From: Hydrogenobacter thermophilus TK-6
GTDB taxonomy: Bacteria; Aquificota; Aquificia; Aquificales; Aquificaceae
Direction of reading: 5' to 3'
Assembly: GCF_000010785.1 (NCBI RefSeq)
Contig: NC_013799.1
Coordinates: 62,001-126,000 of the forward strand
DNA length: 64,000 bases
Below are positions 1 to 64,000 of the stretch, one piece after another; positions within the stretch are counted from its first letter, which is position 1; every line of letters begins with the position of its first letter. The notes beneath the pieces are model-generated. The model had not been told where the DNA came from. It saw only the letters and a program-made list of their open reading frames with translations, and did no database searches. The position numbers were made by a program, and so were the translations under genes.

Positions 1-806
1 TTTACATAAAGAAGTTTTTTGCCCTGCCTTAAAAAGATGCCCACAGGAGAAGCATCAGAGAGATTTCTGATGATCTCTTCCTTTTCGTGCTTTTCAGTAA
101 TGTCCATAACATAGCCGTAGTATCCTATGACCTCTCCTTGGTCGTTCTTTACCACTGTGGTGTGGTCCAGAACCCACTTGACTTTACCATCTTTGGTGAC
201 TATCCGGTAGTCTTCGTGCGTCCATGAAGGTGCACCGCCTTCTGTATAGGTTTTAACCTCCCTTGCTACCCTCTCAAGGTCATCCCTGTGTACCATGTCC
301 GCATAGGTTATATCACCTCTTAAAAACTCCTCCACGGTGTAGCCAGTAAGGTCCTTAACATTTGGAGACACAAGCTTCACAGGCCAACCTGGACTGTTAT
401 CCCAGAAGAAGAACACTATGGGACCCTCTGAAACAAGCAATTGAGAACTAAGCCGACTCCCCTCAAGGGCTGTTAGTAGGTGAGAAAGGTCTATGTGGAG
501 CTCTATATAAGTTTTGCTCTCTGGAATGCATCCCGCCACCACATAAAAGTAAGCCTCCCTCCCTGCCATCCTGTGAACATGCACCGCATGATAGCTTTCC
601 AGTCCCTTTTCCTCTATAGATTTTACTGGACAGGGGCAGTTTTCCATCGTATAGCACGGCTGAGAGAAGCTGTGAGTGATTTCATAACACTTGCCTTCCC
701 TATCTCCGTAGGTCTCCTTAGCCTTTCTGTTTAGAAAAATTACCTGGTAATTCTCGTCTATGACAAGGACAGGCAAAGGAATAAAGTCAAAGGCTGAGTA
801 ATCCAT
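1..806 (-). CDS. PAS-domain sensor protein (C-terminal part beyond window)
   Basis: The frame is open to the window edge, so the output domain (kinase, GGDEF or other) is not visible. About 268 residues can be read. The N-terminal PAS-like unit (residues about 5-100) begins MDYSAFDFIPLPVLVIDE and carries a cysteine-rich stretch near residues 38-60 (GKCYEITHS, then PCYTMENCPCP). A second, PAS_3-like unit (about 125-240) ends in GYYGYVMDITEKHEKEE, the usual PAS/PAC exit, and a third PAS unit seems to start with ASPVGIFL. No transmembrane segment is seen, so a cytosolic redox or ligand sensor is likely. The ATG at 806 overlaps the end of acpS by 20 bp, implying co-transcription. Family assignment is firm; the signal sensed is unknown. 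Confidence 0.8.
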   Translation of the reverse strand, partial: MDYSAFDFIPLPVLVIDENYQVIFLNRKAKETYGDREGKCYEITHSFSQPCYTMENCPCPVKSIEEKGLESYHAVHVHRMAGREAYFYVVAGCIPESKTYIELHIDLSHLLTALEGSRLSSQLLVSEGPIVFFFWDNSPGWPVKLVSPNVKDLTGYTVEEFLRGDITYADMVHRDDLERVAREVKTYTEGGAPSWTHEDYRIVTKDGKVKWVLDHTTVVKNDQGEVIGYYGYVMDITEKHEKEEIIRNLSDASPVGIFLRQGKKLLYV

Positions 807-1173
807 ATGAGTGGGCCTCTATAAGGGCAACCGCAACAGAATAATCCCTTTCATGAGAGATAGACACCCATATGCTAACACTTTCAAGCATACCCTTTAA
901 GTCATCTCCCAAGATGTTTACCTTTGCAGGCTTTCCTCTGTCTCCAAGCACCTCTATTTGGGAGAGCTTAAGAACTATACCAAACCTCTGGTAGAAAGCT
1001 TTCAAAACAGCCTCTTTACATGCCCATCTGGCGGAAAGACACTCAAAAAAACACTTCTGCGCCTTGCAGTATTCTAACTCCTTCTGTGTATATACACGAC
1101 TCAGGAACCTATCTCCAAACCTCTCCACCGCGGTTTTTATCCTCTCGTTTTTGACTATGTCTATACCCAGCAC
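787..1173 (-). CDS. acpS: holo-[acyl-carrier-protein] synthase
   Basis: AcpS transfers 4'-phosphopantetheine from CoA to acyl carrier protein for fatty acid synthesis. Family motifs are clear: GIDIVKNERI at the N-terminus with the Mg-binding Asp, a YTQKELEYC segment, ARWACKEAVLKA containing the conserved Glu and Lys, and VSISHERDYSVAVAL near the end. The length (128 aa) is normal. I choose a GTG start at 1173, because the upstream TTG at 1197 lies inside a terminator hairpin, whereas GTG is preceded by TATAAT and exactly 6 nt, the spacing seen repeatedly in this window. No Shine-Dalgarno sequence is present. It is followed by the PAS sensor with a 20-bp overlap. Confidence 0.9.
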   Translation of the reverse strand: MLGIDIVKNERIKTAVERFGDRFLSRVYTQKELEYCKAQKCFFECLSARWACKEAVLKAFYQRFGIVLKLSQIEVLGDRGKPAKVNILGDDLKGMLESVSIWVSISHERDYSVAVALIEAHSYGLLSL

Positions 1174-1179
1174 AAGGAA

Positions 1180-1185
1180 ATTATA
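1180..1185 (-). promoter_or_regulatory. -10 box of acpS, leaderless type
   Basis: TATAAT is followed by 6 nt and the GTG start of acpS. It lies directly after the T-run of the upstream terminator, so termination of the globin operon and initiation of acpS are back to back. No convincing -35 is visible. Confidence 0.5.
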
Positions 1186-1203
1186 AAAGGGGGACAAGCC
1201 CCC
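1185..1203 (-). terminator. Rho-independent terminator after the globin operon
   Basis: On the minus strand GGGGG-CTTGT-CCCCC (1203-1189) forms a 5-bp all-GC stem followed by TTTT. It lies 10 bp past the stop codon of the secreted truncated hemoglobin. Confidence 0.65.
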
Positions 1204-1212
1204 AGTAAAGGC

Positions 1213-1656
1213 TCACTTCTTTTCCACTATAACTCCCTTTAGCGGTGCTACTGCCTGCAGAAACTCCTGCTGTTCCTTTGGGGGTACTTTAAACTTGTTG
1301 AGGGTTTCCTTGGTAAGTTCCACAAATCTGTTCCAGTCTGAGTCGGATATACCGAGGCCTTCGTGTACAGTCTTCATATCCCTTCCTGTATAAATACAGG
1401 GACCACCTGTTGCACTGCATACAAAGTCAGTAAGATGAGCTATGAGCCTTCTCTTGCTGTCGTTGCTAAGCCCCTTAAAGTAAACACCCAGCTGTTTGTC
1501 GGTGACTAGTCTGACCGCCAGGTCGTTGACCACCGCGGATATGGCATCATAACCGCCCAGCCTCCGATAAAGGGTCTTTTCTTTGTGCATCATCTCCGCA
1601 GAACCAACCCCAAAAAGCCCAAAAACCAACATAAGGCTAAGTGCAGTTTTTCTCAT
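1213..1656 (-). CDS. exported group 1 truncated hemoglobin
   Basis: A 147-aa protein with a Sec-type signal peptide (MRKTALSLMLVFGLFGVGSA) followed by a truncated hemoglobin fold of about 120 residues. Family marks are LYRRLGGYDAISAVV at helix A/B, GGP before the EF region, YTGRDMKTVHEGLGIS with the proximal F8 histidine, and the C-terminal helix WNRFVELTKETL. Truncated hemoglobins bind O2, NO or CO through heme and are normally cytosolic, so a signal peptide is unusual. SD AAGGAGGTGA sits 6 nt before ATG. It follows a second globin gene by 14 bp, and a terminator comes after it. The ligand and redox partner are unknown; NO or O2 handling in the periplasm is an inference. Confidence 0.85.
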   Translation of the reverse strand: MRKTALSLMLVFGLFGVGSAEMMHKEKTLYRRLGGYDAISAVVNDLAVRLVTDKQLGVYFKGLSNDSKRRLIAHLTDFVCSATGGPCIYTGRDMKTVHEGLGISDSDWNRFVELTKETLNKFKVPPKEQQEFLQAVAPLKGVIVEKK

Positions 1657-1670
1657 GATATCACCTCCTT

Positions 1671-2195
1671 TTACTTATTCCTGTCATCAACTACATCGTT
1701 CCTTTGGCTTTCTAGTATGTTGAGAACTGCTTGCTGTAGGTCATCAGGAACGCCGTTTTTCTGCATAGATTTTTGAACGCACGCCTTAAAACTGTCTACA
1801 TCATCGTTGGCTATCCCCTTACCATCAGGTCCTACCATACCTTGATGTGCCGCTCTCATAGGTCTACATGTAAAGGTCCTCTGCACTCCATCAACAGGAC
1901 TTGTGTAAGTTATGGTCGTTGGAAAAGTACAGGGTCCACCGGCAGCGGCGCACAGCTGTTTTGTTAGGCATACCTTTATACGTTCAAGAGAGTCCGCTGA
2001 CAGACCTCTGAAGAATATGCCTATGTTGGGGTCGGTTGCAAGGCAGGGGACTGCATCGTCTACCACTTTCCTAATGCCTGCCTCACCACCGAGCCTCTCA
2101 AAAGGCGATTGAGCGCTGCTGCTACCCCCACAGGAAGAAAGCATAAAGCCCGCAGAGGCTAATAAAGCAAGTGTGCCTAATATATACCTTCTCAT
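1671..2195 (-). CDS. lipoprotein truncated hemoglobin-like protein
   Basis: A 174-aa protein with a lipoprotein signal (hydrophobic stretch ending LSSC, Cys about residue 21) then a globin domain starting FERLGGEAGIRKVVDDAV. GGPCTF and RAAHQGM (probable proximal His) follow in the order seen in group 1 truncated hemoglobins. A 20-odd-residue insertion (around TYTSPVDGVQRTF) separates the GGP motif from the proximal histidine, and several extra cysteines suggest disulfides or covalent attachment. AAGGAGGTG precedes ATG 2195. It is the first gene of the globin pair. The membrane-anchored location is inferred from the lipobox. Confidence 0.78.
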   Translation of the reverse strand: MRRYILGTLALLASAGFMLSSCGGSSSAQSPFERLGGEAGIRKVVDDAVPCLATDPNIGIFFRGLSADSLERIKVCLTKQLCAAAGGPCTFPTTITYTSPVDGVQRTFTCRPMRAAHQGMVGPDGKGIANDDVDSFKACVQKSMQKNGVPDDLQQAVLNILESQRNDVVDDRNK

Positions 2196-2276
2196 AGTTC
2201 CACCTCCTTAAGGTTTTATGGTTTTAATGCTAACTTCAACAGACTAAAGCTTCAGTGACTTAATCACACAGTGTGC

Positions 2277-2282
2277 TATACT
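2277..2282 (+). promoter_or_regulatory. probable -10 box for the small gene at 2292
   Basis: TATACT preceded by TGTGC, 9 nt before ATG 2292, with no Shine-Dalgarno sequence. This would give a very short or absent leader. No clear -35. Confidence 0.35.
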
Positions 2283-2291
2283 TTAAATCTG

Positions 2292-2591
2292 ATGGGAGAC
2301 TTCACCAAGGCAGGTCTGGATAAGGGAGACATAGAGAAGGAGCTGGAGCATACCCTTACCTCTGCCAGAATGCTCTACAGGACCTACCTTTTGACCATTG
2401 AAGACTACAGCAGTGAGGAGCTTCTGGCAGACCTCAAAGAGTATACCCACCAGCTGGAAACCTCTATACTGCCTCTTGTCAGAAGGGCGGAAGCCACTAA
2501 AGTTCCCAAGCTGGTAGACATGGCTTACGAGATACGCTACACCTATGAAAAAATCATAGAGGTTATAAGAGAGCAGCTGGATAGAACTTAG
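2292..2591 (+). CDS. small helical protein of unknown function
   Basis: A 99-aa acidic, mostly helical protein (MGDFTKAGLDKGDIEKEL...) without signal peptide, cysteine motif or membrane segment. Heptad-like leucines and many Glu/Lys suggest a helical bundle. I do not recognise the family. ATG 2292 is preferred to GTG 2271 because the GTG lies on the putative -10 box. Directly after the stop is GAGGAGG (2590-2597), a strong ribosome site now stranded in front of the TnpB element; it probably served the next gene before the insertion. Confidence 0.6.
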   Translation: MGDFTKAGLDKGDIEKELEHTLTSARMLYRTYLLTIEDYSSEELLADLKEYTHQLETSILPLVRRAEATKVPKLVDMAYEIRYTYEKIIEVIREQLDRT

Positions 2592-2663
2592 AGGAGGTAA
2601 AAAACATTTGACGAAAACTGTTAAAAAGTGCACAATAATATTACTAAGGAGCAGAAAAAGAAG

Positions 2664-4310
2664 ATGATAACCTTACATTGTAAACTAACTTTTGAAAACA
2701 ACAAGGACAAAGAAGCACTGATGGATATAATGAGAAAATTCTCATCTTGTTTTAGATACGCCTACAACAAACTACTTGAAGGACACTCAAGAAAAGACCT
2801 TAAAAAACATCTACAAAAAATATTTAACATAAACTCAAGATATGTAGATGACGCAATATTCAAAGCCCAAAGTTTGATTAACTCTTGCATAGCAACATAC
2901 CAAAGCCCAAGTAAAGTAATATTTGGAGGTAGAAGACTATTTGAGCTCCTCAAAAACAAACATATAAACGGAGAAAGAAGAAATAAGCTAAAACAAAAAT
3001 GGGAAGAAAGAAGAAAACACTGCCTATACTCAAGAGGAGACAAAACAAAGAAAGGAAACCTAAACATAAGAATAGAACTTGAAAAAGATAAGCTTACACT
3101 TAGAATAAACACAGGAGATAGAAACTGGATAAAAGCAAACATAAAAAGAACAGCAAACAGACAAAACGATAAATGGATAAATTTCATAGCAGACTTAATA
3201 CGAGCAGAAGAAACAAAAGAGTACTTCCCATACTCAGTAGAGGTAAGAAAGATAGACAACGATTTCTATGCATTTATAAGCTACCAAGACGTAAAGATAG
3301 AAGAACCAACTATAACAAAAGACAATGGAGTAATAGGGATAGACATAAATGCAAGCCCATTTCACATAGCTATGGCAAGTGTAAAAACAGATGGAAATTT
3401 AGAAAAGATAAGAAGAATATCTCTACACCATCTATTAGGCAAGACAAAAAATCAGAGAGAATATCTATCTTGGCAAATAACACATCAGATAACAGATATG
3501 GCTAAGGAAGAGAATAAAGCTATAGCCATAGAAAAATTATCCAACATACCGAAAGGAGAAAGAGGAGATGGCAATGGAAAGCTAAGGAAGAGACTACAGC
3601 AATGGATATACAAAGGTTTGTTAGAGAAAATAAAAACACTTGCTAAAAGAAAACGCATTCAAGTTATAGAAGTAAACCCGGCTTACACATCAGTAATAGG
3701 AGCATTAAAGTATGCACCACAGTATAGTTTAGATAAAGATACAGCAGGAGCATTTGTAATAGGCAGGAAAGCACTGGGATTTAGAGAAGAAATACCTAAG
3801 AACTACGAAAAGCTAATAACAGAGAAGGAGTATTTAAAATTTGCAGAAGAGAGAATAAGACAGGAGAAAGAGAGAACACAAGAGAGTTTAAAAGAAGAGA
3901 AAAACCAGTATAAGAGAAAACCGATACAAAAGAAACTAAAAGAGCTAAACAAAAACTTAAAGATAATCCAAAGCCTTTACAGTGAGCCACAGGCTCAAGA
4001 GCCTGTCAACCGATGGAAGCAGCAGGTGAGAGGCTTGTCTTGGACAAGTTATAAACTGTGGCAAATTGTGAAGGTAGCCCTTGCTATCCCTGTTCTGGGT
4101 AAGTCTCTAAGCAGGGACTTATCACCCTTGAAAGGTATAATAGTTTCAGGGGCTTGGGATAGGGTAGCAAGAAGGTTAGCTCCTGTTTCTTGGGACAGGG
4201 GCTATGGTATGGACAAATACCGCCAGCTGGGGACATGTCCATACCTGAAGGAGGCGGGATACAAATACCCCAGCCCAAAGTGTGGAGTTTTATATCCACG
4301 CTTTGGATAA
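2664..4310 (+). CDS. tnpB: TnpB-like RuvC nuclease (IS200/IS605 accessory type, no zinc ribbon)
   Basis: A 548-aa, Lys-rich protein of the IS605 OrfB/TnpB-related family. The RuvC triad is visible: Asp about 227 in GVIGIDINASPFH (RuvC-I), Glu about 290 in KAIAIEKLSN (RuvC-II), and Asp about 357-359 in YSLDKDTAGAFVIGRKALGF (RuvC-III). Between II and III is EVNPAYTSVIGALKYAP, where classical TnpB has a CxxC zinc ribbon; none is present. Homologs with the NPAYTS...IGRRALGF signature are known as TnpB-related proteins. No TnpA is nearby, so the element is non-autonomous. ATG 2664 follows AAGGAG by 12 nt; an in-frame GTG at 2628 is less likely. The first three quarters are much more AT-rich than the neighbours, while the last 330 bp are GC-rich and strongly folded (see the ncRNA). 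Known TnpBs are RNA-guided DNA nucleases; that activity here is inferred. Confidence 0.88.
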   Translation: MITLHCKLTFENNKDKEALMDIMRKFSSCFRYAYNKLLEGHSRKDLKKHLQKIFNINSRYVDDAIFKAQSLINSCIATYQSPSKVIFGGRRLFELLKNKHINGERRNKLKQKWEERRKHCLYSRGDKTKKGNLNIRIELEKDKLTLRINTGDRNWIKANIKRTANRQNDKWINFIADLIRAEETKEYFPYSVEVRKIDNDFYAFISYQDVKIEEPTITKDNGVIGIDINASPFHIAMASVKTDGNLEKIRRISLHHLLGKTKNQREYLSWQITHQITDMAKEENKAIAIEKLSNIPKGERGDGNGKLRKRLQQWIYKGLLEKIKTLAKRKRIQVIEVNPAYTSVIGALKYAPQYSLDKDTAGAFVIGRKALGFREEIPKNYEKLITEKEYLKFAEERIRQEKERTQESLKEEKNQYKRKPIQKKLKELNKNLKIIQSLYSEPQAQEPVNRWKQQVRGLSWTSYKLWQIVKVALAIPVLGKSLSRDLSPLKGIIVSGAWDRVARRLAPVSWDRGYGMDKYRQLGTCPYLKEAGYKYPSPKCGVLYPRFG

Positions 4311-4316
4311 CCAGGT
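3985..4316 (+). ncRNA. predicted omega/reRNA scaffold within the tnpB 3' end
   Basis: A succession of inverted repeats lies inside the last coding segment: 3989-3996/3999-4006 (8 bp, ACAGGCTC), 4034-4039/4043-4048, 4073-4078/4083-4088, 4097-4105/4116-4127 (bulged), 4177-4186/4195-4204 (10 bp with one G-U), 4206-4215/4236-4245 (10 bp perfect, GGTATGGACA) and 4275-4286/4295-4306 (12 bp with one G-U). The loop 4226-4232 (GCTGGGG) complements 4268-4274 (CCCCAGC), giving a potential pseudoknot, and 4220-4224 complements 4253-4257. GC content jumps relative to the rest of tnpB. TnpB systems are known to process their own mRNA 3' end into the guide RNA. The guide would be the sequence following the last hairpin, from about 4311-4317 onward. 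Confidence 0.72.
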
Positions 4317-4321
4317 TTGCT

Positions 4322-4870
4322 ATGCCAAAGGTGGCTATAATTCTGGTGGATGGTTTTGAAGAGGTTGAAGCAGTAGCTCCTATTGATGTGCTAAGACGCG
4401 CAGGAGTGGAAGTGCTTATAGTTGGGCTCTCCAGAGAGCCTGTGGCAAGCGCAAGAGGTATAAAGATACTGCCCGAGCTGTCAATAGATGAGGTGAATCT
4501 TGAGGAAATAGACATGGTGGTGCTTCCTGGTGGTGCGGAAGGTGTGGAGAACCTCAAAAAGGACAAAAGGGTAGAAGCACTTGTGAAAGCGCTCAAAGAT
4601 AAAGATAAGTATGTTTCAGCCATCTGCGCAGCACCTACTGCTCTTGCATCCTTTGGCGTTCTTGAAGGGAAAAAAGCAACCGTTTATCCATCATTAAAGG
4701 AAGAGATAAAACCAGCGGTATTCGTTGATGATAAGGTGGTGGAGGATGGCAGAGTAATAACAAGTCAGGGACCTGGCACCGCATTGCTTTTTGCTCTTAA
4801 GCTGGCAGAAAAGCTTGCCGGTAAGGATAAAGCTCGTGAAGTAGCTCAAAGGATGCTTATAGATTGGTAA
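4322..4870 (+). CDS. DJ-1/PfpI family protein
   Basis: A 182-aa cytosolic protein of the DJ-1/YajL/ThiJ family (class I glutamine amidotransferase-like fold). MPKVAIILVDGFEEVEAVAPIDVLRRAG carries the conserved Glu (FEEVE), VLPGG the oxyanion loop, and YVSAICAAPTALA the nucleophilic Cys. Members act as glyoxalase III/deglycase or chaperone-like stress proteins; the exact activity here is not provable. The ATG at 4322 is chosen because the family starts there. It has no SD of its own and lies about 12 bp after the end of the TnpB element. The stop and the next start share TAATG (translational coupling). Confidence 0.85.
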   Translation: MPKVAIILVDGFEEVEAVAPIDVLRRAGVEVLIVGLSREPVASARGIKILPELSIDEVNLEEIDMVVLPGGAEGVENLKKDKRVEALVKALKDKDKYVSAICAAPTALASFGVLEGKKATVYPSLKEEIKPAVFVDDKVVEDGRVITSQGPGTALLFALKLAEKLAGKDKAREVAQRMLIDW

Positions 4871-6045
4871 TGCTCCAGGTGAGGGTAAAGCCCGGCGTGG
4901 AGGAAAAGCTAAAGTCCTACTTTCCATGGGTTTACAAGCCTGAGATAACATCTTACTCAAAAAAGCCACAGAAAGGTGATCATGTAGTCGTTAGGGATGC
5001 TGGCGGACACTTCCTTGGTTATGGCTACATAAACCCTCAGGCAAACATAAGTATAAGGCTTTTATCCTTTGAGAAGGAAAAGAAAATAAGTTATGAGCTA
5101 ATAAAGGAGAGGGTAGAGCAGGCGTATAACTACAGGAAGAGCCTATCTTTAAACACAGACGCCTTCAGACTCATTCATTCAGAGGGTGATTTTCTGCCAG
5201 GGCTTGTTATGGATGTTTATGGCGATTACGCAGTGGTGGAGTTTACCACCTTTGGCATGAATGCCATGAGAGAATGGGTGATATCTGCCATTCTTGAGGT
5301 ATTAAAGCCAAAGGGCATTTACGAAAAGAGGAACGAATACGCTCAAAAAGCCGAAGGTTTTAAAACTGAGGAAGGTGTCATATACGGAAAGGTACCTCCT
5401 GAGATTACCATATACGAAGGGGATTTAAAGTACTATGTGAACATACCTCAGGGACAGAAGACGGGCTTTTACTTGGACCAAAGGAAAGCCAGAAGCATGA
5501 TAAGGCAGTTAGTAAAGCCAGGATACAGGTGTCTTGACCTTTTTTGTCATACGGGTGGCTTTGCTCTTAACATGAGGAAAGCAGGCGCAGGAGAAGTTCT
5601 GGCGGTTGATATATCAGCTCAGGCTCTTGAAGTGGCAAAAAGGAACGCGGAGCTAAACAGTCTTGATAATATAGTGTGGATGGAAGAAAATGCTTTTGAC
5701 TTTATGAGGAAGCTACACAAAGAGGGTCAGGTTTTTGACTTGGTGCTCATGGACCCACCATCCTTTGCCAAAAACAGGGCAAGCGTACCTAACGCTCTTC
5801 GTGGCTACAAGGAGCTTTGCGTGAGGGGGCTTCATGTGGTAAAAAGGGGAGGCTACTTAGTTATATACTCCTGCTCCTTTCACATAACTATGGACCACCT
5901 TCTTAAGGTGCTTCTGGATGCAGCAAAGGATACAAGAAGACACTTAAGAATTGTGGGAGTTAGCTTTCAGGACCTTGATCACCCCTGGGTGCTTCAGATG
6001 CCAAATACCCTTTACCTGAAGGGAATATACGCGGAGGTGCTTTGA
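4870..6045 (+). CDS. rlmI: class I SAM-dependent rRNA methyltransferase (RlmI-like)
   Basis: A 391-aa protein. An N-terminal PUA-like domain (about 1-75, HVVVRDAGGHFLGYGYINP) is followed by a central alpha/beta segment and a Rossmann methyltransferase domain (from about 200). Motif I is CLDLFCHTGGFALNM, and motif IV is LVLMDPPSFAKNR with the DPPSF signature of RNA m5C enzymes. The catalytic Cys is probably in YLVIYSCSFH. E. coli RlmI makes m5C1962 in 23S rRNA; the same target is likely but not shown. It starts at ATG 4870, overlapping the DJ-1 stop by one base, and couples to uppP by TGATG at its own end. Confidence 0.88.
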   Translation: MLQVRVKPGVEEKLKSYFPWVYKPEITSYSKKPQKGDHVVVRDAGGHFLGYGYINPQANISIRLLSFEKEKKISYELIKERVEQAYNYRKSLSLNTDAFRLIHSEGDFLPGLVMDVYGDYAVVEFTTFGMNAMREWVISAILEVLKPKGIYEKRNEYAQKAEGFKTEEGVIYGKVPPEITIYEGDLKYYVNIPQGQKTGFYLDQRKARSMIRQLVKPGYRCLDLFCHTGGFALNMRKAGAGEVLAVDISAQALEVAKRNAELNSLDNIVWMEENAFDFMRKLHKEGQVFDLVLMDPPSFAKNRASVPNALRGYKELCVRGLHVVKRGGYLVIYSCSFHITMDHLLKVLLDAAKDTRRHLRIVGVSFQDLDHPWVLQMPNTLYLKGIYAEVL

Positions 6046-6812
6046 TGAATATACACCAAGCCATCATCTTAGGCATTGTGGAGGGGCTAACCGAGTTTCT
6101 GCCAGTTTCTTCAACGGGACACCTCATACTTACCGCTCATCTTATGGGTCTTGAAAATGACAACTTTACCAAAAGCTTTGAGATATCCATACAGATGGGT
6201 GCCATCTTAGCGGTTCTTTTTCTTTACACAAAGAGATTTTTAAGGGACTATCAAGTGTGGAAGAGAATACTGGTAGCCTTTTTCCCTACGGGTTTGCTGG
6301 GCTTTCTGCTCTACAAATTTATAAAAAATTATTTAGTAGGCAACGACAAGGTGGTGGTTGCTTCTTTGTTCTTGGGCGGGGTGTTTCTTCTCTTTGCGGA
6401 TAGAGTGTGTGAGCGCTTTTGCTATATGGAAGATGCGTCAAAACTCAGCTTGAGAAAGGCTTTCATGATTGGCATCTTTCAGTCTCTTGCCATGATACCA
6501 GGGGTTTCCAGGTCCGCATCCACCATCATAGGCGGGATGCTGATGGGCTTAAACAGAAAAGCTTCTGCGGAGTTTTCCTTCCTTCTGGCTGTTCCTACCA
6601 TGCTAATTGCTACCTCCTACGATGTTTATAAATCGCATACTACTTTTACGAATGCTCAGTGGTATCTTTTATTCGTGGGTTTTCTGTCTGCCTTTTTAAC
6701 CGCTCTTATAACGGTAAAAGTCTTTATAGGTTTTATCTCCAGGCACTCCTTCCTACCCTTTGGTATTTACAGAATACTGATAAGCTTTGCTTACGGCTTT
6801 TACTTTTTATAA
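6045..6812 (+). CDS. uppP: undecaprenyl-diphosphatase
   Basis: A 255-aa integral membrane enzyme (BacA/UppP) that dephosphorylates undecaprenyl pyrophosphate to recycle the lipid carrier for peptidoglycan. Signature 1 is GIVEGLTEFLPVSSTGHLIL at the N-terminus, with the catalytic Glu and Ser residues; signature 2 is MIPGVSRSASTIIGGMLMGL at about 145-165, with the conserved Arg. Around eight membrane helices are visible. ATG 6045 overlaps the TGA of the methyltransferase gene. The next gene, a SEDS protein, begins one base after its stop, so the pair forms a wall-synthesis unit. Confidence 0.95.
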   Translation: MNIHQAIILGIVEGLTEFLPVSSTGHLILTAHLMGLENDNFTKSFEISIQMGAILAVLFLYTKRFLRDYQVWKRILVAFFPTGLLGFLLYKFIKNYLVGNDKVVVASLFLGGVFLLFADRVCERFCYMEDASKLSLRKAFMIGIFQSLAMIPGVSRSASTIIGGMLMGLNRKASAEFSFLLAVPTMLIATSYDVYKSHTTFTNAQWYLLFVGFLSAFLTALITVKVFIGFISRHSFLPFGIYRILISFAYGFYFL

Positions 6813-6813
6813 A

Positions 6814-7899
6814 ATGGACAGATGGATACTTTATGCAGTGGTGCTGCTCTTTTTTATGGGGCAAACCGCTATTGTAAGCTCTAATACCGTCCCTTACATC
6901 TTTGAACGCTATGCAGACTTCAGCATATACAAAAAGCCTCTTTACCAGCTGTTTACCTTTCTTGCGGGTCTGTTTATAGTAAACTGGCTATTTTCAAGGT
7001 TAGATTACAGAGTTCTCAAAAAAAAGAAGGTGGTTTATACTTTGGTGCTTTTATCCACAGCCTCTCTTCTGGCAGTATTGATAAAAAAGTTCGTAGCTCA
7101 CAAACAGGTAGACAGATGGCTCGTAGGTACCAGCTTACAGCCTCTTGAGTTTGCAAAGATTACTCTGATAATTTTTATCGCTTACTACATAGTAGAGAAG
7201 GGTTCTGTAAGACAGTGGAAGTACATATTCTGGGCTTCCTTTATAGTGTTTTTAAATGCCTTTTTGGTTTCTCTTCAGCCTGATAAGGGAGGAGCAATCT
7301 TTCTCTTAGTTCTGTGCGGTCTTATGTTATATGTGGGCGGTATTCCTAAGAAGGTTTATCTGCCAATAATTGGTGTGTTTTTCCTATTTATTGCTTACTT
7401 GCTTACTTCCAAGTCGGGGTATGTGGCGGAGAGATTCTCAGCTTGGAAAGACCCCTTTGCCGACCCTGAAGAATCGGGATACCAGATCATACAGTCCCTC
7501 TTTGGATTTGCTCACGGAGGCATGTGGGGGGTAGGTATAGGCAAAGGTATTCAGAAGATGGGAGCTCTGCCAGCAGCGGATACAGACTACGCGGTATCCC
7601 TTCTGGCAGAGGAGCTGGGATTTGTGGGTATGCTTGTGCTCTTTTCTCTTTACCTTCTTCTGGTGGGAAGGCTTTTTTACTTTACTTACAGGGTAAAAGA
7701 ACCTTTTGGTAAGCTTTTACTTTTTGGCATAGCCTTAAACTTTGCCCTATCCTTTCTTTGGAATGTGGGCATGGCGGTAAACCTTCTGCCACCCAAGGGA
7801 ATAGCTCTCCCCTTCATCAGCTACGGTACTTCCAATCTCCTCTTCTCTATGATAAGTATAGGACTGGCTCAGTCCGTTATAAGAAGGGGATTGTTTTAA
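6814..7899 (+). CDS. SEDS-family peptidoglycan glycosyltransferase (FtsW/RodA-like)
   Basis: A 361-aa polytopic membrane protein with about 9-10 helices. The SEDS pattern is clear: DRWLVGTSLQPLEFAKI, LVSLQPDKGGA, SGYQIIQSLFGFAHGGMWGVGIGKGIQKMG with the periplasmic loop, ADTDYAVSLLAEELGFVG containing the catalytic-loop Asp, and LPPKGIALPFISYGTSNLL. SEDS proteins polymerise lipid II, FtsW at the septum and RodA in elongation. The PPKGIALPFISYG C-terminal signature favours FtsW-like, but the subtype is not settled. ATG 6814 is preferred because an in-frame start at 6787 would lie inside uppP. It follows uppP by one base. Confidence 0.88.
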   Translation: MDRWILYAVVLLFFMGQTAIVSSNTVPYIFERYADFSIYKKPLYQLFTFLAGLFIVNWLFSRLDYRVLKKKKVVYTLVLLSTASLLAVLIKKFVAHKQVDRWLVGTSLQPLEFAKITLIIFIAYYIVEKGSVRQWKYIFWASFIVFLNAFLVSLQPDKGGAIFLLVLCGLMLYVGGIPKKVYLPIIGVFFLFIAYLLTSKSGYVAERFSAWKDPFADPEESGYQIIQSLFGFAHGGMWGVGIGKGIQKMGALPAADTDYAVSLLAEELGFVGMLVLFSLYLLLVGRLFYFTYRVKEPFGKLLLFGIALNFALSFLWNVGMAVNLLPPKGIALPFISYGTSNLLFSMISIGLAQSVIRRGLF

Positions 7900-7912
7900 A
7901 CTATTATATGGC

Positions 7913-8665
7913 ATGCTGACACTTAGTTTAATTCTTTATCTTCTTTCCTTCTTTGTTGCCATACTTTCCTATTACGGTAAAATTGCCCAAAAAGCAGTCT
8001 TACCGCCTTTGATGTTTGCCATTGTATCCTACTTTATATACATACTTCATATAAGCCTTAAGCTGGGCAGTTTTCCCTTTGCTAATCCTTACGGTTTTTC
8101 TTCCATATTGGGTAATACGATGGTGCTTACCTTGACCATCTTTTCCCTTAAAAACAGCCAATTTCTCAGATTTTCAGCCATCTTTTCTTTTATTGGGATT
8201 CTGTCCGCTCTTCTTGCCCTCCCTTCGGAACCATCTCCTTATAGGAATCCTCTCTACTCTCTGCATATACTCTCAGCCCTTTTTGCGTATGTATCCGCCT
8301 TTTTTGGTGGACTTTCCTCTCTTTTGAGACTTTTGCTGGAAAGAAGACTAAAGCAAAAAGACCTCCCCGCCTTCTCTCTGTCCATAAACCTCTTGAGGAC
8401 ATCCGAAAGGATTGCGGTCAATCTTTCCTTTGTGCTTCTTACTCTTACCCTGATTTTTGGAAGTTTCTGGACAAGGGTTCACTTTGGAAAGCACTGGGTA
8501 AACGACCCTAAGCTACTTTTTACCTTCATCCTCTGGATGTATTATGCCTTTGTGGTACATCTGAATCTGGTAAGGGGATTAAAACCCAAACAGCTTTCTG
8601 TCCTTATACTCTTGGGAAGTCTTTTCTCCCTTCTTAACTTACTTTTTGTGAGACATGAAGTTTAA
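7913..8665 (+). CDS. CcsA/HemX-like membrane protein (cytochrome c assembly type)
   Basis: A 250-aa protein with about eight hydrophobic helices, resembling the CcsA/HemX branch of cytochrome c biogenesis proteins. HPxx-like RNPLYSLHILSALFAYVSAFFGG and GSFWTRVHFGKHWVNDPKLLFTFILWMYYAFVVHL correspond to the conserved His segments and the tryptophan-rich region. The WD motif is degenerate (WVNDPK instead of WAWDPKE), so heme handling for cytochrome c or a HemX-like role near tetrapyrrole synthesis are both possible. The gene begins 13 bp after the SEDS gene and overlaps aroK by 11 bp. Confidence 0.65.
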   Translation: MLTLSLILYLLSFFVAILSYYGKIAQKAVLPPLMFAIVSYFIYILHISLKLGSFPFANPYGFSSILGNTMVLTLTIFSLKNSQFLRFSAIFSFIGILSALLALPSEPSPYRNPLYSLHILSALFAYVSAFFGGLSSLLRLLLERRLKQKDLPAFSLSINLLRTSERIAVNLSFVLLTLTLIFGSFWTRVHFGKHWVNDPKLLFTFILWMYYAFVVHLNLVRGLKPKQLSVLILLGSLFSLLNLLFVRHEV

Positions 8666-9164
8666 GAGAGTATTTCTCATAGGTTTTATGTGTAGCGGTA
8701 AAAGTACGATAGGAAAAGAGCTTGCTAAAAGTCTGAGCTGGAAGTTCTGCGACCTGGATGAAGAGGTCCAAAAGGAAGAGGGCATGAGTATAAAAGAGAT
8801 CTTTGAGCTAAAGGGCGAGGACTACTTTAGAAAAAGAGAGTTGGAAGTTCTCAAGTTGCTCGTTTTAGAAGACAATGCAGTAATAAGCACGGGAGGTGGT
8901 CTTGGGGCAAATAAGGAAGCTCTGGAGCTTATGAAAAGGCATGGATTGGTGGTATGGCTTGATGTGAGCTTTGATGCTTTTTTGCAAAGGTGCAAAGACG
9001 TTCAAGAAAGACCACTTTTGAAAAAGAGCTTGGGAGAGTTAAAAAAGTTATACCAAGAGAGAAAAAAAATTTACTCCCAAGCTCACGCTCACATAGATAC
9101 CACAGATGAACCTAATAAAATAGCACAGCGTATCATTCAAATACTTCAAGACGAGAGAAGATGA
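8655..9164 (+). CDS. aroK: shikimate kinase
   Basis: A 169-aa cytosolic kinase that phosphorylates shikimate at the 3-OH in the chorismate pathway. P-loop GFMCSGKST is at residues 10-18, the shikimate-binding DLDE at about 33-36, FRKRELE at about 58, GGG at about 80-82, and a lid containing ERPLL at about 116. The length is typical. The start overlaps the preceding gene by 11 bp. The last 32 bp overlap the 3' end of ndk on the other strand. Confidence 0.95.
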   Translation: MKFKRVFLIGFMCSGKSTIGKELAKSLSWKFCDLDEEVQKEEGMSIKEIFELKGEDYFRKRELEVLKLLVLEDNAVISTGGGLGANKEALELMKRHGLVVWLDVSFDAFLQRCKDVQERPLLKKSLGELKKLYQERKKIYSQAHAHIDTTDEPNKIAQRIIQILQDERR

Positions 9165-9558
9165 AAGGAATCTCGTAATCTGCTGACTCTTTTGAATCTG
9201 AAGCGTGAATGGCATTCTTGCCTTTATCGGTACCAAAGAGCGCTCTTATGGAGTTAGGAGCTACCTTTCTTGCCTCTTCACTGTCGGTGGGTCCTATGAT
9301 CTCTCTAACTCTTCTTATGGCATCTTCTCCCTCTAAGATACAGGCAACTACGGGTCCGGATGTCATAAACTCCACAAGCTCTGCGTAGAAGGGTCTTTCT
9401 TTATGAACTATGTAAAACTGCTGTGCCTGCTCTTTTGTGAACCTAAAAAGCTTCATGGCTCTCAGCTTAAAGCCCTCTGAAAGAAACCTGTCAATGATCT
9501 TACCGGTAGCACCCTTTTGAAAGGCATCAGGTTTGATAATGATGAGCGTCCTTTCCAT
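9133..9558 (-). CDS. ndk: nucleoside diphosphate kinase
   Basis: A 141-aa enzyme transferring the gamma phosphate of ATP to NDPs through a phosphohistidine. ERTLIIIKPDAFQKG at the N-terminus is the nucleotide-binding start. NAIHASDS carries the active-site histidine (about residue 117). IIGPTDSEEARKVAPNSIRALFG is diagnostic. ATG 9558 is preceded by GGAGG with 6-nt spacing, which decides it over the in-frame TTG at 9564. It overlaps the upstream reductase gene by 32 bp on the same strand and aroK by 32 bp on the opposite strand. Confidence 0.96.
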   Translation of the reverse strand: MERTLIIIKPDAFQKGATGKIIDRFLSEGFKLRAMKLFRFTKEQAQQFYIVHKERPFYAELVEFMTSGPVVACILEGEDAIRRVREIIGPTDSEEARKVAPNSIRALFGTDKGKNAIHASDSKESADYEIPFIFSRLEVFE

Positions 9559-10318
9559 ACTCAACCTCCTCTCTGAGTTGTTTTCTCAAAAGCGACTTTT
9601 TATACTCTTCAAGAGCTAACTTTTCCTGTTCTTTGTATAGGCTCTCCCTCTTTAAAAGGTCCTCCCAGTTTATTTCTTTAGCTTCAAACCATGGTCCATC
9701 TGTGCAGGCAAGCCCACTTTTAACTCTGCAAGTAAGACAAAGTCCTGCGGCGCAGAGCATATGAACCACTGGCATAGTAATGTGAGGCGTAGAGTCATAT
9801 ATCTGCGAAAGGATTTTTGAGAGCATATTGCTACCCACGGACACAACCAAGTCAAAGCCACTGTAAGCTACTATATTTTCCTGATACACCACTTCATCAA
9901 ACCCTTCCCTTTTCAAAAGATGGCTAAGGCTTTCATCCAAACAAACCATCTTTACATAATTTCCCAGATCCTTTAGAGCTCTGCCCACACTTATAGCAGG
10001 TGCTATCCCCCAACCTTTGGAGTATATGACCACCTTTCCATAGTTGCCGACGGGGAAGGGTTTTCCCAGCGGTCCAGCAATGTAATAAAAGGCATCTCCC
10101 TCCTCCTTTATCTCAAGCGTGCTTCTTCCCACCACCTGCACTAAGCAGGAAAAACCGTTATCAAAGGTTTCAAATACGCACACTGGAATTCTTTCCGAGT
10201 GCTCTTTTAGCTGGAGCAGAACAAACTGACCTGCTTTTGCATGGCGTATGTGAGGTGCATGTATCTTAAGGAGTATAAAGTCTTGGCTTATCTGCTCTTT
10301 GCTAAGGATATCAAACAT
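9527..10318 (-). CDS. PyrK/NfnA-type flavin and [2Fe-2S] reductase subunit
   Basis: A 263-aa protein of the ferredoxin-NADP reductase superfamily, sulfide dehydrogenase/dihydroorotate dehydrogenase electron-transfer branch. It has an N-terminal FAD barrel (AGQFVLLQL at about 29-37), an NAD-binding domain with the loop KGWGIAPA (about 101-108), and a C-terminal [2Fe-2S] site with Cys189, Cys194, Cys197 and Cys205 (LCAAGLCLTCR, LACTDGPWF). A charged helical tail of about 40 residues follows. Relatives pair with a catalytic subunit (PyrD, NfnB/GltA-like), but none is adjacent here, so the partner is unknown. It sits 9 bp after ispG in the nadA-ispG run. Confidence 0.8.
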   Translation of the reverse strand: MFDILSKEQISQDFILLKIHAPHIRHAKAGQFVLLQLKEHSERIPVCVFETFDNGFSCLVQVVGRSTLEIKEEGDAFYYIAGPLGKPFPVGNYGKVVIYSKGWGIAPAISVGRALKDLGNYVKMVCLDESLSHLLKREGFDEVVYQENIVAYSGFDLVVSVGSNMLSKILSQIYDSTPHITMPVVHMLCAAGLCLTCRVKSGLACTDGPWFEAKEINWEDLLKRESLYKEQEKLALEEYKKSLLRKQLREEVEYGKDAHHYQT

Positions 10319-10327
10319 GCATGATAA

Positions 10328-11395
10328 TTATAACTCACTTTTGTATTTTAGAACCTCTTCCAGCAGAGCCTGGGCCATCTCCCCCTCACTGACTTTACGA
10401 ATAGGCTTTCCTCTTTTGAAGAGCCACGCAAAACCTCTCCCACATGCCAAGCCAAGGTCAGCCTCCCTTGCCTCGCCTATTGCATTTACCACGCAACCCA
10501 TTATGGCTATCTTTAGGGGTTCCTTTATATCTTTTAATTTTTCTTTTACCTGCATTACCACCTTTGGAAGGTCCACCTCAATGCGTCCGCATGTAGGACA
10601 GGCAACTATCTCTACGCCCTGCCTTCTTATCCCCAAGGACCTTAAAATATCGTAAGCTACCTTTACCTCCACCTCGGGGTCATCGGTGAGCGATACCCTT
10701 ACTGTATCGCCTATGCCCAAGTAAAGGAGAATACCTATGCCCACCGAGGACTTTACTATACCACTCTGTCCCATACCCGCTTCTGTAATACCTATGTGAA
10801 GAGGTATGTTTGTCCTTTCTGCAAAAAGCAGGTTAGACTTTATGTTTTCCAGCACATCAGAGCCTTTTATGGATACCTTAAAATTGTCAAAACCCCACTT
10901 TTCCAACTTCTCTGACCAACGCATGGCACTTTCAAAGAGCGCCTCCGCACAGGGATAACCATACTTTTCTAAAAGGTCCTTCTCCAAAGAGCCTGAGTTT
11001 ACACCTATCCTTATGGCTACACCCTTTTTCTTAGCCTCTTGGACTATTTCTCTGACTATCTCCTCCTTTCCTATGTTACCCGGGTTTATACGAATGCCAT
11101 GCACTCCTTTTTCCATTGACCTAAAGGCATAAGATGGTGCAAAGTGTATGTCGGCTATAACGGGAATAGGGGAGTTTTTGACTATATCTGGAAGAGCCTC
11201 AAGGTCCTCCTCGTGTGGCACTGCAACCCTTATGAGTTCGCAACCTGCACTGTGGAGCCTCTCTATCTGTTGCAATGTTTCTTCCACCTGGTGGGTTTTG
11301 GTGGAAGTCATGGATTGGACCACTATGGGTGCATCTCCTCCTATCTTTACCCAGCCTACGCTTATCTGCCGTGTCTTGCGCCTTTTTGGGCTCAT
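10328..11395 (-). CDS. ispG: 4-hydroxy-3-methylbut-2-enyl diphosphate synthase
   Basis: IspG/GcpE, a 355-aa [4Fe-4S] enzyme of the MEP isoprenoid pathway that converts MEcPP to HMBPP. PIVVQSMTSTKTHQVEETLQQI, the TIM-barrel segment GIRINPGNIG, IGVNSGSLEKDLL, and the C-terminal cluster region with ACPTCGR and MGCVVNAIGEAREADLG are diagnostic. The ATG at 11395 overlaps the nadA stop (ATGA). The shared need for Fe-S clusters links the nadA, ispG and flavin/[2Fe-2S] genes in this operon. Confidence 0.96.
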   Translation of the reverse strand: MSPKRRKTRQISVGWVKIGGDAPIVVQSMTSTKTHQVEETLQQIERLHSAGCELIRVAVPHEEDLEALPDIVKNSPIPVIADIHFAPSYAFRSMEKGVHGIRINPGNIGKEEIVREIVQEAKKKGVAIRIGVNSGSLEKDLLEKYGYPCAEALFESAMRWSEKLEKWGFDNFKVSIKGSDVLENIKSNLLFAERTNIPLHIGITEAGMGQSGIVKSSVGIGILLYLGIGDTVRVSLTDDPEVEVKVAYDILRSLGIRRQGVEIVACPTCGRIEVDLPKVVMQVKEKLKDIKEPLKIAIMGCVVNAIGEAREADLGLACGRGFAWLFKRGKPIRKVSEGEMAQALLEEVLKYKSEL

Positions 11396-12360
11396 GACAG
11401 CTCAAGCATTCTCAGGATAGGTCTCTTTGCTTTTTCTATTATCTCCTCGGGCAGTATTACCTGGTTTAGCTCATACTTTAGTGTTTCGTAAACCTTTGGA
11501 AGTGTTATAGCTTTCATAGTGCAACAATAAACGCTACCGCAGTAATTCATGGCTTCTGGAAATATATACTCCTTGTTGGGATTTTTCCTCATCAAAGTGT
11601 ATTTTAGCCCCACCTCCGTTATCACTATAACCCTGTTAGTGTCGCATGTGGTGGCGTAATTGATAATCTGGGAAGTTGAACCTACGAAATCTGCCATATC
11701 TATAACCTTTGGATGGCACTCGGGATGCACTGCCACCTTGGCATCCGGATACATCTCTTTGAGCTTTTGAACTTCTCTTGCGGTAAACTCAAAGTGTGGA
11801 GGACAAAAACCCTGCCATATCACAAACTCTTTATCTGGCACATGTCTCTTTACCCAGCTTCCCAGAGCCTGGTCGGGTATGAAGATTATTTTTTTACTCT
11901 GGAGTTTCTGAACTATCCTTATGGCATTGGCAGAGGTTACGCACACATCGGAAACAGCCTTTACTTCCGCATTGGTATTTACATACGCTACCACCTCACC
12001 GTCTGGATGCTCTTCTTTTAGCCTGAGAACATCCTTGGCAGTTATCATGTCAGCCATGGGACAGCCGGACTCTGGATTCGGATGAAGGACCTTCTTTGTA
12101 GGATTTACTATCTTTGCAGTTTCACACATAAAGCGCACACCGCAGAAAACTATTATGTCCGCATCTGTCTGAGATGCTTTCCTTGAAAGCTCTAAGGAAT
12201 CACCTATAAAGTCCGCCACATCTTGAACCTCAGGTCTCTGATAGTAGTGAGCCAGTATTACCGCGTTCTTCTCCTTTGCAAGTTTCCTCACTTCCTCCTG
12301 CAGAGCCTTTAACTCCTCTTTGCCTAAAACCTCCTCCTTTTTAACCTCTAAGGCAAACAT
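11392..12360 (-). CDS. nadA: quinolinate synthase
   Basis: NadA, 322 aa, condenses iminoaspartate with DHAP to quinolinate for NAD synthesis and uses a [4Fe-4S] cluster. Seen: AVILAHYYQRPEVQDVADFIGDS, FCGVRFMCETAKI, HPNPESGCPMADM, HPECHPKVIDMADFVGSTSQI, and GSVYCCTMKAITL near the C-terminus, containing the three cluster cysteines in the usual order. ATG 12360 gives the family N-terminus; the upstream in-frame GTG (12396) adds an implausible leader. A TATATT box 9 nt before the ATG and no SD suggest a leaderless mRNA. The stop overlaps the ispG start. Confidence 0.95.
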   Translation of the reverse strand: MFALEVKKEEVLGKEELKALQEEVRKLAKEKNAVILAHYYQRPEVQDVADFIGDSLELSRKASQTDADIIVFCGVRFMCETAKIVNPTKKVLHPNPESGCPMADMITAKDVLRLKEEHPDGEVVAYVNTNAEVKAVSDVCVTSANAIRIVQKLQSKKIIFIPDQALGSWVKRHVPDKEFVIWQGFCPPHFEFTAREVQKLKEMYPDAKVAVHPECHPKVIDMADFVGSTSQIINYATTCDTNRVIVITEVGLKYTLMRKNPNKEYIFPEAMNYCGSVYCCTMKAITLPKVYETLKYELNQVILPEEIIEKAKRPILRMLELS

Positions 12361-12369
12361 CAGGTTTAA

Positions 12370-12375
12370 AATATA
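12370..12375 (-). promoter_or_regulatory. -10 box of the nadA-ispG operon
   Basis: TATATT lies 9 nt before the nadA ATG with no Shine-Dalgarno in between. -35 not evident. Confidence 0.35.
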
Positions 12376-12405
12376 TATCTCTTTTCCAAAAAACACTGAT
12401 CTTGA

Positions 12406-12849
12406 TTAAAGGTTTTTCAGCACATAACTTTCCAGCTCAAAAAACTTCCTCTCCTCCTCTCCACCAAGCTCGTGGTCGTATCCAAGAAGATGCACAAAGC
12501 CATGAGCCAAAAGCCTCTTTATTTCCTCCTCAAGGGAGTGCCCCATCTGTGATGCTTGCTTTTTCGCAGTGTCAAAGGATATAACTATGTCTCCCAGTAT
12601 TAACCAGTTGCCTACTTTTTCACATATAGGGAAGGAAAGCACATCCGTTGGTTCATCCTTTCCTCTATAGTCGCGGTTTAGGTGTCTGATAGTTTCGTCA
12701 TCAGTTATGTATATGCTTATCTCAGCCCTTTCAAGCCCAAGAAGTTCAGCAATACGCTCAGAAATCTGTTCAATCTGAGCTTTCTTTATACTCCTCTTGT
12801 GAAGTCTTATCTGTATCCTGTTCCTCCTTTGCCCTTTCAAATTCCTCAT
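12406..12849 (-). CDS. ybeY: endoribonuclease YbeY
   Basis: YbeY, up to 147 aa, is a metal-dependent RNase for 16S rRNA maturation and ribosome quality control. The zinc site is HGFVHLLGYDHELGG (three His), and DDETIRHLNRDYRGKDEPTDVLSFP is the family core. It overlaps the end of phoH by 80 bp if ATG 12849 is used; the true start could be slightly downstream, after the internal GGAGG at about 12826, but no good ATG is available there. ybeY next to phoH is a conserved bacterial arrangement, supporting both calls. Confidence 0.93.
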   Translation of the reverse strand: MRNLKGQRRNRIQIRLHKRSIKKAQIEQISERIAELLGLERAEISIYITDDETIRHLNRDYRGKDEPTDVLSFPICEKVGNWLILGDIVISFDTAKKQASQMGHSLEEEIKRLLAHGFVHLLGYDHELGGEEERKFFELESYVLKNL

Positions 12850-13795
12850 AAGCTTTTATTATCCTCGCCACAATGGGGTGTCTCACCACATCCTCTTGGG
12901 TAAACCAGACAAAGCTTATACCCTCTATGTTTTGAAGTACCTTTATTGCTTCAACAAGCCCCGAGTGTTCCCTTTTGGGAAGGTCTATCTGCGTTATGTC
13001 CCCTGTTATAACCACCTTTGAACCAAAGCCTATGCGCGTCAAAAACATCTTCATCTGCTCTTTTGTTGAGTTTTGAGCCTCGTCAAGGATTATGAAGGCA
13101 TCGTTCAATGTTCTGCCTCTCATAAAAGCCAGTGGTGCTATCTCTATTATGTTTCTCTCCAGCATATAGCTTGCCTTATCGTAGTCCACCATGTCGTAGA
13201 GAGCATCGTAAAGAGGTCTCAGGTATGGGTCCACCTTTTCCGCTATGCCTCCCGGTAGAAAGCCAAGTTTCTCCCCTGCTTCAACAGCAGGTCTTGTAAG
13301 TATTATTTTATTGACTTTGTTCTCCTTAAGGTGAGCAAGTGCCATAGCCATTGCCAGGTAAGTCTTCCCAGTGCCTGCAGGCCCTATACCAAACACTATG
13401 TCATTGTTTTTTATGGCATCCACATATATCTTCTGGGTATGCGTTTTGGGAAGTATAGCTTTTCTCCTGTGGGTTAAAAAGATTATGTTCTCCTTGTCTT
13501 CCAACTCTTTTGCCTCCCTTTTGCTTACATATTCCTTTGCCCTTTCTCTCACATCCTGCGCTGTCATAGGATGAGACTTTAGCTCCTTGATTATGCCCTT
13601 TATAAAATCGTAAGCCTGCTTAACTTTTTCTTCCTCTCCCCTTATCATAATTTCCGTACCTCTTGCAAACACCTTTACACCAAAGACCTGGGAAAAGTAC
13701 TTGAGATTTTCATCACCGCGACCAACTATGGCATAAAAGCTCTCGTCAAAGCTTCCTAAATCCACTCTCTCTTCTAACTTTTCGGTGCTTGACAT
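12770..13795 (-). CDS. phoH: PhoH family ATPase (YbeZ/PhoL)
   Basis: A 341-aa PhoH-like P-loop ATPase. The N-terminal 100 residues include a KH-like segment. The ATPase core has Walker A GPAGTGKTYLAMAMALAHL, ILTRPAVEAGEKLGFLPG, Walker B AFIILDEAQNST, and the sensor VVITGDITQIDLP. It is an RNA-metabolism partner of YbeY, with which it is co-transcribed here. The acidic, Lys-rich C-terminal tail (EEQDTDKTSQEEYKESSD) is encoded by DNA that also encodes the YbeY N-terminus. A TTGAAA-N16-TATATT promoter lies upstream. Confidence 0.95.
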   Translation of the reverse strand: MSSTEKLEERVDLGSFDESFYAIVGRGDENLKYFSQVFGVKVFARGTEIMIRGEEEKVKQAYDFIKGIIKELKSHPMTAQDVRERAKEYVSKREAKELEDKENIIFLTHRRKAILPKTHTQKIYVDAIKNNDIVFGIGPAGTGKTYLAMAMALAHLKENKVNKIILTRPAVEAGEKLGFLPGGIAEKVDPYLRPLYDALYDMVDYDKASYMLERNIIEIAPLAFMRGRTLNDAFIILDEAQNSTKEQMKMFLTRIGFGSKVVITGDITQIDLPKREHSGLVEAIKVLQNIEGISFVWFTQEDVVRHPIVARIIKAYEEFERAKEEQDTDKTSQEEYKESSD

Positions 13796-13809
13796 CCTAT
13801 TGTCTTATA

Positions 13810-13837
13810 AATATATTGATAAATACGGGAATTTCAA
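13810..13837 (-). promoter_or_regulatory. promoter of phoH-ybeY
   Basis: Minus strand TTGAAA (13837-13832), 16 nt, TATATT (13815-13810); 14 nt from -10 to the phoH ATG, so the leader would be about 8 nt. Confidence 0.5.
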
Positions 13838-13858
13838 GTCCATCACAGGAGGAACAAA

Positions 13859-14728
13859 ATGGGATATATGCTCAGGACGGTTATACTGCTCGGAGCTCTT
13901 ACTGGCTTATTCCTTTTTGTAGGCCACCTTATAGGTGGCAAAACTGGAATGACTATAGCCCTTATTCTGGCTGGCATCATGAACTTTATAGCCTACTGGT
14001 TTTCTGACAAAATCGTCCTTTCCATGTATGGTGCAAGGGAAATACCTTACGAGGAAGCACCGTGGCTACACCAGATAGTTGAGGAGCTGGCAAGCAGAGC
14101 CGGCATTCCTAAACCTCCCATATACCTTGTTCCTATGGAACAACCCAATGCCTTTGCTACAGGAAGGGGTCCCGGGCATGCGGCAGTAGCGGTAACATCA
14201 GGTATACTACATCTGCTTGATAGAGATGAGCTAAGAGGAGTTCTGGCTCATGAGCTTGGACACATAAAGAACAGGGATGTCCTTGTGGCTACAATGGCAG
14301 CAACCATAGCCGGCGCAATATCTTACTTGGTGAATATGTTCCAGTGGATGCTCATCTTTGGAGGAGGTAGGGACGAAGAAAACAGGGGAGGATGGGCGGG
14401 TCTGGTGGGCAGTCTTATGCTTATCATTCTCACACCCATAATAGCCATGATTATACAGATGGCTATATCCAGGTCAAGGGAGTACTTAGCGGACGAGACG
14501 GGTGCCAAAATAAGCGGTGATCCTCTTGCTCTCGCAAGAGCTCTTGAGAAGATCCACAACTATGTTTACCAGATACCAGCGGAGGTGAATCAAGGTACAG
14601 CTCACCTTTTCATAGAGAATCCTCTCTCGGGAGAAGGTATATGGGAGCTATTTTCTACGCACCCATCAACGGAAAAAAGGATTGAGAGACTCAAAGAGCT
14701 GGCAAGGAAGATGGGAGTTTACGCATGA
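13859..14728 (+). CDS. htpX: membrane zinc metalloprotease HtpX
   Basis: HtpX, 289 aa, is an inner-membrane M48 protease for quality control of membrane proteins. Two N-terminal helices (about 5-50) are followed by the zinc motif VLAHELGHIKN (about 124-134), two more helices around 145-210, and the third ligand in SREYLADETGAK (Glu). The C-terminal FSTHPSTEKRIERL is typical. AGGAGG lies 6 nt before ATG 13859. Its stop overlaps the next start (ATGA), so it is co-transcribed with the PfpI gene, a plausible stress unit. Confidence 0.95.
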   Translation: MGYMLRTVILLGALTGLFLFVGHLIGGKTGMTIALILAGIMNFIAYWFSDKIVLSMYGAREIPYEEAPWLHQIVEELASRAGIPKPPIYLVPMEQPNAFATGRGPGHAAVAVTSGILHLLDRDELRGVLAHELGHIKNRDVLVATMAATIAGAISYLVNMFQWMLIFGGGRDEENRGGWAGLVGSLMLIILTPIIAMIIQMAISRSREYLADETGAKISGDPLALARALEKIHNYVYQIPAEVNQGTAHLFIENPLSGEGIWELFSTHPSTEKRIERLKELARKMGVYA

Positions 14729-15252
14729 AAAGCGTATGCGTGTTTTTAGAGGAGCTGGTGGAAGATGTGGAGTTTATATACCCCTACCTTCGTTTCAAAG
14801 AGGAGGGGTTTGAAGTTATCTCTGCAGCACCTGAAAAGAAGGACTACAGAGGGAAAAAGGGTATGACTTTTACACCAGATGCTACCCTGTCAGAAGTGTC
14901 CGGAAGGCTCTTTGATTGCCTTTTCATACCGGGTGGCTACGCACCCGACAGGCTAAGGAGGTATCCCCAAGTTCTCAGCATGGTAAAAAAACACCTAGAA
15001 GAAGATAGATTAGTAGCTGCAGTCTGTCACGGTCCTTGGGTTCTCATCTCCGCTAAGGTGGTAAAAGACAGGAAGGTGACAGGCTTTTATGCCATAAAAG
15101 ATGACCTTGAGAATGCGGGGGCTATTTACACGGGAAAGTCTGTGGAGGAAGACGGCAACCTTATTACCGCCACAGACCCCTCGTCCATGCTACAGATGAT
15201 AAAACTCATACTTGAGAAGTTCTCCCAAACAGGGAGTAAACTAGCTCATTGA
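14725..15252 (+). CDS. PfpI-type class I glutamine amidotransferase-like protein
   Basis: A 175-aa DJ-1/PfpI superfamily member. FLEELVEDVEFIYPYLRFKEEGFEV has the conserved Glu, LFIPGGYAPDRLRR the oxyanion region, and VAAVCHGPWVLISA the Cys-His nucleophile elbow (about residue 99). The AxCHGP form matches Pfp1/YhbO proteases/deglycases more closely than the DJ-1 protein at 4322. It is translationally coupled to htpX. The 3' end overlaps murD by 47 bp in antisense. Confidence 0.86.
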   Translation: MKSVCVFLEELVEDVEFIYPYLRFKEEGFEVISAAPEKKDYRGKKGMTFTPDATLSEVSGRLFDCLFIPGGYAPDRLRRYPQVLSMVKKHLEEDRLVAAVCHGPWVLISAKVVKDRKVTGFYAIKDDLENAGAIYTGKSVEEDGNLITATDPSSMLQMIKLILEKFSQTGSKLAH

Positions 15253-16474
15253 ACCGCTGCCCTCTCTCTATGTAATCCTTAAACATGTCAAAGGAAGCGC
15301 ACGCTGGGGAAAAGAGTATAATGTCTCCCCTCTGAGAGTATGCTTTAGCTACTTTTAAAGCTTCTTCCAAACTTTCCACTTTTTCAAGTATTGTAGCTCC
15401 CCTCCAAGCCTGAAAGATCTTATCCTTAGCTTCACCTATTAGCAAAGCTAACCTCACTTTTTGCAGTATAAGGTCGTAAAGGCTTTCAAAGTCCCCACCT
15501 TTGTCTCTACCCCCAGCTATGAGGATGACGCTCTTATCTGGCATGCTTTTAAGCGCTGATTCCAGAGCGTTAACCGTGGTAGCCTTTGAATCGTTAAACA
15601 CCTTCACACCTTCCCACTCACCCAAAAGCTCAAGCCTGAAGGGAAGCCCCGAAAATTCGTAAAGCACTTTCCTTATTGTTTCCGAAGGAACACCCATAAG
15701 TTTTGCTATCATAGCACTCGCAAGGGCGTTTCTATAGTTGTGGTGTCCATAAATCTTGAGCTTACTCACCTCAAAAAGCTCCTCACCCATAAAGTAAGCT
15801 CTGCCCTCTCTTAAAAAGCCGTGCGCATCCTTTGAGCTAAAAAAGTACTTTTTAGCTCTCGTCGGAGTGTTTACCACCTCCTCCTGTCTTGAATATAACA
15901 CCACAAAATCCTCCTCCTGCTGATGCTTGAATATGTTGTACTTGCTGTGAAGGTAATCTTCAAGGGAGATGTGCCAGTCAAGATGATCTCTGGCAAAGTT
16001 GAGGAAGGCACCGCAACAAGGTCTAAAAGTTTTTAAGGTCTTGCCCTGAAAGGAAGAAACCTCAAGGACTGCCAAAGAGAAAGGGTCTCTGAGAACTATC
16101 TCGGAAAAAGCTGTGCCCGTATTTCCTCCCTCCAGCACATTTCCAAAGTGCTCTCTTAAAATCAGGTAAGTCATCCTGGTGACTGTTGATTTGCCATCTG
16201 TTCCGGTAATTGCCACCACCCTACCTTTGAAAAACCTATAAGCCAACTCCATCTCACCTATCACTTCCAAACCTCTCTTTTGCGCCTCTATCCAAAGGGG
16301 ATGCCTCGGAGGTATGCCCGGTGATAAAACAACTGTATCCACAAGGTCAAGATACTCTCTAAAATCCGTTCCATCCTTGTCATCTCCCGCATAAACCTCA
16401 TAACCTTTTGCCTTTAAAAGCTTTATGGCTGATTTACCGCTTATACCAAGCCCCCACACCAACACCCTGTCCAT
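15206..16474 (-). CDS. murD: UDP-N-acetylmuramoylalanine--D-glutamate ligase
   Basis: MurD, 422 aa, adds D-Glu to UDP-MurNAc-L-Ala in cytosolic peptidoglycan precursor synthesis. It has an N-terminal Rossmann domain (DRVLVWGLGISGKSAIKLL), the central ATPase P-loop VAITGTDGKSTVTRM (about 105-120), NFARDHLDWH, LPFRLELLGEWEGVKVFNDSKATT, and a C-terminal domain with ILIAGGRDKGG. ATG 16474 is the family start; longer in-frame extensions would run through the divergent cutA. TATTAT lies exactly 6 nt upstream, with no SD: a leaderless pattern. Confidence 0.96.
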   Translation of the reverse strand: MDRVLVWGLGISGKSAIKLLKAKGYEVYAGDDKDGTDFREYLDLVDTVVLSPGIPPRHPLWIEAQKRGLEVIGEMELAYRFFKGRVVAITGTDGKSTVTRMTYLILREHFGNVLEGGNTGTAFSEIVLRDPFSLAVLEVSSFQGKTLKTFRPCCGAFLNFARDHLDWHISLEDYLHSKYNIFKHQQEEDFVVLYSRQEEVVNTPTRAKKYFFSSKDAHGFLREGRAYFMGEELFEVSKLKIYGHHNYRNALASAMIAKLMGVPSETIRKVLYEFSGLPFRLELLGEWEGVKVFNDSKATTVNALESALKSMPDKSVILIAGGRDKGGDFESLYDLILQKVRLALLIGEAKDKIFQAWRGATILEKVESLEEALKVAKAYSQRGDIILFSPACASFDMFKDYIERGQRFNELVYSLFGRTSQV

Positions 16475-16492
16475 AGATATATAATAACTTCT
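16475..16492. promoter_or_regulatory. 18-bp bidirectional promoter, murD / cutA
   Basis: The whole gap between two divergent start codons is 18 bp. Plus strand TATAAT (16480-16485) is 7 nt before the cutA ATG; minus strand TATTAT (16486-16481) is 6 nt before the murD ATG. The two -10 boxes overlap almost completely, and any -35 must lie inside the opposite gene. Confidence 0.55.
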
Positions 16493-16825
16493 ATGCACAG
16501 GTACTTTGTAGTTTTTATCACCACGTCGGTGGATAGGGCAGAGGATATGGCACAGCACATCATAAAAGAAAAGTTAGGTGCGTGCGTAAACATAGTAAGA
16601 GAGGTAAACTCCATTTACTGGTGGAAGGGAAATATAGAGAGGGGCAAAGAATCGCTCCTTGTGGTAAAAACCGCCAAAGAGAAACTCAGAGATCTTGTTG
16701 ACGGTGTGAAGTCAATACACCCCTACACAGTTCCAGAGATAATAGCTATACCTATAGAAGCTGGCAACGAGGATTACCTTAAGTGGATAGACGAATCTCT
16801 TGGGATATCTCAAGAAAGTTCTTGA
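16493..16825 (+). CDS. cutA: divalent-cation tolerance protein CutA
   Basis: CutA, 110 aa, is a trimeric cytosolic protein of uncertain function, historically tied to copper tolerance. [52 protein letters not shown] and [24 protein letters not shown] are the full family signature. ATG 16493 is preceded by TATAAT and 7 nt, without an SD. The last 47 bp overlap the end of trpG/pabA. Confidence 0.95.
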
Positions 16826-17369
16826 GTATATCCATTCCTGATTCTGAAAGTACTGACTCGGGATGGAACTGAACGCCAAAAAGGGGGTAATCTCTGTGCT
16901 CAAGCCCCATGATCTCACCATCATCGGACTCTGCCGTTATCTTCAGCACAGGTGGAAGGCTCTCCCTCTCTACCACTAAGGAGTGATACCTAACAGCAAC
17001 AAAGGGATTTTTTATTCCTCTGAATATCCCTTCTTGTGTGTGATATATAAGAGAAGTCTTGCCATGCATGAGATTCTTTGCCCTGACTATTTTAGCACCA
17101 AAGGCATAAGCTATAGCCTGATGTCCTAAGCACACACCAAGTATTGGAATGTCTCTGTAAAAACGCTTTATCACATCTACGGATATACCTGCCTCTTTTG
17201 GGCTGCACGGTCCTGGCGATATCACTATAGCATCTGGCTTTGCCTTCTCTATGTCCATGAGAGTTATCTCATCGTTTCTTCTTACAGCTACATGGCAACC
17301 CAGCATCTGAAAATACTGCACTAAGTTATAGGTAAAAGAATCATAATTGTCTATAACGAGAAGTTCCAT
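16779..17369 (-). CDS. trpG: anthranilate / aminodeoxychorismate synthase component II
   Basis: A 196-aa glutamine amidotransferase subunit that feeds ammonia to anthranilate synthase (tryptophan) or aminodeoxychorismate synthase (folate); many bacteria use one protein for both. [14 protein letters not shown] opens the protein, [17 protein letters not shown] holds the catalytic Cys (about 79), and [13 protein letters not shown] the catalytic His and Glu. No synthase partner is adjacent, so TrpG versus PabA cannot be decided. TATAAT-N6-ATG with no SD predicts a leaderless mRNA. Confidence 0.92.
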
Positions 17370-17375
17370 AAGTAT

Positions 17376-17381
17376 ATTATA
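17376..17381 (-). promoter_or_regulatory. -10 box of trpG/pabA, leaderless type
   Basis: Perfect TATAAT exactly 6 nt before ATG 17369, which would put the transcript start on or next to the A of ATG. No clear -35. Confidence 0.5.
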
Positions 17382-17394
17382 TTTCCCTTCCTTC

Positions 17395-17577
17395 CCCCCA
17401 TTTAAATTATGATTAATATCATATAGTTTTAATAAACTTTAAATCAATAAAAAGAGGGTTTTAGTGTTTAATTTAAATACTTTAAAATTTGAATTAAACC
17501 ATTGGTAAATGTATTTTTTTTTTAAATTTAGGAACATTTAAATGGTATGATGTAAATTATAAAAATTTAAAATTATG
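17395..17577. other. AT-rich upstream region of acs with repeated TTTAAA-type motifs
   Basis: About 180 bp of very high AT content lies between trpG and acs, with many near-palindromic ATTTAAAT/AATTTAAA units (around 17400, 17438, 17469-17490, 17520-17528, 17537-17542, 17564-17572) and a run of ten T's. No gene is seen. It may act as an UP element or a regulator-binding platform for the acs promoter just downstream, or be a curved or easily melted region; function is inferred. Confidence 0.4.
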
Positions 17578-17606
17578 TTGCAAGGGTCATAGATTTAAGC
17601 TATATT
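17578..17606 (+). promoter_or_regulatory. promoter of acs
   Basis: TTGCAA (17578-17583), 17 nt, TATATT (17601-17606). Transcription would start near 17613, leaving a leader of about 24 nt with the SD AAAGGAGG. The -35 is identical to that of ilvD. Confidence 0.6.
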
Positions 17607-17636
17607 TTTCTAAAAATCTCTAAAGGAGGTCTAAAG

Positions 17637-19532
17637 ATGGTGGAAGATAGGTCTGAGACACTTTTAAAAGTTGAGGAAAAGTACATGCCTCCTCCGTCTA
17701 TAGTAGAGTCCGCATGGGTGAGGGATTATGAAACCCTATACCAGGAATCCATTAAGGACAGAGAAGCTTTCTGGGCAAAGGTTGCGGAGGACCTGCACTG
17801 GTTTAAAAAGTGGGATAAGGTTTTGGAATGGAACTATCCATATGCCAAGTGGTTCGTAGGAGGAAAAACTAACATAACTTATAACTGCCTTGACAGGCAT
17901 GTAAAAAATGGCAAGAGGAATAAGGTAGCCTACATAGCCCTTGATGAGGACAGCAGGGAAAAGAAAATTACTTATGGAGAGCTTTTGGAACTTGTAAATC
18001 GTATAGCCAACGGACTTAAGTCTCTTGGAGTTAAAAAGGGTGATAGGGTTTCCATATACATGCCTAATACGGTAGAAGCAGTTGCATGTATGTTGGCATG
18101 TGCAAGGATAGGAGCTATACACAGTCTGGTTTTTGCAGGCTTTAGTGAAGGTGCTTTGAGGCTCAGGATAGAGGATGCAAAAGCAAAGGTGGTTATAACA
18201 GCAAGTTATACTAAGAGAAGGGGTAAAAAGATAGACCTGCTTGCAACTGCACAGAGGGCAATAGATGGTCTTGACTTTGTAGAAAAAGTTATAGTTTGGG
18301 ACAGGGATGGCGATGTGCTAAATGGGGAGGACAAGTTCTTTGTGAGTCTTGATGAGCTTATAAGCACCAGCTCACCCAAGTGCGAGCCAGAAGTTATGGA
18401 CGCTGAGGACCCTCTTTACATACTTTACACATCTGGAACTACAGGCAAGCCAAAGGGTGTGCTACACACCACAGGTGGCTACATGGTGGGAACATACTAC
18501 ACCACAAAGGTGGTTTTTGACCTCAAAGAGGATGATATATACTGGTGTACCGCAGATATAGGCTGGGTGACAGGACACAGCTACATAGTGTATGGTCCAC
18601 TTGCTGTGGGTGCCACATCTCTAATAGTGGAAGGAGCACCCGATTACCCTGACCCGGGAAGGTGGTGGAGCTATGTAGAAAAGTACAGAGTTAACATCTT
18701 TTACACCGCGCCTACGGCGGTAAGAATGTTTATGAAGTACGGTGAGCAGTGGCCTGCCAAGTATGACCTCTCTTCGCTGAGGATATTGGGCTCGGTTGGT
18801 GAACCCATAAACCCGGAAGCGTGGCACTGGTACTTTAAGAACATAGGAAGAGAAAAGTGCGTCATAGTGGACACCTGGTGGCAGACAGAAACAGGCATGC
18901 ACATGATAACCACCATACCTTCTTACCCTGCAAAACCGGGTAAGGCAGGCAAACCCTTCTTTGGCATAGAGGCTCTTGTAGTGGACAGACACGGGAATGT
19001 CCTCCCCCCCAACACCATAGGCAACCTCGTTATAAAAACACCCTGGCCTTCTATGCTCAGAACCTGCTGGGGAGAGCCAGAGAGGTACGAAAAGTACTGG
19101 AACACCATACCCGGATACTATCTGACAGGAGACCTAGCTTCTTATGACGAGGAGGGATACATAATGATTCTGGGAAGGGCTGACGATGTGCTAAATGTTG
19201 CAGGACACAGGATAGGAACTATGGAAGTGGAAAGCGCCATAGTGGACTATCCTGCTGTGGCTGAAGCTGCAGTTATCGGAAAACCCCACGAGGTTAAGGG
19301 AGAATCTATAAAGGCTTTTGTGATACTCAAGAAGGGTTATGAGCCATCTGAAAAGCTCGTTGAGGAAATAAAGTACCATGTGAAGCAGGTGCTGGGACCT
19401 ATAGCGGTGCCTGACGAGATAGAGTTTGTTGAAAAGCTTCCCAAGACCAGAAGCGGAAAGATAATGAGAAGAGTTCTAAAGGCTCAGGAGCTTGGGCTTC
19501 CGGTTGGAGACATATCCACCCTTGAGGACTGA
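17637..19532 (+). CDS. acs: acetyl-CoA synthetase (AMP-forming)
   Basis: A 631-aa adenylate-forming enzyme that activates acetate to acetyl-CoA through acetyl-AMP. Seen in order: N-terminal ACAS_N region, LYILYTSGTTGKPKGVLHTTGGYMV (P-loop), DIGWVTGHSYIVYGPL, WWQTETGMHMITTIP, GYYLTGDLASYDEEGYIMILGR (hinge), and C-terminal LPKTRSGKIMRR, whose Lys (about 608) is the catalytic and acetyl-regulated residue. AAAGGAGG is 8 nt before the ATG. It has its own promoter behind an AT-rich region. The 3' end overlaps the bactofilin gene by 49 bp. Confidence 0.96.
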   Translation: MVEDRSETLLKVEEKYMPPPSIVESAWVRDYETLYQESIKDREAFWAKVAEDLHWFKKWDKVLEWNYPYAKWFVGGKTNITYNCLDRHVKNGKRNKVAYIALDEDSREKKITYGELLELVNRIANGLKSLGVKKGDRVSIYMPNTVEAVACMLACARIGAIHSLVFAGFSEGALRLRIEDAKAKVVITASYTKRRGKKIDLLATAQRAIDGLDFVEKVIVWDRDGDVLNGEDKFFVSLDELISTSSPKCEPEVMDAEDPLYILYTSGTTGKPKGVLHTTGGYMVGTYYTTKVVFDLKEDDIYWCTADIGWVTGHSYIVYGPLAVGATSLIVEGAPDYPDPGRWWSYVEKYRVNIFYTAPTAVRMFMKYGEQWPAKYDLSSLRILGSVGEPINPEAWHWYFKNIGREKCVIVDTWWQTETGMHMITTIPSYPAKPGKAGKPFFGIEALVVDRHGNVLPPNTIGNLVIKTPWPSMLRTCWGEPERYEKYWNTIPGYYLTGDLASYDEEGYIMILGRADDVLNVAGHRIGTMEVESAIVDYPAVAEAAVIGKPHEVKGESIKAFVILKKGYEPSEKLVEEIKYHVKQVLGPIAVPDEIEFVEKLPKTRSGKIMRRVLKAQELGLPVGDISTLED

Positions 19533-19903
19533 AGCTCTGTGGGGGCTTCTCCCCCCTCCATCTTACACTCACCGTTATAAACAGCACCCTTTTCTATGAT
19601 AAGCTCTTTCACCTGCACATTCCCATCAACCCTACCCCCAGCTTTTATCTCAAGACTTTGTGCCTTTATGTTTCCCTGGACTCTGCCGTACACCACCACC
19701 CTTTCAAGGTCTATGTCCCCTCTTACACTTCCGCGCTCTCCCAATATAAGCCCTCCTTTACCGCTGATGTTCCCCCTTATCTCTCCGTCTATCCTGGTTA
19801 GCCCTTCAGGAATGGTAAGATTACCATCAAACAAACAACCTATGCCTATGAGTGTCCTTATCTCCTGGTTGCTGACCCTCGCTTCCTCCTTTTTACCGAA
19901 CAT
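19484..19903 (-). CDS. bactofilin (polymer-forming cytoskeletal protein)
   Basis: A 139-aa bactofilin: short N-terminal tail, a beta-helical DUF583 core from about residue 20 to 110 (LIGIGCLFDGNLTIPEGLTRIDGEIRGNI, followed by repeating hydrophobic rungs RGDIDLERVVVYGRVQGNI), and a Ser/Pro-rich tail. Bactofilins self-assemble without nucleotides and organise cell shape or envelope machinery. ATG 19903 is preferred: TATACT lies 7 nt before it, and the longer in-frame start would run through the upstream terminator. The last 49 bp overlap acs. Confidence 0.9.
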   Translation of the reverse strand: MFGKKEEARVSNQEIRTLIGIGCLFDGNLTIPEGLTRIDGEIRGNISGKGGLILGERGSVRGDIDLERVVVYGRVQGNIKAQSLEIKAGGRVDGNVQVKELIIEKGAVYNGECKMEGGEAPTELQSSRVDMSPTGSPSS

Positions 19904-19910
19904 GGTAAGT

Positions 19911-19916
19911 AGTATA
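19911..19916 (-). promoter_or_regulatory. -10 box of the bactofilin gene, leaderless type
   Basis: TATACT 7 nt before ATG 19903, directly downstream of the receptor-operon terminator; no SD. Confidence 0.4.
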
Positions 19917-19920
19917 TAAC

Positions 19921-19950
19921 AAAAAGGAGAAACCCTCCTTTGGAGGGTTT
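19921..19950 (-). terminator. terminator after the copper-receptor operon
   Basis: Perfect 9-bp stem AAACCCTCC/GGAGGGTTT (19950-19942 with 19938-19930) with a 3-nt loop, followed on the minus strand by CTCC and TTTTT. It lies 26 bp past the stop of the TonB receptor. Confidence 0.7.
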
Positions 19951-19975
19951 GAAAAGGTGACACCATGTTGGGCTT

Positions 19976-22003
19976 TTAGAAGTTATACGAGGCGTTTACA
20001 TAAAAGGTTCTTCCGGGTTCAGGCACCTTTACACCGCTCCTGAAAGGGTCCCTCTGGTAGGATAGGTAATCATAATATTTCTTATCCAGCAGGTTGTCAA
20101 CTCCTGCGGTAATGGAAAGTCCTCTGTAACTTCCTCCTACTTTGAGGTTTAATATTGCGTATCCTGAAGTCCTCTGTTCCTTTAAGTCTGTGTCTACTCT
20201 GTACTGAGTAGCCGAGAGTATAGATTCTATCTCTCCAAAGTACCAACCTCTATCGTACCTGAGGGCAAGCCTTGCTTTGAGAGGTGGTACCTCTGCCACT
20301 TTTGAGCTATATATGTTTTTGTCGGGTTTTGTGTCCTTTCTTGCTTGCACATAAGAGAGTCCACCAAAGAGGAAAACCTTGTCCGTTAGAGCAAGCCTTG
20401 AGTCTAGCTCCCCTCCAAAAAACTGAGCGTTTACATTTTCGTAAGACCTTGCACTGTTATTCATAACACCCATAACCATGTTGACTTTGTTTTGATCGTG
20501 GACAGTTATGTAGTCTTTAATGTAGCTGTAGAAGATGGTGGCTTTGGTAAGGAGTTTACCAGTTGAGTACTTTACGCCTAGGTCAAGCTCTGTGTTTTTT
20601 GAAGGCTTGAGGTTTGGATTTCCCACCCAGTCAGACCCCGTCATGCGCTTGAGGGCAAAGTACCTCTCCTGAGGGTCGGGCACTCTCACCGAGTGTCCAA
20701 GTCCTACAAAAAGCTCTGTCTCTTTAGAAAGTGAATAAAAAAGTTGCAAATTACCTGAGGGATAAGTGTCCGTTTTTGATGTACTTCTGGTGTTTTTGTA
20801 AGCAAAGTAGAGGTCCGTATTTGCCTTTGAGGCATCCGCCTCGGTTTTTGTGGTGTCAAGCCTTATGCCTGCTACAAGTCTTAGCTTGCCAAAAAGTGCT
20901 TTCCTGTATTCGCCGTAAGCTCCAAAACTTTTAGTATCCACATCAGGTATGACAAATTGCGCCATGCTCATCATATAGTTGACTGCATCCCAGTTTCTTT
21001 TATAGGCTTCAAAACCTACGGTAAAGTCTCTGATCTTGCCCTCAAGCCTACCTCCGTAAGTTTTTGTCTTGGCATCTGTTGCCATGGACCAGGGCATCAT
21101 GCCAGAGCTTACCCTGTAGCGGTCATCCATCCAGTGGTCCACTTTGGTGTAATAAAACTGGAAGTTAAGACTTTTGAGCGTGTCGGATATGCTGTCTATG
21201 CCGTAAGTGAAGTTAAATCTGTCCGTTTTGTCGTATATGGCATCCATAAGAAGGTAAGGGTAAAGTACATGTCTGGCATCCTGTTTTGTGTAAGAAAGCT
21301 CCAGCTGGTGATTTTCTAAAGGTTTAAATCCAAACTTTGCCCAGTAGGTGTTTATCTCAAAGGCTTTTGAGTTTATAAATTGAGGCTTGTATCTGTTGGG
21401 ACTATCAGATGGATAGACCTCCGTAAACTTTTTGCCATCTCCATCCTTGTATGGTTTTGAGTACTTGTAAGAATACCCTGCTAAGCCGTAAAATCTTTCA
21501 TCCGCATAAGAAACTGTTGGAGATAGGTTTATAAAGCTAAAGGAGCCTACTCCTGCGTTGAGCTTTAGATGAAAGCCCTTTTCTGGCTTTCTGGTTATTA
21601 TGTTGACAAGCCCAGCCATAGAGCCTTGATGTTTCACATCAAAGGGTCCCTTTATTACCTCTATCTTCTCCACTTCAGAAAAATCCACATGGAAGGCGGG
21701 TGGGTCCATCCTGTTGGGACATGCACCGTAAACCCTTTCCCCATCTATAAGTACGTTTATGTTATCTCTGTAAAAGCCTCTCAGCACTATGTCGTTGGCT
21801 ATACCTCCCTTTCTTATCTTCCAGATACCTCCTAACTTTGTAAGTGCCTCACCCACATCCTTTGCAGAGCTTTCCCTTACCTCCCTTATCTCAAGGCTCT
21901 CTTCAAAAGGTTCCCTTTTGGCTTTTACTTCAATCTCCTTTAGCAGAAGCTCCTGAGCGTAACCTACTGACAAAGTGGCGGTTATAAGGAGTATGCCCCT
22001 CAT
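19976..22003 (-). CDS. TonB-dependent copper receptor (OprC/NosA-like)
   Basis: A 675-aa outer-membrane receptor with signal peptide (about 1-16), plug domain (about 25-140, with LRGFYRDNINVLIDGERVYG and VEKIEVIKGPFDV), and a 22-strand barrel ending in aromatic YVNASYNF. The plug carries CPNRM (Cys95, Met99) and the barrel DHWMDD (His290, Met292). These match the CxxxM and HxM pair that coordinates copper in OprC, as I recall the published structure. Other methionines cluster near 301-308 (GMMPWSM). I infer copper uptake. It lies 13 bp after the DsrE-like gene, with SD AGGAGGT. Confidence 0.87.
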   Translation of the reverse strand: MRGILLITATLSVGYAQELLLKEIEVKAKREPFEESLEIREVRESSAKDVGEALTKLGGIWKIRKGGIANDIVLRGFYRDNINVLIDGERVYGACPNRMDPPAFHVDFSEVEKIEVIKGPFDVKHQGSMAGLVNIITRKPEKGFHLKLNAGVGSFSFINLSPTVSYADERFYGLAGYSYKYSKPYKDGDGKKFTEVYPSDSPNRYKPQFINSKAFEINTYWAKFGFKPLENHQLELSYTKQDARHVLYPYLLMDAIYDKTDRFNFTYGIDSISDTLKSLNFQFYYTKVDHWMDDRYRVSSGMMPWSMATDAKTKTYGGRLEGKIRDFTVGFEAYKRNWDAVNYMMSMAQFVIPDVDTKSFGAYGEYRKALFGKLRLVAGIRLDTTKTEADASKANTDLYFAYKNTRSTSKTDTYPSGNLQLFYSLSKETELFVGLGHSVRVPDPQERYFALKRMTGSDWVGNPNLKPSKNTELDLGVKYSTGKLLTKATIFYSYIKDYITVHDQNKVNMVMGVMNNSARSYENVNAQFFGGELDSRLALTDKVFLFGGLSYVQARKDTKPDKNIYSSKVAEVPPLKARLALRYDRGWYFGEIESILSATQYRVDTDLKEQRTSGYAILNLKVGGSYRGLSITAGVDNLLDKKYYDYLSYQRDPFRSGVKVPEPGRTFYVNASYNF

Positions 22004-22016
22004 GTCTTTACCTCCT

Positions 22017-22448
22017 TCACCAAGATACTATCTTTGTTTTCTCTTGGGTTATAAGCGGGAAGATTATGTCAGGATTTGCCCACTGGGTACCACTTGCTAT
22101 CTTCTCCACTTTTAACTTCTGTGCACACACAGGGCAGACGTAAACCTTCCCACCCTTTGACAAAAACTCCCTGAGAAGTTTAATCGCCTGTGTTTCTTTT
22201 GCCTTTGCATCCGCAAGTCTTACTCCTTCTGAGTTTAACCAGACCACAGTTTCGTATCCTCTACCTAAGGAAATGTTGGCAAAGGTAAGAGCCATCTCTG
22301 CACTTATACCCCTATCGTGTGTAAGATTCACTACCAAGATAGCTCCTTCTTTCTGTGCTTGATGAGTCTTATCGTGCGCTTCCTGAGCGTAGATGGTAAG
22401 TACCAGAACTGCAAGAAGATTTGTTAAGATTAACGCAATTGACCTCAT
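22017..22448 (-). CDS. exported DsrE-like protein
   Basis: A 143-aa protein with a hydrophobic N-terminal signal (about 1-21) and a DsrE/DsrF-like alpha/beta domain: AILVVNLTHDRGISAEMALTFANISLGRGYETVVWLNSEGVRLA, then a late YVCPVCAQK with Cys105 and Cys108. Cytosolic relatives carry sulfur or belong to the DsrE/peroxiredoxin-like group; this copy is secreted. Co-transcription with the OprC-like receptor suggests thiol-based metal handling in the periplasm (inference). AAGGAGG precedes the ATG, and TTGACT-N17-TATTAT lies upstream. Confidence 0.75.
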   Translation of the reverse strand: MRSIALILTNLLAVLVLTIYAQEAHDKTHQAQKEGAILVVNLTHDRGISAEMALTFANISLGRGYETVVWLNSEGVRLADAKAKETQAIKLLREFLSKGGKVYVCPVCAQKLKVEKIASGTQWANPDIIFPLITQEKTKIVSW

Positions 22449-22480
22449 AATTTTACCTCCTTTTTAACGTTCATATTAAA

Positions 22481-22509
22481 ATAATATAACAAAATGTGAT
22501 TAAAGTCAA
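22481..22509 (-). promoter_or_regulatory. promoter of the dsrE-like / copper-receptor operon
   Basis: Minus strand TTGACT (22509-22504), 17 nt, TATTAT (22486-22481). A leader of about 25-30 nt holds the AAGGAGG site. A metal-responsive operator was looked for; none was recognised. Confidence 0.6.
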
Positions 22510-22523
22510 TTTTTCTTCTAAAG

Positions 22524-22540
22524 GCGAGGAAGATCCTCAC
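22524..22540 (-). terminator. weak terminator-like hairpin at the lysA end
   Basis: GTGAGGA-TCT-TCCTCGC forms a 7-bp stem (one G-U) overlapping the lysA stop, followed by CTTTAG and, further on, AAAAATT. There is no good T-run, so this is tentative. Confidence 0.25.
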
Positions 22541-23784
22541 TCCCCCTTGAATATGTATGCGTAAGTTTCTCTCTCCCTTATGATTTTATAGCTTTGCTTT
22601 TCTACAAGTACCTCACAAGCTCTTGGTCTTACATTGTAATGTGATGACATGGCAAAACCGTAAGCTCCTGCGGATAGCACCGCCAGGTAGTCTCCCCTTT
22701 CCACCTTTTGTATCTCTCTATCAAGAGCTAAAAAGTCCCCAGTCTCGCATATGGGTCCAACGATGTCTGTTTTTATGTAGCCGGTATCTCTTTTAACAAC
22801 GGGCACTATGTGATGGTAAGCATCGTACATGGCCGGTCTTATAAGGTCGTTCATTCCTGCATCAACTATTACAAAATGTTTGTGTCCCTTGTCTTTTAAA
22901 AACTCAACGCGAGTTATTAAAAGACCTGCATTGCCCACTATAGACCTTCCGGGTTCAAGAAGGATCTTGGCATCTACGCCTTTCAGCGCAGGCATGACAG
23001 CTTCTGCCAGGTCCTTTGGCTCTGGATTGGATTGGTCTGGTTTATACTTTATGCCCAGCCCTCCTCCTATGTCCACATACCTAATCTCAAAGCCAGACCT
23101 GACAAGCTCATGATACAGGTCTACCACCTTTTCTACTGCTTCTATGTATGGAGAGACATCAAGGATCTGGGAGCCTATATGACAGTGTATGCCCACCACC
23201 TCAAGGTTTTTCAGCTTTCCGGCGTATTGGTATTCCTGCTTTGCATGTTTTATATCCACTCCAAACTTGCTTTTCTTCATGCCTGTGGATATGTACGGGT
23301 GCGTTTTTGGGTCCACGTCTGGATTTACCCTTATGGCTATTCTTATCTTTTTCCCTAAGCTCTCTGCAAGATGGTTCAAAACATCCAGCTCCATACGGGA
23401 CTCTACATTAAACATGAGTATGTCCGACTTTATAGCATACTCAAGCTCCTTTAGGGTCTTTCCCACACCAGCATAAACTATTCTGCTTGGTTCAACTCCG
23501 GCCAGCAGTGAGGCGTAAAGCTCACCGCCTGATACTATGTCAGCACCTGCACCTTCCTCTCTTGCAACTCTTATGATGCTTGGGTTGAAGTTGGCTTTTA
23601 CAGCATAACATATAAGGGCATCTGGGAAAGCTTCCCTGTATGCTCTTACTCTGTCTCTTATGTGAGAGGCACTGTAAACATACAGAGGCGTGCCAAACTC
23701 CTCTGCAAGGGCTTTAAGAGAAACACCTTCTAAGTGAAGCTCTCCATCTATGTACTCAAGATACCTGTTGTACTCTTTTAGCAT
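22537..23784 (-). CDS. lysA: diaminopimelate decarboxylase
   Basis: LysA, 415 aa, is the PLP enzyme making lysine from meso-DAP. It is a fold type III barrel with CYAVKANFNPSIIRV (PLP lysine at about 60), GADIVSGGELY, NPDVDPKTHPYISTG, VGIHCHIGSQI, VDIGGGLGIKY, EPGRSIVGNAG, and the C-terminal GPICETGDFLA with the substrate-binding Cys/Glu. ATG 23784 (MLKEYN) has an AGGAG/AAGG region just upstream and falls after the pgsA stop. It is the last gene of a long minus-strand run from glgP. Confidence 0.96.
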   Translation of the reverse strand: MLKEYNRYLEYIDGELHLEGVSLKALAEEFGTPLYVYSASHIRDRVRAYREAFPDALICYAVKANFNPSIIRVAREEGAGADIVSGGELYASLLAGVEPSRIVYAGVGKTLKELEYAIKSDILMFNVESRMELDVLNHLAESLGKKIRIAIRVNPDVDPKTHPYISTGMKKSKFGVDIKHAKQEYQYAGKLKNLEVVGIHCHIGSQILDVSPYIEAVEKVVDLYHELVRSGFEIRYVDIGGGLGIKYKPDQSNPEPKDLAEAVMPALKGVDAKILLEPGRSIVGNAGLLITRVEFLKDKGHKHFVIVDAGMNDLIRPAMYDAYHHIVPVVKRDTGYIKTDIVGPICETGDFLALDREIQKVERGDYLAVLSAGAYGFAMSSHYNVRPRACEVLVEKQSYKIIRERETYAYIFKGE

Positions 23785-23797
23785 GCTACCTTCTCTC

Positions 23798-24298
23798 CTA
23801 AGAGCTTTTTTCAAAGGTAGTATATTTTATCAGATAGTCGTACATAGAGATATAGGCAAAAAGCACTGCTATCCATAGCATCCATCCACCTAAGGGGCTT
23901 CCTGCCGAGAGTAAGATCAAGCTCAGGAATTCAAAGAAGGTTTTTGTCTTGCCCAGGTATGAGGCCTGCATTGTATAACCTTTCTCCGCACCCATGCTCC
24001 TCAAGAAAGAAACTAAAAGCTCCCTTATTAGCAAAAGAAGAAAAGCTACTGGGTTTATCTGTTGCATGTAAAGAAAGGCAGAAAGTATAGACAGGAAGAA
24101 AATTTTGTCCACCAGAGGGTCAAGGAGAGCACCCCATTTACTTTCCTCTTTGTTCTTTCTTGCTACGCTACCATCCAGCAGGTCCGACAGAGCTCCCAAA
24201 AGTATCAAAACCAAAGCCCACCTTAATTGCCCCAAAATAACAGCATAAAAGGCTGGGAAGGTGATAAGGAACCTCAGAAGGGTTATCAGAGTAGCCAT
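23798..24298 (-). CDS. pgsA: CDP-diacylglycerol--glycerol-3-phosphate 3-phosphatidyltransferase
   Basis: A 166-aa membrane enzyme making phosphatidylglycerol phosphate. The CDP-alcohol phosphotransferase motif is complete: DLLDGSVARKNKEESKWGALLDPLVD (about 40-65), matching D-x2-D-G-x2-A-R-x8-G-x3-D-x3-D. Four to six membrane helices. ATG 24298 (MATLITLLRF) fits the family; it overlaps the upstream ATPase gene by 13 bp. Confidence 0.93.
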   Translation of the reverse strand: MATLITLLRFLITFPAFYAVILGQLRWALVLILLGALSDLLDGSVARKNKEESKWGALLDPLVDKIFFLSILSAFLYMQQINPVAFLLLLIRELLVSFLRSMGAEKGYTMQASYLGKTKTFFEFLSLILLSAGSPLGGWMLWIAVLFAYISMYDYLIKYTTFEKSS

Positions 24299-25050
24299 CC
24301 TAAGGATTTTAACATCAACTGCCCTTCTAAGTCCTTTATTAGCTGGTATGCGGACCTTCCAGAAAAGCCATACCTTTCCCTTGCCCAATCTAAGGCTCTC
24401 TTTTCAAGCTCTTCTGCATCTATCTTTAAGCCCCTTACCTTTGCGTAGTGTCTTACCATGTCCAGATACTCATCCTTGCTAAAGGAGAAAAAGCCCAGTC
24501 TAATTCCAAACCTTTCTACCAAAGAGGCTATCTGAATGCGCCTCTCTTCTGGAAACTTTTCTTCTTCCAGGTTTTCTGGCATTAAGTTCCTTCTGTTGGA
24601 AGTCACATAAACCACTACATTCTTTGGTCTCTCTTCCACATCGCCATCAAGAAGAGATTTTAGCACATTTACCTGCTGGTCGTGTCTTTCAAAAGAGAGG
24701 TCGTCAAAGAAAAGTATGAACTTCTGGCTTGTTCTCCTGAGAAGTCCGTAAAGGTCCGAAAGGTGCAAGATGTCCATCTGATAAACCTGCACAAGCCTTA
24801 GCCCTTTGCTGGCAAAAAGCCCCAGCATAGATTTGACCAAGGAAGACTTTCCTGTACCTCTGTCTCCCCAGAGAAGCGCATCGTGAGCAGGAAGGTCCAT
24901 AACCAGCTTTAAGGTATTTTTCCTTAGCTCCTCTTTCTGTCTTTCTATGTGCAGAAGGTCTTCAAATTTGGGAATGTGGGGGTGCTCTATGGGTTGGAGC
25001 TCTCCGTCCTTGAACCTAAAAGCTAAAAACTCCTCAAAATTTATCCCCAT
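24286..25050 (-). CDS. DUF815-family AAA+ ATPase
   Basis: A 254-aa cytosolic P-loop ATPase. Walker A is LLWGDRGTGKSSLVKSML (about 60-77), Walker B FILFFDDLSFE (about 115), and sensor VVVYVTSNRRNLMPE with the DUF815-typical NRRNLMP. The C-terminal helical lid is typical of AAA+. The biochemical role is not established; the family is widespread in bacteria. It overlaps nadK by 10 bp and pgsA by 13 bp. Confidence 0.85.
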   Translation of the reverse strand: MGINFEEFLAFRFKDGELQPIEHPHIPKFEDLLHIERQKEELRKNTLKLVMDLPAHDALLWGDRGTGKSSLVKSMLGLFASKGLRLVQVYQMDILHLSDLYGLLRRTSQKFILFFDDLSFERHDQQVNVLKSLLDGDVEERPKNVVVYVTSNRRNLMPENLEEEKFPEERRIQIASLVERFGIRLGFFSFSKDEYLDMVRHYAKVRGLKIDAEELEKRALDWARERYGFSGRSAYQLIKDLEGQLMLKSLGWLL

Positions 25051-25862
25051 CTTAACTTCTCCTTCAGGATCTCAAAGAACCCTCTTTTGGGGTTTGGATA
25101 CATAAGGCAGTAATGCTTTGACTTTTTAATAATAATCTCTTCACCCTTTTTGAGTGCCATACCTTTCTGACCGTCAAGGGTCAAAAAAGCCATATTATCT
25201 GGTGATAGGTTTACTATCCTTATCTCAAAACCGCTGGGAAGTACCAGAGGTCTGTTGGAGAGAGTGTGGGGGCATATGGGTACAAAGAGGAGGTTTTCCG
25301 AGAGGGGATAAACTATTGGTCCTCCGGCGGATAGCGCATAAGCCGTTGAACCCGTAGGTGTTGAGATGATAATTCCATCCCCGTATACCCTCATCATGAA
25401 GTCTTTCCCCGCATAAGCGTCAAGCTCCAGCATGCGCGCTATGGTGCTTTTGGACACCACCACATCGTTTAGATAATCGCCTAAGAAGTGTTGTTTCCCT
25501 CCTCTTTTTATGTATGCACAGACCATCATCCTTTTTTGAATACTGAGCTTATCCTCTAAGAGAAGCTCCAGCACCTCAAAGGCGTTTTCCTTTTCTACCT
25601 CCGTAAGAAAGCCAAATCTACCCTCATTTATGCCCAGTATAGGTATGCGGTGCTTGGCTACCAGTCTTGCCCCTGCCAGAAAGGTGCCGTCACCCCCTAT
25701 CACCAGAAGGAGGTCTTTGTCTTTTAGATTTAGCCTGCATCTGTTGCCCCTAAGGTTTACAAACACCTCCGTGGATATTCCCTTTCCCTTCAGAAACTCC
25801 TCTATCTTTCTAGATGTCTCTATGGCTGTCTGGCTATCTTTTACAAAAATTAGCACCTTCAT
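25041..25862 (-). CDS. nadK: NAD kinase
   Basis: NadK, 273 aa, phosphorylates NAD to NADP. LLLVIGGDGTFLAGARL has the GGDGT catalytic motif (about 56-60), LGINEGRFGFLTE the NE motif, and IISTPTGSTAYALSAGGPIV the conserved glycine-rich loop. The C-terminal beta domain is complete. It overlaps gmhA by four bases (ATGA) and DUF815 by ten. Confidence 0.96.
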   Translation of the reverse strand: MKVLIFVKDSQTAIETSRKIEEFLKGKGISTEVFVNLRGNRCRLNLKDKDLLLVIGGDGTFLAGARLVAKHRIPILGINEGRFGFLTEVEKENAFEVLELLLEDKLSIQKRMMVCAYIKRGGKQHFLGDYLNDVVVSKSTIARMLELDAYAGKDFMMRVYGDGIIISTPTGSTAYALSAGGPIVYPLSENLLFVPICPHTLSNRPLVLPSGFEIRIVNLSPDNMAFLTLDGQKGMALKKGEEIIIKKSKHYCLMYPNPKRGFFEILKEKLRWG

Positions 25863-26440
25863 AACAAGTTATCTATAAGCTCACAAAGTACATGCCCGAG
25901 GGTTATGTGGCATTCTTGTATTCTTGCTGTATCGTAAGAAGGGACTATAAAGCTGTAGTGTGCTACATCAACCACTTTACCTCCCTTCCTTCCAGTAAAA
26001 GCTACTGTGGTGGCACCAAGAGCGTGAGCTTTTGAAAGACCTCTTATCACATTCTCTGAATTTCCTGAGGTGGTGATGCCTATGACCACATCGCCTGGCA
26101 TGCAGAGGGCTTCTATCTGCCTTTCAAAAATGGTTTCAAAACCGTAGTCATTCCCTACAGCCGTGAGCACTGAGGTGTCTGTGGTGAGGGCTATGGCTGG
26201 CAGAGCTTTCCTCTCTTTTTTAAACCTTCCTACTATCTCGGCTGCTATGTGCTGGGCATCCGCCGCACTTCCACCGTTGCCAAAAAGAAGGAGCTTATTG
26301 CCATCTTTAAGAGCCTGAGCTATTATCTTACCTACATCAAGGATCTGCTGGGCGTAAAGCTCCACAAAAGCGAGTTTTACATCCGCACTCTCTTTAAAGG
26401 AGTTTATTATCAGCTCCATCATCCTTCTTGAGGCTTCCAA
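25859..26440 (-). CDS. gmhA: sedoheptulose-7-phosphate isomerase
   Basis: GmhA, 193 aa, is a SIS-domain isomerase making D-glycero-D-manno-heptose 7-phosphate for LPS inner core. LLLFGNGGSAADAQHIAAEIVGRF, ALTTDTSVLTAVGNDYGFE, GITTSGNSENVIRG and the C-terminal ECHITLGHVLCELID with zinc-binding residues are diagnostic. A TTG start at 26440 is favoured by GGAGG 7 nt upstream; the alternatives ATG 26422/26419 lack good spacing. It overlaps the ferritin-like gene by 47 bp. Confidence 0.93.
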   Translation of the reverse strand: MEASRRMMELIINSFKESADVKLAFVELYAQQILDVGKIIAQALKDGNKLLLFGNGGSAADAQHIAAEIVGRFKKERKALPAIALTTDTSVLTAVGNDYGFETIFERQIEALCMPGDVVIGITTSGNSENVIRGLSKAHALGATTVAFTGRKGGKVVDVAHYSFIVPSYDTARIQECHITLGHVLCELIDNLL

Positions 26441-27302
26441 CTGTGAGCCTCCTCATGGTTTTGAAAAACTCAGAGAGCATGTGTTTGTGATACTCCTCCT
26501 GGTTTTCTATAAACCTGAAAAGCCTCTGAAGGTCCGGGTCTTTCAAACTCTCCACCACTTTTTTATAATCCTCACCCGTGCTCTGCTCGTAGCTCATCTC
26601 CTGCTTTACCTGCTCTTCCAGCTTTCTGAGAGGCTTGGGAGAGAGGTCCGCCTCTATGCTGGGCATGCCTCCAAGCTCGCCTATCTTTTCTCCTATCTTC
26701 CCCATGTGAGTCATGCTCTCAATGGCAAGGTCCAGCATTATGTCCCTGTAGGTGCAGTCCTTGGTGTGGAAAAACTGATAAAGGTAATTTATTATAGTTT
26801 GGTACTCTTCCTTTAAAAACCTGTTTAGGACTTCCAAAGTCTTAGGGTCTGCCTTTTGGGCTTGTCCTTCTATTAGCAGGCTCTCCTTTGCCAGCTCTTT
26901 AAGTTCTGTAAACTCTATCCTGTGGTCCTCCTCGTCCTTTATGACCCTCTCCAGCAGTCTTTTTACGCTCTCATCCTTTACCACTTCCAGCTGTTTTGTG
27001 TAAGTTTCTATAGCCATTTGCTCTGCATCCACATCCTTTGAGAGCATGTCCTCCCAGTCTGGTCCCCCCACCACTATCATGTCTTCCAGCCTGTCTAGAA
27101 CCACCTGTCCCCCAAGACTTACCACCTTCTGGGCAAACCACTTGAGGTGTCTCATCTCCTGCCTTGCTATGACCTCTATCTCCTCCGTTATGTTCTTGTC
27201 GGTTATGAGGAAGATGTGGTAGAGGTACTGGACTATGGCGGAGTGTTCAAGGGCAACATCGTAAAGAAGCAGGTTGATAAGCTCTCTTTTGTTCATGTTC
27301 AT
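26394..27302 (-). CDS. tandem ferritin-like domain protein
   Basis: A 302-aa helical protein with two ferritin-like four-helix units. Unit 1 (about 5-145) has EHSAIVQYLYHIFL, ARQEMRHLKWFAQKV and IKDEEDHRIEF, i.e. the E...ExxH...E...ExxH di-iron ligand pattern. Unit 2 (about 160-295) has EEYQTIINYLYQFF, AIESMTHMGKIGEKIGELG and ENQEEYHKHML; its second motif (ESMTHM) still keeps E and H. Function in iron or oxidative-stress handling is inferred. ATG 27302 overlaps the phosphorylase stop (TGATG); ATG 27296, 8 nt after GAGG, is an alternative. Confidence 0.78.
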   Translation of the reverse strand: MNMNKRELINLLLYDVALEHSAIVQYLYHIFLITDKNITEEIEVIARQEMRHLKWFAQKVVSLGGQVVLDRLEDMIVVGGPDWEDMLSKDVDAEQMAIETYTKQLEVVKDESVKRLLERVIKDEEDHRIEFTELKELAKESLLIEGQAQKADPKTLEVLNRFLKEEYQTIINYLYQFFHTKDCTYRDIMLDLAIESMTHMGKIGEKIGELGGMPSIEADLSPKPLRKLEEQVKQEMSYEQSTGEDYKKVVESLKDPDLQRLFRFIENQEEYHKHMLSEFFKTMRRLTVGSLKKDDGADNKLL

Positions 27303-28978
27303 CACCTCAATCCTATTTGGTACACCTTACTAATATACTCGCTTACCATCCTGTGGGTGTTGAAAAAGGGTCCCACGGTGGCTATGGAGTTCTTCATCAT
27401 GAATACCCACTGGTCTTTGCTGGTGTAGTACATGGGCAGTATAACATAGGCGAGCTTCCCGTATATGTCCTCCAGGTCTTCCTCGTCATTAGACTCGGAC
27501 ATATCGCTCCAGCTGGGTCTGGGACCTATTCCCCAGCCATTTATGCCCTCTATGCCACCCTCCAGCCACCAGCCATCCCATGTGGAGAAGTTTAAAACTC
27601 CGTTCATGGCAGCCTTCATACCGCTGGTGCCACAAGCCTCATAGGGTCTTTTGGGATTGTTGAGCCACACATCGCACCCAGCCACCAGAAGCTTTGCCAT
27701 GTCTATGCTGTAGTTTTCAAGGAAGGCAACCTTCACTTTGCTGGTTCTTTGTTTTAGAGCCTGAATTTTTGAGAATATGTCCGCTATCATCTCCTTGCCC
27801 ATCGAGTCCTTGGGATGAGCTTTGCCTGCAAAGACTATCTGAAGCTCCCCGAAGTGCTCCGCTACGTAGATGAGCCTGTCTATATCTCTGAGTATTAGGT
27901 TGTTCCTCTTGTAGGCTGTGACCCTCCTTGCCACTCCTATGGTCAGCACATCATCGCTGAAACCAGCTCCTGTTGTCTTGTTTATGTAGTTTACAAGCTC
28001 GTTCTTGACTTTGTTGTGCTTTTTGAGAAGAAGTTCAGAAGGCACTCTGTAGACCTGATTTAGCAACACCGGGTTTTCGTCCCACGCGGGCATGTATTCG
28101 TTGAAAAGCTCCTGAAGCTCGGGATGTATCCACCTTCTGTGGTATACGCCGTTGGTTACATACTCAAGCTCACAGGGACCCTCTGTGGGAACTTGGTCTA
28201 TCAGTATGTTTTTTGTCACAAACATGTGCTTGTAGGATACTGCGTTTACCTTGCAGGAGTATCTCAGGGCAAAAGCGGACAGGTTTAGAAAGCCGTCAAT
28301 GGCTTCCTTGTTCCAGTCTATGTGGTCATAGAGCTTTAACTCCTGCTTTACCATGTCTATGGGGAATTTGTCGTGTCCTGCAGGCACAGGCGTGTGAGTG
28401 GTAAAAACGCATCTGCTTCTTACCTTCTGGAAGTCTCCCAGCTCTCTCAGAAGCTCCACCACCAGCAGGGCGGAGTGGCTCTCGTTTTTGTGATAAACGC
28501 TTATGTTGTATCCGAGAGCTTTCAAAACCCTGTAACCTCCTATACCCAGAAGCATCTCCTGCCTGAGCCTGTATAGACCCTCGTCAAGGTATAGCCTTTC
28601 GTTGAGCCTCCTTATGTCCGGCTCATTCCCGGGAATGTCCGTATCCAGAAAAATGACCTTTATGTCTCCGTGCCCCCTCAGTGTGTACTCCCAGGCTCTA
28701 ACTTTCTGCTCCTTATCGCCAAAGTGCATCCTCACTTCCACATCAAGGGGGGTGAGTACTTTCTTATAATCCCAGAGAGTGTCAAAATCCAGCTGCATCC
28801 CGTGATGCGTTATCTTTTGAAGCGTATAACCTTTCTTGTAGAGGAGGGTGATACAAACTGCGGGAATGCTCAGGTCCGCAAAGGAGTAGAGGGTATCACC
28901 CGCAAGGGTTCCAAGTCCTCCACTGTATGTGGGTATTCTATCCTCAAGACCAAGCTCCATCACAAAATACGCTATCAT
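27302..28978 (-). CDS. glgP: alpha-glucan phosphorylase, downstream copy
   Basis: A 558-aa GT35 phosphorylase of the short bacterial/archaeal type (about 550-600 aa), releasing glucose 1-phosphate from glycogen or maltodextrin. Seen: MELGLEDRIPTYSGGLGTLAGD, HKNESHSALLVVELL, CVFTTHTPVPAGHD, YVTNGVYHRRW, and EACGTSGMKAAMNG with the PLP lysine (about 455). It begins by ATGA overlap with the stop of a paralog. A 241-bp block (27459-27699) is 98% identical to that paralog, while the rest is far more diverged. Confidence 0.93.
   Translation of the reverse strand: MIAYFVMELGLEDRIPTYSGGLGTLAGDTLYSFADLSIPAVCITLLYKKGYTLQKITHHGMQLDFDTLWDYKKVLTPLDVEVRMHFGDKEQKVRAWEYTLRGHGDIKVIFLDTDIPGNEPDIRRLNERLYLDEGLYRLRQEMLLGIGGYRVLKALGYNISVYHKNESHSALLVVELLRELGDFQKVRSRCVFTTHTPVPAGHDKFPIDMVKQELKLYDHIDWNKEAIDGFLNLSAFALRYSCKVNAVSYKHMFVTKNILIDQVPTEGPCELEYVTNGVYHRRWIHPELQELFNEYMPAWDENPVLLNQVYRVPSELLLKKHNKVKNELVNYINKTTGAGFSDDVLTIGVARRVTAYKRNNLILRDIDRLIYVAEHFGELQIVFAGKAHPKDSMGKEMIADIFSKIQALKQRTSKVKVAFLENYSIDMAKLLVAGCDVWLNNPKRPYEACGTSGMKAAMNGVLNFSTWDGWWLEGGIEGINGWGIGPRPSWSDMSESNDEEDLEDIYGKLAYVILPMYYTSKDQWVFMMKNSIATVGPFFNTHRMVSEYISKVYQIGLR
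27459..27699 (-). repeat. gene-converted block, copy 1
   Basis: 241 bp matching 29135-29375 with only four mismatches (237/241), at a constant offset of 1676 bp. It encodes the C-terminal active-site region. Identity stops abruptly at both ends. Confidence 0.9.
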
Positions 28979-30636
28979 AGCTTTAACCCGGCGGAGTATA
29001 TTTTGACAAAGTACTCGCTCACCATCCTGTAAGTGTTAAAACACGGGCCTACAGTTGCTATGCTGTTTTTCATAAGCTTTACCCACTCATCCTGATAGTT
29101 ATAATACATGGGCAGTATTATGTGCTGGAGTTTTCCGTATATGTCCTCCAGGTCTTCCTCGTCATTAGACTCGGACATATCGCTCCAGCTGGGTCTGGGA
29201 CCTATTCCCCAGCCGTTTATGCCCTCTATGCCACCCTCCAGCCACCAGCCATCCCATGTGGAGAGGTTTAAAACTCCGTTCATGGCAGCCTTCATACCGC
29301 TGGTGCCACAAGCTTCGTAGGGTCTTTTGGGATTGTTGAGCCACACATCGCACCCAGCCACCAGAAGCTTTGCCAGACCTATACCGTAGTTTTCCAAAAA
29401 GACCATCCTCAGGCTCTTTGTTTTACTTTTTGCATAGCTTATCTTGTCGTTTATGTCCTTTATGATAGCCTTGCCATCGCTGTCCGCAGGGTGAGCTCTG
29501 CCGGCAAAGACCACCTGAAGACATCCGAACCTCTCGGATATTCTTATGAGCCTGTCTATGTCTTTGAGTATGAGGTTGTTTCTCTTGTAGGCTGTTATTC
29601 TCCTTGCTATACACAGTATGGGACACTCGGGCACGAAACTAACATCGTAATTTTTGTTTATAAAGGTGATCAGTCTCTCCTTAGCTTCTGAGTGAGCCTT
29701 GAGGAGTTCTATGGATGGTATGTCATGAGCCTGTTTGAGAAGGGCAGGGTTATCATCCCATCCTAGTATGTATCTGTCAAAGAGGTCCTTCATCTCCTCG
29801 CACACCCATCTTCTGTGATAAACTCCGTTGGTGATGTAGTCTACATCTCTGAAGGCATAGCTCCTGCGGGTTATAAACCTGTGCCTTAAGGATACCGCAT
29901 TTACTATGGAGCTGTACCTGGCACTCAGAAGAGAAAGGTCCAGCTGACCATCGTCTGTTGCCTCCTTCTCCCAATCTATGCCATCATACATCTTCAGGTA
30001 TTCCTTCACCATACTTAATGGGAAGGTGTCATGCCCAACCGGTAGGGAGGTGTGGGTGGTAAAGACTACCTTTTTTTTCACATCTTCAACATCTTTGCTC
30101 TCTTTCAAAAGCTCAAACAGCAAAAAGGCAGAATGACTTTCGTTTATGTGATAAAGGGCTATATCGTACCCCAGAGCCTTAAGAGCCCTATAACCCCCAA
30201 TACCGAGGACTACCTCCTGTATGAGCCTTCTCTCCTTGTCGCTGTAATAGAGCCTTTGAAAGGCTTCTCTCACTTTTTCATCATTACCATCAAGGTCGCC
30301 GTCAAGGAAAAGCACCTTTATGTCCCTCTTACCCTTTACCGTGTACTCCCACACCCGTAGCTTCTGCTTTCTTTCTCCTATAGGCACTTCCACTTCAACC
30401 GATAGAGGTCTTAACACTTCCTGGTAGTCCCAAATATCCTCCAAGTCAGCCTGCCTTCCATCCTTGGCTATCTTCTGGTAAACATATCCCTTCTTGTACA
30501 AAAGAGTCACGCAGACCGCAGGTATGCCAAGGTCAGCAAAGGTAAGTATGGTATCACCTATTAGAGTGCCAAGTCCACCGCTGTAGGTAGGTATACTCTC
30601 CTCCAGCCCTACTTCCATCACAAAATAAGCTATCAT
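28975..30636 (-). CDS. glgP: alpha-glucan phosphorylase, upstream copy
   Basis: A 553-aa paralog of the preceding protein. VGLEESIPTYSGGLGTLIGD, HINESHSAFLLFELL, VVFTTHTSLPVGHD, and EACGTSGMKAAMNG with the PLP lysine (about 449) are all intact, so both copies look functional. Tandem phosphorylases may differ in substrate length or regulation. It is the first gene of the minus-strand run to lysA. TATATT lies 5 nt before ATG 30636, within a 20-bp gap to the divergent MFS gene. Confidence 0.93.
   Translation of the reverse strand: MIAYFVMEVGLEESIPTYSGGLGTLIGDTILTFADLGIPAVCVTLLYKKGYVYQKIAKDGRQADLEDIWDYQEVLRPLSVEVEVPIGERKQKLRVWEYTVKGKRDIKVLFLDGDLDGNDEKVREAFQRLYYSDKERRLIQEVVLGIGGYRALKALGYDIALYHINESHSAFLLFELLKESKDVEDVKKKVVFTTHTSLPVGHDTFPLSMVKEYLKMYDGIDWEKEATDDGQLDLSLLSARYSSIVNAVSLRHRFITRRSYAFRDVDYITNGVYHRRWVCEEMKDLFDRYILGWDDNPALLKQAHDIPSIELLKAHSEAKERLITFINKNYDVSFVPECPILCIARRITAYKRNNLILKDIDRLIRISERFGCLQVVFAGRAHPADSDGKAIIKDINDKISYAKSKTKSLRMVFLENYGIGLAKLLVAGCDVWLNNPKRPYEACGTSGMKAAMNGVLNLSTWDGWWLEGGIEGINGWGIGPRPSWSDMSESNDEEDLEDIYGKLQHIILPMYYNYQDEWVKLMKNSIATVGPCFNTYRMVSEYFVKIYSAGLKL
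29135..29375 (-). repeat. gene-converted block, copy 2
   Basis: Partner of 27459-27699; four substitutions in 241 bp, including silent positions. Flanking phosphorylase sequence is strongly diverged. Confidence 0.9.
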
Positions 30637-30656
30637 TTGAGAATATATTTTAACGC
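30637..30656. promoter_or_regulatory. 20-bp bidirectional promoter, glgP / MFS transporter
   Basis: The entire gap between divergent start codons. Plus strand TATATT (30644-30649) is 7 nt before the MFS ATG, and minus strand TATATT (30647-30642) is 5 nt before the glgP ATG; the two share the palindrome AATATATT. No SD on either side. Confidence 0.55.
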
Positions 30657-31997
30657 ATGAGATTTATAAGCACAGACATAACCTGCAGGCTTGACAGCCT
30701 TCCCTGGTGCAGGTTTCACACCATGTTCGTACTGGCTCTTGGCATCACATGGGTGCTGGATGCCTTTGAAGTGGTGATAGTCAGCGCAGTCCTAAAGCCC
30801 ATGTCTAAAGCTTTGAACTTTACACCTACCCAGAGCTCTCTTATGGTAAGCGGTTTTCTTCTGGGAGCTATAATTGGCTCCTTTCTCTTTGGTTATCTGG
30901 CGGACAAATACGGCAGGAAAAAGCTGTTTCTTCTTACTCTTCTGCTATATGCAGGAGGGACTTTTCTTACGGGCTTTGCCAACAGCTTTGAATCAGCTCT
31001 TTTTTTTAGAATAATTGCGGGTGCAGGCATAGGTGGTGAGTTTGCAGCCATCCACTCAGCCATAGATGAGTTTGTGCCTTCAAGACATAGGGGAAAGGTG
31101 GACGGTACAATTTCTGCACTCTGGAACTTGGGGAGCGTGCTGGCATCACTGAGCGCATCTCTCATACTTTCTTACTTTCATGAAGAGTTTGCATGGCGAT
31201 TTGCCTTCTTGTTGGGAGGAGTTTTGGCTCTTGCGGTTCTCTTCGTAAGGCTGTATGTTCCCGAATCTCCAAGATGGCTTCTTTCAAAAGGAAGAGTGCA
31301 GGAAGCTGAAAGCATAGTCCAGAGGTTGGAGAAGATGGCGGGAGGACGCTATAGCATTCAAAAGTGCGATATTCCAGTGTTTGAAGGAAGCATTTGGAAT
31401 GCTACCAAGCTCATACTTTCTAGCTACAGGTGGCGCTTTGTGTTTAGCTCTCTCATGAGCATCACCATACTCTCTGCATACTACGGACTGATAACTCTCA
31501 TACCAACCAGCTTCTCCTCAGCCTTTGGCTTTAGCAGTCAGGAAATTCCCGGGATTCTTCTGGTGGGAAGTCTGGGTGGTCTTGTGGGAGGTCTTGCAGT
31601 GGCTTTCATGAACGATGCTTTGGGGCGCAAAATCACCGGCTCTTTGGTGAGCTTTTTAGCCTTTCTTCTTTCTCTGCTTTTCCTCTCGCCTTTAGACTTT
31701 AACAACGTTTACTTTGCCTACTCCCTAATAGCTTTTTCCTTCGCCTCTGTAGCTTATGTTTCCTCAACGGAGATATACCCATCCTACCTTCGGGCTTATG
31801 CCATAGGACTGTTTTCGGTTATAGGGAGGGTTTCGGGAGCTCTTTCACCCGTACTTCTTGTAAAACTCTCCTCTCTGGACTATGCCTACGGCGTTCTGGG
31901 GCTTTCTCTCTTTTGGCTTTTGGGGTTCCTAGCTTTTCTGGTGTGGGCTATAAAGGGCAAGGAAGCCAAGGGAAAGAGCATAGAGGAGATAACCTAA
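30657..31997 (+). CDS. MFS transporter (sugar/organic-acid type)
   Basis: A 446-aa major facilitator with about 12 helices. Between TM2 and TM3 it has FGYLADKYGRKKLF (DRxGRR-like motif); RIIAGAGIGGEFAAIHSAIDEFVPSRHRGKVDG is the sugar/aromatic-acid family TM4 to TM5 signature, and PESPRWLLSKGR starts the central loop. NDALGRKITG is the mirrored motif in the second half. The substrate is not predictable; sugars, aromatic acids and phosphate are all possible in this branch. A leaderless-type start faces glgP. Confidence 0.85.
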   Translation: MRFISTDITCRLDSLPWCRFHTMFVLALGITWVLDAFEVVIVSAVLKPMSKALNFTPTQSSLMVSGFLLGAIIGSFLFGYLADKYGRKKLFLLTLLLYAGGTFLTGFANSFESALFFRIIAGAGIGGEFAAIHSAIDEFVPSRHRGKVDGTISALWNLGSVLASLSASLILSYFHEEFAWRFAFLLGGVLALAVLFVRLYVPESPRWLLSKGRVQEAESIVQRLEKMAGGRYSIQKCDIPVFEGSIWNATKLILSSYRWRFVFSSLMSITILSAYYGLITLIPTSFSSAFGFSSQEIPGILLVGSLGGLVGGLAVAFMNDALGRKITGSLVSFLAFLLSLLFLSPLDFNNVYFAYSLIAFSFASVAYVSSTEIYPSYLRAYAIGLFSVIGRVSGALSPVLLVKLSSLDYAYGVLGLSLFWLLGFLAFLVWAIKGKEAKGKSIEEIT

Positions 31998-32030
31998 ACA
32001 TGACCACAAATATAGACTTTCCTCGGTGAG

Positions 32031-33104
32031 TCAAAAGTCAAGGTTGATAAATCTGCAGCCAAGCCTTCCTGCACTTTTCACATAGCACTCTCCAAGAGTG
32101 CAGTATAGGTAGTCCCTTCCTTGTTTGGTCCTCACTCTGCATTTACCTGCACTCTCGTTATAGACGCTCACAAATCGCAAGCCCCTTTTGGTTTCTTCAA
32201 CCATGTAGTAGCCACCCCCACCCTTAGAATTGGGTTCACAGCCAGAATACCTAACTATGTAGTACTTTTTGCCTGGATAGAAGTCTCCTCCGTATATTTC
32301 TTCTACAACTAAACTATCTTCTATCATACTATCCTTTCCGAAGCTGGTAAAGGACGGACAGGGCTTGCACTCAAGCCTTCCATCCTTACTCCGACCTACT
32401 TTGTTAAGGCAAGCGGCTTTGAGAAGCTCCAAGGTTAGTTTTTCGTTGTCTTTTGGTTTTATTGTTTTAGCATCAGGCTCTGCAAATTCGGGGTCTGGCT
32501 TTTCTTCCAGCAGACCATCTTTGTATACAAACAACTTGGGCTCATCATAGGAAGGTATTTTAACCAATATGGAGCCATCCTCTGTTCTTACTTCCGTTGC
32601 AGGAAAGCAGTTATCAAACCTTTGGCTCAATCCAACTTCTTTGTTGGGCTTCAGAGTTAAAAAAGCGTATTCTACTATACAAGTATTTCCACCTGTAGCA
32701 AAAGTTAATAACAGAAGGAGATTTTCACCCACTTTAAAAGCTTTTTTAATACTCAAGCCAAAGCACTCTTCCTCCTTATGAATGGATTTATCTCTGTGCT
32801 TAAGGATGCACTCTACTCTTAAGCCTTGTTTATCTTCTATGTTTTTTACTGATACCGAGAAACTGTCTACCGTATTTCCATCTTGTTTGATATTATAAAC
32901 TTTCTCGTCTTTCCCAATTTCTAATACATCCATCTGAAGTTCTACCGCACTGTATTGTACGGAATTTTTACTTGCTTGACTTTCCTGCGCTTTGTTGCCC
33001 TGATCCTGCTGTGAGCATCCCCCCGTCAGAAGACCCAAAGAAATGGCGAAAACTGCTGCTTGCCTTACCCAATAGCCTTTTGCATGCCCTGCCTTACACT
33101 GCAC
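32031..33104 (-). CDS. cysteine-rich probable lipoprotein of unknown function
   Basis: A 357-aa protein (GTG start at 33104 chosen) with basic n-region, hydrophobic AAVFAISLGLL, then TGGC as a somewhat atypical lipobox (Cys about residue 30), followed by a Gln/Ser-rich linker. The mature part is beta-rich with at least 12 cysteines (for example ECKPCPS, YCTLGEC, GCRF near the C-terminus), which suggests multiple disulfides. I recognise no family. ATG 33164 is an alternative start, giving an overlong n-region. It is convergent with the MFS gene (33-bp gap) and divergent from arsA. Confidence 0.6.
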   Translation of the reverse strand: MQCKAGHAKGYWVRQAAVFAISLGLLTGGCSQQDQGNKAQESQASKNSVQYSAVELQMDVLEIGKDEKVYNIKQDGNTVDSFSVSVKNIEDKQGLRVECILKHRDKSIHKEEECFGLSIKKAFKVGENLLLLLTFATGGNTCIVEYAFLTLKPNKEVGLSQRFDNCFPATEVRTEDGSILVKIPSYDEPKLFVYKDGLLEEKPDPEFAEPDAKTIKPKDNEKLTLELLKAACLNKVGRSKDGRLECKPCPSFTSFGKDSMIEDSLVVEEIYGGDFYPGKKYYIVRYSGCEPNSKGGGGYYMVEETKRGLRFVSVYNESAGKCRVRTKQGRDYLYCTLGECYVKSAGRLGCRFINLDF

Positions 33105-33196
33105 TGCACTACTTATCTTATAGCAAACTTTCCTAAAACAGTTTGATTGTACATAGAAAGCCATTGAATGGACCATGTGCCAAATGCCAGTGGTTT

Positions 33197-33202
33197 TATA
33201 AT
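33197..33202 (+). promoter_or_regulatory. -10 box of arsA-like gene, leaderless type
   Basis: TATAAT, then 7 nt, then ATG 33210; no SD and no clear -35. Confidence 0.45.
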
Positions 33203-33209
33203 TTAACCC

Positions 33210-34409
33210 ATGAGAATAATCCTGTTTTCCGGCAAGGGTGGAGTTGGGAAAACCACCATATCCGCCGCTACCGCTTACAGGCTCTCTCAGTTGGGCTACA
33301 AGACTATAGTGGTATCTTTGGACCCAGCTCACAGTCTGGGGGATGCTTTTGACATTCCGGAGAGCGAAAAGGTAAAGGCTAAGGGACTTCCCATAAAGAT
33401 AAACGAAAAGCTATACATACAGGAGATAGACATACAGGAGGAGTTAGATAGGTATTGGGGGGATGTTTACAGGTTTCTGGAGCTTCTTTTCAACACAACT
33501 GGGCTTGACCAGGTGGTTTCGGAAGAGTTGGCGGTGCTTCCCGGCATGGAGGAGGTTACCAGTCTTCTTTATGTGAACAAGTATTACAGGGAGAAGGAGT
33601 TTGACGTGCTTGTGCTGGACCTTCCACCCACCGGCGAGTCTCTGCGCTTTGTCTCCATGCCTACGGTTCTCAAGTGGTATATGAAGAAGGTCTTTAACGT
33701 AGAAAGGACTATACTAAAGGTGGCAAGACCAGTAGCCAGAAGGCTTACAGATGTGCCCCTGCCCGATGACTCTTACTTTCAGGCTCTTGAAAACTTCTAT
33801 GAGAAGCTAAAAGGAGTGGATGAGATTCTCATAGACCCAGAGACCACATCGGTGAGAATAGTGGCAAATCCAGAAAAGATGGTGCTGAAAGAGAGCCAAA
33901 GAGCTTTTATGTACTTCAACCTCTTTGGTGTGAACGTGGATGCAGTTATTATCAACAAAGTGCTGTCTCCTGAGCTGGAAGGGTGCGAGCATCTATCCAG
34001 GTGGGTGCTGACTCAGAAAAAGTACCTTAATGAGATGTCCGCGCTGTTTGCACCTGTACCTATATTCAGGGTTCCCCTGCTGGAGGACGAGGTGGTGGGT
34101 CCTGAAAGACTTAGCATACTTGCCAGTATGATATATGGGGATACAGACCCATCAAGGGTGCTGTTCAAAGAAAAGCCCTACGAGTTTGTGCAGGAAGGAA
34201 ACAGGTATCTGGTTAAACTCAGAGCGCCCTTCCTCACAAAGGAGGGGCTTACAGTTCTTAAGAGCGACGGAGAGATCACCATAAGGTGGAGAAACTTCAA
34301 AAGCCACATAATGCTACCCAGAAAGCTCAGAAATTATGACCCAGTTGGAGCTAAGATAGACAAAGGCTATCTCATCATAGAGCTTGTCAGCGAAAAAATC
34401 TCATCTTGA
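33210..34409 (+). CDS. ArsA/Get3-like ATPase
   Basis: A 399-aa ArsA-family P-loop ATPase. MRIILFSGKGGVGKTTISAATA is the deviant Walker A, VVSLDPAHSLGDAF switch I, and VLVLDLPPTGESLRF switch II; INKVLSPE is the nucleotide-base loop. The C-terminal 90 residues (LVKLRAPFLTKEGLTVLKSDGEITIRW) form an Hsp20/alpha-crystallin-like beta domain typical of bacterial ArsA homologs. No arsB or arsR is nearby, so arsenite export is unlikely. It is followed after 55 bp by the hydrogenase operon, whose Tat-exported, membrane-anchored subunit could be a client (inference). Confidence 0.88.
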   Translation: MRIILFSGKGGVGKTTISAATAYRLSQLGYKTIVVSLDPAHSLGDAFDIPESEKVKAKGLPIKINEKLYIQEIDIQEELDRYWGDVYRFLELLFNTTGLDQVVSEELAVLPGMEEVTSLLYVNKYYREKEFDVLVLDLPPTGESLRFVSMPTVLKWYMKKVFNVERTILKVARPVARRLTDVPLPDDSYFQALENFYEKLKGVDEILIDPETTSVRIVANPEKMVLKESQRAFMYFNLFGVNVDAVIINKVLSPELEGCEHLSRWVLTQKKYLNEMSALFAPVPIFRVPLLEDEVVGPERLSILASMIYGDTDPSRVLFKEKPYEFVQEGNRYLVKLRAPFLTKEGLTVLKSDGEITIRWRNFKSHIMLPRKLRNYDPVGAKIDKGYLIIELVSEKISS

Positions 34410-34433
34410 TCAACATAGTTTTAAGTATATATT
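34406..34433 (+). promoter_or_regulatory. promoter of the hydrogenase operon
   Basis: TTGATC (overlapping the arsA-like stop), 16 nt, TATATT at 34428-34433, in a very AT-rich stretch. A leader of about 25 nt carries AAGGGGGTG before the small-subunit ATG. Read-through from arsA is also possible. Confidence 0.5.
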
Positions 34434-34464
34434 TATATATGAATACTTATTCAAGGGGGTGAAC

Positions 34465-35502
34465 ATGGAAAGCCTCTACCACATATACAGGCGGAGGGGT
34501 TACACCAGGAGAGATTTTTTAAAATCAGTTCTTCTTCTCAGCGCAGTTTTGGGTTTTCCTCCCACCTCTTTCGGTCAGGCGGTTAAAGCTCTTGAGTTAA
34601 AGCCTAAACCTGTAGTCATATGGCTTGAGTTTCAGGACTGTGCGGGATGCACCGAGTCTTTTATCAGAAGCACCAGCATACTACCCTCGGATGTGCTTTT
34701 GGATTACATCTCTCTTGAGTATCACGAGACTCTGATGTCACCTTCAGGCTTTTATGCAGAGGAGGCAAAGAGGGAAGCTATAGAAAAATACAAAGGTAAA
34801 TACATACTCATAGTTGAAGGGTCTGTATCTCCTAGGAACAAGGGTGTTTACTGCACAGTATCGGGAAAATCTAATGTGGAGCTTCTTAAAGAAGCAGCGC
34901 AGAATGCTGGACTGGTAATAGCAGTAGGTAGCTGTGCAAGCTGGGGAGGCATTCCTCATGCTGAACCCAATCCTACAGGAGCAGTTCCTGTTAGCCAGAT
35001 TCTTGGAGACAGACAGGTGGTAAACATACCCGGCTGTCCACCCATAAGCGATGTGATGGTGGCGGTTATAGCGGGTTTTGTGATAACTGGAAAACCTCCA
35101 GAGCTTGACAGTATGGGAAGACCAAAGACCTTTTATGGACAGACAATACACGACAGGTGCTACAGAAGACCCTTCTACAATGCAGGCAAGTTAGCCGGTT
35201 CCTTTGACGACGAGAGTGCAAGGAAAGGATACTGCCTGTACAAACTGGGCTGTAAGGGTCCAATAACGAGAAACGCCTGCGCAACTATAAGGTGGAATGG
35301 AGGTCTCAGCTTTCCCATTCAGTCAGGCCACCCTTGCTTTGGATGTTCTGAGCCAAACTTCTGGGATAGGGGCTTTATATACTCTCCCCTGTCTGTGGTA
35401 GAGGGGGGTTTTGGCTGGAAGGGGATTCTTGCAGGTGTTGCCACAGGTGTTGCTTTAGGTGCAGCTTCCGCTGCCATAAACAAAAAGTTCAGGGAGAAGT
35501 AA
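34465..35502 (+). CDS. hynS: [NiFe] hydrogenase small subunit (Isp-type)
   Basis: A 345-aa electron-transfer subunit of a membrane uptake hydrogenase. Twin-arginine signal RRDFLK at Arg15-Arg16. Cysteines for the proximal cluster are in LEFQDCAGCTES, VGSCASWGG and NIPGCPPI; HDRCYRRPFY and CLYKLGCKGP bind the distal cluster, and HPCFGCSEPNFWD the medial cluster. The C-terminus has a hydrophobic Gly/Ala-rich helix (ILAGVATGVALGAASAAI) for membrane anchoring. ATG 34465 follows a GGGGGTG SD. The next gene begins one base past the stop. Confidence 0.95.
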   Translation: MESLYHIYRRRGYTRRDFLKSVLLLSAVLGFPPTSFGQAVKALELKPKPVVIWLEFQDCAGCTESFIRSTSILPSDVLLDYISLEYHETLMSPSGFYAEEAKREAIEKYKGKYILIVEGSVSPRNKGVYCTVSGKSNVELLKEAAQNAGLVIAVGSCASWGGIPHAEPNPTGAVPVSQILGDRQVVNIPGCPPISDVMVAVIAGFVITGKPPELDSMGRPKTFYGQTIHDRCYRRPFYNAGKLAGSFDDESARKGYCLYKLGCKGPITRNACATIRWNGGLSFPIQSGHPCFGCSEPNFWDRGFIYSPLSVVEGGFGWKGILAGVATGVALGAASAAINKKFREK

Positions 35503-35503
35503 G

Positions 35504-36175
35504 ATGGGCGATACCACCTTTTACGACTTGGTGAGGGGTCCACTGCTGAGGTTTGCGCTGTTTATATTTTTTGCAGGCATATCCTACAGATTCTTCCGTG
35601 TGGTTTTTCTGGGACTTCCACCAGATTACGCCAAGCCTAAGGGAAATCCTTACTACATGGCTGTGAAGAAAATAGTCATCAAACCTACCATGGGTTGGAC
35701 TTTCAACGAAATATTCTCAAGGAGAGCGGTAAACTTCATAGGAGGATTTCTGTTTCACCTGGGTTTTCTGGGGCTTACCTTCTTTGTTCCCGCTCATGCT
35801 CTTCTGTGGCGGGAGATAACGGGTTTACCCATACCCACCATACCCAATCTTTTGGGAGACATACTTGCCTATGCGGCGCTCGGCTCTTTATTGGCTCTTA
35901 CTATACACAGGATGCTAAATCCGGTACTTAAACTGCTAACGGGCAAGGACGAATACTTTGCCAACTTTCTCATAGGAGCAATCCTCTTTACCGGTCTACT
36001 TGCCACCAAGTGGGCGGGAGGAGGCTTTTATGTGTGGATACTTTCTACCCACATGCTCCTTGCGGACCTTCTGATCATCTACATACCCTTCAGCAGACTT
36101 TCCCACTTTGTCTATTACTTCCTTTCTGTAGGCTTTATGGGATGGAACGCGGGTAAAAGGGGCGTATCCTTTTAG
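35504..36175 (+). CDS. isp1: Isp1-like membrane cytochrome b subunit
   Basis: A 223-aa integral membrane protein with about five helices, resembling the NarI/DsrM-type cytochrome b. Conserved histidines are in GFLFHLGFLG, FVPAHALLW, ALTIHRML, ILSTHMLL and RLSHFVYY, suited to two heme b. In Thiocapsa-type hydrogenases the order is hynS-isp1-isp2-hynL, the same as here; Isp1 passes electrons from the hydrogenase to the quinone pool or to Isp2. It sits between the small subunit and the HdrD-like gene. Confidence 0.88.
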   Translation: MGDTTFYDLVRGPLLRFALFIFFAGISYRFFRVVFLGLPPDYAKPKGNPYYMAVKKIVIKPTMGWTFNEIFSRRAVNFIGGFLFHLGFLGLTFFVPAHALLWREITGLPIPTIPNLLGDILAYAALGSLLALTIHRMLNPVLKLLTGKDEYFANFLIGAILFTGLLATKWAGGGFYVWILSTHMLLADLLIIYIPFSRLSHFVYYFLSVGFMGWNAGKRGVSF

Positions 36176-36187
36176 AGGAGGTTTGGT

Positions 36188-37498
36188 ATGCTTGTAGAAT
36201 CAAAGGAAGAGATAGGTCAGGAGGAGATAGAGAAGTTTTACGAATTTTGCAAAAAGAGCATAAATACAGAAGTGGCTTCATACTTAGAAGCTTGTGTAAG
36301 ATGCGGGATATGTGCAGAAGCATGTCTCTTTTACATGGGTGAGAATGTATCTGGGAGGATAGACCCCACACTGACGCCAGCTTATAAGGCGGACCTGCTC
36401 AGGGACATATACAAGGAAAATTACACTTTTGTAGGTAGGATAAAGCGTTTACTTGGTTTTGGAGTAAAGATCACACCAGAGGACTTAAGAGAGCAGATAA
36501 AGCTCGCCTTTTATACATGTACCAACTGTGATAGATGCACGAAGGCATGCCCTATGGGTATAGATACGCCAAAGCTTGTAAGCATAGTGAGGGGAGCCTT
36601 AACTTACGCTGGACTTACCCCCAAGGACCTTGCGGATGCTACAAACCTTTCAGTAGAGAAGGGGAGTCCTCTTGGTGTGGACATTCCCACTTTTCTCAAA
36701 AGGATAGAGTTCATATCCGAGGAGTACGAGGTGGAGATGCCTGTTGATAAAAGACCTTCCGAGTATCTTTACATACCATCATCCATTGAGCTTATGAAGT
36801 TTCCCTCCTCCGTTGCCTCCGCCGCAAAAGTCTTAAACAGTTCTGGTGTGAGCTGGACTCTCTCCACAGTTGCTCACGAAGCCACAAACTTTGGATTGTT
36901 CGCTCAGAGTAAAGAAGTTACTAAGGAGATGATAAGAAGAGTTTTGGAAGGCGCGAAGGAGTTAGAAGTTAAGTATATAATCGCTCCGGAGTGTGGACAT
37001 GCCTACCAATCTATGAGATTTATCGCTCCCAATGTATTCCCAAAAGAATGGAAGTTTGAGGTGCTGAACATAGTGGAGTTCATAGACAGAATGATAAAGG
37101 AAGGAAAGCTTACTATAAAAAGGAAGGTTCTGAAGGAGAGAGCAACCCTTCATGACTCCTGCCAGATAGGCAGAAGGGGTGGCGTTCTAAGAGAGCCTAG
37201 AAAGATACTGAGCATAATAGCAGAAAACTTTAAAGATTCCGTTGTTATACCGGAGCATAACATATGCTGTGGTGGTGGGGGTGGAGTGCTTGTCATAAAG
37301 GATGCGGACTACTATAGACAGAAGGGTTTTATATCCAAAATGACTCTCTTTGATAAGGCAGGCGCAAAGACCATAGTATGTTACTGTGCTAACTGTATGC
37401 TTGCCCTCAATATGGGTACTCAGGAGCTAAAAAGGGATTACAAGTTCGTGAGCATAGTAGACCTTGTAGCGGAAGCTATAAAGGAGGAGGAAGGATGA
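36188..37498 (+). CDS. isp2: Isp2-like HdrD-type iron-sulfur protein
   Basis: A 436-aa cytosolic protein with two [4Fe-4S] ferredoxin motifs (CVRCGICAEAC at about 36-46, CTNCDRCTKACP at about 110-121), then CCG-type domains as in heterodisulfide reductase subunit D: HDSCQIGRRGG followed by ICCGGGGG, and CYCANCMLA. An upstream APECGHAY is a partial first CCG unit. Together with Isp1 this can form an HdrDE-like module that takes electrons from H2 to quinone or to a thiol/disulfide acceptor. GAGGAGG precedes the ATG; its stop overlaps the large-subunit start (ATGA). Confidence 0.9.
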   Translation: MLVESKEEIGQEEIEKFYEFCKKSINTEVASYLEACVRCGICAEACLFYMGENVSGRIDPTLTPAYKADLLRDIYKENYTFVGRIKRLLGFGVKITPEDLREQIKLAFYTCTNCDRCTKACPMGIDTPKLVSIVRGALTYAGLTPKDLADATNLSVEKGSPLGVDIPTFLKRIEFISEEYEVEMPVDKRPSEYLYIPSSIELMKFPSSVASAAKVLNSSGVSWTLSTVAHEATNFGLFAQSKEVTKEMIRRVLEGAKELEVKYIIAPECGHAYQSMRFIAPNVFPKEWKFEVLNIVEFIDRMIKEGKLTIKRKVLKERATLHDSCQIGRRGGVLREPRKILSIIAENFKDSVVIPEHNICCGGGGGVLVIKDADYYRQKGFISKMTLFDKAGAKTIVCYCANCMLALNMGTQELKRDYKFVSIVDLVAEAIKEEEG

Positions 37499-39192
37499 GC
37501 AGGTTAGTGATAGACCCTGTAACGAGGATAGAGGGGCACCTAAGAATAGAGGCGGAGCTTGAAGGAAACAGGGTTAAGTCTGCCTACTCTTCAGGCACTA
37601 TGGTAAGGGGCATAGAGATAATACTGAAGGGTAGGGACCCGAGGGAAGCCTGGGCTTTTGCTCAGAGGATATGCGGAGTCTGTACAACGGTACATGCCTT
37701 TGCATCCATAAGGGCTGTGGAGGATGCTTTAAAAATAAAAGTTCCCAGAAACGCTTCCCTGATTAGAAAACTCATGATAGGCACACTTTTTGTGCACGAC
37801 CATGTGGTGCACTTTTACCACCTTCACGCACTTGACTGGGTCAATCCTATACAGGCGCTGAAAGCTGACCCTGTAAAAACCTCAGAGCTTGCTCAAAAAC
37901 TCTCGGATTACGAAAAGTCCTCACCTTCCTACTTTAAAGAGGTGCAGGATAAAATACGTCAGCAGGTTGAGAGAAAACAGCTTGGTATCTTCAGCAGGGG
38001 CTACTGGGACCATCCTGATTACAGACTGCCACCTGAGGCCAATCTCATGGCGGTAGCCCACTATCTGGATGCTCTTAACTGGCAGACCAAAATAGTTCAG
38101 GTCCACACCATCTTTGGTGGTAAGAACCCTCACCCCAACTTTGTGGTAGGCGGTATGGCTTGTCCCATAGACCTTCAGAGCGATACAGCCATAAACATGG
38201 ACAAGCTTGGGAGGATAAAGAGCCTCATAGACTCTATGATAGAATTCGTGGAGAAGGTATACCTGCCAGACCTTATAGCTATAGCAAGCTTTTATAAAGA
38301 CTGGTTTGAAAAGGGTGAGGGTGTGAAAAACTTTCTGGTCCTTGGAGAGCCTGAAGGCGACTCCCACAGGGAAGGTAAGTTCTTTATCCCTCCCACTTTT
38401 ATAAGGGATAGGAATTTGGAGAATTACGAAGATGTGGACTATTCTAAGATAGAGGAGTATGTAACTCACAGCTATTACAAGTACTCGGTGGGGGACGAGA
38501 GAGGTCTTCATCCCTTTGAAGGTGAAACTGTCTTACACTACACAGGTCCTGAGCCACCTTATCAACAGCTCAATGTGGAAGGCAAATACAGCTGGCTGAA
38601 GGCACCGAGATACAGGGGACTCCCTGCCGAAGTGGGACCCCTTGCGAGGATTTTGGCTTTATACGCGAGGGATGAGCATGGTGCAAGAGAGCTGGTAAAC
38701 TCTTACCTTTCAAAACTTGGACTTCCTGTAAATGCTCTGTACTCTACCATGGGCAGAACTCTGGCAAGGGGTATAGAAACATACATCTACGCTCACGCAA
38801 TAAGGAGCTATTATGACCAGCTTGTGCAGAATGTAAAATCCGGAGACTCCACCACCTTTAATGGGGAGAAGTGGGAGCCCTCTACATGGGAAAAGGATGC
38901 GAAAGGTTTAGGTCTCATGGAAGCACCAAGGGGATCTCTCTCTCACTGGGTTCATATAAAGGATGGTAAGATAGCCAACTATCAGGCTGTAGTTCCCACT
39001 ACATGGAATGGCTCTCCAAGGGATGCTAAAGGACAACCATCACCTTACGAGGCTTCGCTTGTGGGGCACGAGCTTGTAAATCCAAAAGAACCATTGGAAA
39101 TAATAAGAACTATTCACTCTTTTGACCCATGCCTTGCCTGTGCTGTGCACCTTTACTCGGATACGGAAGATACCATAATCAAGATAACATAG
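37495..39192 (+). CDS. hynL: [NiFe] hydrogenase large subunit
   Basis: A 565-aa catalytic subunit holding the NiFe(CN)2CO site. The L1 motif has RICGVC (Cys60, Cys63), the L2 motif DPCLACAVH (Cys546, Cys549). The 13 residues after His552 (LYSDTEDTIIKIT) are the extension removed by a maturation endopeptidase once nickel is inserted; that protease is not in this window. It starts by ATGA overlap with isp2 and ends the operon, overlapping birA by 14 bp in antisense. No hyp genes are seen here. Confidence 0.96.
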   Translation: MSRLVIDPVTRIEGHLRIEAELEGNRVKSAYSSGTMVRGIEIILKGRDPREAWAFAQRICGVCTTVHAFASIRAVEDALKIKVPRNASLIRKLMIGTLFVHDHVVHFYHLHALDWVNPIQALKADPVKTSELAQKLSDYEKSSPSYFKEVQDKIRQQVERKQLGIFSRGYWDHPDYRLPPEANLMAVAHYLDALNWQTKIVQVHTIFGGKNPHPNFVVGGMACPIDLQSDTAINMDKLGRIKSLIDSMIEFVEKVYLPDLIAIASFYKDWFEKGEGVKNFLVLGEPEGDSHREGKFFIPPTFIRDRNLENYEDVDYSKIEEYVTHSYYKYSVGDERGLHPFEGETVLHYTGPEPPYQQLNVEGKYSWLKAPRYRGLPAEVGPLARILALYARDEHGARELVNSYLSKLGLPVNALYSTMGRTLARGIETYIYAHAIRSYYDQLVQNVKSGDSTTFNGEKWEPSTWEKDAKGLGLMEAPRGSLSHWVHIKDGKIANYQAVVPTTWNGSPRDAKGQPSPYEASLVGHELVNPKEPLEIIRTIHSFDPCLACAVHLYSDTEDTIIKIT

Positions 39193-39877
39193 TGCCCCTC
39201 AGTGTTATGTCCCCGCTCACCACTTTTTTCTCTCCTTGAGCGGTCATGAGGACAAGGTAGCCCTCCGGAGAGAGGTCTGCGAGTATGCCAACGGTGGGAG
39301 GGTCCGTGTAAAGGACAACCTCCTCACCCAAAAATAGAAGCCTTTTTTTAACTTCCTCTCTAAGGACTTGAAATCCCCTTTCTTTCAAAAGGTCAAGGTT
39401 TTTATCTATCCTGTCAAGAAGCTTTAAAAGCACATCAGCCAAATGATATTCTCTGCCCGATACCAAAAGTAAGGATGTTGCCTGCAAGCTCTCGGTAAAT
39501 CTCTTTTGATTCACATTTAGACCTATACCTATCAAAGTTCTGTCTTTTGTCTTTTCAACTAAGATGCCACATATCTTTTTGCCACCAATATAAACATCGT
39601 TTACCCACTTGATGCTTGCCAGAAAGCCATAGTCCTCAAGCATCTGGCACACAGAAAGAGCTATCGCTAAGGGTAGAGTTTGCTCGTCTTTAAAGGTTTC
39701 GGTAAGCGGGAAGCTAAAGTATAGCCCACCCTCATCCGACTGCCAGCTTCTTCCGTACCTTCCTCTCCCTTTTGTCTGCCTTCTTGCCACCACTACGCAG
39801 TTAATACTCTTTTCCTTGAGCCAGTCCTGCGTGGAGCTTACCTCTTCAAGCCACACAAGAGAGTAAAACCTGCTCAT
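39179..39877 (-). CDS. birA: biotin--[acetyl-CoA-carboxylase] ligase
   Basis: A 232-aa catalytic-only BirA (no N-terminal DNA-binding domain). RRQTKGRGRYGRSWQSDEGGLYFSF is the biotinyl-AMP loop, IKWVNDVYIGGKKICGILVE the active core, GIGLNVN follows, and the C-terminal SH3-like domain ends GDITLRGTML. It attaches biotin to carboxyl carrier proteins. ATG 39877 overlaps the bioA stop (ATGA), so biotin synthesis and attachment genes are coupled. Without the HTH it is not expected to be a repressor. Confidence 0.93.
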   Translation of the reverse strand: MSRFYSLVWLEEVSSTQDWLKEKSINCVVVARRQTKGRGRYGRSWQSDEGGLYFSFPLTETFKDEQTLPLAIALSVCQMLEDYGFLASIKWVNDVYIGGKKICGILVEKTKDRTLIGIGLNVNQKRFTESLQATSLLLVSGREYHLADVLLKLLDRIDKNLDLLKERGFQVLREEVKKRLLFLGEEVVLYTDPPTVGILADLSPEGYLVLMTAQGEKKVVSGDITLRGTMLS

Positions 39878-41220
39878 GAGAGGAAGCTTATGGCTTGTTT
39901 TAGCGCATTTATTACCCTGTCTATCTCCTCGTAAGATATAACCAGGGGCATCATCAGCACCATCACATCCCCCAGAGGTCTCAGAAAAACCCCCATCTCC
40001 CTGCACCTGTAGGCTACCTTAAAGCCCGTTCGCTCTCCATAAGGGAAAGGCTCTCCCTTTTCTTTGTCTTTTACCAGCTCTATGCCAGCCATAAACCCAA
40101 GCTGACGCACATCACCCACATGCTTTAGCTCCCAGAATTCCTTTAGCCTTCTGGTCAGATACTCTATCTTAGGCTGGAGCTTTTCTAAAGTTTTTTCCTC
40201 TTCAAATACCTCAAGGTTGGCAAGAGCTACGGCGCAGGCAAGATTGTTGCCCGTGTAAGTGTGTCCGTGATAAAAGTGCTTCTTCTCGCCAAATTCTCCC
40301 AGAAAAGCCTCAAAGACCTCCTGTGTGGTCAGCGTTGCTGCAAGAGGCAGGTATCCCCCTGTGAGACCCTTGCCCAGACACATAAAGTCTGGACTTACCC
40401 CCTCCTGCTGGCAGTAGAACATAGAGCCAGTCCTTCCAAAACCTGTTGCCACCTCGTCCACAATAAGCAGAGTGTTGTATTTTCTTGCTAGCTCCCTAAC
40501 ACCCTTTAAAAAGCCCTTGGGGAATGGTAGCATGCCCGCCGCTGCCTGAATGCCAGCCTCCAGACTGACTGCCACCACATCCTCACCCCTTTCTTTCAGA
40601 ATTTCTTCCACCATACTAAGAAGCTCATCCCTGCACTCGTCGCAGAGCTTGCCGTATCTTTCCTTACAGTAGAGATAAGGGGAGGGAAGTTTTAGAGTTT
40701 CAAAAAGTAAATCCTTGTAAGTGCCGTGAAAGAGGTCTATACCCCCTATGCTGACAGCCCCTATAGTATCACCGTGATAAGCTTCCGAGAGGGTTATGAA
40801 GGTTTTCCTTCTTTCTCCCTTGTTTCTCCAGTACTGGTAAGCGAGCTTTATGGCAATTTCTACAGCTTCCGCACCGTCCTCAGAGTAGAAAACCTTGGTA
40901 AGACCTTCTGGAGCTATTTCTATAAGCTTTTTTGCCAGAAGTATAGCTGGTACATTGGAAGAGCCTAAGGTGGTAGTATGAGCCACTTTTTGAAGCTGGT
41001 CAATTATGGCTTTATTTAGCTTGGGGTGATTGTGCCCATGCACATTGCACCAAAGAGAAGATATAGCATCTATAAACTTTCTTCCTTTTATGTCGTAAAG
41101 ATAAACCCCTTCTCCCTTTTCAAATATGAGGTTTTCCTCCTCTCTGTAAACCTTCATCTGGGTAAAGGGATGCCAGAAGTACTCTTTGTCCCACCTATCT
41201 AAGGTCTCAAAGTCAAGCAT
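39874..41220 (-). CDS. bioA: adenosylmethionine--8-amino-7-oxononanoate aminotransferase
   Basis: BioA, 448 aa, is a PLP class III aminotransferase converting KAPA to DAPA in biotin synthesis. It starts YFWHPFTQMKVYREEENLIFEKGEG, with SSLWCNVHGHNHP, YSEDGAEAVEIAIKLA, EAYHGDTIG, LIVDEVATGFGRTG, and the PLP lysine in CLGKGLTGGYLPLAAT. TATAAT-N6-ATG with TTAACA 17 nt further up gives a canonical promoter and a leaderless mRNA. No BirA/BioR operator was recognised. Confidence 0.95.
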   Translation of the reverse strand: MLDFETLDRWDKEYFWHPFTQMKVYREEENLIFEKGEGVYLYDIKGRKFIDAISSLWCNVHGHNHPKLNKAIIDQLQKVAHTTTLGSSNVPAILLAKKLIEIAPEGLTKVFYSEDGAEAVEIAIKLAYQYWRNKGERRKTFITLSEAYHGDTIGAVSIGGIDLFHGTYKDLLFETLKLPSPYLYCKERYGKLCDECRDELLSMVEEILKERGEDVVAVSLEAGIQAAAGMLPFPKGFLKGVRELARKYNTLLIVDEVATGFGRTGSMFYCQQEGVSPDFMCLGKGLTGGYLPLAATLTTQEVFEAFLGEFGEKKHFYHGHTYTGNNLACAVALANLEVFEEEKTLEKLQPKIEYLTRRLKEFWELKHVGDVRQLGFMAGIELVKDKEKGEPFPYGERTGFKVAYRCREMGVFLRPLGDVMVLMMPLVISYEEIDRVINALKQAISFLS

Positions 41221-41226
41221 ACCTAT

Positions 41227-41255
41227 ATTATACGGAATCGCCTTACTTATGTTAA
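41227..41255 (-). promoter_or_regulatory. promoter of bioA-birA, leaderless type
   Basis: Minus strand TTAACA (41255-41250), exactly 17 nt, TATAAT (41232-41227), then 6 nt to ATG 41220. It is the best complete example in the window of a canonical promoter abutting a start codon. Confidence 0.7.
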
Positions 41256-41329
41256 TTCCCCGTTAAGGAATGTGTCATATGCTTTAATTAAAGCCCCTAC
41301 CTCAGCACCTCCCATCACCTCAGCCTTCT

Positions 41330-41355
41330 GGACGCCTCTCCTGGCGTCCCCCTCT
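41330..41355 (+). terminator. terminator-like hairpin upstream of the ilvD promoter
   Basis: GGACGCC-TCTCCT-GGCGTCC (7-bp perfect GC-rich stem), then CCCTCTTTTG. It lies just before the ilvD promoter and would end any plus-strand transcript from about 41240-41330, a stretch with no gene I can recognise; a small RNA or an older leader is possible. Confidence 0.45.
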
Positions 41356-41359
41356 TTTG

Positions 41360-41387
41360 TTGCAACCCATGTGAAAAAAGCTATAAT
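41360..41387 (+). promoter_or_regulatory. promoter of ilvD
   Basis: TTGCAA, 16 nt, TATAAT (41382-41387); 11 nt to ATG 41399. The leader would be about 5 nt with no SD. Confidence 0.65.
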
Positions 41388-41398
41388 CTTTAAGTACT

Positions 41399-43066
41399 AT
41401 GTGGAGAAGTGATAAGGTAAAAAAGGGAATAGAAAGATCGCCTCACAGGGCTTTGCTAAGAGCTTGCGGGCTTTCTGACGAGGACTTTGACAAGCCTCTT
41501 ATCGGCATAGCTAACTCTTACATAGACATCATACCAGGACATGTGCACCTGAGGGAGTTTGTAAAACCTATCAAGGATGAGGTCAGGAAGGCAGGAGGTG
41601 TCCCTATAGAGTTCAATGTGATAGGTGTGGATGACGGTATAGCAATGGGACACTATGGCATGCACTACTCTCTTCCTTCGAGGGAGCTTATAGCGGACTC
41701 CATAGAGACGGTGGTGGAAGCTCACCAACTTGATGCTCTTATATGCATACCCAACTGTGACAAGATAGTTCCCGGTATGCTTATGGCTACCGCAAGGCTC
41801 AACATTCCCACCATATTCATCAGCGGTGGTCCTATGCTGGCGGGTGAGGTAAATGGCAAAAAAGTGGACCTCATAAGCGTCTTTGAAGGTATAGGACAGC
41901 TAAAGGCTGGGAAGATAGACGAAGGGCAGTTAAAGGTTATAGAGGAGCACGCTTGTCCCACATGCGGTAGCTGTTCGGGCATGTTTACCGCCAACTCCAT
42001 GAACTGTATAACGGAAGTATTGGGACTTGGACTTCCCGGCAATGGCACCATTCCAGCGGTGGACCCTCGCAGGGAGCTTCTGGCAAGAGCTGCAGCAAGG
42101 CAGATAATGGAGCTTCTCAAAAGGGACATAAAACCAAGAGACATACTAACCATAGAAGCCTTTGACAACGCCTTTGCGGTGGACATAGCCATGGGGGGCT
42201 CTTCCAACACCATCCTTCACCTTTTGGCTATAGCCAACGAGGCTGGCATCAGCTATCCCCTCTCAAGGATAAACGAGATATCCAGAAGAACGCCCAACAT
42301 ATGCAAGATTTCTCCCTCTTCCGAGTACCACATACAGGACCTGGACGCGGTGGGAGGAATACCTTCTCTGCTCAAAGAACTCATAAGGGGTGGATACCTG
42401 CCCCATCCTGATGCCATGACGGTAAGCCTCAAAACTCACAAAGAAATAGCAGAGGAAGCCCCAGATGCTGACGGAAGCGTCATAAGAAGAGTGGAAGACC
42501 CTTACTCTAAGGAGGGAGGTATTGCCATACTCTTTGGAAATTTAGCTCCGGAGGGTTCGGTTGTGAAAACCGCAGGTGTTGATCCCAATATGCTGACCTT
42601 CAGGGGCAGAGCCATATGCTTTGACTCGGAGGAGGAAGCCATAGAGGGCATACTGGGTGGAAAGGTAAAGCCAGGGCACGTGGTAGTTATAAGGTATGAA
42701 GGACCAAAAGGCGGTCCGGGCATGAGGGAGATGCTCTCACCCACATCAGCCATAATGGGTATGGGGCTTGGTGATAAGGTGGCTCTCATAACTGACGGGA
42801 GATTTTCTGGAGGCACAAGGGGCGCGTGCGTGGGGCATATTTCCCCAGAAGCTGCAGCCGGAGGACCCATAGGCGTGGTGAAAGACGGCGATGAGATACT
42901 CATAGACATTCCCAACAGAAAAATAGAGCTTTTGATAAGCCAGGAGGAGCTAAAGAGGAGGTTGGAAAACTTCGTGCCAAAGACGAAGGAAGTAAAGAGT
43001 TCATGGCTCAGAAGGTACATAAGGTTTGTCACCTCCGCTTCTAAGGGAGCCATTCTGGAAGCCTGA
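41399..43066 (+). CDS. ilvD: dihydroxy-acid dehydratase
   Basis: IlvD, 555 aa, is an Fe-S dehydratase in valine, leucine and isoleucine synthesis. Cluster and Mg ligands: IGIANSYIDIIPGHVHL, ICIPNCDKIVPGM (CDK), ACPTCGSCSGMFTANSMNC, NAFAVDIAMGGSSNT, and the C-terminal SPTSAIMGMGLGDKVALITDGRFSGGTRGACVGHISPEA. Full length. It has its own promoter and probably an almost leaderless mRNA. The last 26 bp overlap the ydcF-like gene. Confidence 0.96.
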   Translation: MWRSDKVKKGIERSPHRALLRACGLSDEDFDKPLIGIANSYIDIIPGHVHLREFVKPIKDEVRKAGGVPIEFNVIGVDDGIAMGHYGMHYSLPSRELIADSIETVVEAHQLDALICIPNCDKIVPGMLMATARLNIPTIFISGGPMLAGEVNGKKVDLISVFEGIGQLKAGKIDEGQLKVIEEHACPTCGSCSGMFTANSMNCITEVLGLGLPGNGTIPAVDPRRELLARAAARQIMELLKRDIKPRDILTIEAFDNAFAVDIAMGGSSNTILHLLAIANEAGISYPLSRINEISRRTPNICKISPSSEYHIQDLDAVGGIPSLLKELIRGGYLPHPDAMTVSLKTHKEIAEEAPDADGSVIRRVEDPYSKEGGIAILFGNLAPEGSVVKTAGVDPNMLTFRGRAICFDSEEEAIEGILGGKVKPGHVVVIRYEGPKGGPGMREMLSPTSAIMGMGLGDKVALITDGRFSGGTRGACVGHISPEAAAGGPIGVVKDGDEILIDIPNRKIELLISQEELKRRLENFVPKTKEVKSSWLRRYIRFVTSASKGAILEA

Positions 43067-43763
43067 GACTGAGGAGAGCTACGTACTCTCTTAGAGCCTT
43101 GACAGAATCGTTAAGCACACTCATCTTGGGTAGGAGGCTGTAGAGGTTGTACCTTAGGTCTCTTTTAAAGTCAGTGGGATAAGGAATTACACTTAAACCT
43201 TCTTTTTTAAAAAGAAACACAGCTCTTGGAAGATGGTAGGCTGAAGTCACCAAGACTACGCTTTTATAGTTTCTCTGCTGGCATATTTCCCTAACATAGG
43301 AAGCGTTCTCCTCCGTATCCCTGCTTCTGACCTCCGTTATTATGTCTCTTTTATCAACACCCAGCTCCACAAGCAGGGACTTCATAATCTCAGCATCTGG
43401 AAGGTTCTCAGCACCGCCGGAAAGTACAATAGGCAGTCCTGTCCTTTTATGAAGTATCAGCGCCGTTAGAAGCCTCTTCATGGAATCTTCCTTGAGAATG
43501 CCTGTAGAGTAAGACCCTCCCCCAAGGACAACTATGGCATCCGCCTGAAACTTCTCGGGAACCGAATATTTGCTCTCCAACGGTGTTAGCAAGGTATCTT
43601 TTACTGGTTCTATAGAAAGCATATAAATGAGCAAAGCTAAGCTTACCGATGTGTAGTAGGTAAGTCTTTTCTTTCTCTCAAAGAAGCTTATAAGCAGAAG
43701 CGCCAAAACAAAAAGACCCGGTGGCAAAAGGAGGGCAGAAAGAAACTTTTTGAGGAAAAACAT
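43041..43763 (-). CDS. YdcF/ElyC-like DUF218 membrane protein
   Basis: A 240-aa protein with two N-terminal helices (about 5-60) and a DUF218 domain: DAIVVLGGGSYSTGI, LPIVLSGGAENLPDAE, DTEENASYVREIC, VVLVTSAYHLPRAVFLFKKEGL. Relatives (ElyC, SanA, YdcF) act in envelope biogenesis and peptidoglycan precursor handling. ATG 43763 overlaps the exbD stop (TGATG), placing it last in the TPR-exbB-exbD cluster. Confidence 0.85.
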   Translation of the reverse strand: MFFLKKFLSALLLPPGLFVLALLLISFFERKKRLTYYTSVSLALLIYMLSIEPVKDTLLTPLESKYSVPEKFQADAIVVLGGGSYSTGILKEDSMKRLLTALILHKRTGLPIVLSGGAENLPDAEIMKSLLVELGVDKRDIITEVRSRDTEENASYVREICQQRNYKSVVLVTSAYHLPRAVFLFKKEGLSVIPYPTDFKRDLRYNLYSLLPKMSVLNDSVKALREYVALLSLRLPEWLP

Positions 43764-44155
43764 CACCTTCTGGTTCTTGTAGCTATGATAACATCCTGAA
43801 CTTTTTCCTTTTTGGCTATGTCCATCAAAGCTACCACAAACTTGTGAAGTGTGTCCTCGTCAGCTTCTATAACTAAGGAGCCGGGTTGTTTTGTTTGCAT
43901 TTGCTTATCCAGTTCCTCAAGGCTCACCTTCTTACCCTCGTACATGTAAGAGCCGTCCTTTAAAACCTGCACCCTCATGGTTGAGAGCACTTTTTTTTCT
44001 CCCTCCTGGGCAAAGGGTAGCTTTACCGCAAGGAAGGTCATGGGTGATTGGAAGGCAAGTATGGCTAAAAAGAGAAATACAGCAAGCAGTGTATCCACCA
44101 GAGGCACCACATCTATGTATGCCCTCTCATCATAACTGAGCCTTCTCCTTCTCAT
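43763..44155 (-). CDS. exbD: ExbD/TolR family protein
   Basis: A 130-aa single-span inner-membrane protein. IDVVPLVDTLLAVFLFLAILAF carries the proton-pathway Asp at the start of the helix; a periplasmic domain follows (about 45-125). With ExbB/TolQ it converts proton flow into work on the outer membrane. ExbD versus TolR cannot be told from the sequence. ATGA overlap with exbB. Confidence 0.9.
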   Translation of the reverse strand: MRRRRLSYDERAYIDVVPLVDTLLAVFLFLAILAFQSPMTFLAVKLPFAQEGEKKVLSTMRVQVLKDGSYMYEGKKVSLEELDKQMQTKQPGSLVIEADEDTLHKFVVALMDIAKKEKVQDVIIATRTRR

Positions 44156-44766
44156 TTTAAGACCCTCAGAGCTTCCGAAAGTTCAGCTTCAACCCTATCG
44201 AGCACACTGTTGCCTATTATCCTAAAGACCCAGTAAGCCAGCAAGGCTGGGATGGCAACCGCAAGACCCGTTGCCGCAGATACAAGCGCCTCGCTTATAC
44301 CCGCAGCAAGCAGGGCTATTCCCTGCTCTGTTTGAGCTACCGCAAAAGCTGAAAAGACCTTTATCAAGCCGGTTATGGTTCCAAAAAGACCTATGAGAGG
44401 TGAAACGCTTGCTATGGTAGAGAGCAATGCCAGGTTCTTCTCCACCTTGGGAACCAGCAGGGAAACTTCAAAACTTAAATCATTTAAAAGCGTCCTTTTG
44501 TCCACCTTACCACCCTTATACTCCTCCAGCATGCGGTATAATATGCCACCTGCTGGAGAGTTATCCAAAGAGAGAAGCTTTAGCGCACCCTCTATATCAC
44601 CGCCGGCAAGAAGTGATTTTACGTCTTTAACCGACTTGGAGAGGATGCTTCCAGCTCTTAGGTTTATAAGCCTCTCAATTATCAAAGCCCAAGAGACTAA
44701 GGATAGAAAGAGAAGCACATAAACCGCAAATCCTCCCTTCTGTAAGAGGTCAAATATCATGTCCAT
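44152..44766 (-). CDS. exbB: ExbB/TolQ family proton channel
   Basis: A 204-aa MotA/TolQ/ExbB protein with three helices (about 10-30, 105-130, 150-185). LALLSTIASVSPLIGLFGTITGLIKVF is the family hallmark, and AGISEALVSAATGLAVAIPALLAY the conserved third helix. It starts one base after the TPR gene stop. It may energise the OprC-like receptor of this window (TonB role) or a Tol-type complex; TonB or TolA is not seen here. Confidence 0.93.
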   Translation of the reverse strand: MDMIFDLLQKGGFAVYVLLFLSLVSWALIIERLINLRAGSILSKSVKDVKSLLAGGDIEGALKLLSLDNSPAGGILYRMLEEYKGGKVDKRTLLNDLSFEVSLLVPKVEKNLALLSTIASVSPLIGLFGTITGLIKVFSAFAVAQTEQGIALLAAGISEALVSAATGLAVAIPALLAYWVFRIIGNSVLDRVEAELSEALRVLK

Positions 44767-44767
44767 C

Positions 44768-47308
44768 TTACCTCACCTCACACTTGGGTAATCTGCTCTT
44801 AAGAGAGTTTATCACAGCTACTTCTTCTTTTGATGCCATATCAAGGTTAGCCTTATCTAATAAACACGATGCGTCGTGCCTTGCATTCAGGTCAATGAGC
44901 ACTTTAGCTCCCTCTATCACAGCCTGGTTGTAAAAAGGCGAATCCTTGTAATTTACTGTTATATCAACAAAGTCCTCCAGAGCCTTCTTTTTTTCACCGC
45001 TTTTTAGGTAATCAAGGGCAGACAAGTACACAGCCTGAGACCTTATATTTCTGTCCTTACTTTGCTTGAGATAATCAAGATAGCCCCTATCTTTTGAGGT
45101 CTTATAAAGGTCCAGAAGATAGCTCTCTAACTCCTGATCCCTATATCCCTCTGCCATAAGCTGCTTTGCCACCTTTTGAGCATCGGCGTCATCTCCCATA
45201 GATATGTATATGCCTACTGCTTTGACTTTATCACTATCTTGACCTTCCGCAAGAAGGTCTGCTAAGCTCTTTCTATCTCCCAATTGAGTGTAAAACTCTA
45301 TAAGCTCATCTCTGGCTTCTCTTCTCTCTTCTGAGCTTCCCTCCTTGTAAACTTTGTACAAAAGCACTGCCTTTTTACTGGGGTCTTTCTCCAGCTGTGC
45401 CAGCTTGAGTATGGCTTTGTACTTTAGAGGACTGTCCATAAGCTCAAGCAAAATATTTTTTGCCTTATCCTCCTGTGCGTTCTTTATGTAAATCTGGGCT
45501 AACTGGTATTTGAGATCCTCAGAGACTGCAGAGTTTGGGTACTTCCTCAGATAGTCCTCAAGAAGCTGTTGCATCTGCACATCTCCTATATTTTTACCAC
45601 CCATGCCTATCAAAGACAAGGTGGCGTATTTAGCCTGCTCAGAGTTGGGATACTTGCTGATAATTTCATAGTAGTATGCCTTTGCGGATTCTACTTTTCC
45701 TTCATTGTAGAGGGCATCCCCCAGTTTTAAAAGAGCTTTGGGCTTTAGAGGGCTATTTGATGATATGGACTTAAAATACTTGGCGGACGACTCATAATCA
45801 CCTTCCAGAAAGTAGGAAAGTCCCAGAAGGTAAAGCTCTTCGTCTGTTTTGTCTGTCAAAAAACTCCTTGCCAGCTTGGGATCACCCAAAAATAAGGCGG
45901 ATTTAGCTTTTAGCACCCTATCCCTTTCAGAATTCCTACTTTCAAGGATATTAAGCACTCCTTTATAGTCCTTCATATTGAAGTATGCCAAGGCTTTGTA
46001 ATATGGGTCTTCAAGATACCTGACAGCATTCTCCCAGTCACCCTTTTTGAAGTAAAACCAACCTGTATACTCTCTATAGAGAGCAGGGTATCTGTTTCTT
46101 ATCTCCTCAAGGATGGGCTCTAAGCTCCTGTCAGCCCAGTAGGCTGTCTCAAGCTCCCACTCGTACTCCTCCCTGTTTTTTCTGCTCAAATTTTTTAAAA
46201 GGTCATACGCCTTTGAGTACTCCCCAAGCTTTACATAGGAGTAAACAGCATACAGAACATTCCCTGACTCTAAGAAGTTATACACTGCTAACCTGTAGTC
46301 TCCTGAGTTATAAGCTATTATGCCTGCTCTGTCTAAGAAGCGCTTGTCCCCTGTTATGGAATAGGTAAGCCTGGAGAGCAGGATGTCTTTGGCTGATATA
46401 ATAGCGTAGAGGTTTTCAGAGAGTTTGGGATTTATAGTTTCAAGAATGCTTGCGTAATCCAATGCTTTTCTTTCATTGCCTCTTTTTGCTTCAATAAGAC
46501 CTAAGTAGTAAAGAGCTACATCTCTGTAAGGTTTTGATGGTTTTGAATACTCCTTGAAAGTTTCCTCTGCCTGCAGGAGGCTTCCCCTTTGATAAAGTAC
46601 TATGGCTTTTCTGAGTCTGAGGCTATCCTTGTAATTTTTTCCCTCTTTCCCTTCATAAAACTCGTGCACATACTGGCAGTATTCTTTAAAGATGGCACCA
46701 TCGCATACGGGCTTTGTGATTCTTCCCGACTTTATGTCCGCCACCGCTTTCCACATGGGGTCCTGGTTCTGCGGTACTTTACCATTCAGCAGAAAGCTAA
46801 GAGCGTAGTAAGACTCACAGCTTGCCTTCTGGTACATGTGGGAAAAACTGCAGGAATGCTTAAAAAGCTCCGTCGCTTTGTCTTCTTTACCCTCTCTTAC
46901 ATATATAACACCAAGAACATACTCAGCCATAGGCTTGAAAGGTGATGGCATAGCTACCACTTTGAAGAGCTCCTCCTTGGCAGGCCCATACTTGCCTTGA
47001 AGGTAGTAATCAATCCCCAACCTGTAAGAGACCAGGTCTTTGGGTTCACCACAGCTTATACCACCCTCTTCCTTAAAAGGCTTTATCTGAGCCTGCTCAA
47101 ACTTACTGGGGGGTTCCAGAAGGCGGCTGCTGAGGTCCAAAGGCTCTTCCTCTGGGATTTGCAAAGTTTCAGGTGGCAACCTCTTGGGCTTTTCTTCTGC
47201 ACTTCTGCCTATAAGTTCTACGCTTACATCAAACTCCTTCTTTATATCTGCAGAAATGAGGAAAAGCGTACATGCCAGCAAGCTAAATAGCCTTGTGAGC
47301 TTCCACAT
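44768..47308 (-). CDS. large exported TPR-repeat protein
   Basis: An 846-aa protein with an N-terminal signal (LFSLLACTLFLISA) and TPR-type helical repeats throughout: for example SYRLGIDYYLQGKYGPAKEELF, LSYFLEGDYESSAKYFKSI, KALLKLGDALYNEGKVESAKAYYYEIISKYPNSEQAKYATL and YQLAQIYIKNAQEDKAKNILLELM. A Pro-rich linker lies at about 38-70. It is co-transcribed with exbB and exbD, echoing CpoB/YbgF, a TPR partner of the Tol system, though this protein is far larger. A periplasmic scaffold role is inferred. It overlaps the upstream phosphatase gene by 26 bp. Confidence 0.8.
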   Translation of the reverse strand: MWKLTRLFSLLACTLFLISADIKKEFDVSVELIGRSAEEKPKRLPPETLQIPEEEPLDLSSRLLEPPSKFEQAQIKPFKEEGGISCGEPKDLVSYRLGIDYYLQGKYGPAKEELFKVVAMPSPFKPMAEYVLGVIYVREGKEDKATELFKHSCSFSHMYQKASCESYYALSFLLNGKVPQNQDPMWKAVADIKSGRITKPVCDGAIFKEYCQYVHEFYEGKEGKNYKDSLRLRKAIVLYQRGSLLQAEETFKEYSKPSKPYRDVALYYLGLIEAKRGNERKALDYASILETINPKLSENLYAIISAKDILLSRLTYSITGDKRFLDRAGIIAYNSGDYRLAVYNFLESGNVLYAVYSYVKLGEYSKAYDLLKNLSRKNREEYEWELETAYWADRSLEPILEEIRNRYPALYREYTGWFYFKKGDWENAVRYLEDPYYKALAYFNMKDYKGVLNILESRNSERDRVLKAKSALFLGDPKLARSFLTDKTDEELYLLGLSYFLEGDYESSAKYFKSISSNSPLKPKALLKLGDALYNEGKVESAKAYYYEIISKYPNSEQAKYATLSLIGMGGKNIGDVQMQQLLEDYLRKYPNSAVSEDLKYQLAQIYIKNAQEDKAKNILLELMDSPLKYKAILKLAQLEKDPSKKAVLLYKVYKEGSSEERREARDELIEFYTQLGDRKSLADLLAEGQDSDKVKAVGIYISMGDDADAQKVAKQLMAEGYRDQELESYLLDLYKTSKDRGYLDYLKQSKDRNIRSQAVYLSALDYLKSGEKKKALEDFVDITVNYKDSPFYNQAVIEGAKVLIDLNARHDASCLLDKANLDMASKEEVAVINSLKSRLPKCEVR

Positions 47309-47918
47309 AAAACTCTCCCAGATGGCAGGTTATGTTAAGCTTTAGTATAACATTTCTTCGCTCTTCCATATGAATTACCGAATAACTGGCATTATCGCAA
47401 CCAAAGCTCCAGAACTTGGAAAGGTCTACACCAAGAAGAGCGCAGTACATGGCACGCATGGGAACCGTGTGAGAGACCACCACCACAGTTTGATTCCAGT
47501 GTCTTTTTCTTACTTCCTCAAGAAAGCCCTTCACCCTGTTGTAAACAGATGCTAAGCTCTCTCCTCCCTGAAATTCTACCTTATGAGGCTCTTCTACCCA
47601 CCTCCTAAAATCCTCAGGATACTTTTCCATCACCTCCTCTACCAGCATGCCCGACCACATACCGTGGTCTATTTCTATTATCCTATCCTCCTTTATAACC
47701 TCAAGGTTTTTCGCCTCGGCTATCTCCAAGGCAGTCAGATAAGTCCTTTTTAGGGGGGATGAGTATATAACATCTAAGTGTTCCCTTGAAAGCTCCTGTG
47801 CAAGAAGCTTAGCCTGCTTTTTACCCCTCTCTGATAGATCCGGGTCTAAGAGTCCCTGATACCTTCCTACGGGGTTCCACTCGCTCTCCGCATGTCGCAC
47901 CAGTATAAGCTTTACCAT
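47283..47918 (-). CDS. histidine phosphatase (phosphoserine phosphatase / phosphoglycerate mutase-like)
   Basis: A 211-aa member of the dPGM-like histidine phosphatase family. LVRHAESEWNPVGRYQG contains the RHG-type motif (Arg8, His9), YSSPLKRTYLTA the second Arg, IEIDHGMWSGM the conserved Glu, and VVVSHTVPMRAMY the second His. In Hydrogenobacter thermophilus, proteins of this family are known metal-independent phosphoserine phosphatases. The adjacent, overlapping class V aminotransferase supports a serine-pathway role here (inference); mutase or CobC-like activity is the alternative. Confidence 0.82.
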   Translation of the reverse strand: MVKLILVRHAESEWNPVGRYQGLLDPDLSERGKKQAKLLAQELSREHLDVIYSSPLKRTYLTALEIAEAKNLEVIKEDRIIEIDHGMWSGMLVEEVMEKYPEDFRRWVEEPHKVEFQGGESLASVYNRVKGFLEEVRKRHWNQTVVVVSHTVPMRAMYCALLGVDLSKFWSFGCDNASYSVIHMEERRNVILKLNITCHLGEFYVEAHKAI

Positions 47919-49033
47919 AGCCCAAATTCTACTAGAGTTTGTGAGTATCTACAAACACCGCTGCCAAGCTCCACAGGGTAACCAAGCCTTTTTAGTACTA
48001 CCTCCAGCACACCTATCAGCATGAGCATATCTTTTTCACTTACTCCCATGTGGGAAACCCTGAAAATCTTACCTTTAAGGTGGTCCTGTCCTCCAGCAAT
48101 CCTTATACCATGTCTTAAGAGCTCCTTTCTTATCCTTTCCGCATCGTCGCTTTTTACAGCCGTTATGGATATGGCTGGTCTTTCTGGGAAGACCTCAAGA
48201 CCAAAGGCACTTATCGCTCTCTTAGTTCCCTCCGACATGGCTCTGTACCTTTTTTCTACTCTCTCCATTCCCTCTTGCAAAAGAAGACTAAGAGACTCCT
48301 TCAGAGCTAAAAGGAGGCTTATGGCAGGAGTCCACGCGGTCTGTCCTTCTTGCTGTTTGCCAAGCTCCTTTTTTACGCTAAAGTAAAAGGCTCTGTCTTT
48401 TAATCTCTCTTTTGCCTTTTGAGAGAACCAGAGGAGAGAAAGTCCAGGTGGAAGCATAAGAGCCTTCTGGGACCCACCTACCATTACATCAATGCCCACC
48501 GAAGGCTTTAAGTTATAAACTCCCAAGGCTGTTATGGCATCAGCTACCAAAAGAGCGTCTGCACTTTTGCAAACCTCCGCTATATCTTCAACAGGGTGGT
48601 AAGCACCTGTAGATGTTTCTGATATTTGAAGAAGCACACCCTTGCAATCGGGATGCTTTTTAAGCAGATCCTTGACTTTTTCGGGGTCTGCGGACTTGCC
48701 CCAGTCCAGTCTGTACTCCACAACCTCAAGCCCCCAGTGTTTTGCCAGCAAAAACCATCTCTCGCCAAACTTTCCGCCGTTTACCACCAGCACCTTCTGA
48801 CCTTCTTCAAAGAAGTTCAGAATAGCCGCTTCCATGGCACCTGTGCCCGAAGATGAGAAAAAGACGAAGTTCTCTGATGGGTCATCCAGCAGTCTCTTGA
48901 GGAGTTCTCGCACTTCCAAAAAGGCGCGCCTGAACTCTTCTGTCCTGTGATGGATAATCTGCCTTCCCAGAGCTTCCCTTACTCTATCGGGGATCTCAAC
49001 AGGTCCTGGTGTGAAGAGCCTTTCCTGATACAT
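47912..49033 (-). CDS. class V aminotransferase (serine/alanine-glyoxylate type)
   Basis: A 373-aa PLP enzyme of the alanine-glyoxylate/serine-pyruvate aminotransferase group. FTPGPVEIPDRVREALGRQIIHHRTEEFR opens the protein, FFSSSGTGAMEAAI binds cofactor phosphate, ADAITALGVY has the PLP Asp, and VGGSQKALMLPPGLS the Schiff-base Lys190. Such enzymes can serve as phosphoserine aminotransferase in bacteria lacking SerC. TAAAAT lies 8 nt before ATG 49033. It overlaps the phosphatase gene by 7 bp. Confidence 0.88.
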   Translation of the reverse strand: MYQERLFTPGPVEIPDRVREALGRQIIHHRTEEFRRAFLEVRELLKRLLDDPSENFVFFSSSGTGAMEAAILNFFEEGQKVLVVNGGKFGERWFLLAKHWGLEVVEYRLDWGKSADPEKVKDLLKKHPDCKGVLLQISETSTGAYHPVEDIAEVCKSADALLVADAITALGVYNLKPSVGIDVMVGGSQKALMLPPGLSLLWFSQKAKERLKDRAFYFSVKKELGKQQEGQTAWTPAISLLLALKESLSLLLQEGMERVEKRYRAMSEGTKRAISAFGLEVFPERPAISITAVKSDDAERIRKELLRHGIRIAGGQDHLKGKIFRVSHMGVSEKDMLMLIGVLEVVLKRLGYPVELGSGVCRYSQTLVEFGLW

Positions 49034-49052
49034 GTTAAACTATTTTATCCTA
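49034..49052. promoter_or_regulatory. 19-bp bidirectional promoter, aminotransferase / EamA transporter
   Basis: Minus strand TAAAAT (49047-49042) is 8 nt before the aminotransferase ATG; plus strand TATTTT (49041-49046) is exactly 6 nt before ATG 49053. The boxes overlap, as at 16475 and 30637. Confidence 0.5.
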
Positions 49053-49883
49053 ATGTTTGGTCTGGTGCTTGCCTTTCTATCATCCTTCTTCTGGGCTACC
49101 AACGACCTTATTACGAAAAAGCTTATACACAAAGGCTTGGACGAATACTTTGTGCTGTGGATAAGGTTTCCCGTATCTTCCCTTATCCTTTTGCCAATAG
49201 GTATATACTTCTGGGATCTTAGCTCCTTTGTGCTTTTTAGCACTTTTCTGTGGCTACCTGTTGAGGTGCTGGGAGGTGTCTTTTTTGTAAAGGCTCTCAA
49301 ATACACACCCCTTTCGGTAGCCATGTCCTTTTACTCTTTTATGCCTTTCTTTTCCGCGGTTTTTGGCTTTCTGCTTTTGGGTGAAGCTCTTAGCCTGCAG
49401 GGCTTTTTAGGCATTTGCCTGATGGTTGTAGGCACGCTCTTTCTGACAGGTTTTTCTCCAGGGGAATTTTTTAGAAAACACATAGGCACGGTTTATATGC
49501 TAATTTCTACATTACTCTTTGGTCTTAATGTGGTCATCGGGAAGATGGTTATAATAAGCAGTAATCCCTTCTTCTTTAGTTGGTACTATACCTTCTGTAT
49601 GTCCTTTGCAACACTCATCTTTGTAAGTCCAAAGCACATAATAGAAAGGGGAAACTACACGGATAAAAAATTACTTATACTTGGTATTTTATTTGCTTTG
49701 GGAGGCGTTTTTTACAACACAGCTCTGGTTTACGCACCTGCATCCTATGTGGCAGCCGTTGAAAGGGCTTCCTTACTGCTCAGTATGGTCTACGGAAGGA
49801 TATTTTTTGGTGAGCCTGTGAAACACTTACTACCGGGAGTCCTGCTTATGCTGCTTGGCTCAGCGCTTTTGAGCGTCGGCTGA
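49053..49883 (+). CDS. EamA/DMT family transporter
   Basis: A 276-aa membrane protein with ten helices in two EamA repeats. The first repeat opens FGLVLAFLSSFFWATNDLITKKLI and ends with FLLLGEALSLQGFLGICLMVVGTLFL; the second opens TVYMLISTLLFGLNVVIGKMVI and ends FFGEPVKHLLPGVLLMLLGSALL. Drug/metabolite transporters often export amino acids; the substrate is unknown. ATG 49053 is favoured by TATTTT-N6; ATG 49032 would share CATG with the divergent start codon. The 3' end overlaps the next gene by 24 bp. Confidence 0.85.
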   Translation: MFGLVLAFLSSFFWATNDLITKKLIHKGLDEYFVLWIRFPVSSLILLPIGIYFWDLSSFVLFSTFLWLPVEVLGGVFFVKALKYTPLSVAMSFYSFMPFFSAVFGFLLLGEALSLQGFLGICLMVVGTLFLTGFSPGEFFRKHIGTVYMLISTLLFGLNVVIGKMVIISSNPFFFSWYYTFCMSFATLIFVSPKHIIERGNYTDKKLLILGILFALGGVFYNTALVYAPASYVAAVERASLLLSMVYGRIFFGEPVKHLLPGVLLMLLGSALLSVG

Positions 49884-50390
49884 CATATACGAGTTTTTGT
49901 ATGCTACATAATTTTCCGCAGACCGCTTTATTAGCTCTACCTCCTCGGGCTTTAGGTCTCTGATTATTTTGGCAGGTACGCCTGCCACCAGCACACCTGA
50001 TGGTATCCTTTTACCGGGAGTTAAAAGAGCACCTGCACCTATCAGCACATAATCCTCTACCTCCACCCCATCCATAACTACCGCTCCCATACCTACCAGT
50101 ACATAGTTTCCAAGGGTACATCCGTGCAGGACCACCCTGTGTCCTACTGTCACGCCATCTCCTACTATGGTGGGATAAGTGTTGTGAGTCACATGCACCA
50201 CACAGTTGTCCTGTATGTTGGTCCTTTTGCCTATCCTTATGTAGTTTACATCTCCTCTTATTACAGTTCCAAACCAGATGCTTGAATCTTCACCTATGTG
50301 CACATCTCCTACAATAACAACATTCTCAGAAAGATAAACGCTGGGATGTATCTGAGGGTAAACGCCTCTGTAGGGTTTTACAAGAGCCAT
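49860..50390 (-). CDS. gamma-class carbonic anhydrase-like protein
   Basis: A 176-aa left-handed beta-helix (hexapeptide repeat) protein. VIRGDVNYIRIGKRTNIQDNCVVHVTHNTYPTIVGDGVTVGHRVVLHGC has the three zinc histidines in the gamma-CA arrangement, and GMGAVVMDGVEVEDYVLIGAGALLTPGKRIPSG continues the helix. It likely interconverts CO2 and bicarbonate, useful for an autotroph, though some members are inactive or bind other ligands. AGGAG is 4 nt before ATG 50390. It directly follows pgk. Confidence 0.88.
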   Translation of the reverse strand: MALVKPYRGVYPQIHPSVYLSENVVIVGDVHIGEDSSIWFGTVIRGDVNYIRIGKRTNIQDNCVVHVTHNTYPTIVGDGVTVGHRVVLHGCTLGNYVLVGMGAVVMDGVEVEDYVLIGAGALLTPGKRIPSGVLVAGVPAKIIRDLKPEEVELIKRSAENYVAYKNSYMSADAQKR

Positions 50391-50391
50391 C

Positions 50392-51588
50392 TTACTCCTC
50401 TGAGTTATCAAGCACCTCTATGCAAGGAAGGGTATTTCCTTCAAGAAGTTCCAGAAAAGCTCCTCCGCCCGTAGATACGAAGTCTATGGAGTTATAAACA
50501 CCCGCTCTGTGTATAGCGTGGTCAGTATCCCCCCCACCTGCTATGGTAAGAGCGGAAGAGTTAGCAAGAATTTTTGCAGTTTCGTATGTCCCATCCTCAA
50601 ACCTGTCCAGCTCAAAAGCACCCATAGGTCCGTTCCATATTATGGTTTGAGCATCCGATACTATCTCCCTGAGCAGAGCTATAGATACAGGCCCAATGTC
50701 AAGCCCCATCCAGCCCTGAGGTATCTCCTGCCAAGGCACAAGGCGTGTTGGGGTGTTGTTAGAAAGTTCTCTACCAAGAAGAAAGTCCACAGGAAGGTAA
50801 AACTTGACGCCAAGCTTTCTGGCAACTTCCATTATGTCTTTGGCAGTCTCTATGTAGCCATCTTCCACTATGGAGTTGCCCACTGAATAGCCCATAGCCT
50901 TTATGAAGGTAAAAGCCATAGCACCACCCACAAATATCTTGTCAACCCTTTTAAGAAGGTTCTTTATTATACCTATCTTGGAAGAGACCTTAACCCCACC
51001 TAAGATGGCAACCACGGGTCTTTGAGGGTTCACCATAGCCTTTTCAAAATACGATATCTCCTTTTCAAGCAAAAACCCCATAACTGCAGGCTTGAGTATC
51101 TTTGGCACGGTGTATACGGATGCATGCTTTCTGTGGCAAGTACCAAAAGCATCGCTCACATATATCTCTCCCAGGCTTGCAAGCTCTTTTGCAAATTCCT
51201 CATCGTTTTCCTCCTCTTCTTTGTGAAACCTTAAATTCTCAAGGAGTAAAACATCCCCCTCCTTCATTTTTTCCACAAGCGCCTTAACACTTGGACCTAT
51301 GCAATCATCAGCCATAATAACATCCTTGTTTATGTACCTTGATAGCCTTTTGGCAACTGGTGAGAGGCTGTACTTGGAGTCCCTTCCTTTTGGTCTTCCC
51401 AAGTGGGACATAAGTATTACCTTTGCCTTGGCATCCAAAAGGTACTCAATGGTGGGAAGGGATGCCCTTATCCTTGTATCATCCTCTATGTTTCCCTGCT
51501 CGTCAATGGGTACATTAAAGTCAACCCTTACCAACACCCTCTTGCCAGTGATATTTACATCCTTGAGTCTTTTTTTACCCAGAACCAT
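50392..51588 (-). CDS. pgk: phosphoglycerate kinase
   Basis: Pgk, 398 aa, carries out the ATP-linked step between 3-phosphoglycerate and 1,3-bisphosphoglycerate; in an autotroph it runs in the gluconeogenic direction. GKRVLVRVDFNVPIDEQGNI, MSHLGRPKGRDSKYSL, LLLENLRFHKEEEENDEEFAK, AILGGVKVSSKIGII, WNGPMGAFELDRFEDGT and IAGGGDTDHAIHRAG are all present. GGGGGG lies just upstream of the ATG. It is co-transcribed with the gamma-CA gene. Confidence 0.96.
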   Translation of the reverse strand: MVLGKKRLKDVNITGKRVLVRVDFNVPIDEQGNIEDDTRIRASLPTIEYLLDAKAKVILMSHLGRPKGRDSKYSLSPVAKRLSRYINKDVIMADDCIGPSVKALVEKMKEGDVLLLENLRFHKEEEENDEEFAKELASLGEIYVSDAFGTCHRKHASVYTVPKILKPAVMGFLLEKEISYFEKAMVNPQRPVVAILGGVKVSSKIGIIKNLLKRVDKIFVGGAMAFTFIKAMGYSVGNSIVEDGYIETAKDIMEVARKLGVKFYLPVDFLLGRELSNNTPTRLVPWQEIPQGWMGLDIGPVSIALLREIVSDAQTIIWNGPMGAFELDRFEDGTYETAKILANSSALTIAGGGDTDHAIHRAGVYNSIDFVSTGGGAFLELLEGNTLPCIEVLDNSEE

Positions 51589-51601
51589 ACTACCCCCCGC
51601 C

Positions 51602-51937
51602 TTAGAGGTCCAGGTCTATGTCCTCGTCGTCAAGTTCCACATTCTGGTCAGATGTAAATATACCCCTTAGGTTTAGGGCTATGTTTTTCAAAGTTTCAAG
51701 GTAATAAAGCACATCCTCATAAAGGAGAATTTGAGCTTTGTATTTGCTATGCTCTTCGTAAGGTGGCTTTTTTGTTTTGAGTATCTTTTTTACCGCAATT
51801 CTTGACATGTAGGCTCTTGAGAACTTCTCCTGCCACTCTTTCCAAAAGTCCGGAGAATTTACAGGGCTTTTTACAATAAAGTACTCAAGATGGGAAAGCT
51901 CTTCCAGCAGATGAACATCAAGAGGGGTGTTTTTCAT
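51602..51937 (-). CDS. small protein of unknown function
   Basis: A 111-aa soluble, helical protein (MKNTPLDVHLLEELSHLEYFIV) ending in a strongly acidic tail (ELDDEDIDLDL). No cysteines or membrane segment. Not recognised as a family. AAGGAGG lies 6 nt before the ATG, and it is sandwiched tightly between trpC and pgk, so it is very likely expressed. Confidence 0.65.
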   Translation of the reverse strand: MKNTPLDVHLLEELSHLEYFIVKSPVNSPDFWKEWQEKFSRAYMSRIAVKKILKTKKPPYEEHSKYKAQILLYEDVLYYLETLKNIALNLRGIFTSDQNVELDDEDIDLDL

Positions 51938-51948
51938 GGAATACCTCC

Positions 51949-52728
51949 TTAAACATCATTATAACCCAAAAGCTCCCTGAGTTTTTTTGCTGGGTCTTGG
52001 CTCTTCATGAGGGCAGTCCCCACCAAAAAGGCATCAGCACCTAAGCTTTCAAGTTCAAGTATTTGCTCCCTCTCACTTATACCGCTTTCTGCTATTACGT
52101 ACTTAGCACCCATCTGCTTTAATAGAGGTGTGAGTCTCTTGGAGAGCTCTGTGTCCACTTTTAGGGTGTCAAGGTCCCTGTTGTTTATGCCAATAACTTT
52201 TGCACCGGCTCTTAGGGCTATTTCAGCTTCTTTGAGGTCAAAAACTTCCACAAGGGGTGTAATAGACAGCGCATAAGAGTATTCAATAAGGTCTTTAAGT
52301 AAGGATGGCTCAAGAATGCGGACTATCAAAAGGACAGCATCCGCACCAAAAGCTCTGGCTTCTTCTATCTGCACAGTGTCTATGATAAAGTCTTTCCTCA
52401 GGATGGGTATGTTTACAGTTCTTCTTACCTGATATAGGTCTTCAAGAGAGCCATCAAAGTAAGTGCTGTCTGTAAGCACCGAAACGGCAACAGCGCCAGC
52501 ACTCTCGTATATCTTAGCCTGATGCCAAGCCGAAACTTCTCTTATTTTTCCCTCGGATGGAGAAGCCTTTTTAACTTCCGCTATTATTTTTGTGCCTTTG
52601 CCACAGAGCGCATCTTCAAATGCCAAACTTCTCTCCCTTTTGGGAGTCAAAGGGAGGTTTTTGATAAGCTCTCTTGTCTTCTTTACCTCCTGCCTTTTGC
52701 GTTCCAATATCTCTTTGAGAAATCCCAT
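51949..52728 (-). CDS. trpC: indole-3-glycerol phosphate synthase
   Basis: TrpC, 259 aa, is a TIM-barrel enzyme of tryptophan synthesis. LKEILERKRQEVKKTRELI opens, KIIAEVKKASPSEGKI holds the catalytic Lys and Ser, VSVLTDSTYFDGSLEDL and PILRKDFIIDTVQIEEARAFGADAVLLIV follow, then GINNRDLDTLKVD and AESGISEREQI. The start overlaps the tusA-fusion stop (TAATG). Other trp genes are not adjacent; trpG is 35 kb away. Confidence 0.96.
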   Translation of the reverse strand: MGFLKEILERKRQEVKKTRELIKNLPLTPKRERSLAFEDALCGKGTKIIAEVKKASPSEGKIREVSAWHQAKIYESAGAVAVSVLTDSTYFDGSLEDLYQVRRTVNIPILRKDFIIDTVQIEEARAFGADAVLLIVRILEPSLLKDLIEYSYALSITPLVEVFDLKEAEIALRAGAKVIGINNRDLDTLKVDTELSKRLTPLLKQMGAKYVIAESGISEREQILELESLGADAFLVGTALMKSQDPAKKLRELLGYNDV

Positions 52729-53318
52729 TAAGGATAAACTCTCCTGTAGGACTTACCTTCCTTTTTGTATATGGCTTCAACACCAAAGCCCTTTTTCAAA
52801 AGCTCTTCGTATATGCCTTTTGCCTTTTGGTAGCCAGCAACTGCCAAAACAACACCGCATCTGGGGTCTATCTCGTCTGGTACTGGTATTAACTTAGCCT
52901 TTCCCTTCAGAAACTTCTCGGCTCGGGTTCCCTCGGATATGGCGGTGAATGTTATAAAGTGGTCGGGCTTTTTTATAAGTGGGTTGAGCTGCATAAGGAT
53001 GTGTCTCAGATGCAGTTTGACGCCGAGGGCATGGAACTTTATCCAGTACCAGAGGGATGGTTCCACCGAAAAGGGTTTCTTTTTTATCTCCACCACCACC
53101 TGGTTGCCATTCCTTTTAACGCTCAAAAGCTCGTTGCCTGTTTGGGCACACCAATTTTTTATATCCAGCTCAAAGCCAGGGTCAGTAGATATAACGGTAA
53201 GGACCTCCCCATCTTTGAGCCTTTTCATCTGCTCTGAGGTCATGACTACGGGCAGAGGACACATGAGACCCGAAAGGTCAAGTACCTTAAATTCCTGTTT
53301 TTCTTGCACTGCATTCAT
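52728..53318 (-). CDS. TusA-DUF3343 fusion, sulfur-carrier-like protein
   Basis: A 196-aa two-domain protein. The N-terminal TusA domain (about 10-80) has VLDLSGLMCPLPVVMTSEQMKRLKDGEVL with Cys20, the persulfide-carrying residue of the family. The C-terminal part (about 119-196) matches DUF3343, a putative Se/S carrier: TFTAISEGTRAEKFLKGK then PVPDEIDPRCGVVLAV with Cys154. A linker of about 35 residues joins them. Two carrier cysteines in one chain suggest intramolecular sulfur relay (inference). It sits between a membrane protein gene and trpC. Confidence 0.82.
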   Translation of the reverse strand: MNAVQEKQEFKVLDLSGLMCPLPVVMTSEQMKRLKDGEVLTVISTDPGFELDIKNWCAQTGNELLSVKRNGNQVVVEIKKKPFSVEPSLWYWIKFHALGVKLHLRHILMQLNPLIKKPDHFITFTAISEGTRAEKFLKGKAKLIPVPDEIDPRCGVVLAVAGYQKAKGIYEELLKKGFGVEAIYKKEGKSYRRVYP

Positions 53319-53327
53319 TTTACCACC

Positions 53328-54185
53328 TCACACTGCAAGTCTAACGCTATCCTTTTTGACATGGTCATCAAAACCAACTATATATAAATTTAGCAGCTTG
53401 GCAGACTTTTCAAGTGTGGTGGTAATCTCCCTATCGTAAAGCTCAAAAGGTGTATTAAAGTAAAAGATCACATAAGCACAGCCTTTCTCAAAAAAGACTG
53501 GAACATAAAGGGCTGTGTTTTCTTTGTCTATGATGGCTTCTTTGTGGGTGATCTCTCCCTTGGGCACTATGGCAATCCTCTTTAAGGAAAACTTCTCCTT
53601 TATGTGTAAAAGAAAGTCCTCGGGAGATCTGTCCTCTACAGCTTTATCTATTATGAAAGACAGATAATCCTTCTCCCTGCTTTCTTTTTCAAGCTTTGAA
53701 AGGTCCTTAGAAAGCTCTCTGTATGATGCTCTGAGCTTTCTGATGTAGTATCTTTCCTTCCTTATACTTTCCACAAGGTCAGGTGAGAGGGAAGCCAGAA
53801 AGAGGGCAAAGAGGAGGGGCAGATAATACAGGGAGGACATTCCCCCCGTGTAGAGAAAAAGAAGTATGCCTGCCCAGAAGAGGGTAAGAGAAACAGCCGT
53901 GTCTCTGTTGGCATAAAATAGAGCCGGCACGAAAAGGGATAGGGTGAGTATCTCATCGCCTGCTATAAAACAAATGGGAGGCAGCACAAGTGCGTCAAGA
54001 AACCTTTTGAGAAATCTTGCTTTGGTAGGATGCAGGTAAGAGAGCAAAGATAAGCTTACATATAGGGTGGTGAGAAATACAAGAAGGGCTCTCTGATGTA
54101 TAGGTTTTTCAAAAGCTATGGCAAAAAACAGAAAAGCCAACAGCAATCTGATGGTCAGGAGTATTAAATTTACATCCTTTAGCAC
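53328..54185 (-). CDS. membrane protein with coiled coil and GAF-like C-terminal domain, unknown function
   Basis: A 285-aa protein: five or six hydrophobic segments in residues 1-140, a helical coiled coil (about 142-175, KERYYIRKLRASYRELSKDLSKLEKESREKD), then a soluble alpha/beta domain of about 100 residues resembling a GAF domain (IAIVPKGEITH, ALYVPVFFEKGCAYVIFYF). The layout resembles a sensor without an output domain. Start GTG 54185, preceded by TAAAAT and exactly 6 nt and no SD, consistent with the leaderless starts in this window. Confidence 0.6.
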   Translation of the reverse strand: MLKDVNLILLTIRLLLAFLFFAIAFEKPIHQRALLVFLTTLYVSLSLLSYLHPTKARFLKRFLDALVLPPICFIAGDEILTLSLFVPALFYANRDTAVSLTLFWAGILLFLYTGGMSSLYYLPLLFALFLASLSPDLVESIRKERYYIRKLRASYRELSKDLSKLEKESREKDYLSFIIDKAVEDRSPEDFLLHIKEKFSLKRIAIVPKGEITHKEAIIDKENTALYVPVFFEKGCAYVIFYFNTPFELYDREITTTLEKSAKLLNLYIVGFDDHVKKDSVRLAV

Positions 54186-54191
54186 AGTAAT

Positions 54192-54197
54192 ATTTTA
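54192..54197 (-). promoter_or_regulatory. -10 box of the membrane-protein gene, leaderless type
   Basis: TAAAAT, 6 nt, GTG 54185. The box overlaps the mrcA stop codon, so this would be an internal promoter starting the TusA/trpC/pgk run. Confidence 0.35.
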
Positions 54198-56405
54198 CGG
54201 AATTTCCTTTACTTTTGGTTCCTCCTCAAGTTTCTTGAGTATATTGGGATCAACTATACCTTTGAGTTCATTTGTTTCATCCTGCTTTTGCTCTCCTGAA
54301 CATATCCCCTGTGTGCCATCAACGAAATACATGGGTGTAGGGCAGTTGACAACAACAACTCCGTCGGGAACTGGAAAATCTTCATTAGGATACATGAAAG
54401 CTGCAACGGACATAAAGTCCAGCCATATAGGTAGGGCTACCCTTGCTCCTGCCATACCCTTCCCCATGCTCTTCTTTATGTCATACCCCACCCACACACC
54501 TGCAACTATGTAAGGAGAGAAGCCTACAAACCAAGCATCCATGTAATCGTTGGTAGTACCTGTCTTTCCTGCTACTATCCTACCAAAAGAGCTGGCAGAA
54601 GCTGCAGTTCCTTCAAGGACAACAGCTCTAAGCATATCCACTAAAACTCTAACTTCCTGAGGTGGCAAAACCTGTTCGCACTTGGGATTGTTTTCTTCTA
54701 TGACTTTACCGTCCGGGGCTACTATCCTCTGTATAAAGTAAGGCTCGCAGCGAATACCCAAATCCGCAAAAGCTTGATAAGCAGATGTAAGCTCAAGAGG
54801 TGTAACCTCTATGCTACCAAGAGCCATAGAGTAGTAGGGCTTAAGGTCTATACCTAAGCTTTTACCCACTTGCATAGGCATGTCAAAACCTATTTCTGAA
54901 AGAAGGTTAACGGTTGCGGTATTTATGCTCTTTGCAATGGCGGTGCGCAAAGTCACTACTCCATACTCTGCTCCTTCGTAATTCTTAGGTGTCCATTCTT
55001 TACCCTTTGAAGGGTCAAAAAAGCTCTTGGGTGTGGCATCTATGGTGGAAGCTTGCGTGTATCCTTTCATCAGAGCGGCAAGATATATGATGGGCTTTAT
55101 GGCAGAGCCTGGCTGACGCTTGGCATAAACAGCTCTGTTGTATGGACTTCTCAGATAAGAGTAACCACCCACCATTGCTCTTATGGCTCCCGTTTTTGCA
55201 TCCAAAGCTACCAACGCCCCTTCTAAGTCTGGCAGCACTTCTGCGCTTATATCTTTGCCCCTCTTTACAAACCTCACAAGCACATAATCGCCTTTTTCTA
55301 CGGGGAGTTGGTTTCTTGGCACGGTAAACTGGTAATCTTTTACCGCCACTTTAAGCTCTTGACTGCCTACATCCAAAACTTTACCTATGTAAATTCTCCA
55401 GGGTTTTAACTCCACCTGCTGCTCTTCGTATTTCTTTTGTACTTCATAAGGGTCATCAGGTAGGAAGGGTATGCCGTTGGCTTTTGCCACTCTCATAACG
55501 CCCCTTTTTACTGCCTCCCTTGCATGCATCTGAAGGTCCCTGTCTATGGTGGTATAAACTTTGTAGCCACCAGCTAATATAGCCTCTCCGTACTTCTCCA
55601 CCAAGTAATCCTTCACATAATCAAGGAAGTAGTCCATACCGTAATACCTGTTCTCCAGTTTGACCCTTATAGGCACAGAGGAGTAGCGTTTGAGCTCGTC
55701 TTGAGTTATATATCCATCTTCGTACATCCTTTGAAGCACATAATTCCTTCTCTCTTTTACCTTTTCGGGATTTCTGAAGGGATTGTACTTGGTAGGTGCT
55801 TTGGGAAGTCCAGCCAGCAAGGCAGCCTCGTCCAAGGTCAGATCCTTTACATGCTTTCCAAAGTATATCCTTGAAGCAGCCTCAACACCGTAAGCTCCCT
55901 GCCCTAAGTATATGTAGTTAAGGTACATCTCCAGAATTTTATCCTTGCTAAAAGCTCTCTCTATCTTAATGGCAAGAAGCATCTCTTTTACCTTCCTTTT
56001 AAAACTCCTTTCCGGTGTAAGAAAAAGGTTTCTTGCCAGCTGTTGAGTTATGGTGGATGCACCCTGCGTTATTTCCCTCTCTCTTATATTGGCGATAAGA
56101 GCCCTGAGGACGGCAATGGGATCTATACCAAAGTGACTGTAAAAGTTCCTGTCTTCAGCAGCGATGAAAGCCTGCCTTACATAAAGGGGTATATCTTTGA
56201 GAGGAACATAGTATCTTCTTTGAACGGCAACATCACCAAAAACCCTTCCCTTGTAATCGTATATGAGTGTTGCTTCGGGAGGTCTCCAGTCTTTGAGCTT
56301 TTCAACGGAAGGAAGGTCAGTAGATAGGATAAAGAGGGCAAAAAGCACAAATGCAAAGATTAAGGACACTGCACCGAGAAAAACCACCAAAACTCTACGC
56401 ACCAT
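54195..56405 (-). CDS. mrcA: penicillin-binding protein 1A (class A)
   Basis: A 736-aa bifunctional transglycosylase/transpeptidase. N-terminal anchor helix (about 5-28); GT51 domain with FIAAEDRNFYSHFGID (catalytic Glu), QGASTITQQLARNLFL and LNYIYLGQGAYGVEAAS; an OB-like insert; transpeptidase motifs RQPGSAIKP (Ser nucleophile, SxxK), SIN (SxN) and VAGKTGTTND (KTG). The C-terminal tail contains CPTPMYFVDGTQGICSG, a possible disulfide. TATAAT lies only 4 nt before the ATG. Confidence 0.96.
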   Translation of the reverse strand: MVRRVLVVFLGAVSLIFAFVLFALFILSTDLPSVEKLKDWRPPEATLIYDYKGRVFGDVAVQRRYYVPLKDIPLYVRQAFIAAEDRNFYSHFGIDPIAVLRALIANIREREITQGASTITQQLARNLFLTPERSFKRKVKEMLLAIKIERAFSKDKILEMYLNYIYLGQGAYGVEAASRIYFGKHVKDLTLDEAALLAGLPKAPTKYNPFRNPEKVKERRNYVLQRMYEDGYITQDELKRYSSVPIRVKLENRYYGMDYFLDYVKDYLVEKYGEAILAGGYKVYTTIDRDLQMHAREAVKRGVMRVAKANGIPFLPDDPYEVQKKYEEQQVELKPWRIYIGKVLDVGSQELKVAVKDYQFTVPRNQLPVEKGDYVLVRFVKRGKDISAEVLPDLEGALVALDAKTGAIRAMVGGYSYLRSPYNRAVYAKRQPGSAIKPIIYLAALMKGYTQASTIDATPKSFFDPSKGKEWTPKNYEGAEYGVVTLRTAIAKSINTATVNLLSEIGFDMPMQVGKSLGIDLKPYYSMALGSIEVTPLELTSAYQAFADLGIRCEPYFIQRIVAPDGKVIEENNPKCEQVLPPQEVRVLVDMLRAVVLEGTAASASSFGRIVAGKTGTTNDYMDAWFVGFSPYIVAGVWVGYDIKKSMGKGMAGARVALPIWLDFMSVAAFMYPNEDFPVPDGVVVVNCPTPMYFVDGTQGICSGEQKQDETNELKGIVDPNILKKLEEEPKVKEIP

Positions 56406-56437
56406 GTAAATTATACTCTGATTTATAATTTTAGGTT
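56406..56437. promoter_or_regulatory. 32-bp bidirectional promoter, mrcA / ispE
   Basis: Plus strand TATAAT (56424-56429) is 8 nt before the ispE ATG; minus strand TATAAT (56415-56410) is 4 nt before the mrcA ATG. No SD on either side. Confidence 0.5.
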
Positions 56438-57250
56438 ATGCGTGTTTTGTCTCCAGCTAAGGTAAACCTCGGTCTGTGGCTTTTAGGAAGGAGAGCTGAT
56501 GGTTATCACGAAATATTCACCATATACCAAGCTGTATCACTTTTTGACGAGATTTTCATAAAGGAGGGTCCGCTAAAGGTAGAAACCAGCAGCTTAATAC
56601 CACAGGAAAAGAACTTAGTATACAAAGCCCTCAGGCTTATGGAGAAATACTTGGGAAGAGATATAGATTTTAGCATATACATTAAAAAGAACATTCCTGA
56701 AGGTGCGGGTCTTGGTGGTGGTTCTTCCAACTGTGCTACTGTGCTAAAGGTGGTAAACCAGCTACTGGGTGAACCTTTAAGTGTTGAGGACCTGGAAAAC
56801 ATAGCAAAAGAAGTATCCTCTGATGCTGTCTTCTTCCTTTATGGGGGTACAGCGGTAGGCAGAGGTAGGGGTGATGTGGTAGAACCTATTAAACACCTTG
56901 ACTTAAAAATTACATTGGTTTATCCCAATGTAGTGGCCTCTACACGCAGAGTCTATAGTGCGGTAAGGGATGCATCATTGACAGATAAAATTGAAGATGA
57001 TAAAATAATAAGCTGTCTCTTAGAAGGTAAGTTTGAGGTGCTGGAGAATACCCTGGGGCAGGTGGCTATGGAGCTGTTTCCGGAGATAAAGGAAGCTTAC
57101 AGGTTTTTAGAGTATTTGGGCTACAGACCTGTGGTGAGCGGTAGCGGGTCATGCGTATTTTATATAGGTGAAGCGTCTGAGCAAGTAAAGAAGGGTGCTG
57201 CTCTTAGAGGATGGCGCTTATATGAGGTCAAAAGCTATAATGGGGTGTAG
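56438..57250 (+). CDS. ispE: 4-diphosphocytidyl-2-C-methyl-D-erythritol kinase
   Basis: IspE, 270 aa, is a GHMP kinase of the MEP pathway. SPAKVNLGLWLLGRRADGYHEI opens, IPEGAGLGGGSSNCATVL is the ATP loop, SSDAVFFLYGGTAVGRGRG carries the catalytic Asp region, and VSGSGSCVFYI the C-terminal Gly-rich motif. The last three codons plus one base form the 5' end of the following tRNA-Gln (10-nt overlap). A leaderless-type start follows TATAAT. Confidence 0.95.
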   Translation: MRVLSPAKVNLGLWLLGRRADGYHEIFTIYQAVSLFDEIFIKEGPLKVETSSLIPQEKNLVYKALRLMEKYLGRDIDFSIYIKKNIPEGAGLGGGSSNCATVLKVVNQLLGEPLSVEDLENIAKEVSSDAVFFLYGGTAVGRGRGDVVEPIKHLDLKITLVYPNVVASTRRVYSAVRDASLTDKIEDDKIISCLLEGKFEVLENTLGQVAMELFPEIKEAYRFLEYLGYRPVVSGSGSCVFYIGEASEQVKKGAALRGWRLYEVKSYNGV

Positions 57251-57313
57251 CTCAACTGGCAGAGCACCGGACTTTGGATCCGGGGGTTCCTGGTTCGAGT
57301 CCAGGCACCCCAG
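57241..57313 (+). tRNA. tRNA-Gln (anticodon TTG)
   Basis: 73 nt. Acceptor TGGGGTG pairs with CACCCCA, discriminator G. D arm around GCTC...GAGC, anticodon stem CCGGA/TCCGG with loop CTTTGGA (anticodon TTG), T arm CCTGG-TTCGAGT-CCAGG. CCA is not encoded. The first 10 nt are inside ispE, so the two are on one transcript and 5' processing would cut the ispE message at its stop codon. Confidence 0.95.
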
Positions 57314-57337
57314 TTTTACATCAAATGAGGTGATGCA

Positions 57338-58267
57338 ATGATAATAAAGCTCCTTACAGGTAACAGCAATCCATCTTTGGCTAAAGAAGTTTCTGATTAT
57401 CTTGGCATACCCATATCTGATATGATAGTTTCTCGCTTTAGCGACGGTGAGATAAGAGTTCAGATAAACGAATCTATGAGAGGTGAGGATGTTTTTATCA
57501 TCCAATCCCTGTGCCCACCTGTGAATGAACATATCATGGAGCTACTTCTGATACTTGATGCCCTAAAGAGAGCTTCCGCAGGAAGGATAACCGCGGTTAT
57601 CCCATATTACGCTTATGCTAGGCAGGATAGAAAAGATAGACCGCGCGTACCTATAAGTGCAAGACTCCTTGCAGACCTCATAACTGTTGCTGGTGCTCAG
57701 AGGCTTGTAGTGGTTGACCTTCACTCCCCACAAATACAGGGATTTTTTAACATACCCGTAGACAATCTCTACGCCCTGAATGTACTTTACGACTACCTCA
57801 AGGATAAGGTGGATGAAAATACGGTTGTGGTTTCACCGGATGCTGGAGGTGTGGAAAGGGCACGAAGGCTTGCCAACAAACTCGGATGCGGTATAGCCAT
57901 CATATACAAAAGAAGACCGGAACCTAATGTGGCGGAAGTACTTGATATCATAGGGGATGTAAATGGCAAGAAAGCCATCATAGTGGATGACATGATAGAT
58001 ACCGCAGGAACTATAGTATCTGCAACCAACCTGCTCATGTCAAAGGGTGCATCTGGAGTTTCCGTGGTTGCAACCCATGCCGTGCTTTCCGGTCCAGCCA
58101 TAGAGAGAATAAACACATCACCTCTTACCCAAGTGGTGGTTACCAATACCATTCCAACCGAGGGCAAATCTTGTGATAAGCTAAAGGTGGTTTCTGTAGC
58201 ACCTCTAATTGCCGAGTCCATAAAGAGAATACACGAAGGCGAGTCGGTAAGCTCGCTTTTTGTATAA
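57338..58267 (+). CDS. prs: ribose-phosphate pyrophosphokinase
   Basis: Prs, 309 aa, makes PRPP from ribose 5-phosphate and ATP. SRFSDGEIRVQINESMRGEDVFIIQS, PYYAYARQDRKDRPRVPISARL (ATP flexible loop), VVVDLHSPQIQGFF, SPDAGGVERAR and the PRPP loop KAIIVDDMIDTAGT are complete. GAGGTG precedes ATG 57338. It follows the tRNA by 24 bp and is probably co-transcribed with it. Confidence 0.97.
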   Translation: MIIKLLTGNSNPSLAKEVSDYLGIPISDMIVSRFSDGEIRVQINESMRGEDVFIIQSLCPPVNEHIMELLLILDALKRASAGRITAVIPYYAYARQDRKDRPRVPISARLLADLITVAGAQRLVVVDLHSPQIQGFFNIPVDNLYALNVLYDYLKDKVDENTVVVSPDAGGVERARRLANKLGCGIAIIYKRRPEPNVAEVLDIIGDVNGKKAIIVDDMIDTAGTIVSATNLLMSKGASGVSVVATHAVLSGPAIERINTSPLTQVVVTNTIPTEGKSCDKLKVVSVAPLIAESIKRIHEGESVSSLFV

Positions 58268-58285
58268 AGAAGAAGGAGGTAAGAT

Positions 58286-58864
58286 ATGAGAAAAGTATCG
58301 CTCAAACTGATCCCAAGAGAGTTAGGTAAAAAAAGTGAGATTAAAAGAATGAGGAGGGAAGGTTATATACCTGTGGAGGTTTATGGTAAGGATGTGGAGA
58401 ACAGGCACGCTTATGTAAGCTTAAAAGACCTTATGAGCCTACCTCACGGCGAGACCTTCCTCATTGAGGCGGATGTGGACGGAGAGAAGAGAGTGTGTCT
58501 CCTAAAAGACATTCAGGTGGGCTATCTGGGTGATGACCCTGTTCATGTGGACCTTTATGACATCTCTCACACGAAAGAGATAGAGATAGAAGTGCCTCTG
58601 GAGTTTGTTGGTACACCTGCAGGCGTAGGTCTTGGTGGCACCTTTGAAGTTATGATGCACACATTAACGGTAAAGGCATCGGTGGATAGCATACCCGACA
58701 AGATAACTGTTGATGTAAGTGCTATGAATGTTGGTGATGTGCTTCATGTAAGAGATATAACACCACCTTCAGGCTGTGTTATCATGGACTCACCCGAGGA
58801 GGTTATTGCAGTAGTCCTTGAACCTGAAGTGGAGGAAACGCCTACCGAAGAAACTACCACCTGA
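58286..58864 (+). CDS. rplY: 50S ribosomal protein L25 (Ctc form)
   Basis: A 192-aa general-stress-type L25. The N-terminal 5S rRNA-binding domain (about 1-95) has GKKSEIKRMRREGYIPVEVYGKD and LLKDIQVGYLGDDPVHVDLYDI. The C-terminal TL5 beta domain (about 98-185) has EVPLEFVGTPAGVGLGGTFEV and DITPPSGCVIMDSPEEVIAVV, ending in an acidic tail. GGAGG is 6 nt before the ATG. Its TGA overlaps the pth ATG; prs-rplY-pth is a common bacterial order. Confidence 0.95.
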   Translation: MRKVSLKLIPRELGKKSEIKRMRREGYIPVEVYGKDVENRHAYVSLKDLMSLPHGETFLIEADVDGEKRVCLLKDIQVGYLGDDPVHVDLYDISHTKEIEIEVPLEFVGTPAGVGLGGTFEVMMHTLTVKASVDSIPDKITVDVSAMNVGDVLHVRDITPPSGCVIMDSPEEVIAVVLEPEVEETPTEETTT

Positions 58865-59436
58865 TGATAAAACTTCTTGTAGGTCTTGGAAATCCCGGTA
58901 AAAAGTACCAGCATACTCGCCATAATGTGGGTTTTATGGTGATAGACGAGCTGGCAAAGAAACTGAAGCTAAGAGAATACAGAGAGGAATGCCTTTCACA
59001 TCTTTACAGGGCAAGAATAGGCGGAAGGGATGTTCTGCTGGCAAAACCACAAACTTATATGAACAACTCGGGACTTGCAGTGATTAACCTGCTTGAAGAG
59101 TACAGTATCTTGCCTGACGAGATGATAGTTGTATACGATGACTTGGACTTACCTCTGGGGAGGATAAGGCTGAGGTTAGAGGGCAGTAGCGGTGGGCACC
59201 ACGGTATAGAATCCATCATAAGGGAGGTAAAAACCGAAAAGTTCCCCAGGCTTAAGGTAGGTATAGGCAGACCAAAGGACAAAAATCAGGTGGTCAGTTA
59301 TGTTCTATCTCCCTTCAGTGAGGATGAGCAGACTCTACTTTACAGGGTGCTGGAGCGCTCAAGAGAGTGCCTCATAAGATGCGTAGAGTTTTCTCCAGAG
59401 GACGCCATGAACTTCTGCAACTCTCCTATTGTTTAA
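58864..59436 (+). CDS. pth: peptidyl-tRNA hydrolase
   Basis: Pth, 190 aa, releases tRNA from peptidyl-tRNA. LLVGLGNPGKKYQHTRHNVGFMVID with the catalytic His, LLAKPQTYMNNSGLAV with Asn, VVYDDLDLPLGRIRLRLEGSSGGHHGIESI with Asp and the conserved GGHNG-like loop (GGHHG), and RLKVGIGRP are present. TGATG coupling with rplY. Its final 11 bp overlap tkt. Confidence 0.96.
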   Translation: MIKLLVGLGNPGKKYQHTRHNVGFMVIDELAKKLKLREYREECLSHLYRARIGGRDVLLAKPQTYMNNSGLAVINLLEEYSILPDEMIVVYDDLDLPLGRIRLRLEGSSGGHHGIESIIREVKTEKFPRLKVGIGRPKDKNQVVSYVLSPFSEDEQTLLYRVLERSRECLIRCVEFSPEDAMNFCNSPIV

Positions 59437-61411
59437 AGTAAAACTCCTTTATTCTCTGAGCTATCTTCTTACCTGTAAACCCAAAGTGATCCATAAGAAC
59501 ATCTCCAGGTGCGGATTTTCCAAACTCCTCCATGCTGATAACAAGTCCATCCATCCCCACATACTTGTACCAGCAAAGTCCTCTTCCGGCTTCAACAGCC
59601 ACCCTCCTTTTGACCTGTGGTGATAGGACATACTCTTTGTAATCTTCCTTTTGCAGTTCAAAAACTTCAAAGGATAGGACATTTACAACTCTCACTTTTA
59701 TACCCTCCTCTTCCAATATGTGCTTGGCAGACAGAGAAGGGTGAACCTCCGAACCGCTGGCAAATATGATAAGGTCAGGCGTGCCCTGCGTGTCTGCAAT
59801 TATGTAAGCTCCCCTCCTTGCATTCTCGTAGAATGCGTATCTGTTTCTATCTATTATGGGAAGTTTTTGTCTTGAGAGCACTATAGCTACTGGTCCATCC
59901 TTTCTTTGAATAGCCATGTCCCAAGCTATACCTACTTCGTTGGCATCAGCTGGTCTTAAAACCCACAGGTTTGGTATGAGTCTCAGGGAGCAAAGCTGTT
60001 CTATGGGTTGGTGCGTTGGACCATCCTCTCCCAAACCTACAGAGTCGTGCGTAAAGACATATATAACCTGCAGTCCTGACATGGCAGCAAGCCTGATGCT
60101 GGGTCTCATGTAATCGGAGAATATCAGAAAAGTACCTCCGTAAGGCAGTACTCCTCCGTGATAAGCCATGCCATTTAGTATGGTGCCCATGGCGTGTTCT
60201 CTCACTCCGTAGTGTATGTTTCTCCCCAAAGGATTCTCAGCAAGAAAGTCTCCCATACCATGAAGGTAGGTGTTGTTGGACTCGGAAAGGTCAGCAGAGC
60301 CACCTATCATAGTGGGAATGTGCTTGGCTATAGCATTTAGAAGCTTACCGCTTGCTTGTCTGGTAGCCATTGGCTCTGTAAATACTGGTATGTGAATTTT
60401 GTAATCCTCCCCCCAATCCCCTTTGAAAGCTTTTAAAAGCTTCTGAGCCAAGTCCGGGTAAGCCCTTCTGTACTCCTCAAAGAGTCTGTTCCACTCCTCT
60501 TGTGCTTTCAATCCTTTTTCTATCTTCTCTTTTCTGTAGTTGTATACTTCCTCAGGCACATAAAACTCCTCTTCGCTCCAGCCAAACCTTCGCTTGGTTT
60601 CAAGAGCTAATTCTTTGCCCAATGGAGCACCATGCACACTGGCATCGTCCTGCTTTGGACTGCCATAACCTAAGTGGGTTCTGACGGAGATAAAAGATGG
60701 TCTTTCTTTTTCCTCCATGGCAGACTTTATGGCTCTTTCTAACTCATCCAGGTTGTAGCCGTCCTCTATGTGAGCCACATGCCAGCCAAAAGCTGAAAAT
60801 CTCTTTAACACATCCTCCGACCAAGCAAGAGATGTGGGTCCATCTATGGACACTCCATTGTTATCCCAGATGACTATAAGTTTGCCGAGTTTGAGGTGTC
60901 CTGCCAGCTGTCCCACCTCACAGGAGACTCCCTCCATAAGGTCTCCATCGCTTACTAAGGCAAAGGTGTAGTGGTCTATTATGGGGAAACCTTCTCTGTT
61001 GAAGAAGTTAGACAGATACTTCTCCGCAATAGCCATACCTACTGCGTTGCCAATGCCTTGACCGAGAGGTCCAGTGGTTGCCTCTACACCCGGGGTTAGG
61101 TGTCTCTCTGGATGCCCCGGCGTTCTGCTATTTAACTGTCTAAAGGACTTTAAGTCTTCAAGGTTAATATCATAGCCCATAACAAAAAGTAAAGAGTAAA
61201 GCATGGCACTTGCGTGCCCTGCAGAAAGGACAAACCTGTCTCTGTTTATCCAATTAGGGTCCTTGGGATTAAACTTTAAAAATCTGTCAAAGATGAGGTA
61301 AGCTATGTGGGAGGCACCCAGTGGCATTCCTGGGTGTCCTGACTTGGCTCTTTCTACCTGGTCAACGCTGAGAAACCGTATAGTGTTTATGACAGTATCA
61401 TCCCTGTTCAT
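59426..61411 (-). CDS. tkt: transketolase
   Basis: A 661-aa ThDP enzyme of the pentose phosphate pathway. INTIRFLSVDQVERAKSGHPGMPLGASHIAYLIF, SAGHASAMLYSLL, GPLGQGIGNAVGMAIAE, VSDGDLMEGVSCEVGQLAGHL, GGSADLSESNNTYL, VREHAMGTILNGMAYHGGVLPYGGTFLIFSDYMRPSIRLAA and FTHDSVGLGEDGPTHQPIEQL cover all motifs. ATG 61411 is set by GGAGG 5 nt upstream; the frame extends to a TTG at 61441, which overlaps nuoG. It supplies pentoses for prs nearby. Confidence 0.96.
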   Translation of the reverse strand: MNRDDTVINTIRFLSVDQVERAKSGHPGMPLGASHIAYLIFDRFLKFNPKDPNWINRDRFVLSAGHASAMLYSLLFVMGYDINLEDLKSFRQLNSRTPGHPERHLTPGVEATTGPLGQGIGNAVGMAIAEKYLSNFFNREGFPIIDHYTFALVSDGDLMEGVSCEVGQLAGHLKLGKLIVIWDNNGVSIDGPTSLAWSEDVLKRFSAFGWHVAHIEDGYNLDELERAIKSAMEEKERPSFISVRTHLGYGSPKQDDASVHGAPLGKELALETKRRFGWSEEEFYVPEEVYNYRKEKIEKGLKAQEEWNRLFEEYRRAYPDLAQKLLKAFKGDWGEDYKIHIPVFTEPMATRQASGKLLNAIAKHIPTMIGGSADLSESNNTYLHGMGDFLAENPLGRNIHYGVREHAMGTILNGMAYHGGVLPYGGTFLIFSDYMRPSIRLAAMSGLQVIYVFTHDSVGLGEDGPTHQPIEQLCSLRLIPNLWVLRPADANEVGIAWDMAIQRKDGPVAIVLSRQKLPIIDRNRYAFYENARRGAYIIADTQGTPDLIIFASGSEVHPSLSAKHILEEEGIKVRVVNVLSFEVFELQKEDYKEYVLSPQVKRRVAVEAGRGLCWYKYVGMDGLVISMEEFGKSAPGDVLMDHFGFTGKKIAQRIKEFYFKQ

Positions 61412-61430
61412 GCCAGCCTCCAACATACTA

Positions 61431-63314
61431 TTAAGATGCAAAAGATACAGCTTTGGCGTTTTTTTCGTAAAGTTTTGTGAGATTTTCGCTTCTATCGGTT
61501 ATCCAGTTGCTTCTGTATATGTGGAGATGTCTGCGTAGTGTGGGGTTTTTGCCCCTTAAAACCTTTACTTCTTTAAACTCCTGAGGCAGAGATTTTAAAA
61601 GCTCTTCGTAAAAGCTCCTTTCATCAAAGGACCAGGGAAGGAATCTCTTGGAGCTTCTCAAACCCTTAAGGGTATGGAAATTTCCCTGTGCTTCACCGTA
61701 AAGATTCATAGGCACAGCAATGCTTGCCCATCTGGCAAGTCCATCCGCAAAGGGTGAAAAGACTACCAAGTTTTCAAGCTTTCTAAAAATCTCCTGAATA
61801 TCCTCTTCTTGATAATAGTCAGGGAGGTCTTCACCAAACACCAAGAGGTTTTTTATCCTCCTCTCTCTAACCTCCTCCATTATACTCCCCAGGTCAGAAA
61901 GCATATCTCTGCCAAAAATGCCATAAACTCCCAAGTAATTGGCATCTCTATGAAGGATAAGCACCCGATAGCCTTTCTCCTCAGATATTCTCTTTATCTT
62001 GGCTCCGAGGTTTCTGGCCTCCTCGCAAGCCATCCCTGTTGTATTTACTATTATGATGCCCCCTCCGGGGAGATGGTCAAGTCCTTCTAAGTTTATTGGT
62101 TTTAGCTTGGCATCTTTGTATGTCCTGCCATACTTATAAACTTTGCCTTTTATGTAGTAAGAGAGGACTGGTGCACTGGAGGTAATGTCATCACCCACAA
62201 GCACATAGTGGTCCGCTCCTTTTATGTCCTCCAAGTGCAGAGGCGTATAATCACCGTAGCCCTCCAAGAAGGCATAAAAGTCCACCGTTAGAGGTGATGT
62301 TATGTAAGCACCCACCCTCGTAGCTACTTCTTTTAGCACACCTAAAACTTCGTTGCTCAGATAAGAAGAGAGTAAAATAGCTGTTTCTTCTCCTTTGCTT
62401 TTCAGCATGTAGGCAAGATGGTTTATTACATTCCCTATGCTCTCTTCCTTTCCGTATCTGTGAGGTTTTAAGAGTCTATCCCTGTTTAGTGCATCGTAGC
62501 CAAAGAAAGTTTTTGCGCATATTTCAAGGTCATCCGTAGGCTTGGTTCTGTAAACCTTCTCCTTTGACCTCCAGTCGCCTATGCCATACTCCACCTGCAC
62601 CTGGCATCCCACAGGACACACACTGCAAACAGTTATTTCTCTTTTCAAAAGCCAGCTTCTCGTCCAGTACTTGAAAGGTTTGGAGATGATGGCTCCAACT
62701 GGGCAGACATGCACACAAAGACCGCACATCTCACAGGAGGATGTGTCTATGGGTCTTACGGTAGGCACTATATTGGTATGAAAGCCTCTCTCTTCAACAT
62801 AAAGGGCGCGCGCTCCGTTTACATCATCGCACACTCTTGTGCATCTATAACACACCACACACCTGTTGGTGTAATACTCAAGAAAATCACTCTCCCAATC
62901 TATGTAGTGTCTTTCCTTTTCAAGGGCAGATACTGGCACTATCTGTCTTTGGGGTCCAAAGAGCGCACCGTAATTCTGAAGGTCACACTCTCCTGCCTTA
63001 TCGCATATAGGACAGTCAAGGGGATGTCTTGTCATAAAAGCCTGAAGCAGATACCTCTGATTGTTTTTAACCAGCTGGTGCTGAGTGGATATGATCATGC
63101 CATCTTCCACCCTTGTGTTGCAGGAGGTTATCAGTCTTCCCGTCTTTTCGTTATAGACTATGCACATTCTACAGGCACCTATGATCTTAAGCTTTGGGTG
63201 ATAGCAAAAGTAAGGTATGCTTATACCTTCCTTTAGAGCAACTTCCAAGAGGGTTTGCCCTTCCTGAGCTTCTATCTCTCTTCCATCTATAACTATCTTT
63301 ACCTTCTTCTCCAT
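61431..63314 (-). CDS. nuoG: NADH-quinone oxidoreductase subunit G (short form)
   Basis: A 627-aa iron-sulfur subunit. [2Fe-2S] ligands Cys37, Cys48, Cys51, Cys65; the His97-Cys101-Cys104-Cys110 [4Fe-4S] site (HPLDCPICDKAGEC); two further [4Fe-4S] motifs in CVVCYRCTRVC and CEMCGLCVHVCPVG; and an additional CSVCPVGC site at the start of the molybdopterin-oxidoreductase-like part. At 627 aa it is shorter than the 700-900 aa of many NuoG proteins, with a reduced C-terminal region. It faces nuoE-nuoF head to head across 101 bp. Formate dehydrogenase-type NuoG homologs are an alternative. Confidence 0.88.
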   Translation of the reverse strand: MEKKVKIVIDGREIEAQEGQTLLEVALKEGISIPYFCYHPKLKIIGACRMCIVYNEKTGRLITSCNTRVEDGMIISTQHQLVKNNQRYLLQAFMTRHPLDCPICDKAGECDLQNYGALFGPQRQIVPVSALEKERHYIDWESDFLEYYTNRCVVCYRCTRVCDDVNGARALYVEERGFHTNIVPTVRPIDTSSCEMCGLCVHVCPVGAIISKPFKYWTRSWLLKREITVCSVCPVGCQVQVEYGIGDWRSKEKVYRTKPTDDLEICAKTFFGYDALNRDRLLKPHRYGKEESIGNVINHLAYMLKSKGEETAILLSSYLSNEVLGVLKEVATRVGAYITSPLTVDFYAFLEGYGDYTPLHLEDIKGADHYVLVGDDITSSAPVLSYYIKGKVYKYGRTYKDAKLKPINLEGLDHLPGGGIIIVNTTGMACEEARNLGAKIKRISEEKGYRVLILHRDANYLGVYGIFGRDMLSDLGSIMEEVRERRIKNLLVFGEDLPDYYQEEDIQEIFRKLENLVVFSPFADGLARWASIAVPMNLYGEAQGNFHTLKGLRSSKRFLPWSFDERSFYEELLKSLPQEFKEVKVLRGKNPTLRRHLHIYRSNWITDRSENLTKLYEKNAKAVSFAS

Positions 63315-63399
63315 GTCTTTCTGTTAAGATACCACAGCTGTTATCCCTTTTGTTGTTATTATGATTTGGGTCATAAATGCTTTGTAAGCTTTATGAAGT

Positions 63400-63405
63400 T
63401 ATAAT
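63400..63405 (+). promoter_or_regulatory. -10 box of nuoE-nuoF
   Basis: TATAAT 10 nt before ATG 63416; leader of about 4 nt and no SD. -35 not clear. Confidence 0.4.
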
Positions 63406-63415
63406 TTATTAAGCC

Positions 63416-63880
63416 ATGCTGGAAGAAAGCCTTCTGGAAAAGCTCAAGCAGCATGCGGAATACTTTCCCAAAAGGGAGCAGGCTATACTTCTCTGTCTTC
63501 ATGAGGTTCAAAACCACTACGGACACATTCCAGAATTTGCTCTTGAAGAGGTGGCAAAGATCCTTGACTTGCCTCTCAATCATGTGGAAAATGTGGTGTC
63601 CTTTTACGATATGTTTGATAGAGGAGAGCCTGCAAGACACAGGATAAGAGTCTGCGTAAGTGTTGTTTGCCATCTTATGGGTAAGGACAAACTTATAAAA
63701 GCTTTAAGGGAGCTTTTAAACATAGACTTTGGGCAGGTTACAAAAGACGGGCGATTTAAGCTTTTGGCGGTTCAATGCTTGGGAGCATGCTCAGAAGCTC
63801 CCTTTTTCATGGTAGACGAAGACGCTTATAAGTTTGAAAACAAGGAGAAGTTAAATGAGGTCCTATCCCGTTACGCCTAA
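63416..63880 (+). CDS. nuoE: NADH-quinone oxidoreductase subunit E
   Basis: NuoE, 154 aa, is the thioredoxin-like [2Fe-2S] subunit of the NADH-oxidising module. The N-terminal helical region has AILLCLHEVQNHYGHIPEFALEEVAKILDLPLNHVENVVSFY. Cluster cysteines are in VCVSVVCHLMG and AVQCLGACSEAPFFMVDE, the canonical Cx4C ... Cx3C pattern. The next gene starts 26 bp before its stop. Confidence 0.94.
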   Translation: MLEESLLEKLKQHAEYFPKREQAILLCLHEVQNHYGHIPEFALEEVAKILDLPLNHVENVVSFYDMFDRGEPARHRIRVCVSVVCHLMGKDKLIKALRELLNIDFGQVTKDGRFKLLAVQCLGACSEAPFFMVDEDAYKFENKEKLNEVLSRYA

Positions 63881-64000
63881 CATATACGCAGAGACAACCC
63901 TTGACATGCTCCTAAGAAGAGCAAAAAAGCCAAGGGTGCATCTTATAGAAGAATACCTGAAGGATGGTGGCTATCAGGCGCTTGAGAAAGCCATCAACAT
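63855..64000 (+). CDS. nuoF: NADH-quinone oxidoreductase subunit F (5' end only)
   Basis: About 48 residues are visible: MRSYPVTPNIYAETTLDML, RRAKKPRVHLIEEYLKDGGYQALEKAIN. The GGYQALEKA segment is the standard start of NuoF (NADH/FMN subunit); the catalytic parts lie beyond the window. AGGAG is 7 nt before ATG 63855, inside nuoE. The overlap with nuoE implies coupled translation. Confidence 0.85.
   Translation, partial: MRSYPVTPNIYAETTLDMLLRRAKKPRVHLIEEYLKDGGYQALEKAIN

What the first reader, a model, noticed from the sequence alone, without database searches (positions are those of the whole stretch)
3985..4330. TnpB-like gene whose 3' coding end is a dense hairpin array: candidate omega RNA with pseudoknot
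Seven inverted repeats occupy the last ~320 bp of the reading frame, including perfect or near-perfect 10-12 bp stems at 4177-4204, 4206-4245 and 4275-4306, and a 7-bp loop-to-downstream complement (4226-4232 with 4268-4274). This segment is GC-rich in an otherwise AT-rich gene, as expected for structured RNA in a thermophile. Known TnpB systems mature their guide RNA from exactly this place. A zinc-ribbon-less TnpB with its own structured guide would be a compact thermophilic RNA-guided nuclease that is little described.
Basis: partly seen in the sequence, partly recalled or inferred. Interest (0 to 1): 0.82.

Follow-up and report, generated by a model that had tools for sequence, protein, structure and literature searches.

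The report
Transposon guide RNA, also mRNA leader
In heat-loving bacteria, the end of a transposon's DNA-cutter gene also encodes a knotted guide RNA; the transposon lands on ribosome-binding sites, and copies of the knot without the cutter sit just before dozens of essential genes, apparently reused as mRNA leaders.

Summary
Window 3971-4315 is the 3' end of a TnpB ORF (2628-4310) and a real structured RNA (fold z = -6.2). Compensatory changes across relatives support its helices, including the loop-to-downstream pseudoknot 4226-4232/4268-4274 (7/7 pairs change on both sides, 99.4% paired). A 367-nt copy elsewhere in the same genome keeps the left end and this RNA but no tnpB.

The element is IS607-type: relatives carry an IS607 serine transposase upstream, and ends recombine at GG. 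It inserted at the GG of a Shine-Dalgarno sequence; three congeneric genomes show the empty site (e.g. AAGGAGGTTGAAGCATG). Across relatives 48/61 right ends lie 3-14 nt before a start codon, against 11% at random GG. Predicted TAM: AGGAGG. Guide: 4316-~4335.

Beyond the finding, the pseudoknot core (absent from Rfam) also occurs without tnpB, about 38 nt before start codons. One Thermocrinis-like genome without detectable TnpB or IS607 TnpA has 35 copies, including before rpsK, rpoA, tsf, infC and rho. An orthologous htpX leader shows 7/9 compensatory P1 pairs, in genomes mostly without TnpB.

Verdict: a new thermophile branch of IS607 OMEGA TnpB whose guide-RNA scaffold appears exapted as an mRNA leader. 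RNA biogenesis, cleavage and leader function are inferred, not shown.

The parts
2593..2597 (+). GGAGG: Shine-Dalgarno of the interrupted downstream gene, left target flank; with A2592 the predicted TAM AGGAGG
   Evidence: Empty sites in three congeneric genomes read AAGGAGGTTGAAGCATGCC or similar; most full-length copies have GGAGG at this place; an AGGAG TAM was measured for other IS607 TnpBs (PMC11061315)
2598..2627 (+). Left end of the element (TAAAAAACATTTGACG...), consensus TAACAACAGTTG in relatives
   Evidence: Comparison of left ends; a short left end is kept in the tnpB-less copy L003
2628..4310 (+). tnpB ORF (probable real start ATG 2664); RuvC residues D239, E302, D371 of the 560-aa translation; no zinc ribbon
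   Evidence: TIGR01765 7e-21 and TIGR01766 2.6e-17, both above cut-off; alignment A1; AF2 model mean pLDDT 76.5, last 43 aa disordered; fold matches to Cas12f, TnpB and Fanzor
3971..4315 (+). Omega (re) RNA scaffold, overlapping the 3' end of tnpB
   Evidence: Fold z -6.2; covariation; a copy of 3971-4316 at 98% identity stands without tnpB at G000:560991-561332
4080..4171 (+). Long helix 4080-4096/4156-4171 enclosing hairpins 4098-4123 and 4125-4152
   Evidence: Up to 20 of 32 sequences with two-sided changes at a single pair
4177..4204 (+). Hairpin TAGCTCCTG.../...CAGGGGCTA directly 5' of the core; absent from most solo leaders
   Evidence: compared with solo copies
4206..4245 (+). Core stem P1: 4206-4215 with 4236-4245
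   Evidence: own-partner pairing score 8.0 against 4.5 with swapped partners in 55 sequences; 7/9 pairs compensatory in orthologous leaders
4220..4257 (+). Second pairing CCGCC (4220-4224) with GGCGG (4253-4257)
   Evidence: 100% paired; 4 of 5 pairs never vary, the fifth changes CG to GC in 2 of 47 sequences; weaker than the pseudoknot
4226..4274 (+). Pseudoknot: 4226-4232 with 4268-4274
   Evidence: 7/7 pairs with two-sided changes, 99.4% of cells paired
4275..4306 (+). Terminal hairpin before the right end
4310..4315 (+). Right end ACCAGG with the GG crossover dinucleotide
   Evidence: Conserved (A/T/G)ACCAGG in relatives; GG crossover known for IS607 (PMC4058570, PMC10711439)
4316..4335 (+). 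Predicted guide TTTGCTATGCCAAAGGTGGC, the start-codon region of the DJ-1/PfpI-like gene (ATG 4322)
   Evidence: Inferred from junction and empty-site comparison and the known IS607 reRNA layout (PMC11061315)

Best explanation
Window 2598-4315 is an IS607-family transposon that has lost its tnpA and keeps tnpB plus a roughly 345-nt omega RNA overlapping the 3' end of the gene. It recombined at the GG of a Shine-Dalgarno sequence between two operon genes. TnpB is expected to bind the scaffold (long helix, hairpin, pseudoknotted P1 core, terminal hairpin, ACCAGG) made from its own mRNA. The next ~20 nt, the downstream gene's start, then serve as guide. The empty allele, AGGAGG followed by that start region, is the target; cutting it lets the element be copied back. 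The core can move or persist without tnpB (L003). In some Aquificaceae such solo cores are fixed before start codons of housekeeping genes, where they most likely act as mRNA leaders for translation or stability, independent of TnpB. Shown: sequence, conserved structure, insertion site, solo copies. Inferred: RNA maturation, guided cleavage, homing, leader function and the direction from omega RNA to leader.
For: TnpB family and fold. IS607 transposase directly upstream of tnpB in the close relative L012, NF033518 202 bits against cut-off 110. Structure by covariation. Tail aa 518-560 disordered, so that stretch is not kept for a protein fold. Empty sites at the window locus and at four solo loci. 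Start codon 3-14 nt after GG in 48/61 right ends against 11% of random GG. tnpB-less copy L003, 98% identical. Core found with TnpB in Aquificota, Firmicutes, Caldisericum and a deltaproteobacterial bin. Solo cores: 77/82 followed by a start codon at median 38 nt, TnpB-linked 59/65 at median 44 nt. 35 solos in G012 with no TnpB or IS607 TnpA found. Orthologous htpX leader with 7/9 compensatory P1 pairs, 8 of its 10 genomes without TnpB. Transitional solos keep parts of the element: L228 the left end, L246 the 4177-4204-type hairpin and ACCAGG.
Against: No RNA or cleavage data. The Shine-Dalgarno bias could come partly from transposase preference or from selection against other sites. The CCGCC/GGCGG pairing rests on one varying pair in two sequences. 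Solo leaders of G012 resemble TnpB-linked cores at only 63-88% identity, so direction of descent is not proven. Sub-branches of the same TnpB family lack the core (L114-L117, Ammonifex, Thermus), so it is not essential to every such TnpB.
Confidence: 0.85

Rival explanations
1. The pseudoknot core was originally a host mRNA leader of thermophiles that an IS607 element captured into its right end, so that insertion at a Shine-Dalgarno sequence hands the downstream gene a working leader; its role in the TnpB complex came later.
For: Solo leaders are numerous and vertically kept in Aquificaceae without TnpB; some TnpB sub-branches have a plain hairpin in place of the core (L114-L117); core-to-start spacing is similar in both classes.
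Against: The core is with TnpB in several phyla; relatives of G012 show empty Shine-Dalgarno sites where G012 has the core, so solos arrive by insertion; L228 and L246 carry remnants of transposon ends.
Confidence: 0.2
2. The hairpins are only transposon-end structure, terminators or codon-level conservation of the TnpB C-terminus, not a guide RNA.
For: Transposon ends often contain hairpins; the segment is inside an ORF.
Against: Compensatory changes in all major helices and a pseudoknot; the encoded tail is disordered; the RNA persists where no tnpB exists (L003 and solos); IS607 elements are described as lacking terminal inverted repeats (PMC6188088 abstract).
Confidence: 0.05
3. The window copy is a dead relic: conserved by descent, no longer expressed or active.
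For: tnpA is missing next to tnpB; only two tnpB copies of this type and one tnpB-less copy in the genome; copy L002 shows one in-frame stop in the aligned stretch.
Against: ORF intact with all RuvC residues; the 98% identical L003 shows recent mobility; one IS607 TnpA (44% identity) remains in the genome at 820493-820978.
Confidence: 0.15

Closest known systems
IS607 TnpB with RAGATH-18-derived reRNA (ISFba1; PMC11061315)
   Same: IS607 TnpB, RuvC D/E/D, scaffold at the right end with pseudoknots, guide taken from the flank, TAM AGGAG that matches the Shine-Dalgarno-like flank here
   Different: ISFba1 reRNA lies wholly outside the ORF, contains the Rfam RAGATH-18 motif (not found here) and serves a 387-aa TnpB; here the RNA overlaps the ORF, has a different pseudoknotted core, and the protein is about 550 aa
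ISXfa1 IS607 TnpB (PMC10711439)
   Same: GG crossover, right-flanking nucleotide is part of the scaffold, G-rich TAM (GGG)
   Different: Different RNA; no solo leaders reported in the passages read
ISDra2 TnpB / omega RNA (PMC8612924)
   Same: RNA-guided TnpB with guide read from the right end; processing of own mRNA shown for TnpB in PMC10278001
   Different: IS200/IS605 with Y1 transposase and another TAM; has a zinc finger (own knowledge)
TldR (TnpB-derived RNA-guided transcription factors; PMC13418256)
   Same: TnpB-type guide RNA put to host or phage use
   Different: TldR have lost nuclease residues (own knowledge) and act as proteins; here RuvC residues are intact, and it is the RNA scaffold, without protein, that is retained

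Membership tests
TnpB (OMEGA nuclease) | RuvC catalytic D, E, D | tested here: met
   D239, E302, D371 invariant in 18 homologues
TnpB (OMEGA nuclease) | Family model match | tested here: met
   TIGR01765 and TIGR01766 above cut-off; the whole-protein model NF040570 is below cut-off (49.7 against 100), as expected for a divergent branch
TnpB (OMEGA nuclease) | Zinc ribbon CxxC...CxxC | tested here: not met
   No invariant cysteine in A1; the segment between VNPAYTS and KD is short. The ribbon is common but not universal in the TnpB/Cas12 group (own knowledge), so it is not taken as defining
TnpB (OMEGA nuclease) | Conserved structured RNA at the right end reading into the flank | tested here: met
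   junctions
TnpB (OMEGA nuclease) | RNA-guided DNA cleavage | not testable with these tools
   Needs biochemistry
IS607 family | Serine-recombinase TnpA with MerR-type HTH | tested here: met
   In close relatives (L012: NF033518 202 bits, PF00239); the window copy itself lacks tnpA, so membership is by relatives and ends
IS607 family | GG crossover, no terminal inverted repeats, no target duplication | tested here: met
   Empty-site comparison: AGGAGG | element ACCAGG | TTTGCTATG; ends
IS200/IS605 family | Y1 TnpA next to tnpB, insertion 3' of a TAM such as TTGAT or TTAC | tested here: not met
   Flank is GGAGG and relatives carry a serine TnpA
RAGATH-18 reRNA | Match to the Rfam model | tested here: not met
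   No Rfam match at the element at gathering level; only unrelated weak matches at E up to 10
TldR | RuvC residues lost | tested here: not met
   Residues intact

The most novel reading that the evidence does not exclude
A transposon guide-RNA scaffold has become a host mRNA leader: solo omega-RNA cores, freed from nuclease and transposase, replaced the Shine-Dalgarno regions of tens of housekeeping operons (ribosomal proteins, RNA polymerase alpha, EF-Ts, IF3, Rho) in some Aquificaceae and are kept by selection on their pseudoknotted structure, for translation, mRNA stability or regulation.
Probability: 0.6. Interest if true: 0.87.

Novelty: new variant of a known kind. Interest (0 to 1): 0.75.

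Why it matters
It defines a thermophile branch of IS607 TnpB with its own guide-RNA fold and a predicted Shine-Dalgarno TAM, useful as a compact heat-stable nuclease candidate. It also gives a plausible case of guide RNA being domesticated without its protein, whereas the known cases (TldR) domesticated the protein. A transposon that inserts between Shine-Dalgarno and start codon, brings its own AGG just before the start, and takes the start codon as guide links target choice, low harm to the host and homing in one simple design that can be tested. It also offers a structured leader family absent from Rfam, present in 85 of 136 Aquificota genomes searched (TnpB-linked and solo together).

Tried and rejected
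Rfam scans of the element and of 16 core-bearing loci, mostly solo leaders: no related family. IS200/IS605 assignment: rejected by flanks and TnpA. Codon-only explanation of the hairpins: rejected by solos and the disordered tail. RNAalifold on the long alignment cannot draw P1 together with the pseudoknot and offered small false pairs near 4206-4224 and 4242-4257; P1 was therefore tested per sequence and in orthologues. A first regular expression for the core was too strict and was relaxed; the right-end pattern misses some GGATAACC ends and admits a few chance matches, so 48/61 is approximate. Literature searches found no report of TnpB elements in Shine-Dalgarno sites or of solo omega-RNA leaders; only open-access papers are held, so absence is weak evidence.

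Full report
What is in the window. The window is G000:62001-126000 of a single 1,743,135-bp contig; that size matches Hydrogenobacter thermophilus TK-6 from my own knowledge. ORF 2628-4310 is a TnpB: TIGR01765 (7e-21) and TIGR01766 (2.6e-17) are above cut-off, while the general guided_TnpB model is below cut-off. In 18 homologues the RuvC residues D239, E302 and D371 are invariant and no cysteine is, so the zinc ribbon is missing. The AlphaFold model has mean pLDDT 76.5; residues 518-560 are disordered. Foldseek matches are Cas12f, Cas12k, Fanzor2 and ISFba1 TnpB with E 2e-7 to 2e-4 but low TM-scores, so this supports the superfamily only.

The RNA. Three copies in the genome share the region: the window, L002 (1586127-1587847) and L003 (560991-561332). 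L003 has a short left end, then directly the RNA, with no tnpB; from GG to GG it is 367 nt. It marks the 5' limit of the RNA at about 3971. In an alignment of 32 elements the helices 4082-4096/4156-4169, 4098-4108/4113-4123, 4177-4189/4193-4204 and 4275-4283/4298-4306 are kept through two-sided changes. In 47 core sequences the pseudoknot 4226-4232/4268-4274 has two-sided changes at all seven pairs, with 0 of 500 shuffles as good. P1 (4206-4215/4236-4245) varies freely in sequence but pairs with its own partner: score 8.0 against 4.5 with partners from other sequences. A third pairing, 4220-4224/4253-4257, crosses both; its support is one two-sided change in two sequences.

The transposon. Close relatives carry, directly upstream of tnpB, an IS607 serine transposase (L012 998-1522, NF033518 202 bits against cut-off 110; PF00239). 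The window copy has lost it; one distant IS607 TnpA (44% identity) remains elsewhere in the genome. Left flanks of full-length copies read GGAGG or a close variant followed by TAACAACAGTTG-like sequence; right ends read (A/T/G)ACCAGG. Three congeneric genomes have the empty site of the window locus, e.g. CCTTAAGGAGGTTGAAGCATGCCAAAGG, with the upstream gene in synteny. The filled site is AGAGGAGG|element ACCAGG|TTTGCTATGCCAAAGG. So the element recombined at the GG of the Shine-Dalgarno sequence. This is general: 48 of 61 right ends are followed 3-14 nt later by a start codon of an ORF of 60 codons or more, against 11% of random GG.

Fit to known biology. IS607 elements recombine at GG (PMC4058570). 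In IS607 TnpB the right-flanking nucleotide belongs to the scaffold (PMC10711439). IS607 TnpBs with RAGATH-18 reRNA use TAM AGGAG or GAGGG, with pseudoknots in the RNA that are needed for activity (PMC11061315). The flank here, AGGAGG, is such a TAM and also a Shine-Dalgarno. The predicted guide is therefore the start-codon region of the interrupted gene and the predicted target is the empty allele. These last steps are inference. The RNA does not match RAGATH-18 or any other Rfam family.

Distribution. Relatives of the protein are in thermophiles of several phyla. The core accompanies TnpB in Aquificota, Thermoanaerobacter-type Firmicutes, Caldisericum and a deltaproteobacterial bin, but is missing in some sub-branches, where a simple hairpin stands in its place (L114-L117), and the model found none in the Ammonifex and Thermus genomes.

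Solo cores. A covariance model of the core finds 85 of 136 Aquificota genomes positive, in 23 of 30 genera, counting TnpB-linked and solo copies together. Genome G012 (1,500,577 bp, the size of Thermocrinis albus from memory) has 35 copies and no TnpB or IS607 TnpA found. Among genes judged by translation they precede hfq, rpsT, ndk, rpsK, rpoA, tsf, infC, trxA, nuoB, ppa and others (names are by eye, not by family search). At four of these sites relatives have a plain stop-GGAGG-start junction instead. Over the fetched loci, 77 of 82 solos and 59 of 65 TnpB-linked cores are followed by a start codon within 18-90 nt on the same strand, median 38 and 44 nt; the antisense control is 27/82 and 6/65. 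Some solos keep pieces of the element: L228 a left end after GGAGG, L246 the upstream hairpin and ACCAGG.

Selection on solos. An orthologous leader before htpX in one genus shows P1 with 7 of 9 pairs changed on both sides, 97.8% paired, among 10 genomes. Of these, G076, G021, G014, G078, G082, G033, G081 and G080 have no detectable TnpB, while G079 and G027 do. The structure is thus kept where no TnpB can use it, which argues for a role of its own in the mRNA.

Assessment. The stronger result lies outside its coordinates: the guide-RNA core has a second life as an mRNA leader. I rate the TnpB/omega-RNA identity high (0.85 overall with the Shine-Dalgarno insertion), the exaptation reading at 0.6, and leave the direction of descent open at about 4 to 1 for omega RNA first.

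Limits. Core sets were collected with patterns derived from the same family, which favours conserved forms. No expression data were available. Literature coverage is open access only.

Noticed in passing
L023, L057, L144, L150 (distant TnpB relatives): tnpB genes without the core RNA or the Shine-Dalgarno/ACCAGG ends, bounded instead by terminal inverted repeats of the type AGGCTGTTCGAAAAATCC and 9-11 bp direct repeats of the target, as if tnpB rides in a DDE-type element without its own transposase.
   Followed up: partly
G000:C1:321179-322330 (L004): A second, about 54%-identical TnpB-like gene in the same genome with different ends (TGTTTAAAAATCC-like) and no core RNA.
   Followed up: partly
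G000:C1:1466639-1466708 and 1467224-1467297 (L006): Degraded TnpB element in the same genome whose core has the swapped GCGCC/GGCGC pairing and resembles the Thermocrinis-type solos.
   Followed up: partly
G000:249982-250050, 336842-336911, 23970-24039: Three solo cores in the window's own genome before acpP, an hsp20-like gene and an ATP-cone-like gene.
   Followed up: partly
L077 (G012:844448-845085): Two divergent neighbouring genes (rpmF-like and ilvC-like) each carry their own solo core, back to back.
   Followed up: no
L234 (G012:709327-710514): Two solo cores inside one ribosomal operon, before rpsK and before rpoA, so the leader is not tied to a promoter.
   Followed up: yes
L114-L117: TnpB sub-branch in which the pseudoknot core is replaced by a short simple hairpin (GGCAAGTAGCTTGCC), suggesting the core is an exchangeable module.
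   Followed up: no

Follow-up and report, generated by a model that had tools for sequence, protein, structure and literature searches.

The ispE gene of Hydrogenobacter thermophilus TK-6 stops inside the glutamine tRNA gene that follows it. Judged from the genomes of relatives, this overlap is old within the family, and tRNA-Gln, alone or with the next gene prs, most likely has its own sigma-70 promoter, predicted inside ispE. The features concerned (table 1) lie in the window, the whole 64,000-nucleotide stretch of DNA analysed. The window comes from Hydrogenobacter and not from Aquifex, the genus named in an earlier note on this DNA. The source genome (G000) is one contig of 1,743,135 bases. 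The tRNA is recognized by ARAGORN and Rfam (RF00005, 68.7 bits), and the ispE frame exceeds the thresholds of two IspE equivalogs, NF011205 and TIGR00154. The final ispE codons, TAT AAT GGG GTG TAG, extend into tRNA-Gln, and exactly the last 10 nt of ispE, stop codon included, are shared, as the earlier note had described; a real coding gene and a real tRNA gene use the same bases on the same strand. The tRNA has no encoded CCA, and G73 is followed by TTTTAC. Folding of the junction RNA gave nothing useful besides the tRNA itself. All 43 tRNA matches in the genome were typed, tRNA-Leu being the last, and a single one is tRNA-Gln; the second tRNA-Gln that the earlier note had considered as an alternative supply was not found among them. 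Just 32 nt (56406–56437) lie between ispE and a divergent 736-aa frame that by eye resembles a class A penicillin-binding protein. With so little room, ispE's own promoter must lie in or beside the start of the divergent gene.

Table 1. Features of the ispE–tRNA-Gln–prs cluster, in window coordinates.
Feature	Position	Strand	Basis
ispE coding sequence, 270 aa, with stop codon	56438..57250	+	frame and profile matches
Predicted -35 element TTGACA, codons Leu181-Thr182 of ispE	56978..56983	+	
Predicted -10 element TAAAAT in ispE, TGA before it, spacer 17 nt	57001..57006	+	
ispE/tRNA-Gln overlap, 10 nt	57241..57250	+	
tRNA-Gln(TTG)	57241..57313	+	ARAGORN, Rfam
ispE stop codon TAG, tRNA positions 8-10	57248..57250	+	
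GAGGTG, likely ribosome-binding site of prs	57327..57332	+	by eye
prs, ribose-phosphate diphosphokinase, next gene after tRNA-Gln	57338..58267	+	
bL25 (rplY/ctc-like) gene, same cluster	58286..58864	+	
pth, aminoacyl-tRNA hydrolase, same cluster	58864..59436	+	

The 3′ ends of ispE were compared in 58 genomes with an ispE match, out of 61 searched from the same order. These belong to the family of H. thermophilus (f1, 35 of 37 genomes with ispE) and to families f2 (6 of 7) and f3 (17). Conservation of the overlap in relatives, which the earlier note had proposed as a check, is borne out: the 10-nt overlap recurs unchanged in 22 of the 35 f1 genomes, TAG again falling on tRNA nucleotides 8–10. 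In five more, the whole of genus g9, the ispE frame crosses tRNA-Gln from end to end and closes a few codons beyond it. The remaining eight (genera g4 and g10) have no tRNA after ispE; among them is L025, which we take to be Aquifex aeolicus. A metagenome-assembled genome titled Aquifex aeolicus (L274) has the overlap and differs from the complete genome of L025. The gap between ispE and the tRNA is 0–8 nt in 16 of the 17 f3 genomes, the other (L066, genome G052) having its own 10-nt overlap through TAG at nucleotides 8–10, and 7–17 nt in the six f2 genomes with ispE. In several f2 genomes (L082–L088), a second tRNA-like 5′ end (GGGGCGTAGCTCAGGTGG) closely follows tRNA-Gln, and ispE has no internal promoter.

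A conserved Trp codon near the end of ispE serves as a ruler. It lies 26 or 23 nt from the tRNA in 21 of the 22 TAG-using f1 genomes (the motif was missed in L026) and 22 nt from it in all five g9 genomes, where the ispE frame is displaced by one base relative to the tRNA. The distances 26 and 23 nt differ by whole codons, so the frame has been kept through length changes, g9 excepted. With the same stop in 22 of 35 family genomes and the frame kept, the overlap is more than chance, and a chance origin was rejected; the shared stop has been kept by descent. In the g9 loci (L006, L010, L012, L013 and L014), tRNA-Gln occupies positions 2294–2376 of the gene-oriented locus, and in all five genomes the frame predicts that tRNA-Gln would encode about 24 additional residues at the end of IspE.

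The earlier note had also suggested looking for a separate tRNA promoter inside ispE. The promoter scan returned a near-perfect candidate sigma-70 site, TTGACA-N17-TAAAAT (56978–57006), 234 nt before tRNA-Gln. It matches 11 of the 12 hexamer positions, has a spacer within the required 16–18 nt, and is the single match to TTGACA-N16-18-TAWAAT in the window (0.08 expected). Its use is a prediction; transcription would be expected to start near 57012–57014. Of 50 Aquificota genomes with the tRNA downstream, 39 have the site at this same pair of codons; none of the eight without the tRNA does. It is found in genera g1, g2, g3, g5, g8, g9 and g11 and in all 17 f3 genomes, often with 11 or 12 matches out of 12; g3 and g8 sites score 10, and one g8 locus (L086) has a slightly better overlapping variant 4 nt away. 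The 11 genomes with a tRNA downstream but no site at these codons are all five of genus g6 and all six of f2, and there the tRNA must be served otherwise. Alternative sites in g6 (9 of 12) were discounted, as they appear to fall where ispE encodes a conserved run of glycine and serine.

Codon choice points to constraint on the DNA itself. All 39 genomes that keep the site spell Leu181 as TTG and 33 spell Thr182 as ACA, while the codons that separate the two elements vary. Of the 41 Aquificota genes with Leu at this position, 40 use TTG, 6.9 being expected from the Leu codons of the same genes. A pattern scan for tRNA-Gln(TTG) with prs behind it, run on named genome contigs, supplied the loci from elsewhere and gave at least 118 stretches; among the matches listed, 93 of 117 tRNA-Gln genes have a recognizable ispE upstream, and the other 24 were left out. 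Organism names for these loci are record titles. Among the matches listed, GC-rich loci spell Leu181 as TTG in 25 of 27 cases, where 3.9 would be expected, and the others do so in 41 of 44, where 8.8 would be. The 102 ispE genes with TTGAC at that codon carry TAnnnT at the 17-nt spacer in 97 cases, against 13 of 1224 for other distances. Non-Aquificota loci among the matches listed have TTGAC-N18-TAnnnT in 51 of 79 cases, 20 of these in genes with 55% GC or more, and lack the pair of elements in 28. Ten or more matches out of 12 occur at the anchor in 51 of the 93 listed loci (44 of the 79 non-Aquificota) and at eight control anchors in the same genes in 4 of 744, counts in which genomes and loci are related and rows non-independent, so that z-scores overstate their independence. 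Three loci (L207, L225 and L266) keep 11 of 12 at 62–69% GC; Rokubacteria-titled loci among the matches listed mostly lack the site. The constraint at this place exceeds what the protein asks for. Hexamers, spacing, codon bias and loss together with the tRNA agree. Most likely, then, tRNA-Gln(-prs) is served by a promoter of its own, and only transcripts begun upstream of ispE would set tRNA processing against ispE translation.

That conclusion departs from the model drawn from the earlier note, in which tRNA-Gln comes solely from transcripts begun upstream of ispE and each tRNA costs one stop codon, with the protein-only RNase P, HARP, set against ribosomes. We regard that model as unlikely. 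In its favour, the geometry forces loss of the stop codon on transcripts begun upstream of ispE, the genome has a single tRNA-Gln, all five g6 genomes have the overlap and lack the internal promoter, and in two further overlapping pairs, pnp-tRNA-Thr and pepA-tRNA-Ala, a conserved promoter close to the tRNA is missing. The obstacle is the internal promoter site of H. thermophilus, constrained in relatives. Maturation of the tRNA 5′ end must remove the ispE stop on transcripts begun upstream of ispE; with the predicted internal promoter, this would not extend to every tRNA-Gln transcript. The predicted site, which most likely yields tRNA-Gln(-prs) RNAs without a complete IspE coding sequence, likewise argues against an obligatory competition between tRNA supply and ispE translation.

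Could the site instead be a by-product of the protein, as the overlap would then also be, with Leu-Thr and Ile mattering to IspE and the match to TTGACA and TAAAAT incidental? Leu-Thr is frequent at these IspE positions, and one g6 gene (L016) keeps the pair without the motif. That gene spells it CTG ACC, however, so other codons are allowed there; genes with the motif choose TTG there far more often than their own Leu codons would predict, the second element stands at its fixed 17-nt distance in 97 of the 102 ispE genes with TTGAC, and the residues differ in most of the eight genomes without the tRNA. We give this explanation little credence. Still less probable, and barely worth retaining, is a tRNA-specific start directly at tRNA-Gln with no leader to process. 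A perfect TATAAT does occur at 57236–57241, and the lpxK-tRNA-Lys loci described below, where all ten linked cases carry TATAAT, show that close promoters exist in the family. The promoter scan reported none here, though, and most relatives have no TATAAT at that place. As a promoter for the tRNA it was rejected, as its RNA would begin near 57248, inside tRNA-Gln.

The reading that we prefer, and consider probable, is a compact, old junction with two inputs, in which tRNA-Gln–prs comes mainly from the sigma-70 promoter in ispE and the overlap is combined with leader removal by HARP. Taking the overlap and its conservation, and the promoter site and its constraint, from the sequences, we infer promoter use, order of events and ribosome rescue as follows. 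(i) In the family ancestor, ispE would have lost its own stop, and T8-A9-G10 of the in-frame tRNA would have provided a ready-made TAG. (ii) The promoter buried in ispE would be the main source of tRNA-Gln–prs RNA. (iii) HARP would remove the ispE-derived leader of about 228 nt, and prs would be translated from its own ribosome site. (iv) Transcripts begun upstream of ispE would hold both ispE and tRNA-Gln. A ribosome close behind the polymerase could reach the TAG and terminate while the tRNA is still unfinished, so that translation would come first and cutting later. (v) Cleavage at the tRNA 5′ end would leave an ispE RNA without a stop, ending two bases into codon 268. (vi) Ribosomes on this stop-less RNA would be freed by tmRNA–SmpB. 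The H. thermophilus genome has tmRNA, SmpB and HARP. Competition would remain for transcripts from upstream of ispE and need not limit the tRNA supply.

Overlaps also occur outside the order. Among the scan matches listed, 26 of the 93 ispE–tRNA-Gln loci overlap. Thirteen of these are Aquificaceae by title or tree, some of them the same organisms as genomes of the order comparison, and 13 belong to the 79 non-Aquificota loci. Four of the latter, again among the matches listed, end with TAG at nucleotides 8–10 (L217, L246, L265 and L306), five read through the tRNA (L207, L221, L225, L264 and L266; L264 is less sure, with a partial ispE match) and four end elsewhere within it (L210, L251, L279 and L282). 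A quick tree of 151 IspE sequences, a guide only in view of long-branch warnings, implies at least nine changes of overlap state. One locus titled Acidobacteria (L273) has an IspE that groups with Aquificaceae in the tree. Where the gap exceeds 60 nt, about 20 of 33 loci among the matches listed have by eye a spoVG-like frame between ispE and the tRNA; all four frames tested were PF04026.

Given this frame in the large-gap loci, the promoter probably serves an old (spoVG-)tRNA-Gln–prs unit. A wider reading, which we offer tentatively and rate at somewhat below an even chance, is that ispE carries an ancestral sigma-70 promoter at the same Leu-Thr codon pair that drives (spoVG-)tRNA-Gln–prs, the tRNA having been freed for repeated fusion with the ispE end. 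It would span Aquificota, Acidobacteriota, Aminicenantes, several delta-proteobacterial lineages, Campylobacterota-like Desulfurellales and others. If true, few promoters within coding sequence would be as deeply conserved as this one in ispE, and the fused tRNA would have been used in two ways: its nucleotides 8–10 as a stop, or its whole length as a stretch that ispE ran through.

The earlier note had linked the junction to a minimal protein RNase P. The enzyme itself fits: H. thermophilus encodes a HARP over the TIGR03875 cut-off and its genome gave no match to RNase P RNA (RF00010), the combination expected of a HARP-dependent arrangement. HARP scored above the cut-off in 37 of 37 f1, six of seven f2 and none of the 17 f3 genomes; RNase P RNA was found, under stricter filters, in 16 of the 17 f3 genomes and in none of f1 or f2. 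A special link is not upheld. The same overlap occurs in L066 (G052), which has RNase P RNA and no HARP over the cut-off. Coding frames of at least 80 aa running into tRNAs were surveyed in nine genomes, with only family-confirmed frames counted. In H. thermophilus they enter 5 of 43 tRNAs (ispE, lpxK, pnp, pepA and a spoVG-like gene). Other HARP genomes gave 1 of 36 (G009), 3 of 38 (G012), 2 of 42 (G027) and 0 of 36 (G007, where two frames with a 1-nt overlap were left out of the count). Genomes with RNase P RNA gave 1 of 35 (G048, an M16 peptidase), 2 of 36 (G051, an AP endonuclease and an HU-like gene), and 1 of 36 each for G054 and G056 (AP endonucleases). The totals, 11 of 195 and 5 of 143, differ little and refer to tRNAs examined, some low-scoring tRNAs of the eight relatives being outside them. 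Four frames without a Pfam match were left out (one in G009, one in G012, two in G027); one of the left-out frames (L439) meets a likely false tRNA call. The overlap is not tied to protein-only RNase P; the HARP link is unsupported, overlaps occurring in order members with RNase P RNA and in other phyla, where they were counted regardless of RNase P type. The loci at which M16 peptidase, HU-like and AP endonuclease genes enter tRNAs in RNase-P-RNA genomes are L366, L468, L475, L461 and L484; the AP endonuclease runs into tRNA-Arg(CCG) in three such genomes.

Overlaps of coding and tRNA genes, tRNA punctuation and promoters inside genes are already known kinds of arrangement. In mitochondria, tRNAs are embedded in messages whose ends are produced by tRNA excision, and stop codons are affected by the cut. 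The ispE case resembles this in that a coding gene reaches into a neighbouring tRNA, here known from sequence, with excision predicted. It differs in lying on a bacterial chromosome, in having a full TAG inside the tRNA in place of one completed by poly(A), and probably in having a separate tRNA promoter. As with other promoters inside coding genes, a predicted sigma-70 site in the upstream gene would drive the next unit; the ispE site differs in staying at a single pair of codons, with biased codon choice, across many phyla. In Escherichia coli, prs has a 302-nt leader that begins in ispE. There is no tRNA between the two genes in E. coli, and its best site lies 309 nt before prs, at a different place in ispE; it was rejected as a homologous case. 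The gene order ispE–tRNA-Gln–prs is common to H. thermophilus and many scan loci listed. In many of those with a gap over 60 nt, spoVG lies between ispE and the tRNA; in H. thermophilus it is elsewhere, running into tRNA-Arg.

Published work describes a HARP-type protein-only RNase P in Aquificaceae (PMC10941002, PMC12153264) and reports that recombinant H. thermophilus HARP cuts tRNAs without encoded CCA about 10-fold faster (PMC12153264). The tRNA-Gln of this organism is of that faster-cut kind. In the portions of the literature covered by our search, including these two papers, PMC8266387 and the A. aeolicus RNA-seq paper (PMC4227106), neither an ispE–tRNA overlap nor an ispE promoter for tRNA-Gln–prs is described; subscription papers fell mostly outside the search, and novelty is unproven. 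The same sources contain no description of a family-wide shared stop at tRNA nucleotides 8–10, of frames running through a whole tRNA, or of a codon-pair promoter across phyla.

Such junctions matter in three respects. T8-A9-G10 is common in tRNAs and can provide a ready TAG for an upstream gene that has lost its stop; in this way genes for tRNA and protein can become joined and remain so. A promoter apparently held at one codon pair across phyla makes DNA-level constraint within a gene directly readable. Annotation that avoids overlap of coding and tRNA genes will misplace the ends of such genes.

Other coding/tRNA pairs of H. thermophilus were followed in the best 30 loci per protein out of the 61 genomes searched; the pairs were chosen for overlapping in H. 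thermophilus, so the figures measure persistence and not an unbiased rate. Within those loci, all ten linked lpxK-tRNA-Lys(CTT) pairs overlap, by 38 nt with the stop TAA at nucleotides 36–38; all 15 linked pnp-tRNA-Thr(CGT) pairs do, by 10–11 nt through TAG (nucleotides 8–10) or by 44–46 nt; and all five linked pepA-tRNA-Ala(CGC) pairs do, by 10 nt. The ten linked lpxK loci among the best 30 have TATAAT 11 or 14 nt before the tRNA, six of them with a good -35 element, which suggests the same solution as in ispE in a shorter form. No conserved promoter was found near the tRNA in the 15 pnp or the five pepA loci, and the competition proposed in the earlier note may apply at these two pairs. In the H. 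thermophilus genome, the lpxK stop TAA falls in the anticodon loop of tRNA-Lys(CTT) (L036, L101; G000:C1:1336960-1337032), pnp runs 44 nt into tRNA-Thr(CGT) (L040, L131; G000:C1:1071578-1071649, minus strand), and pepA, a leucyl aminopeptidase gene, ends with TAG at nucleotides 8–10 of tRNA-Ala(CGC) (L050, L161; G000:C1:605923-605994). A short SpoVG-family gene (PF04026; L059, G000:C1:281217-281290, minus strand) runs 23 nt into tRNA-Arg(CCG).
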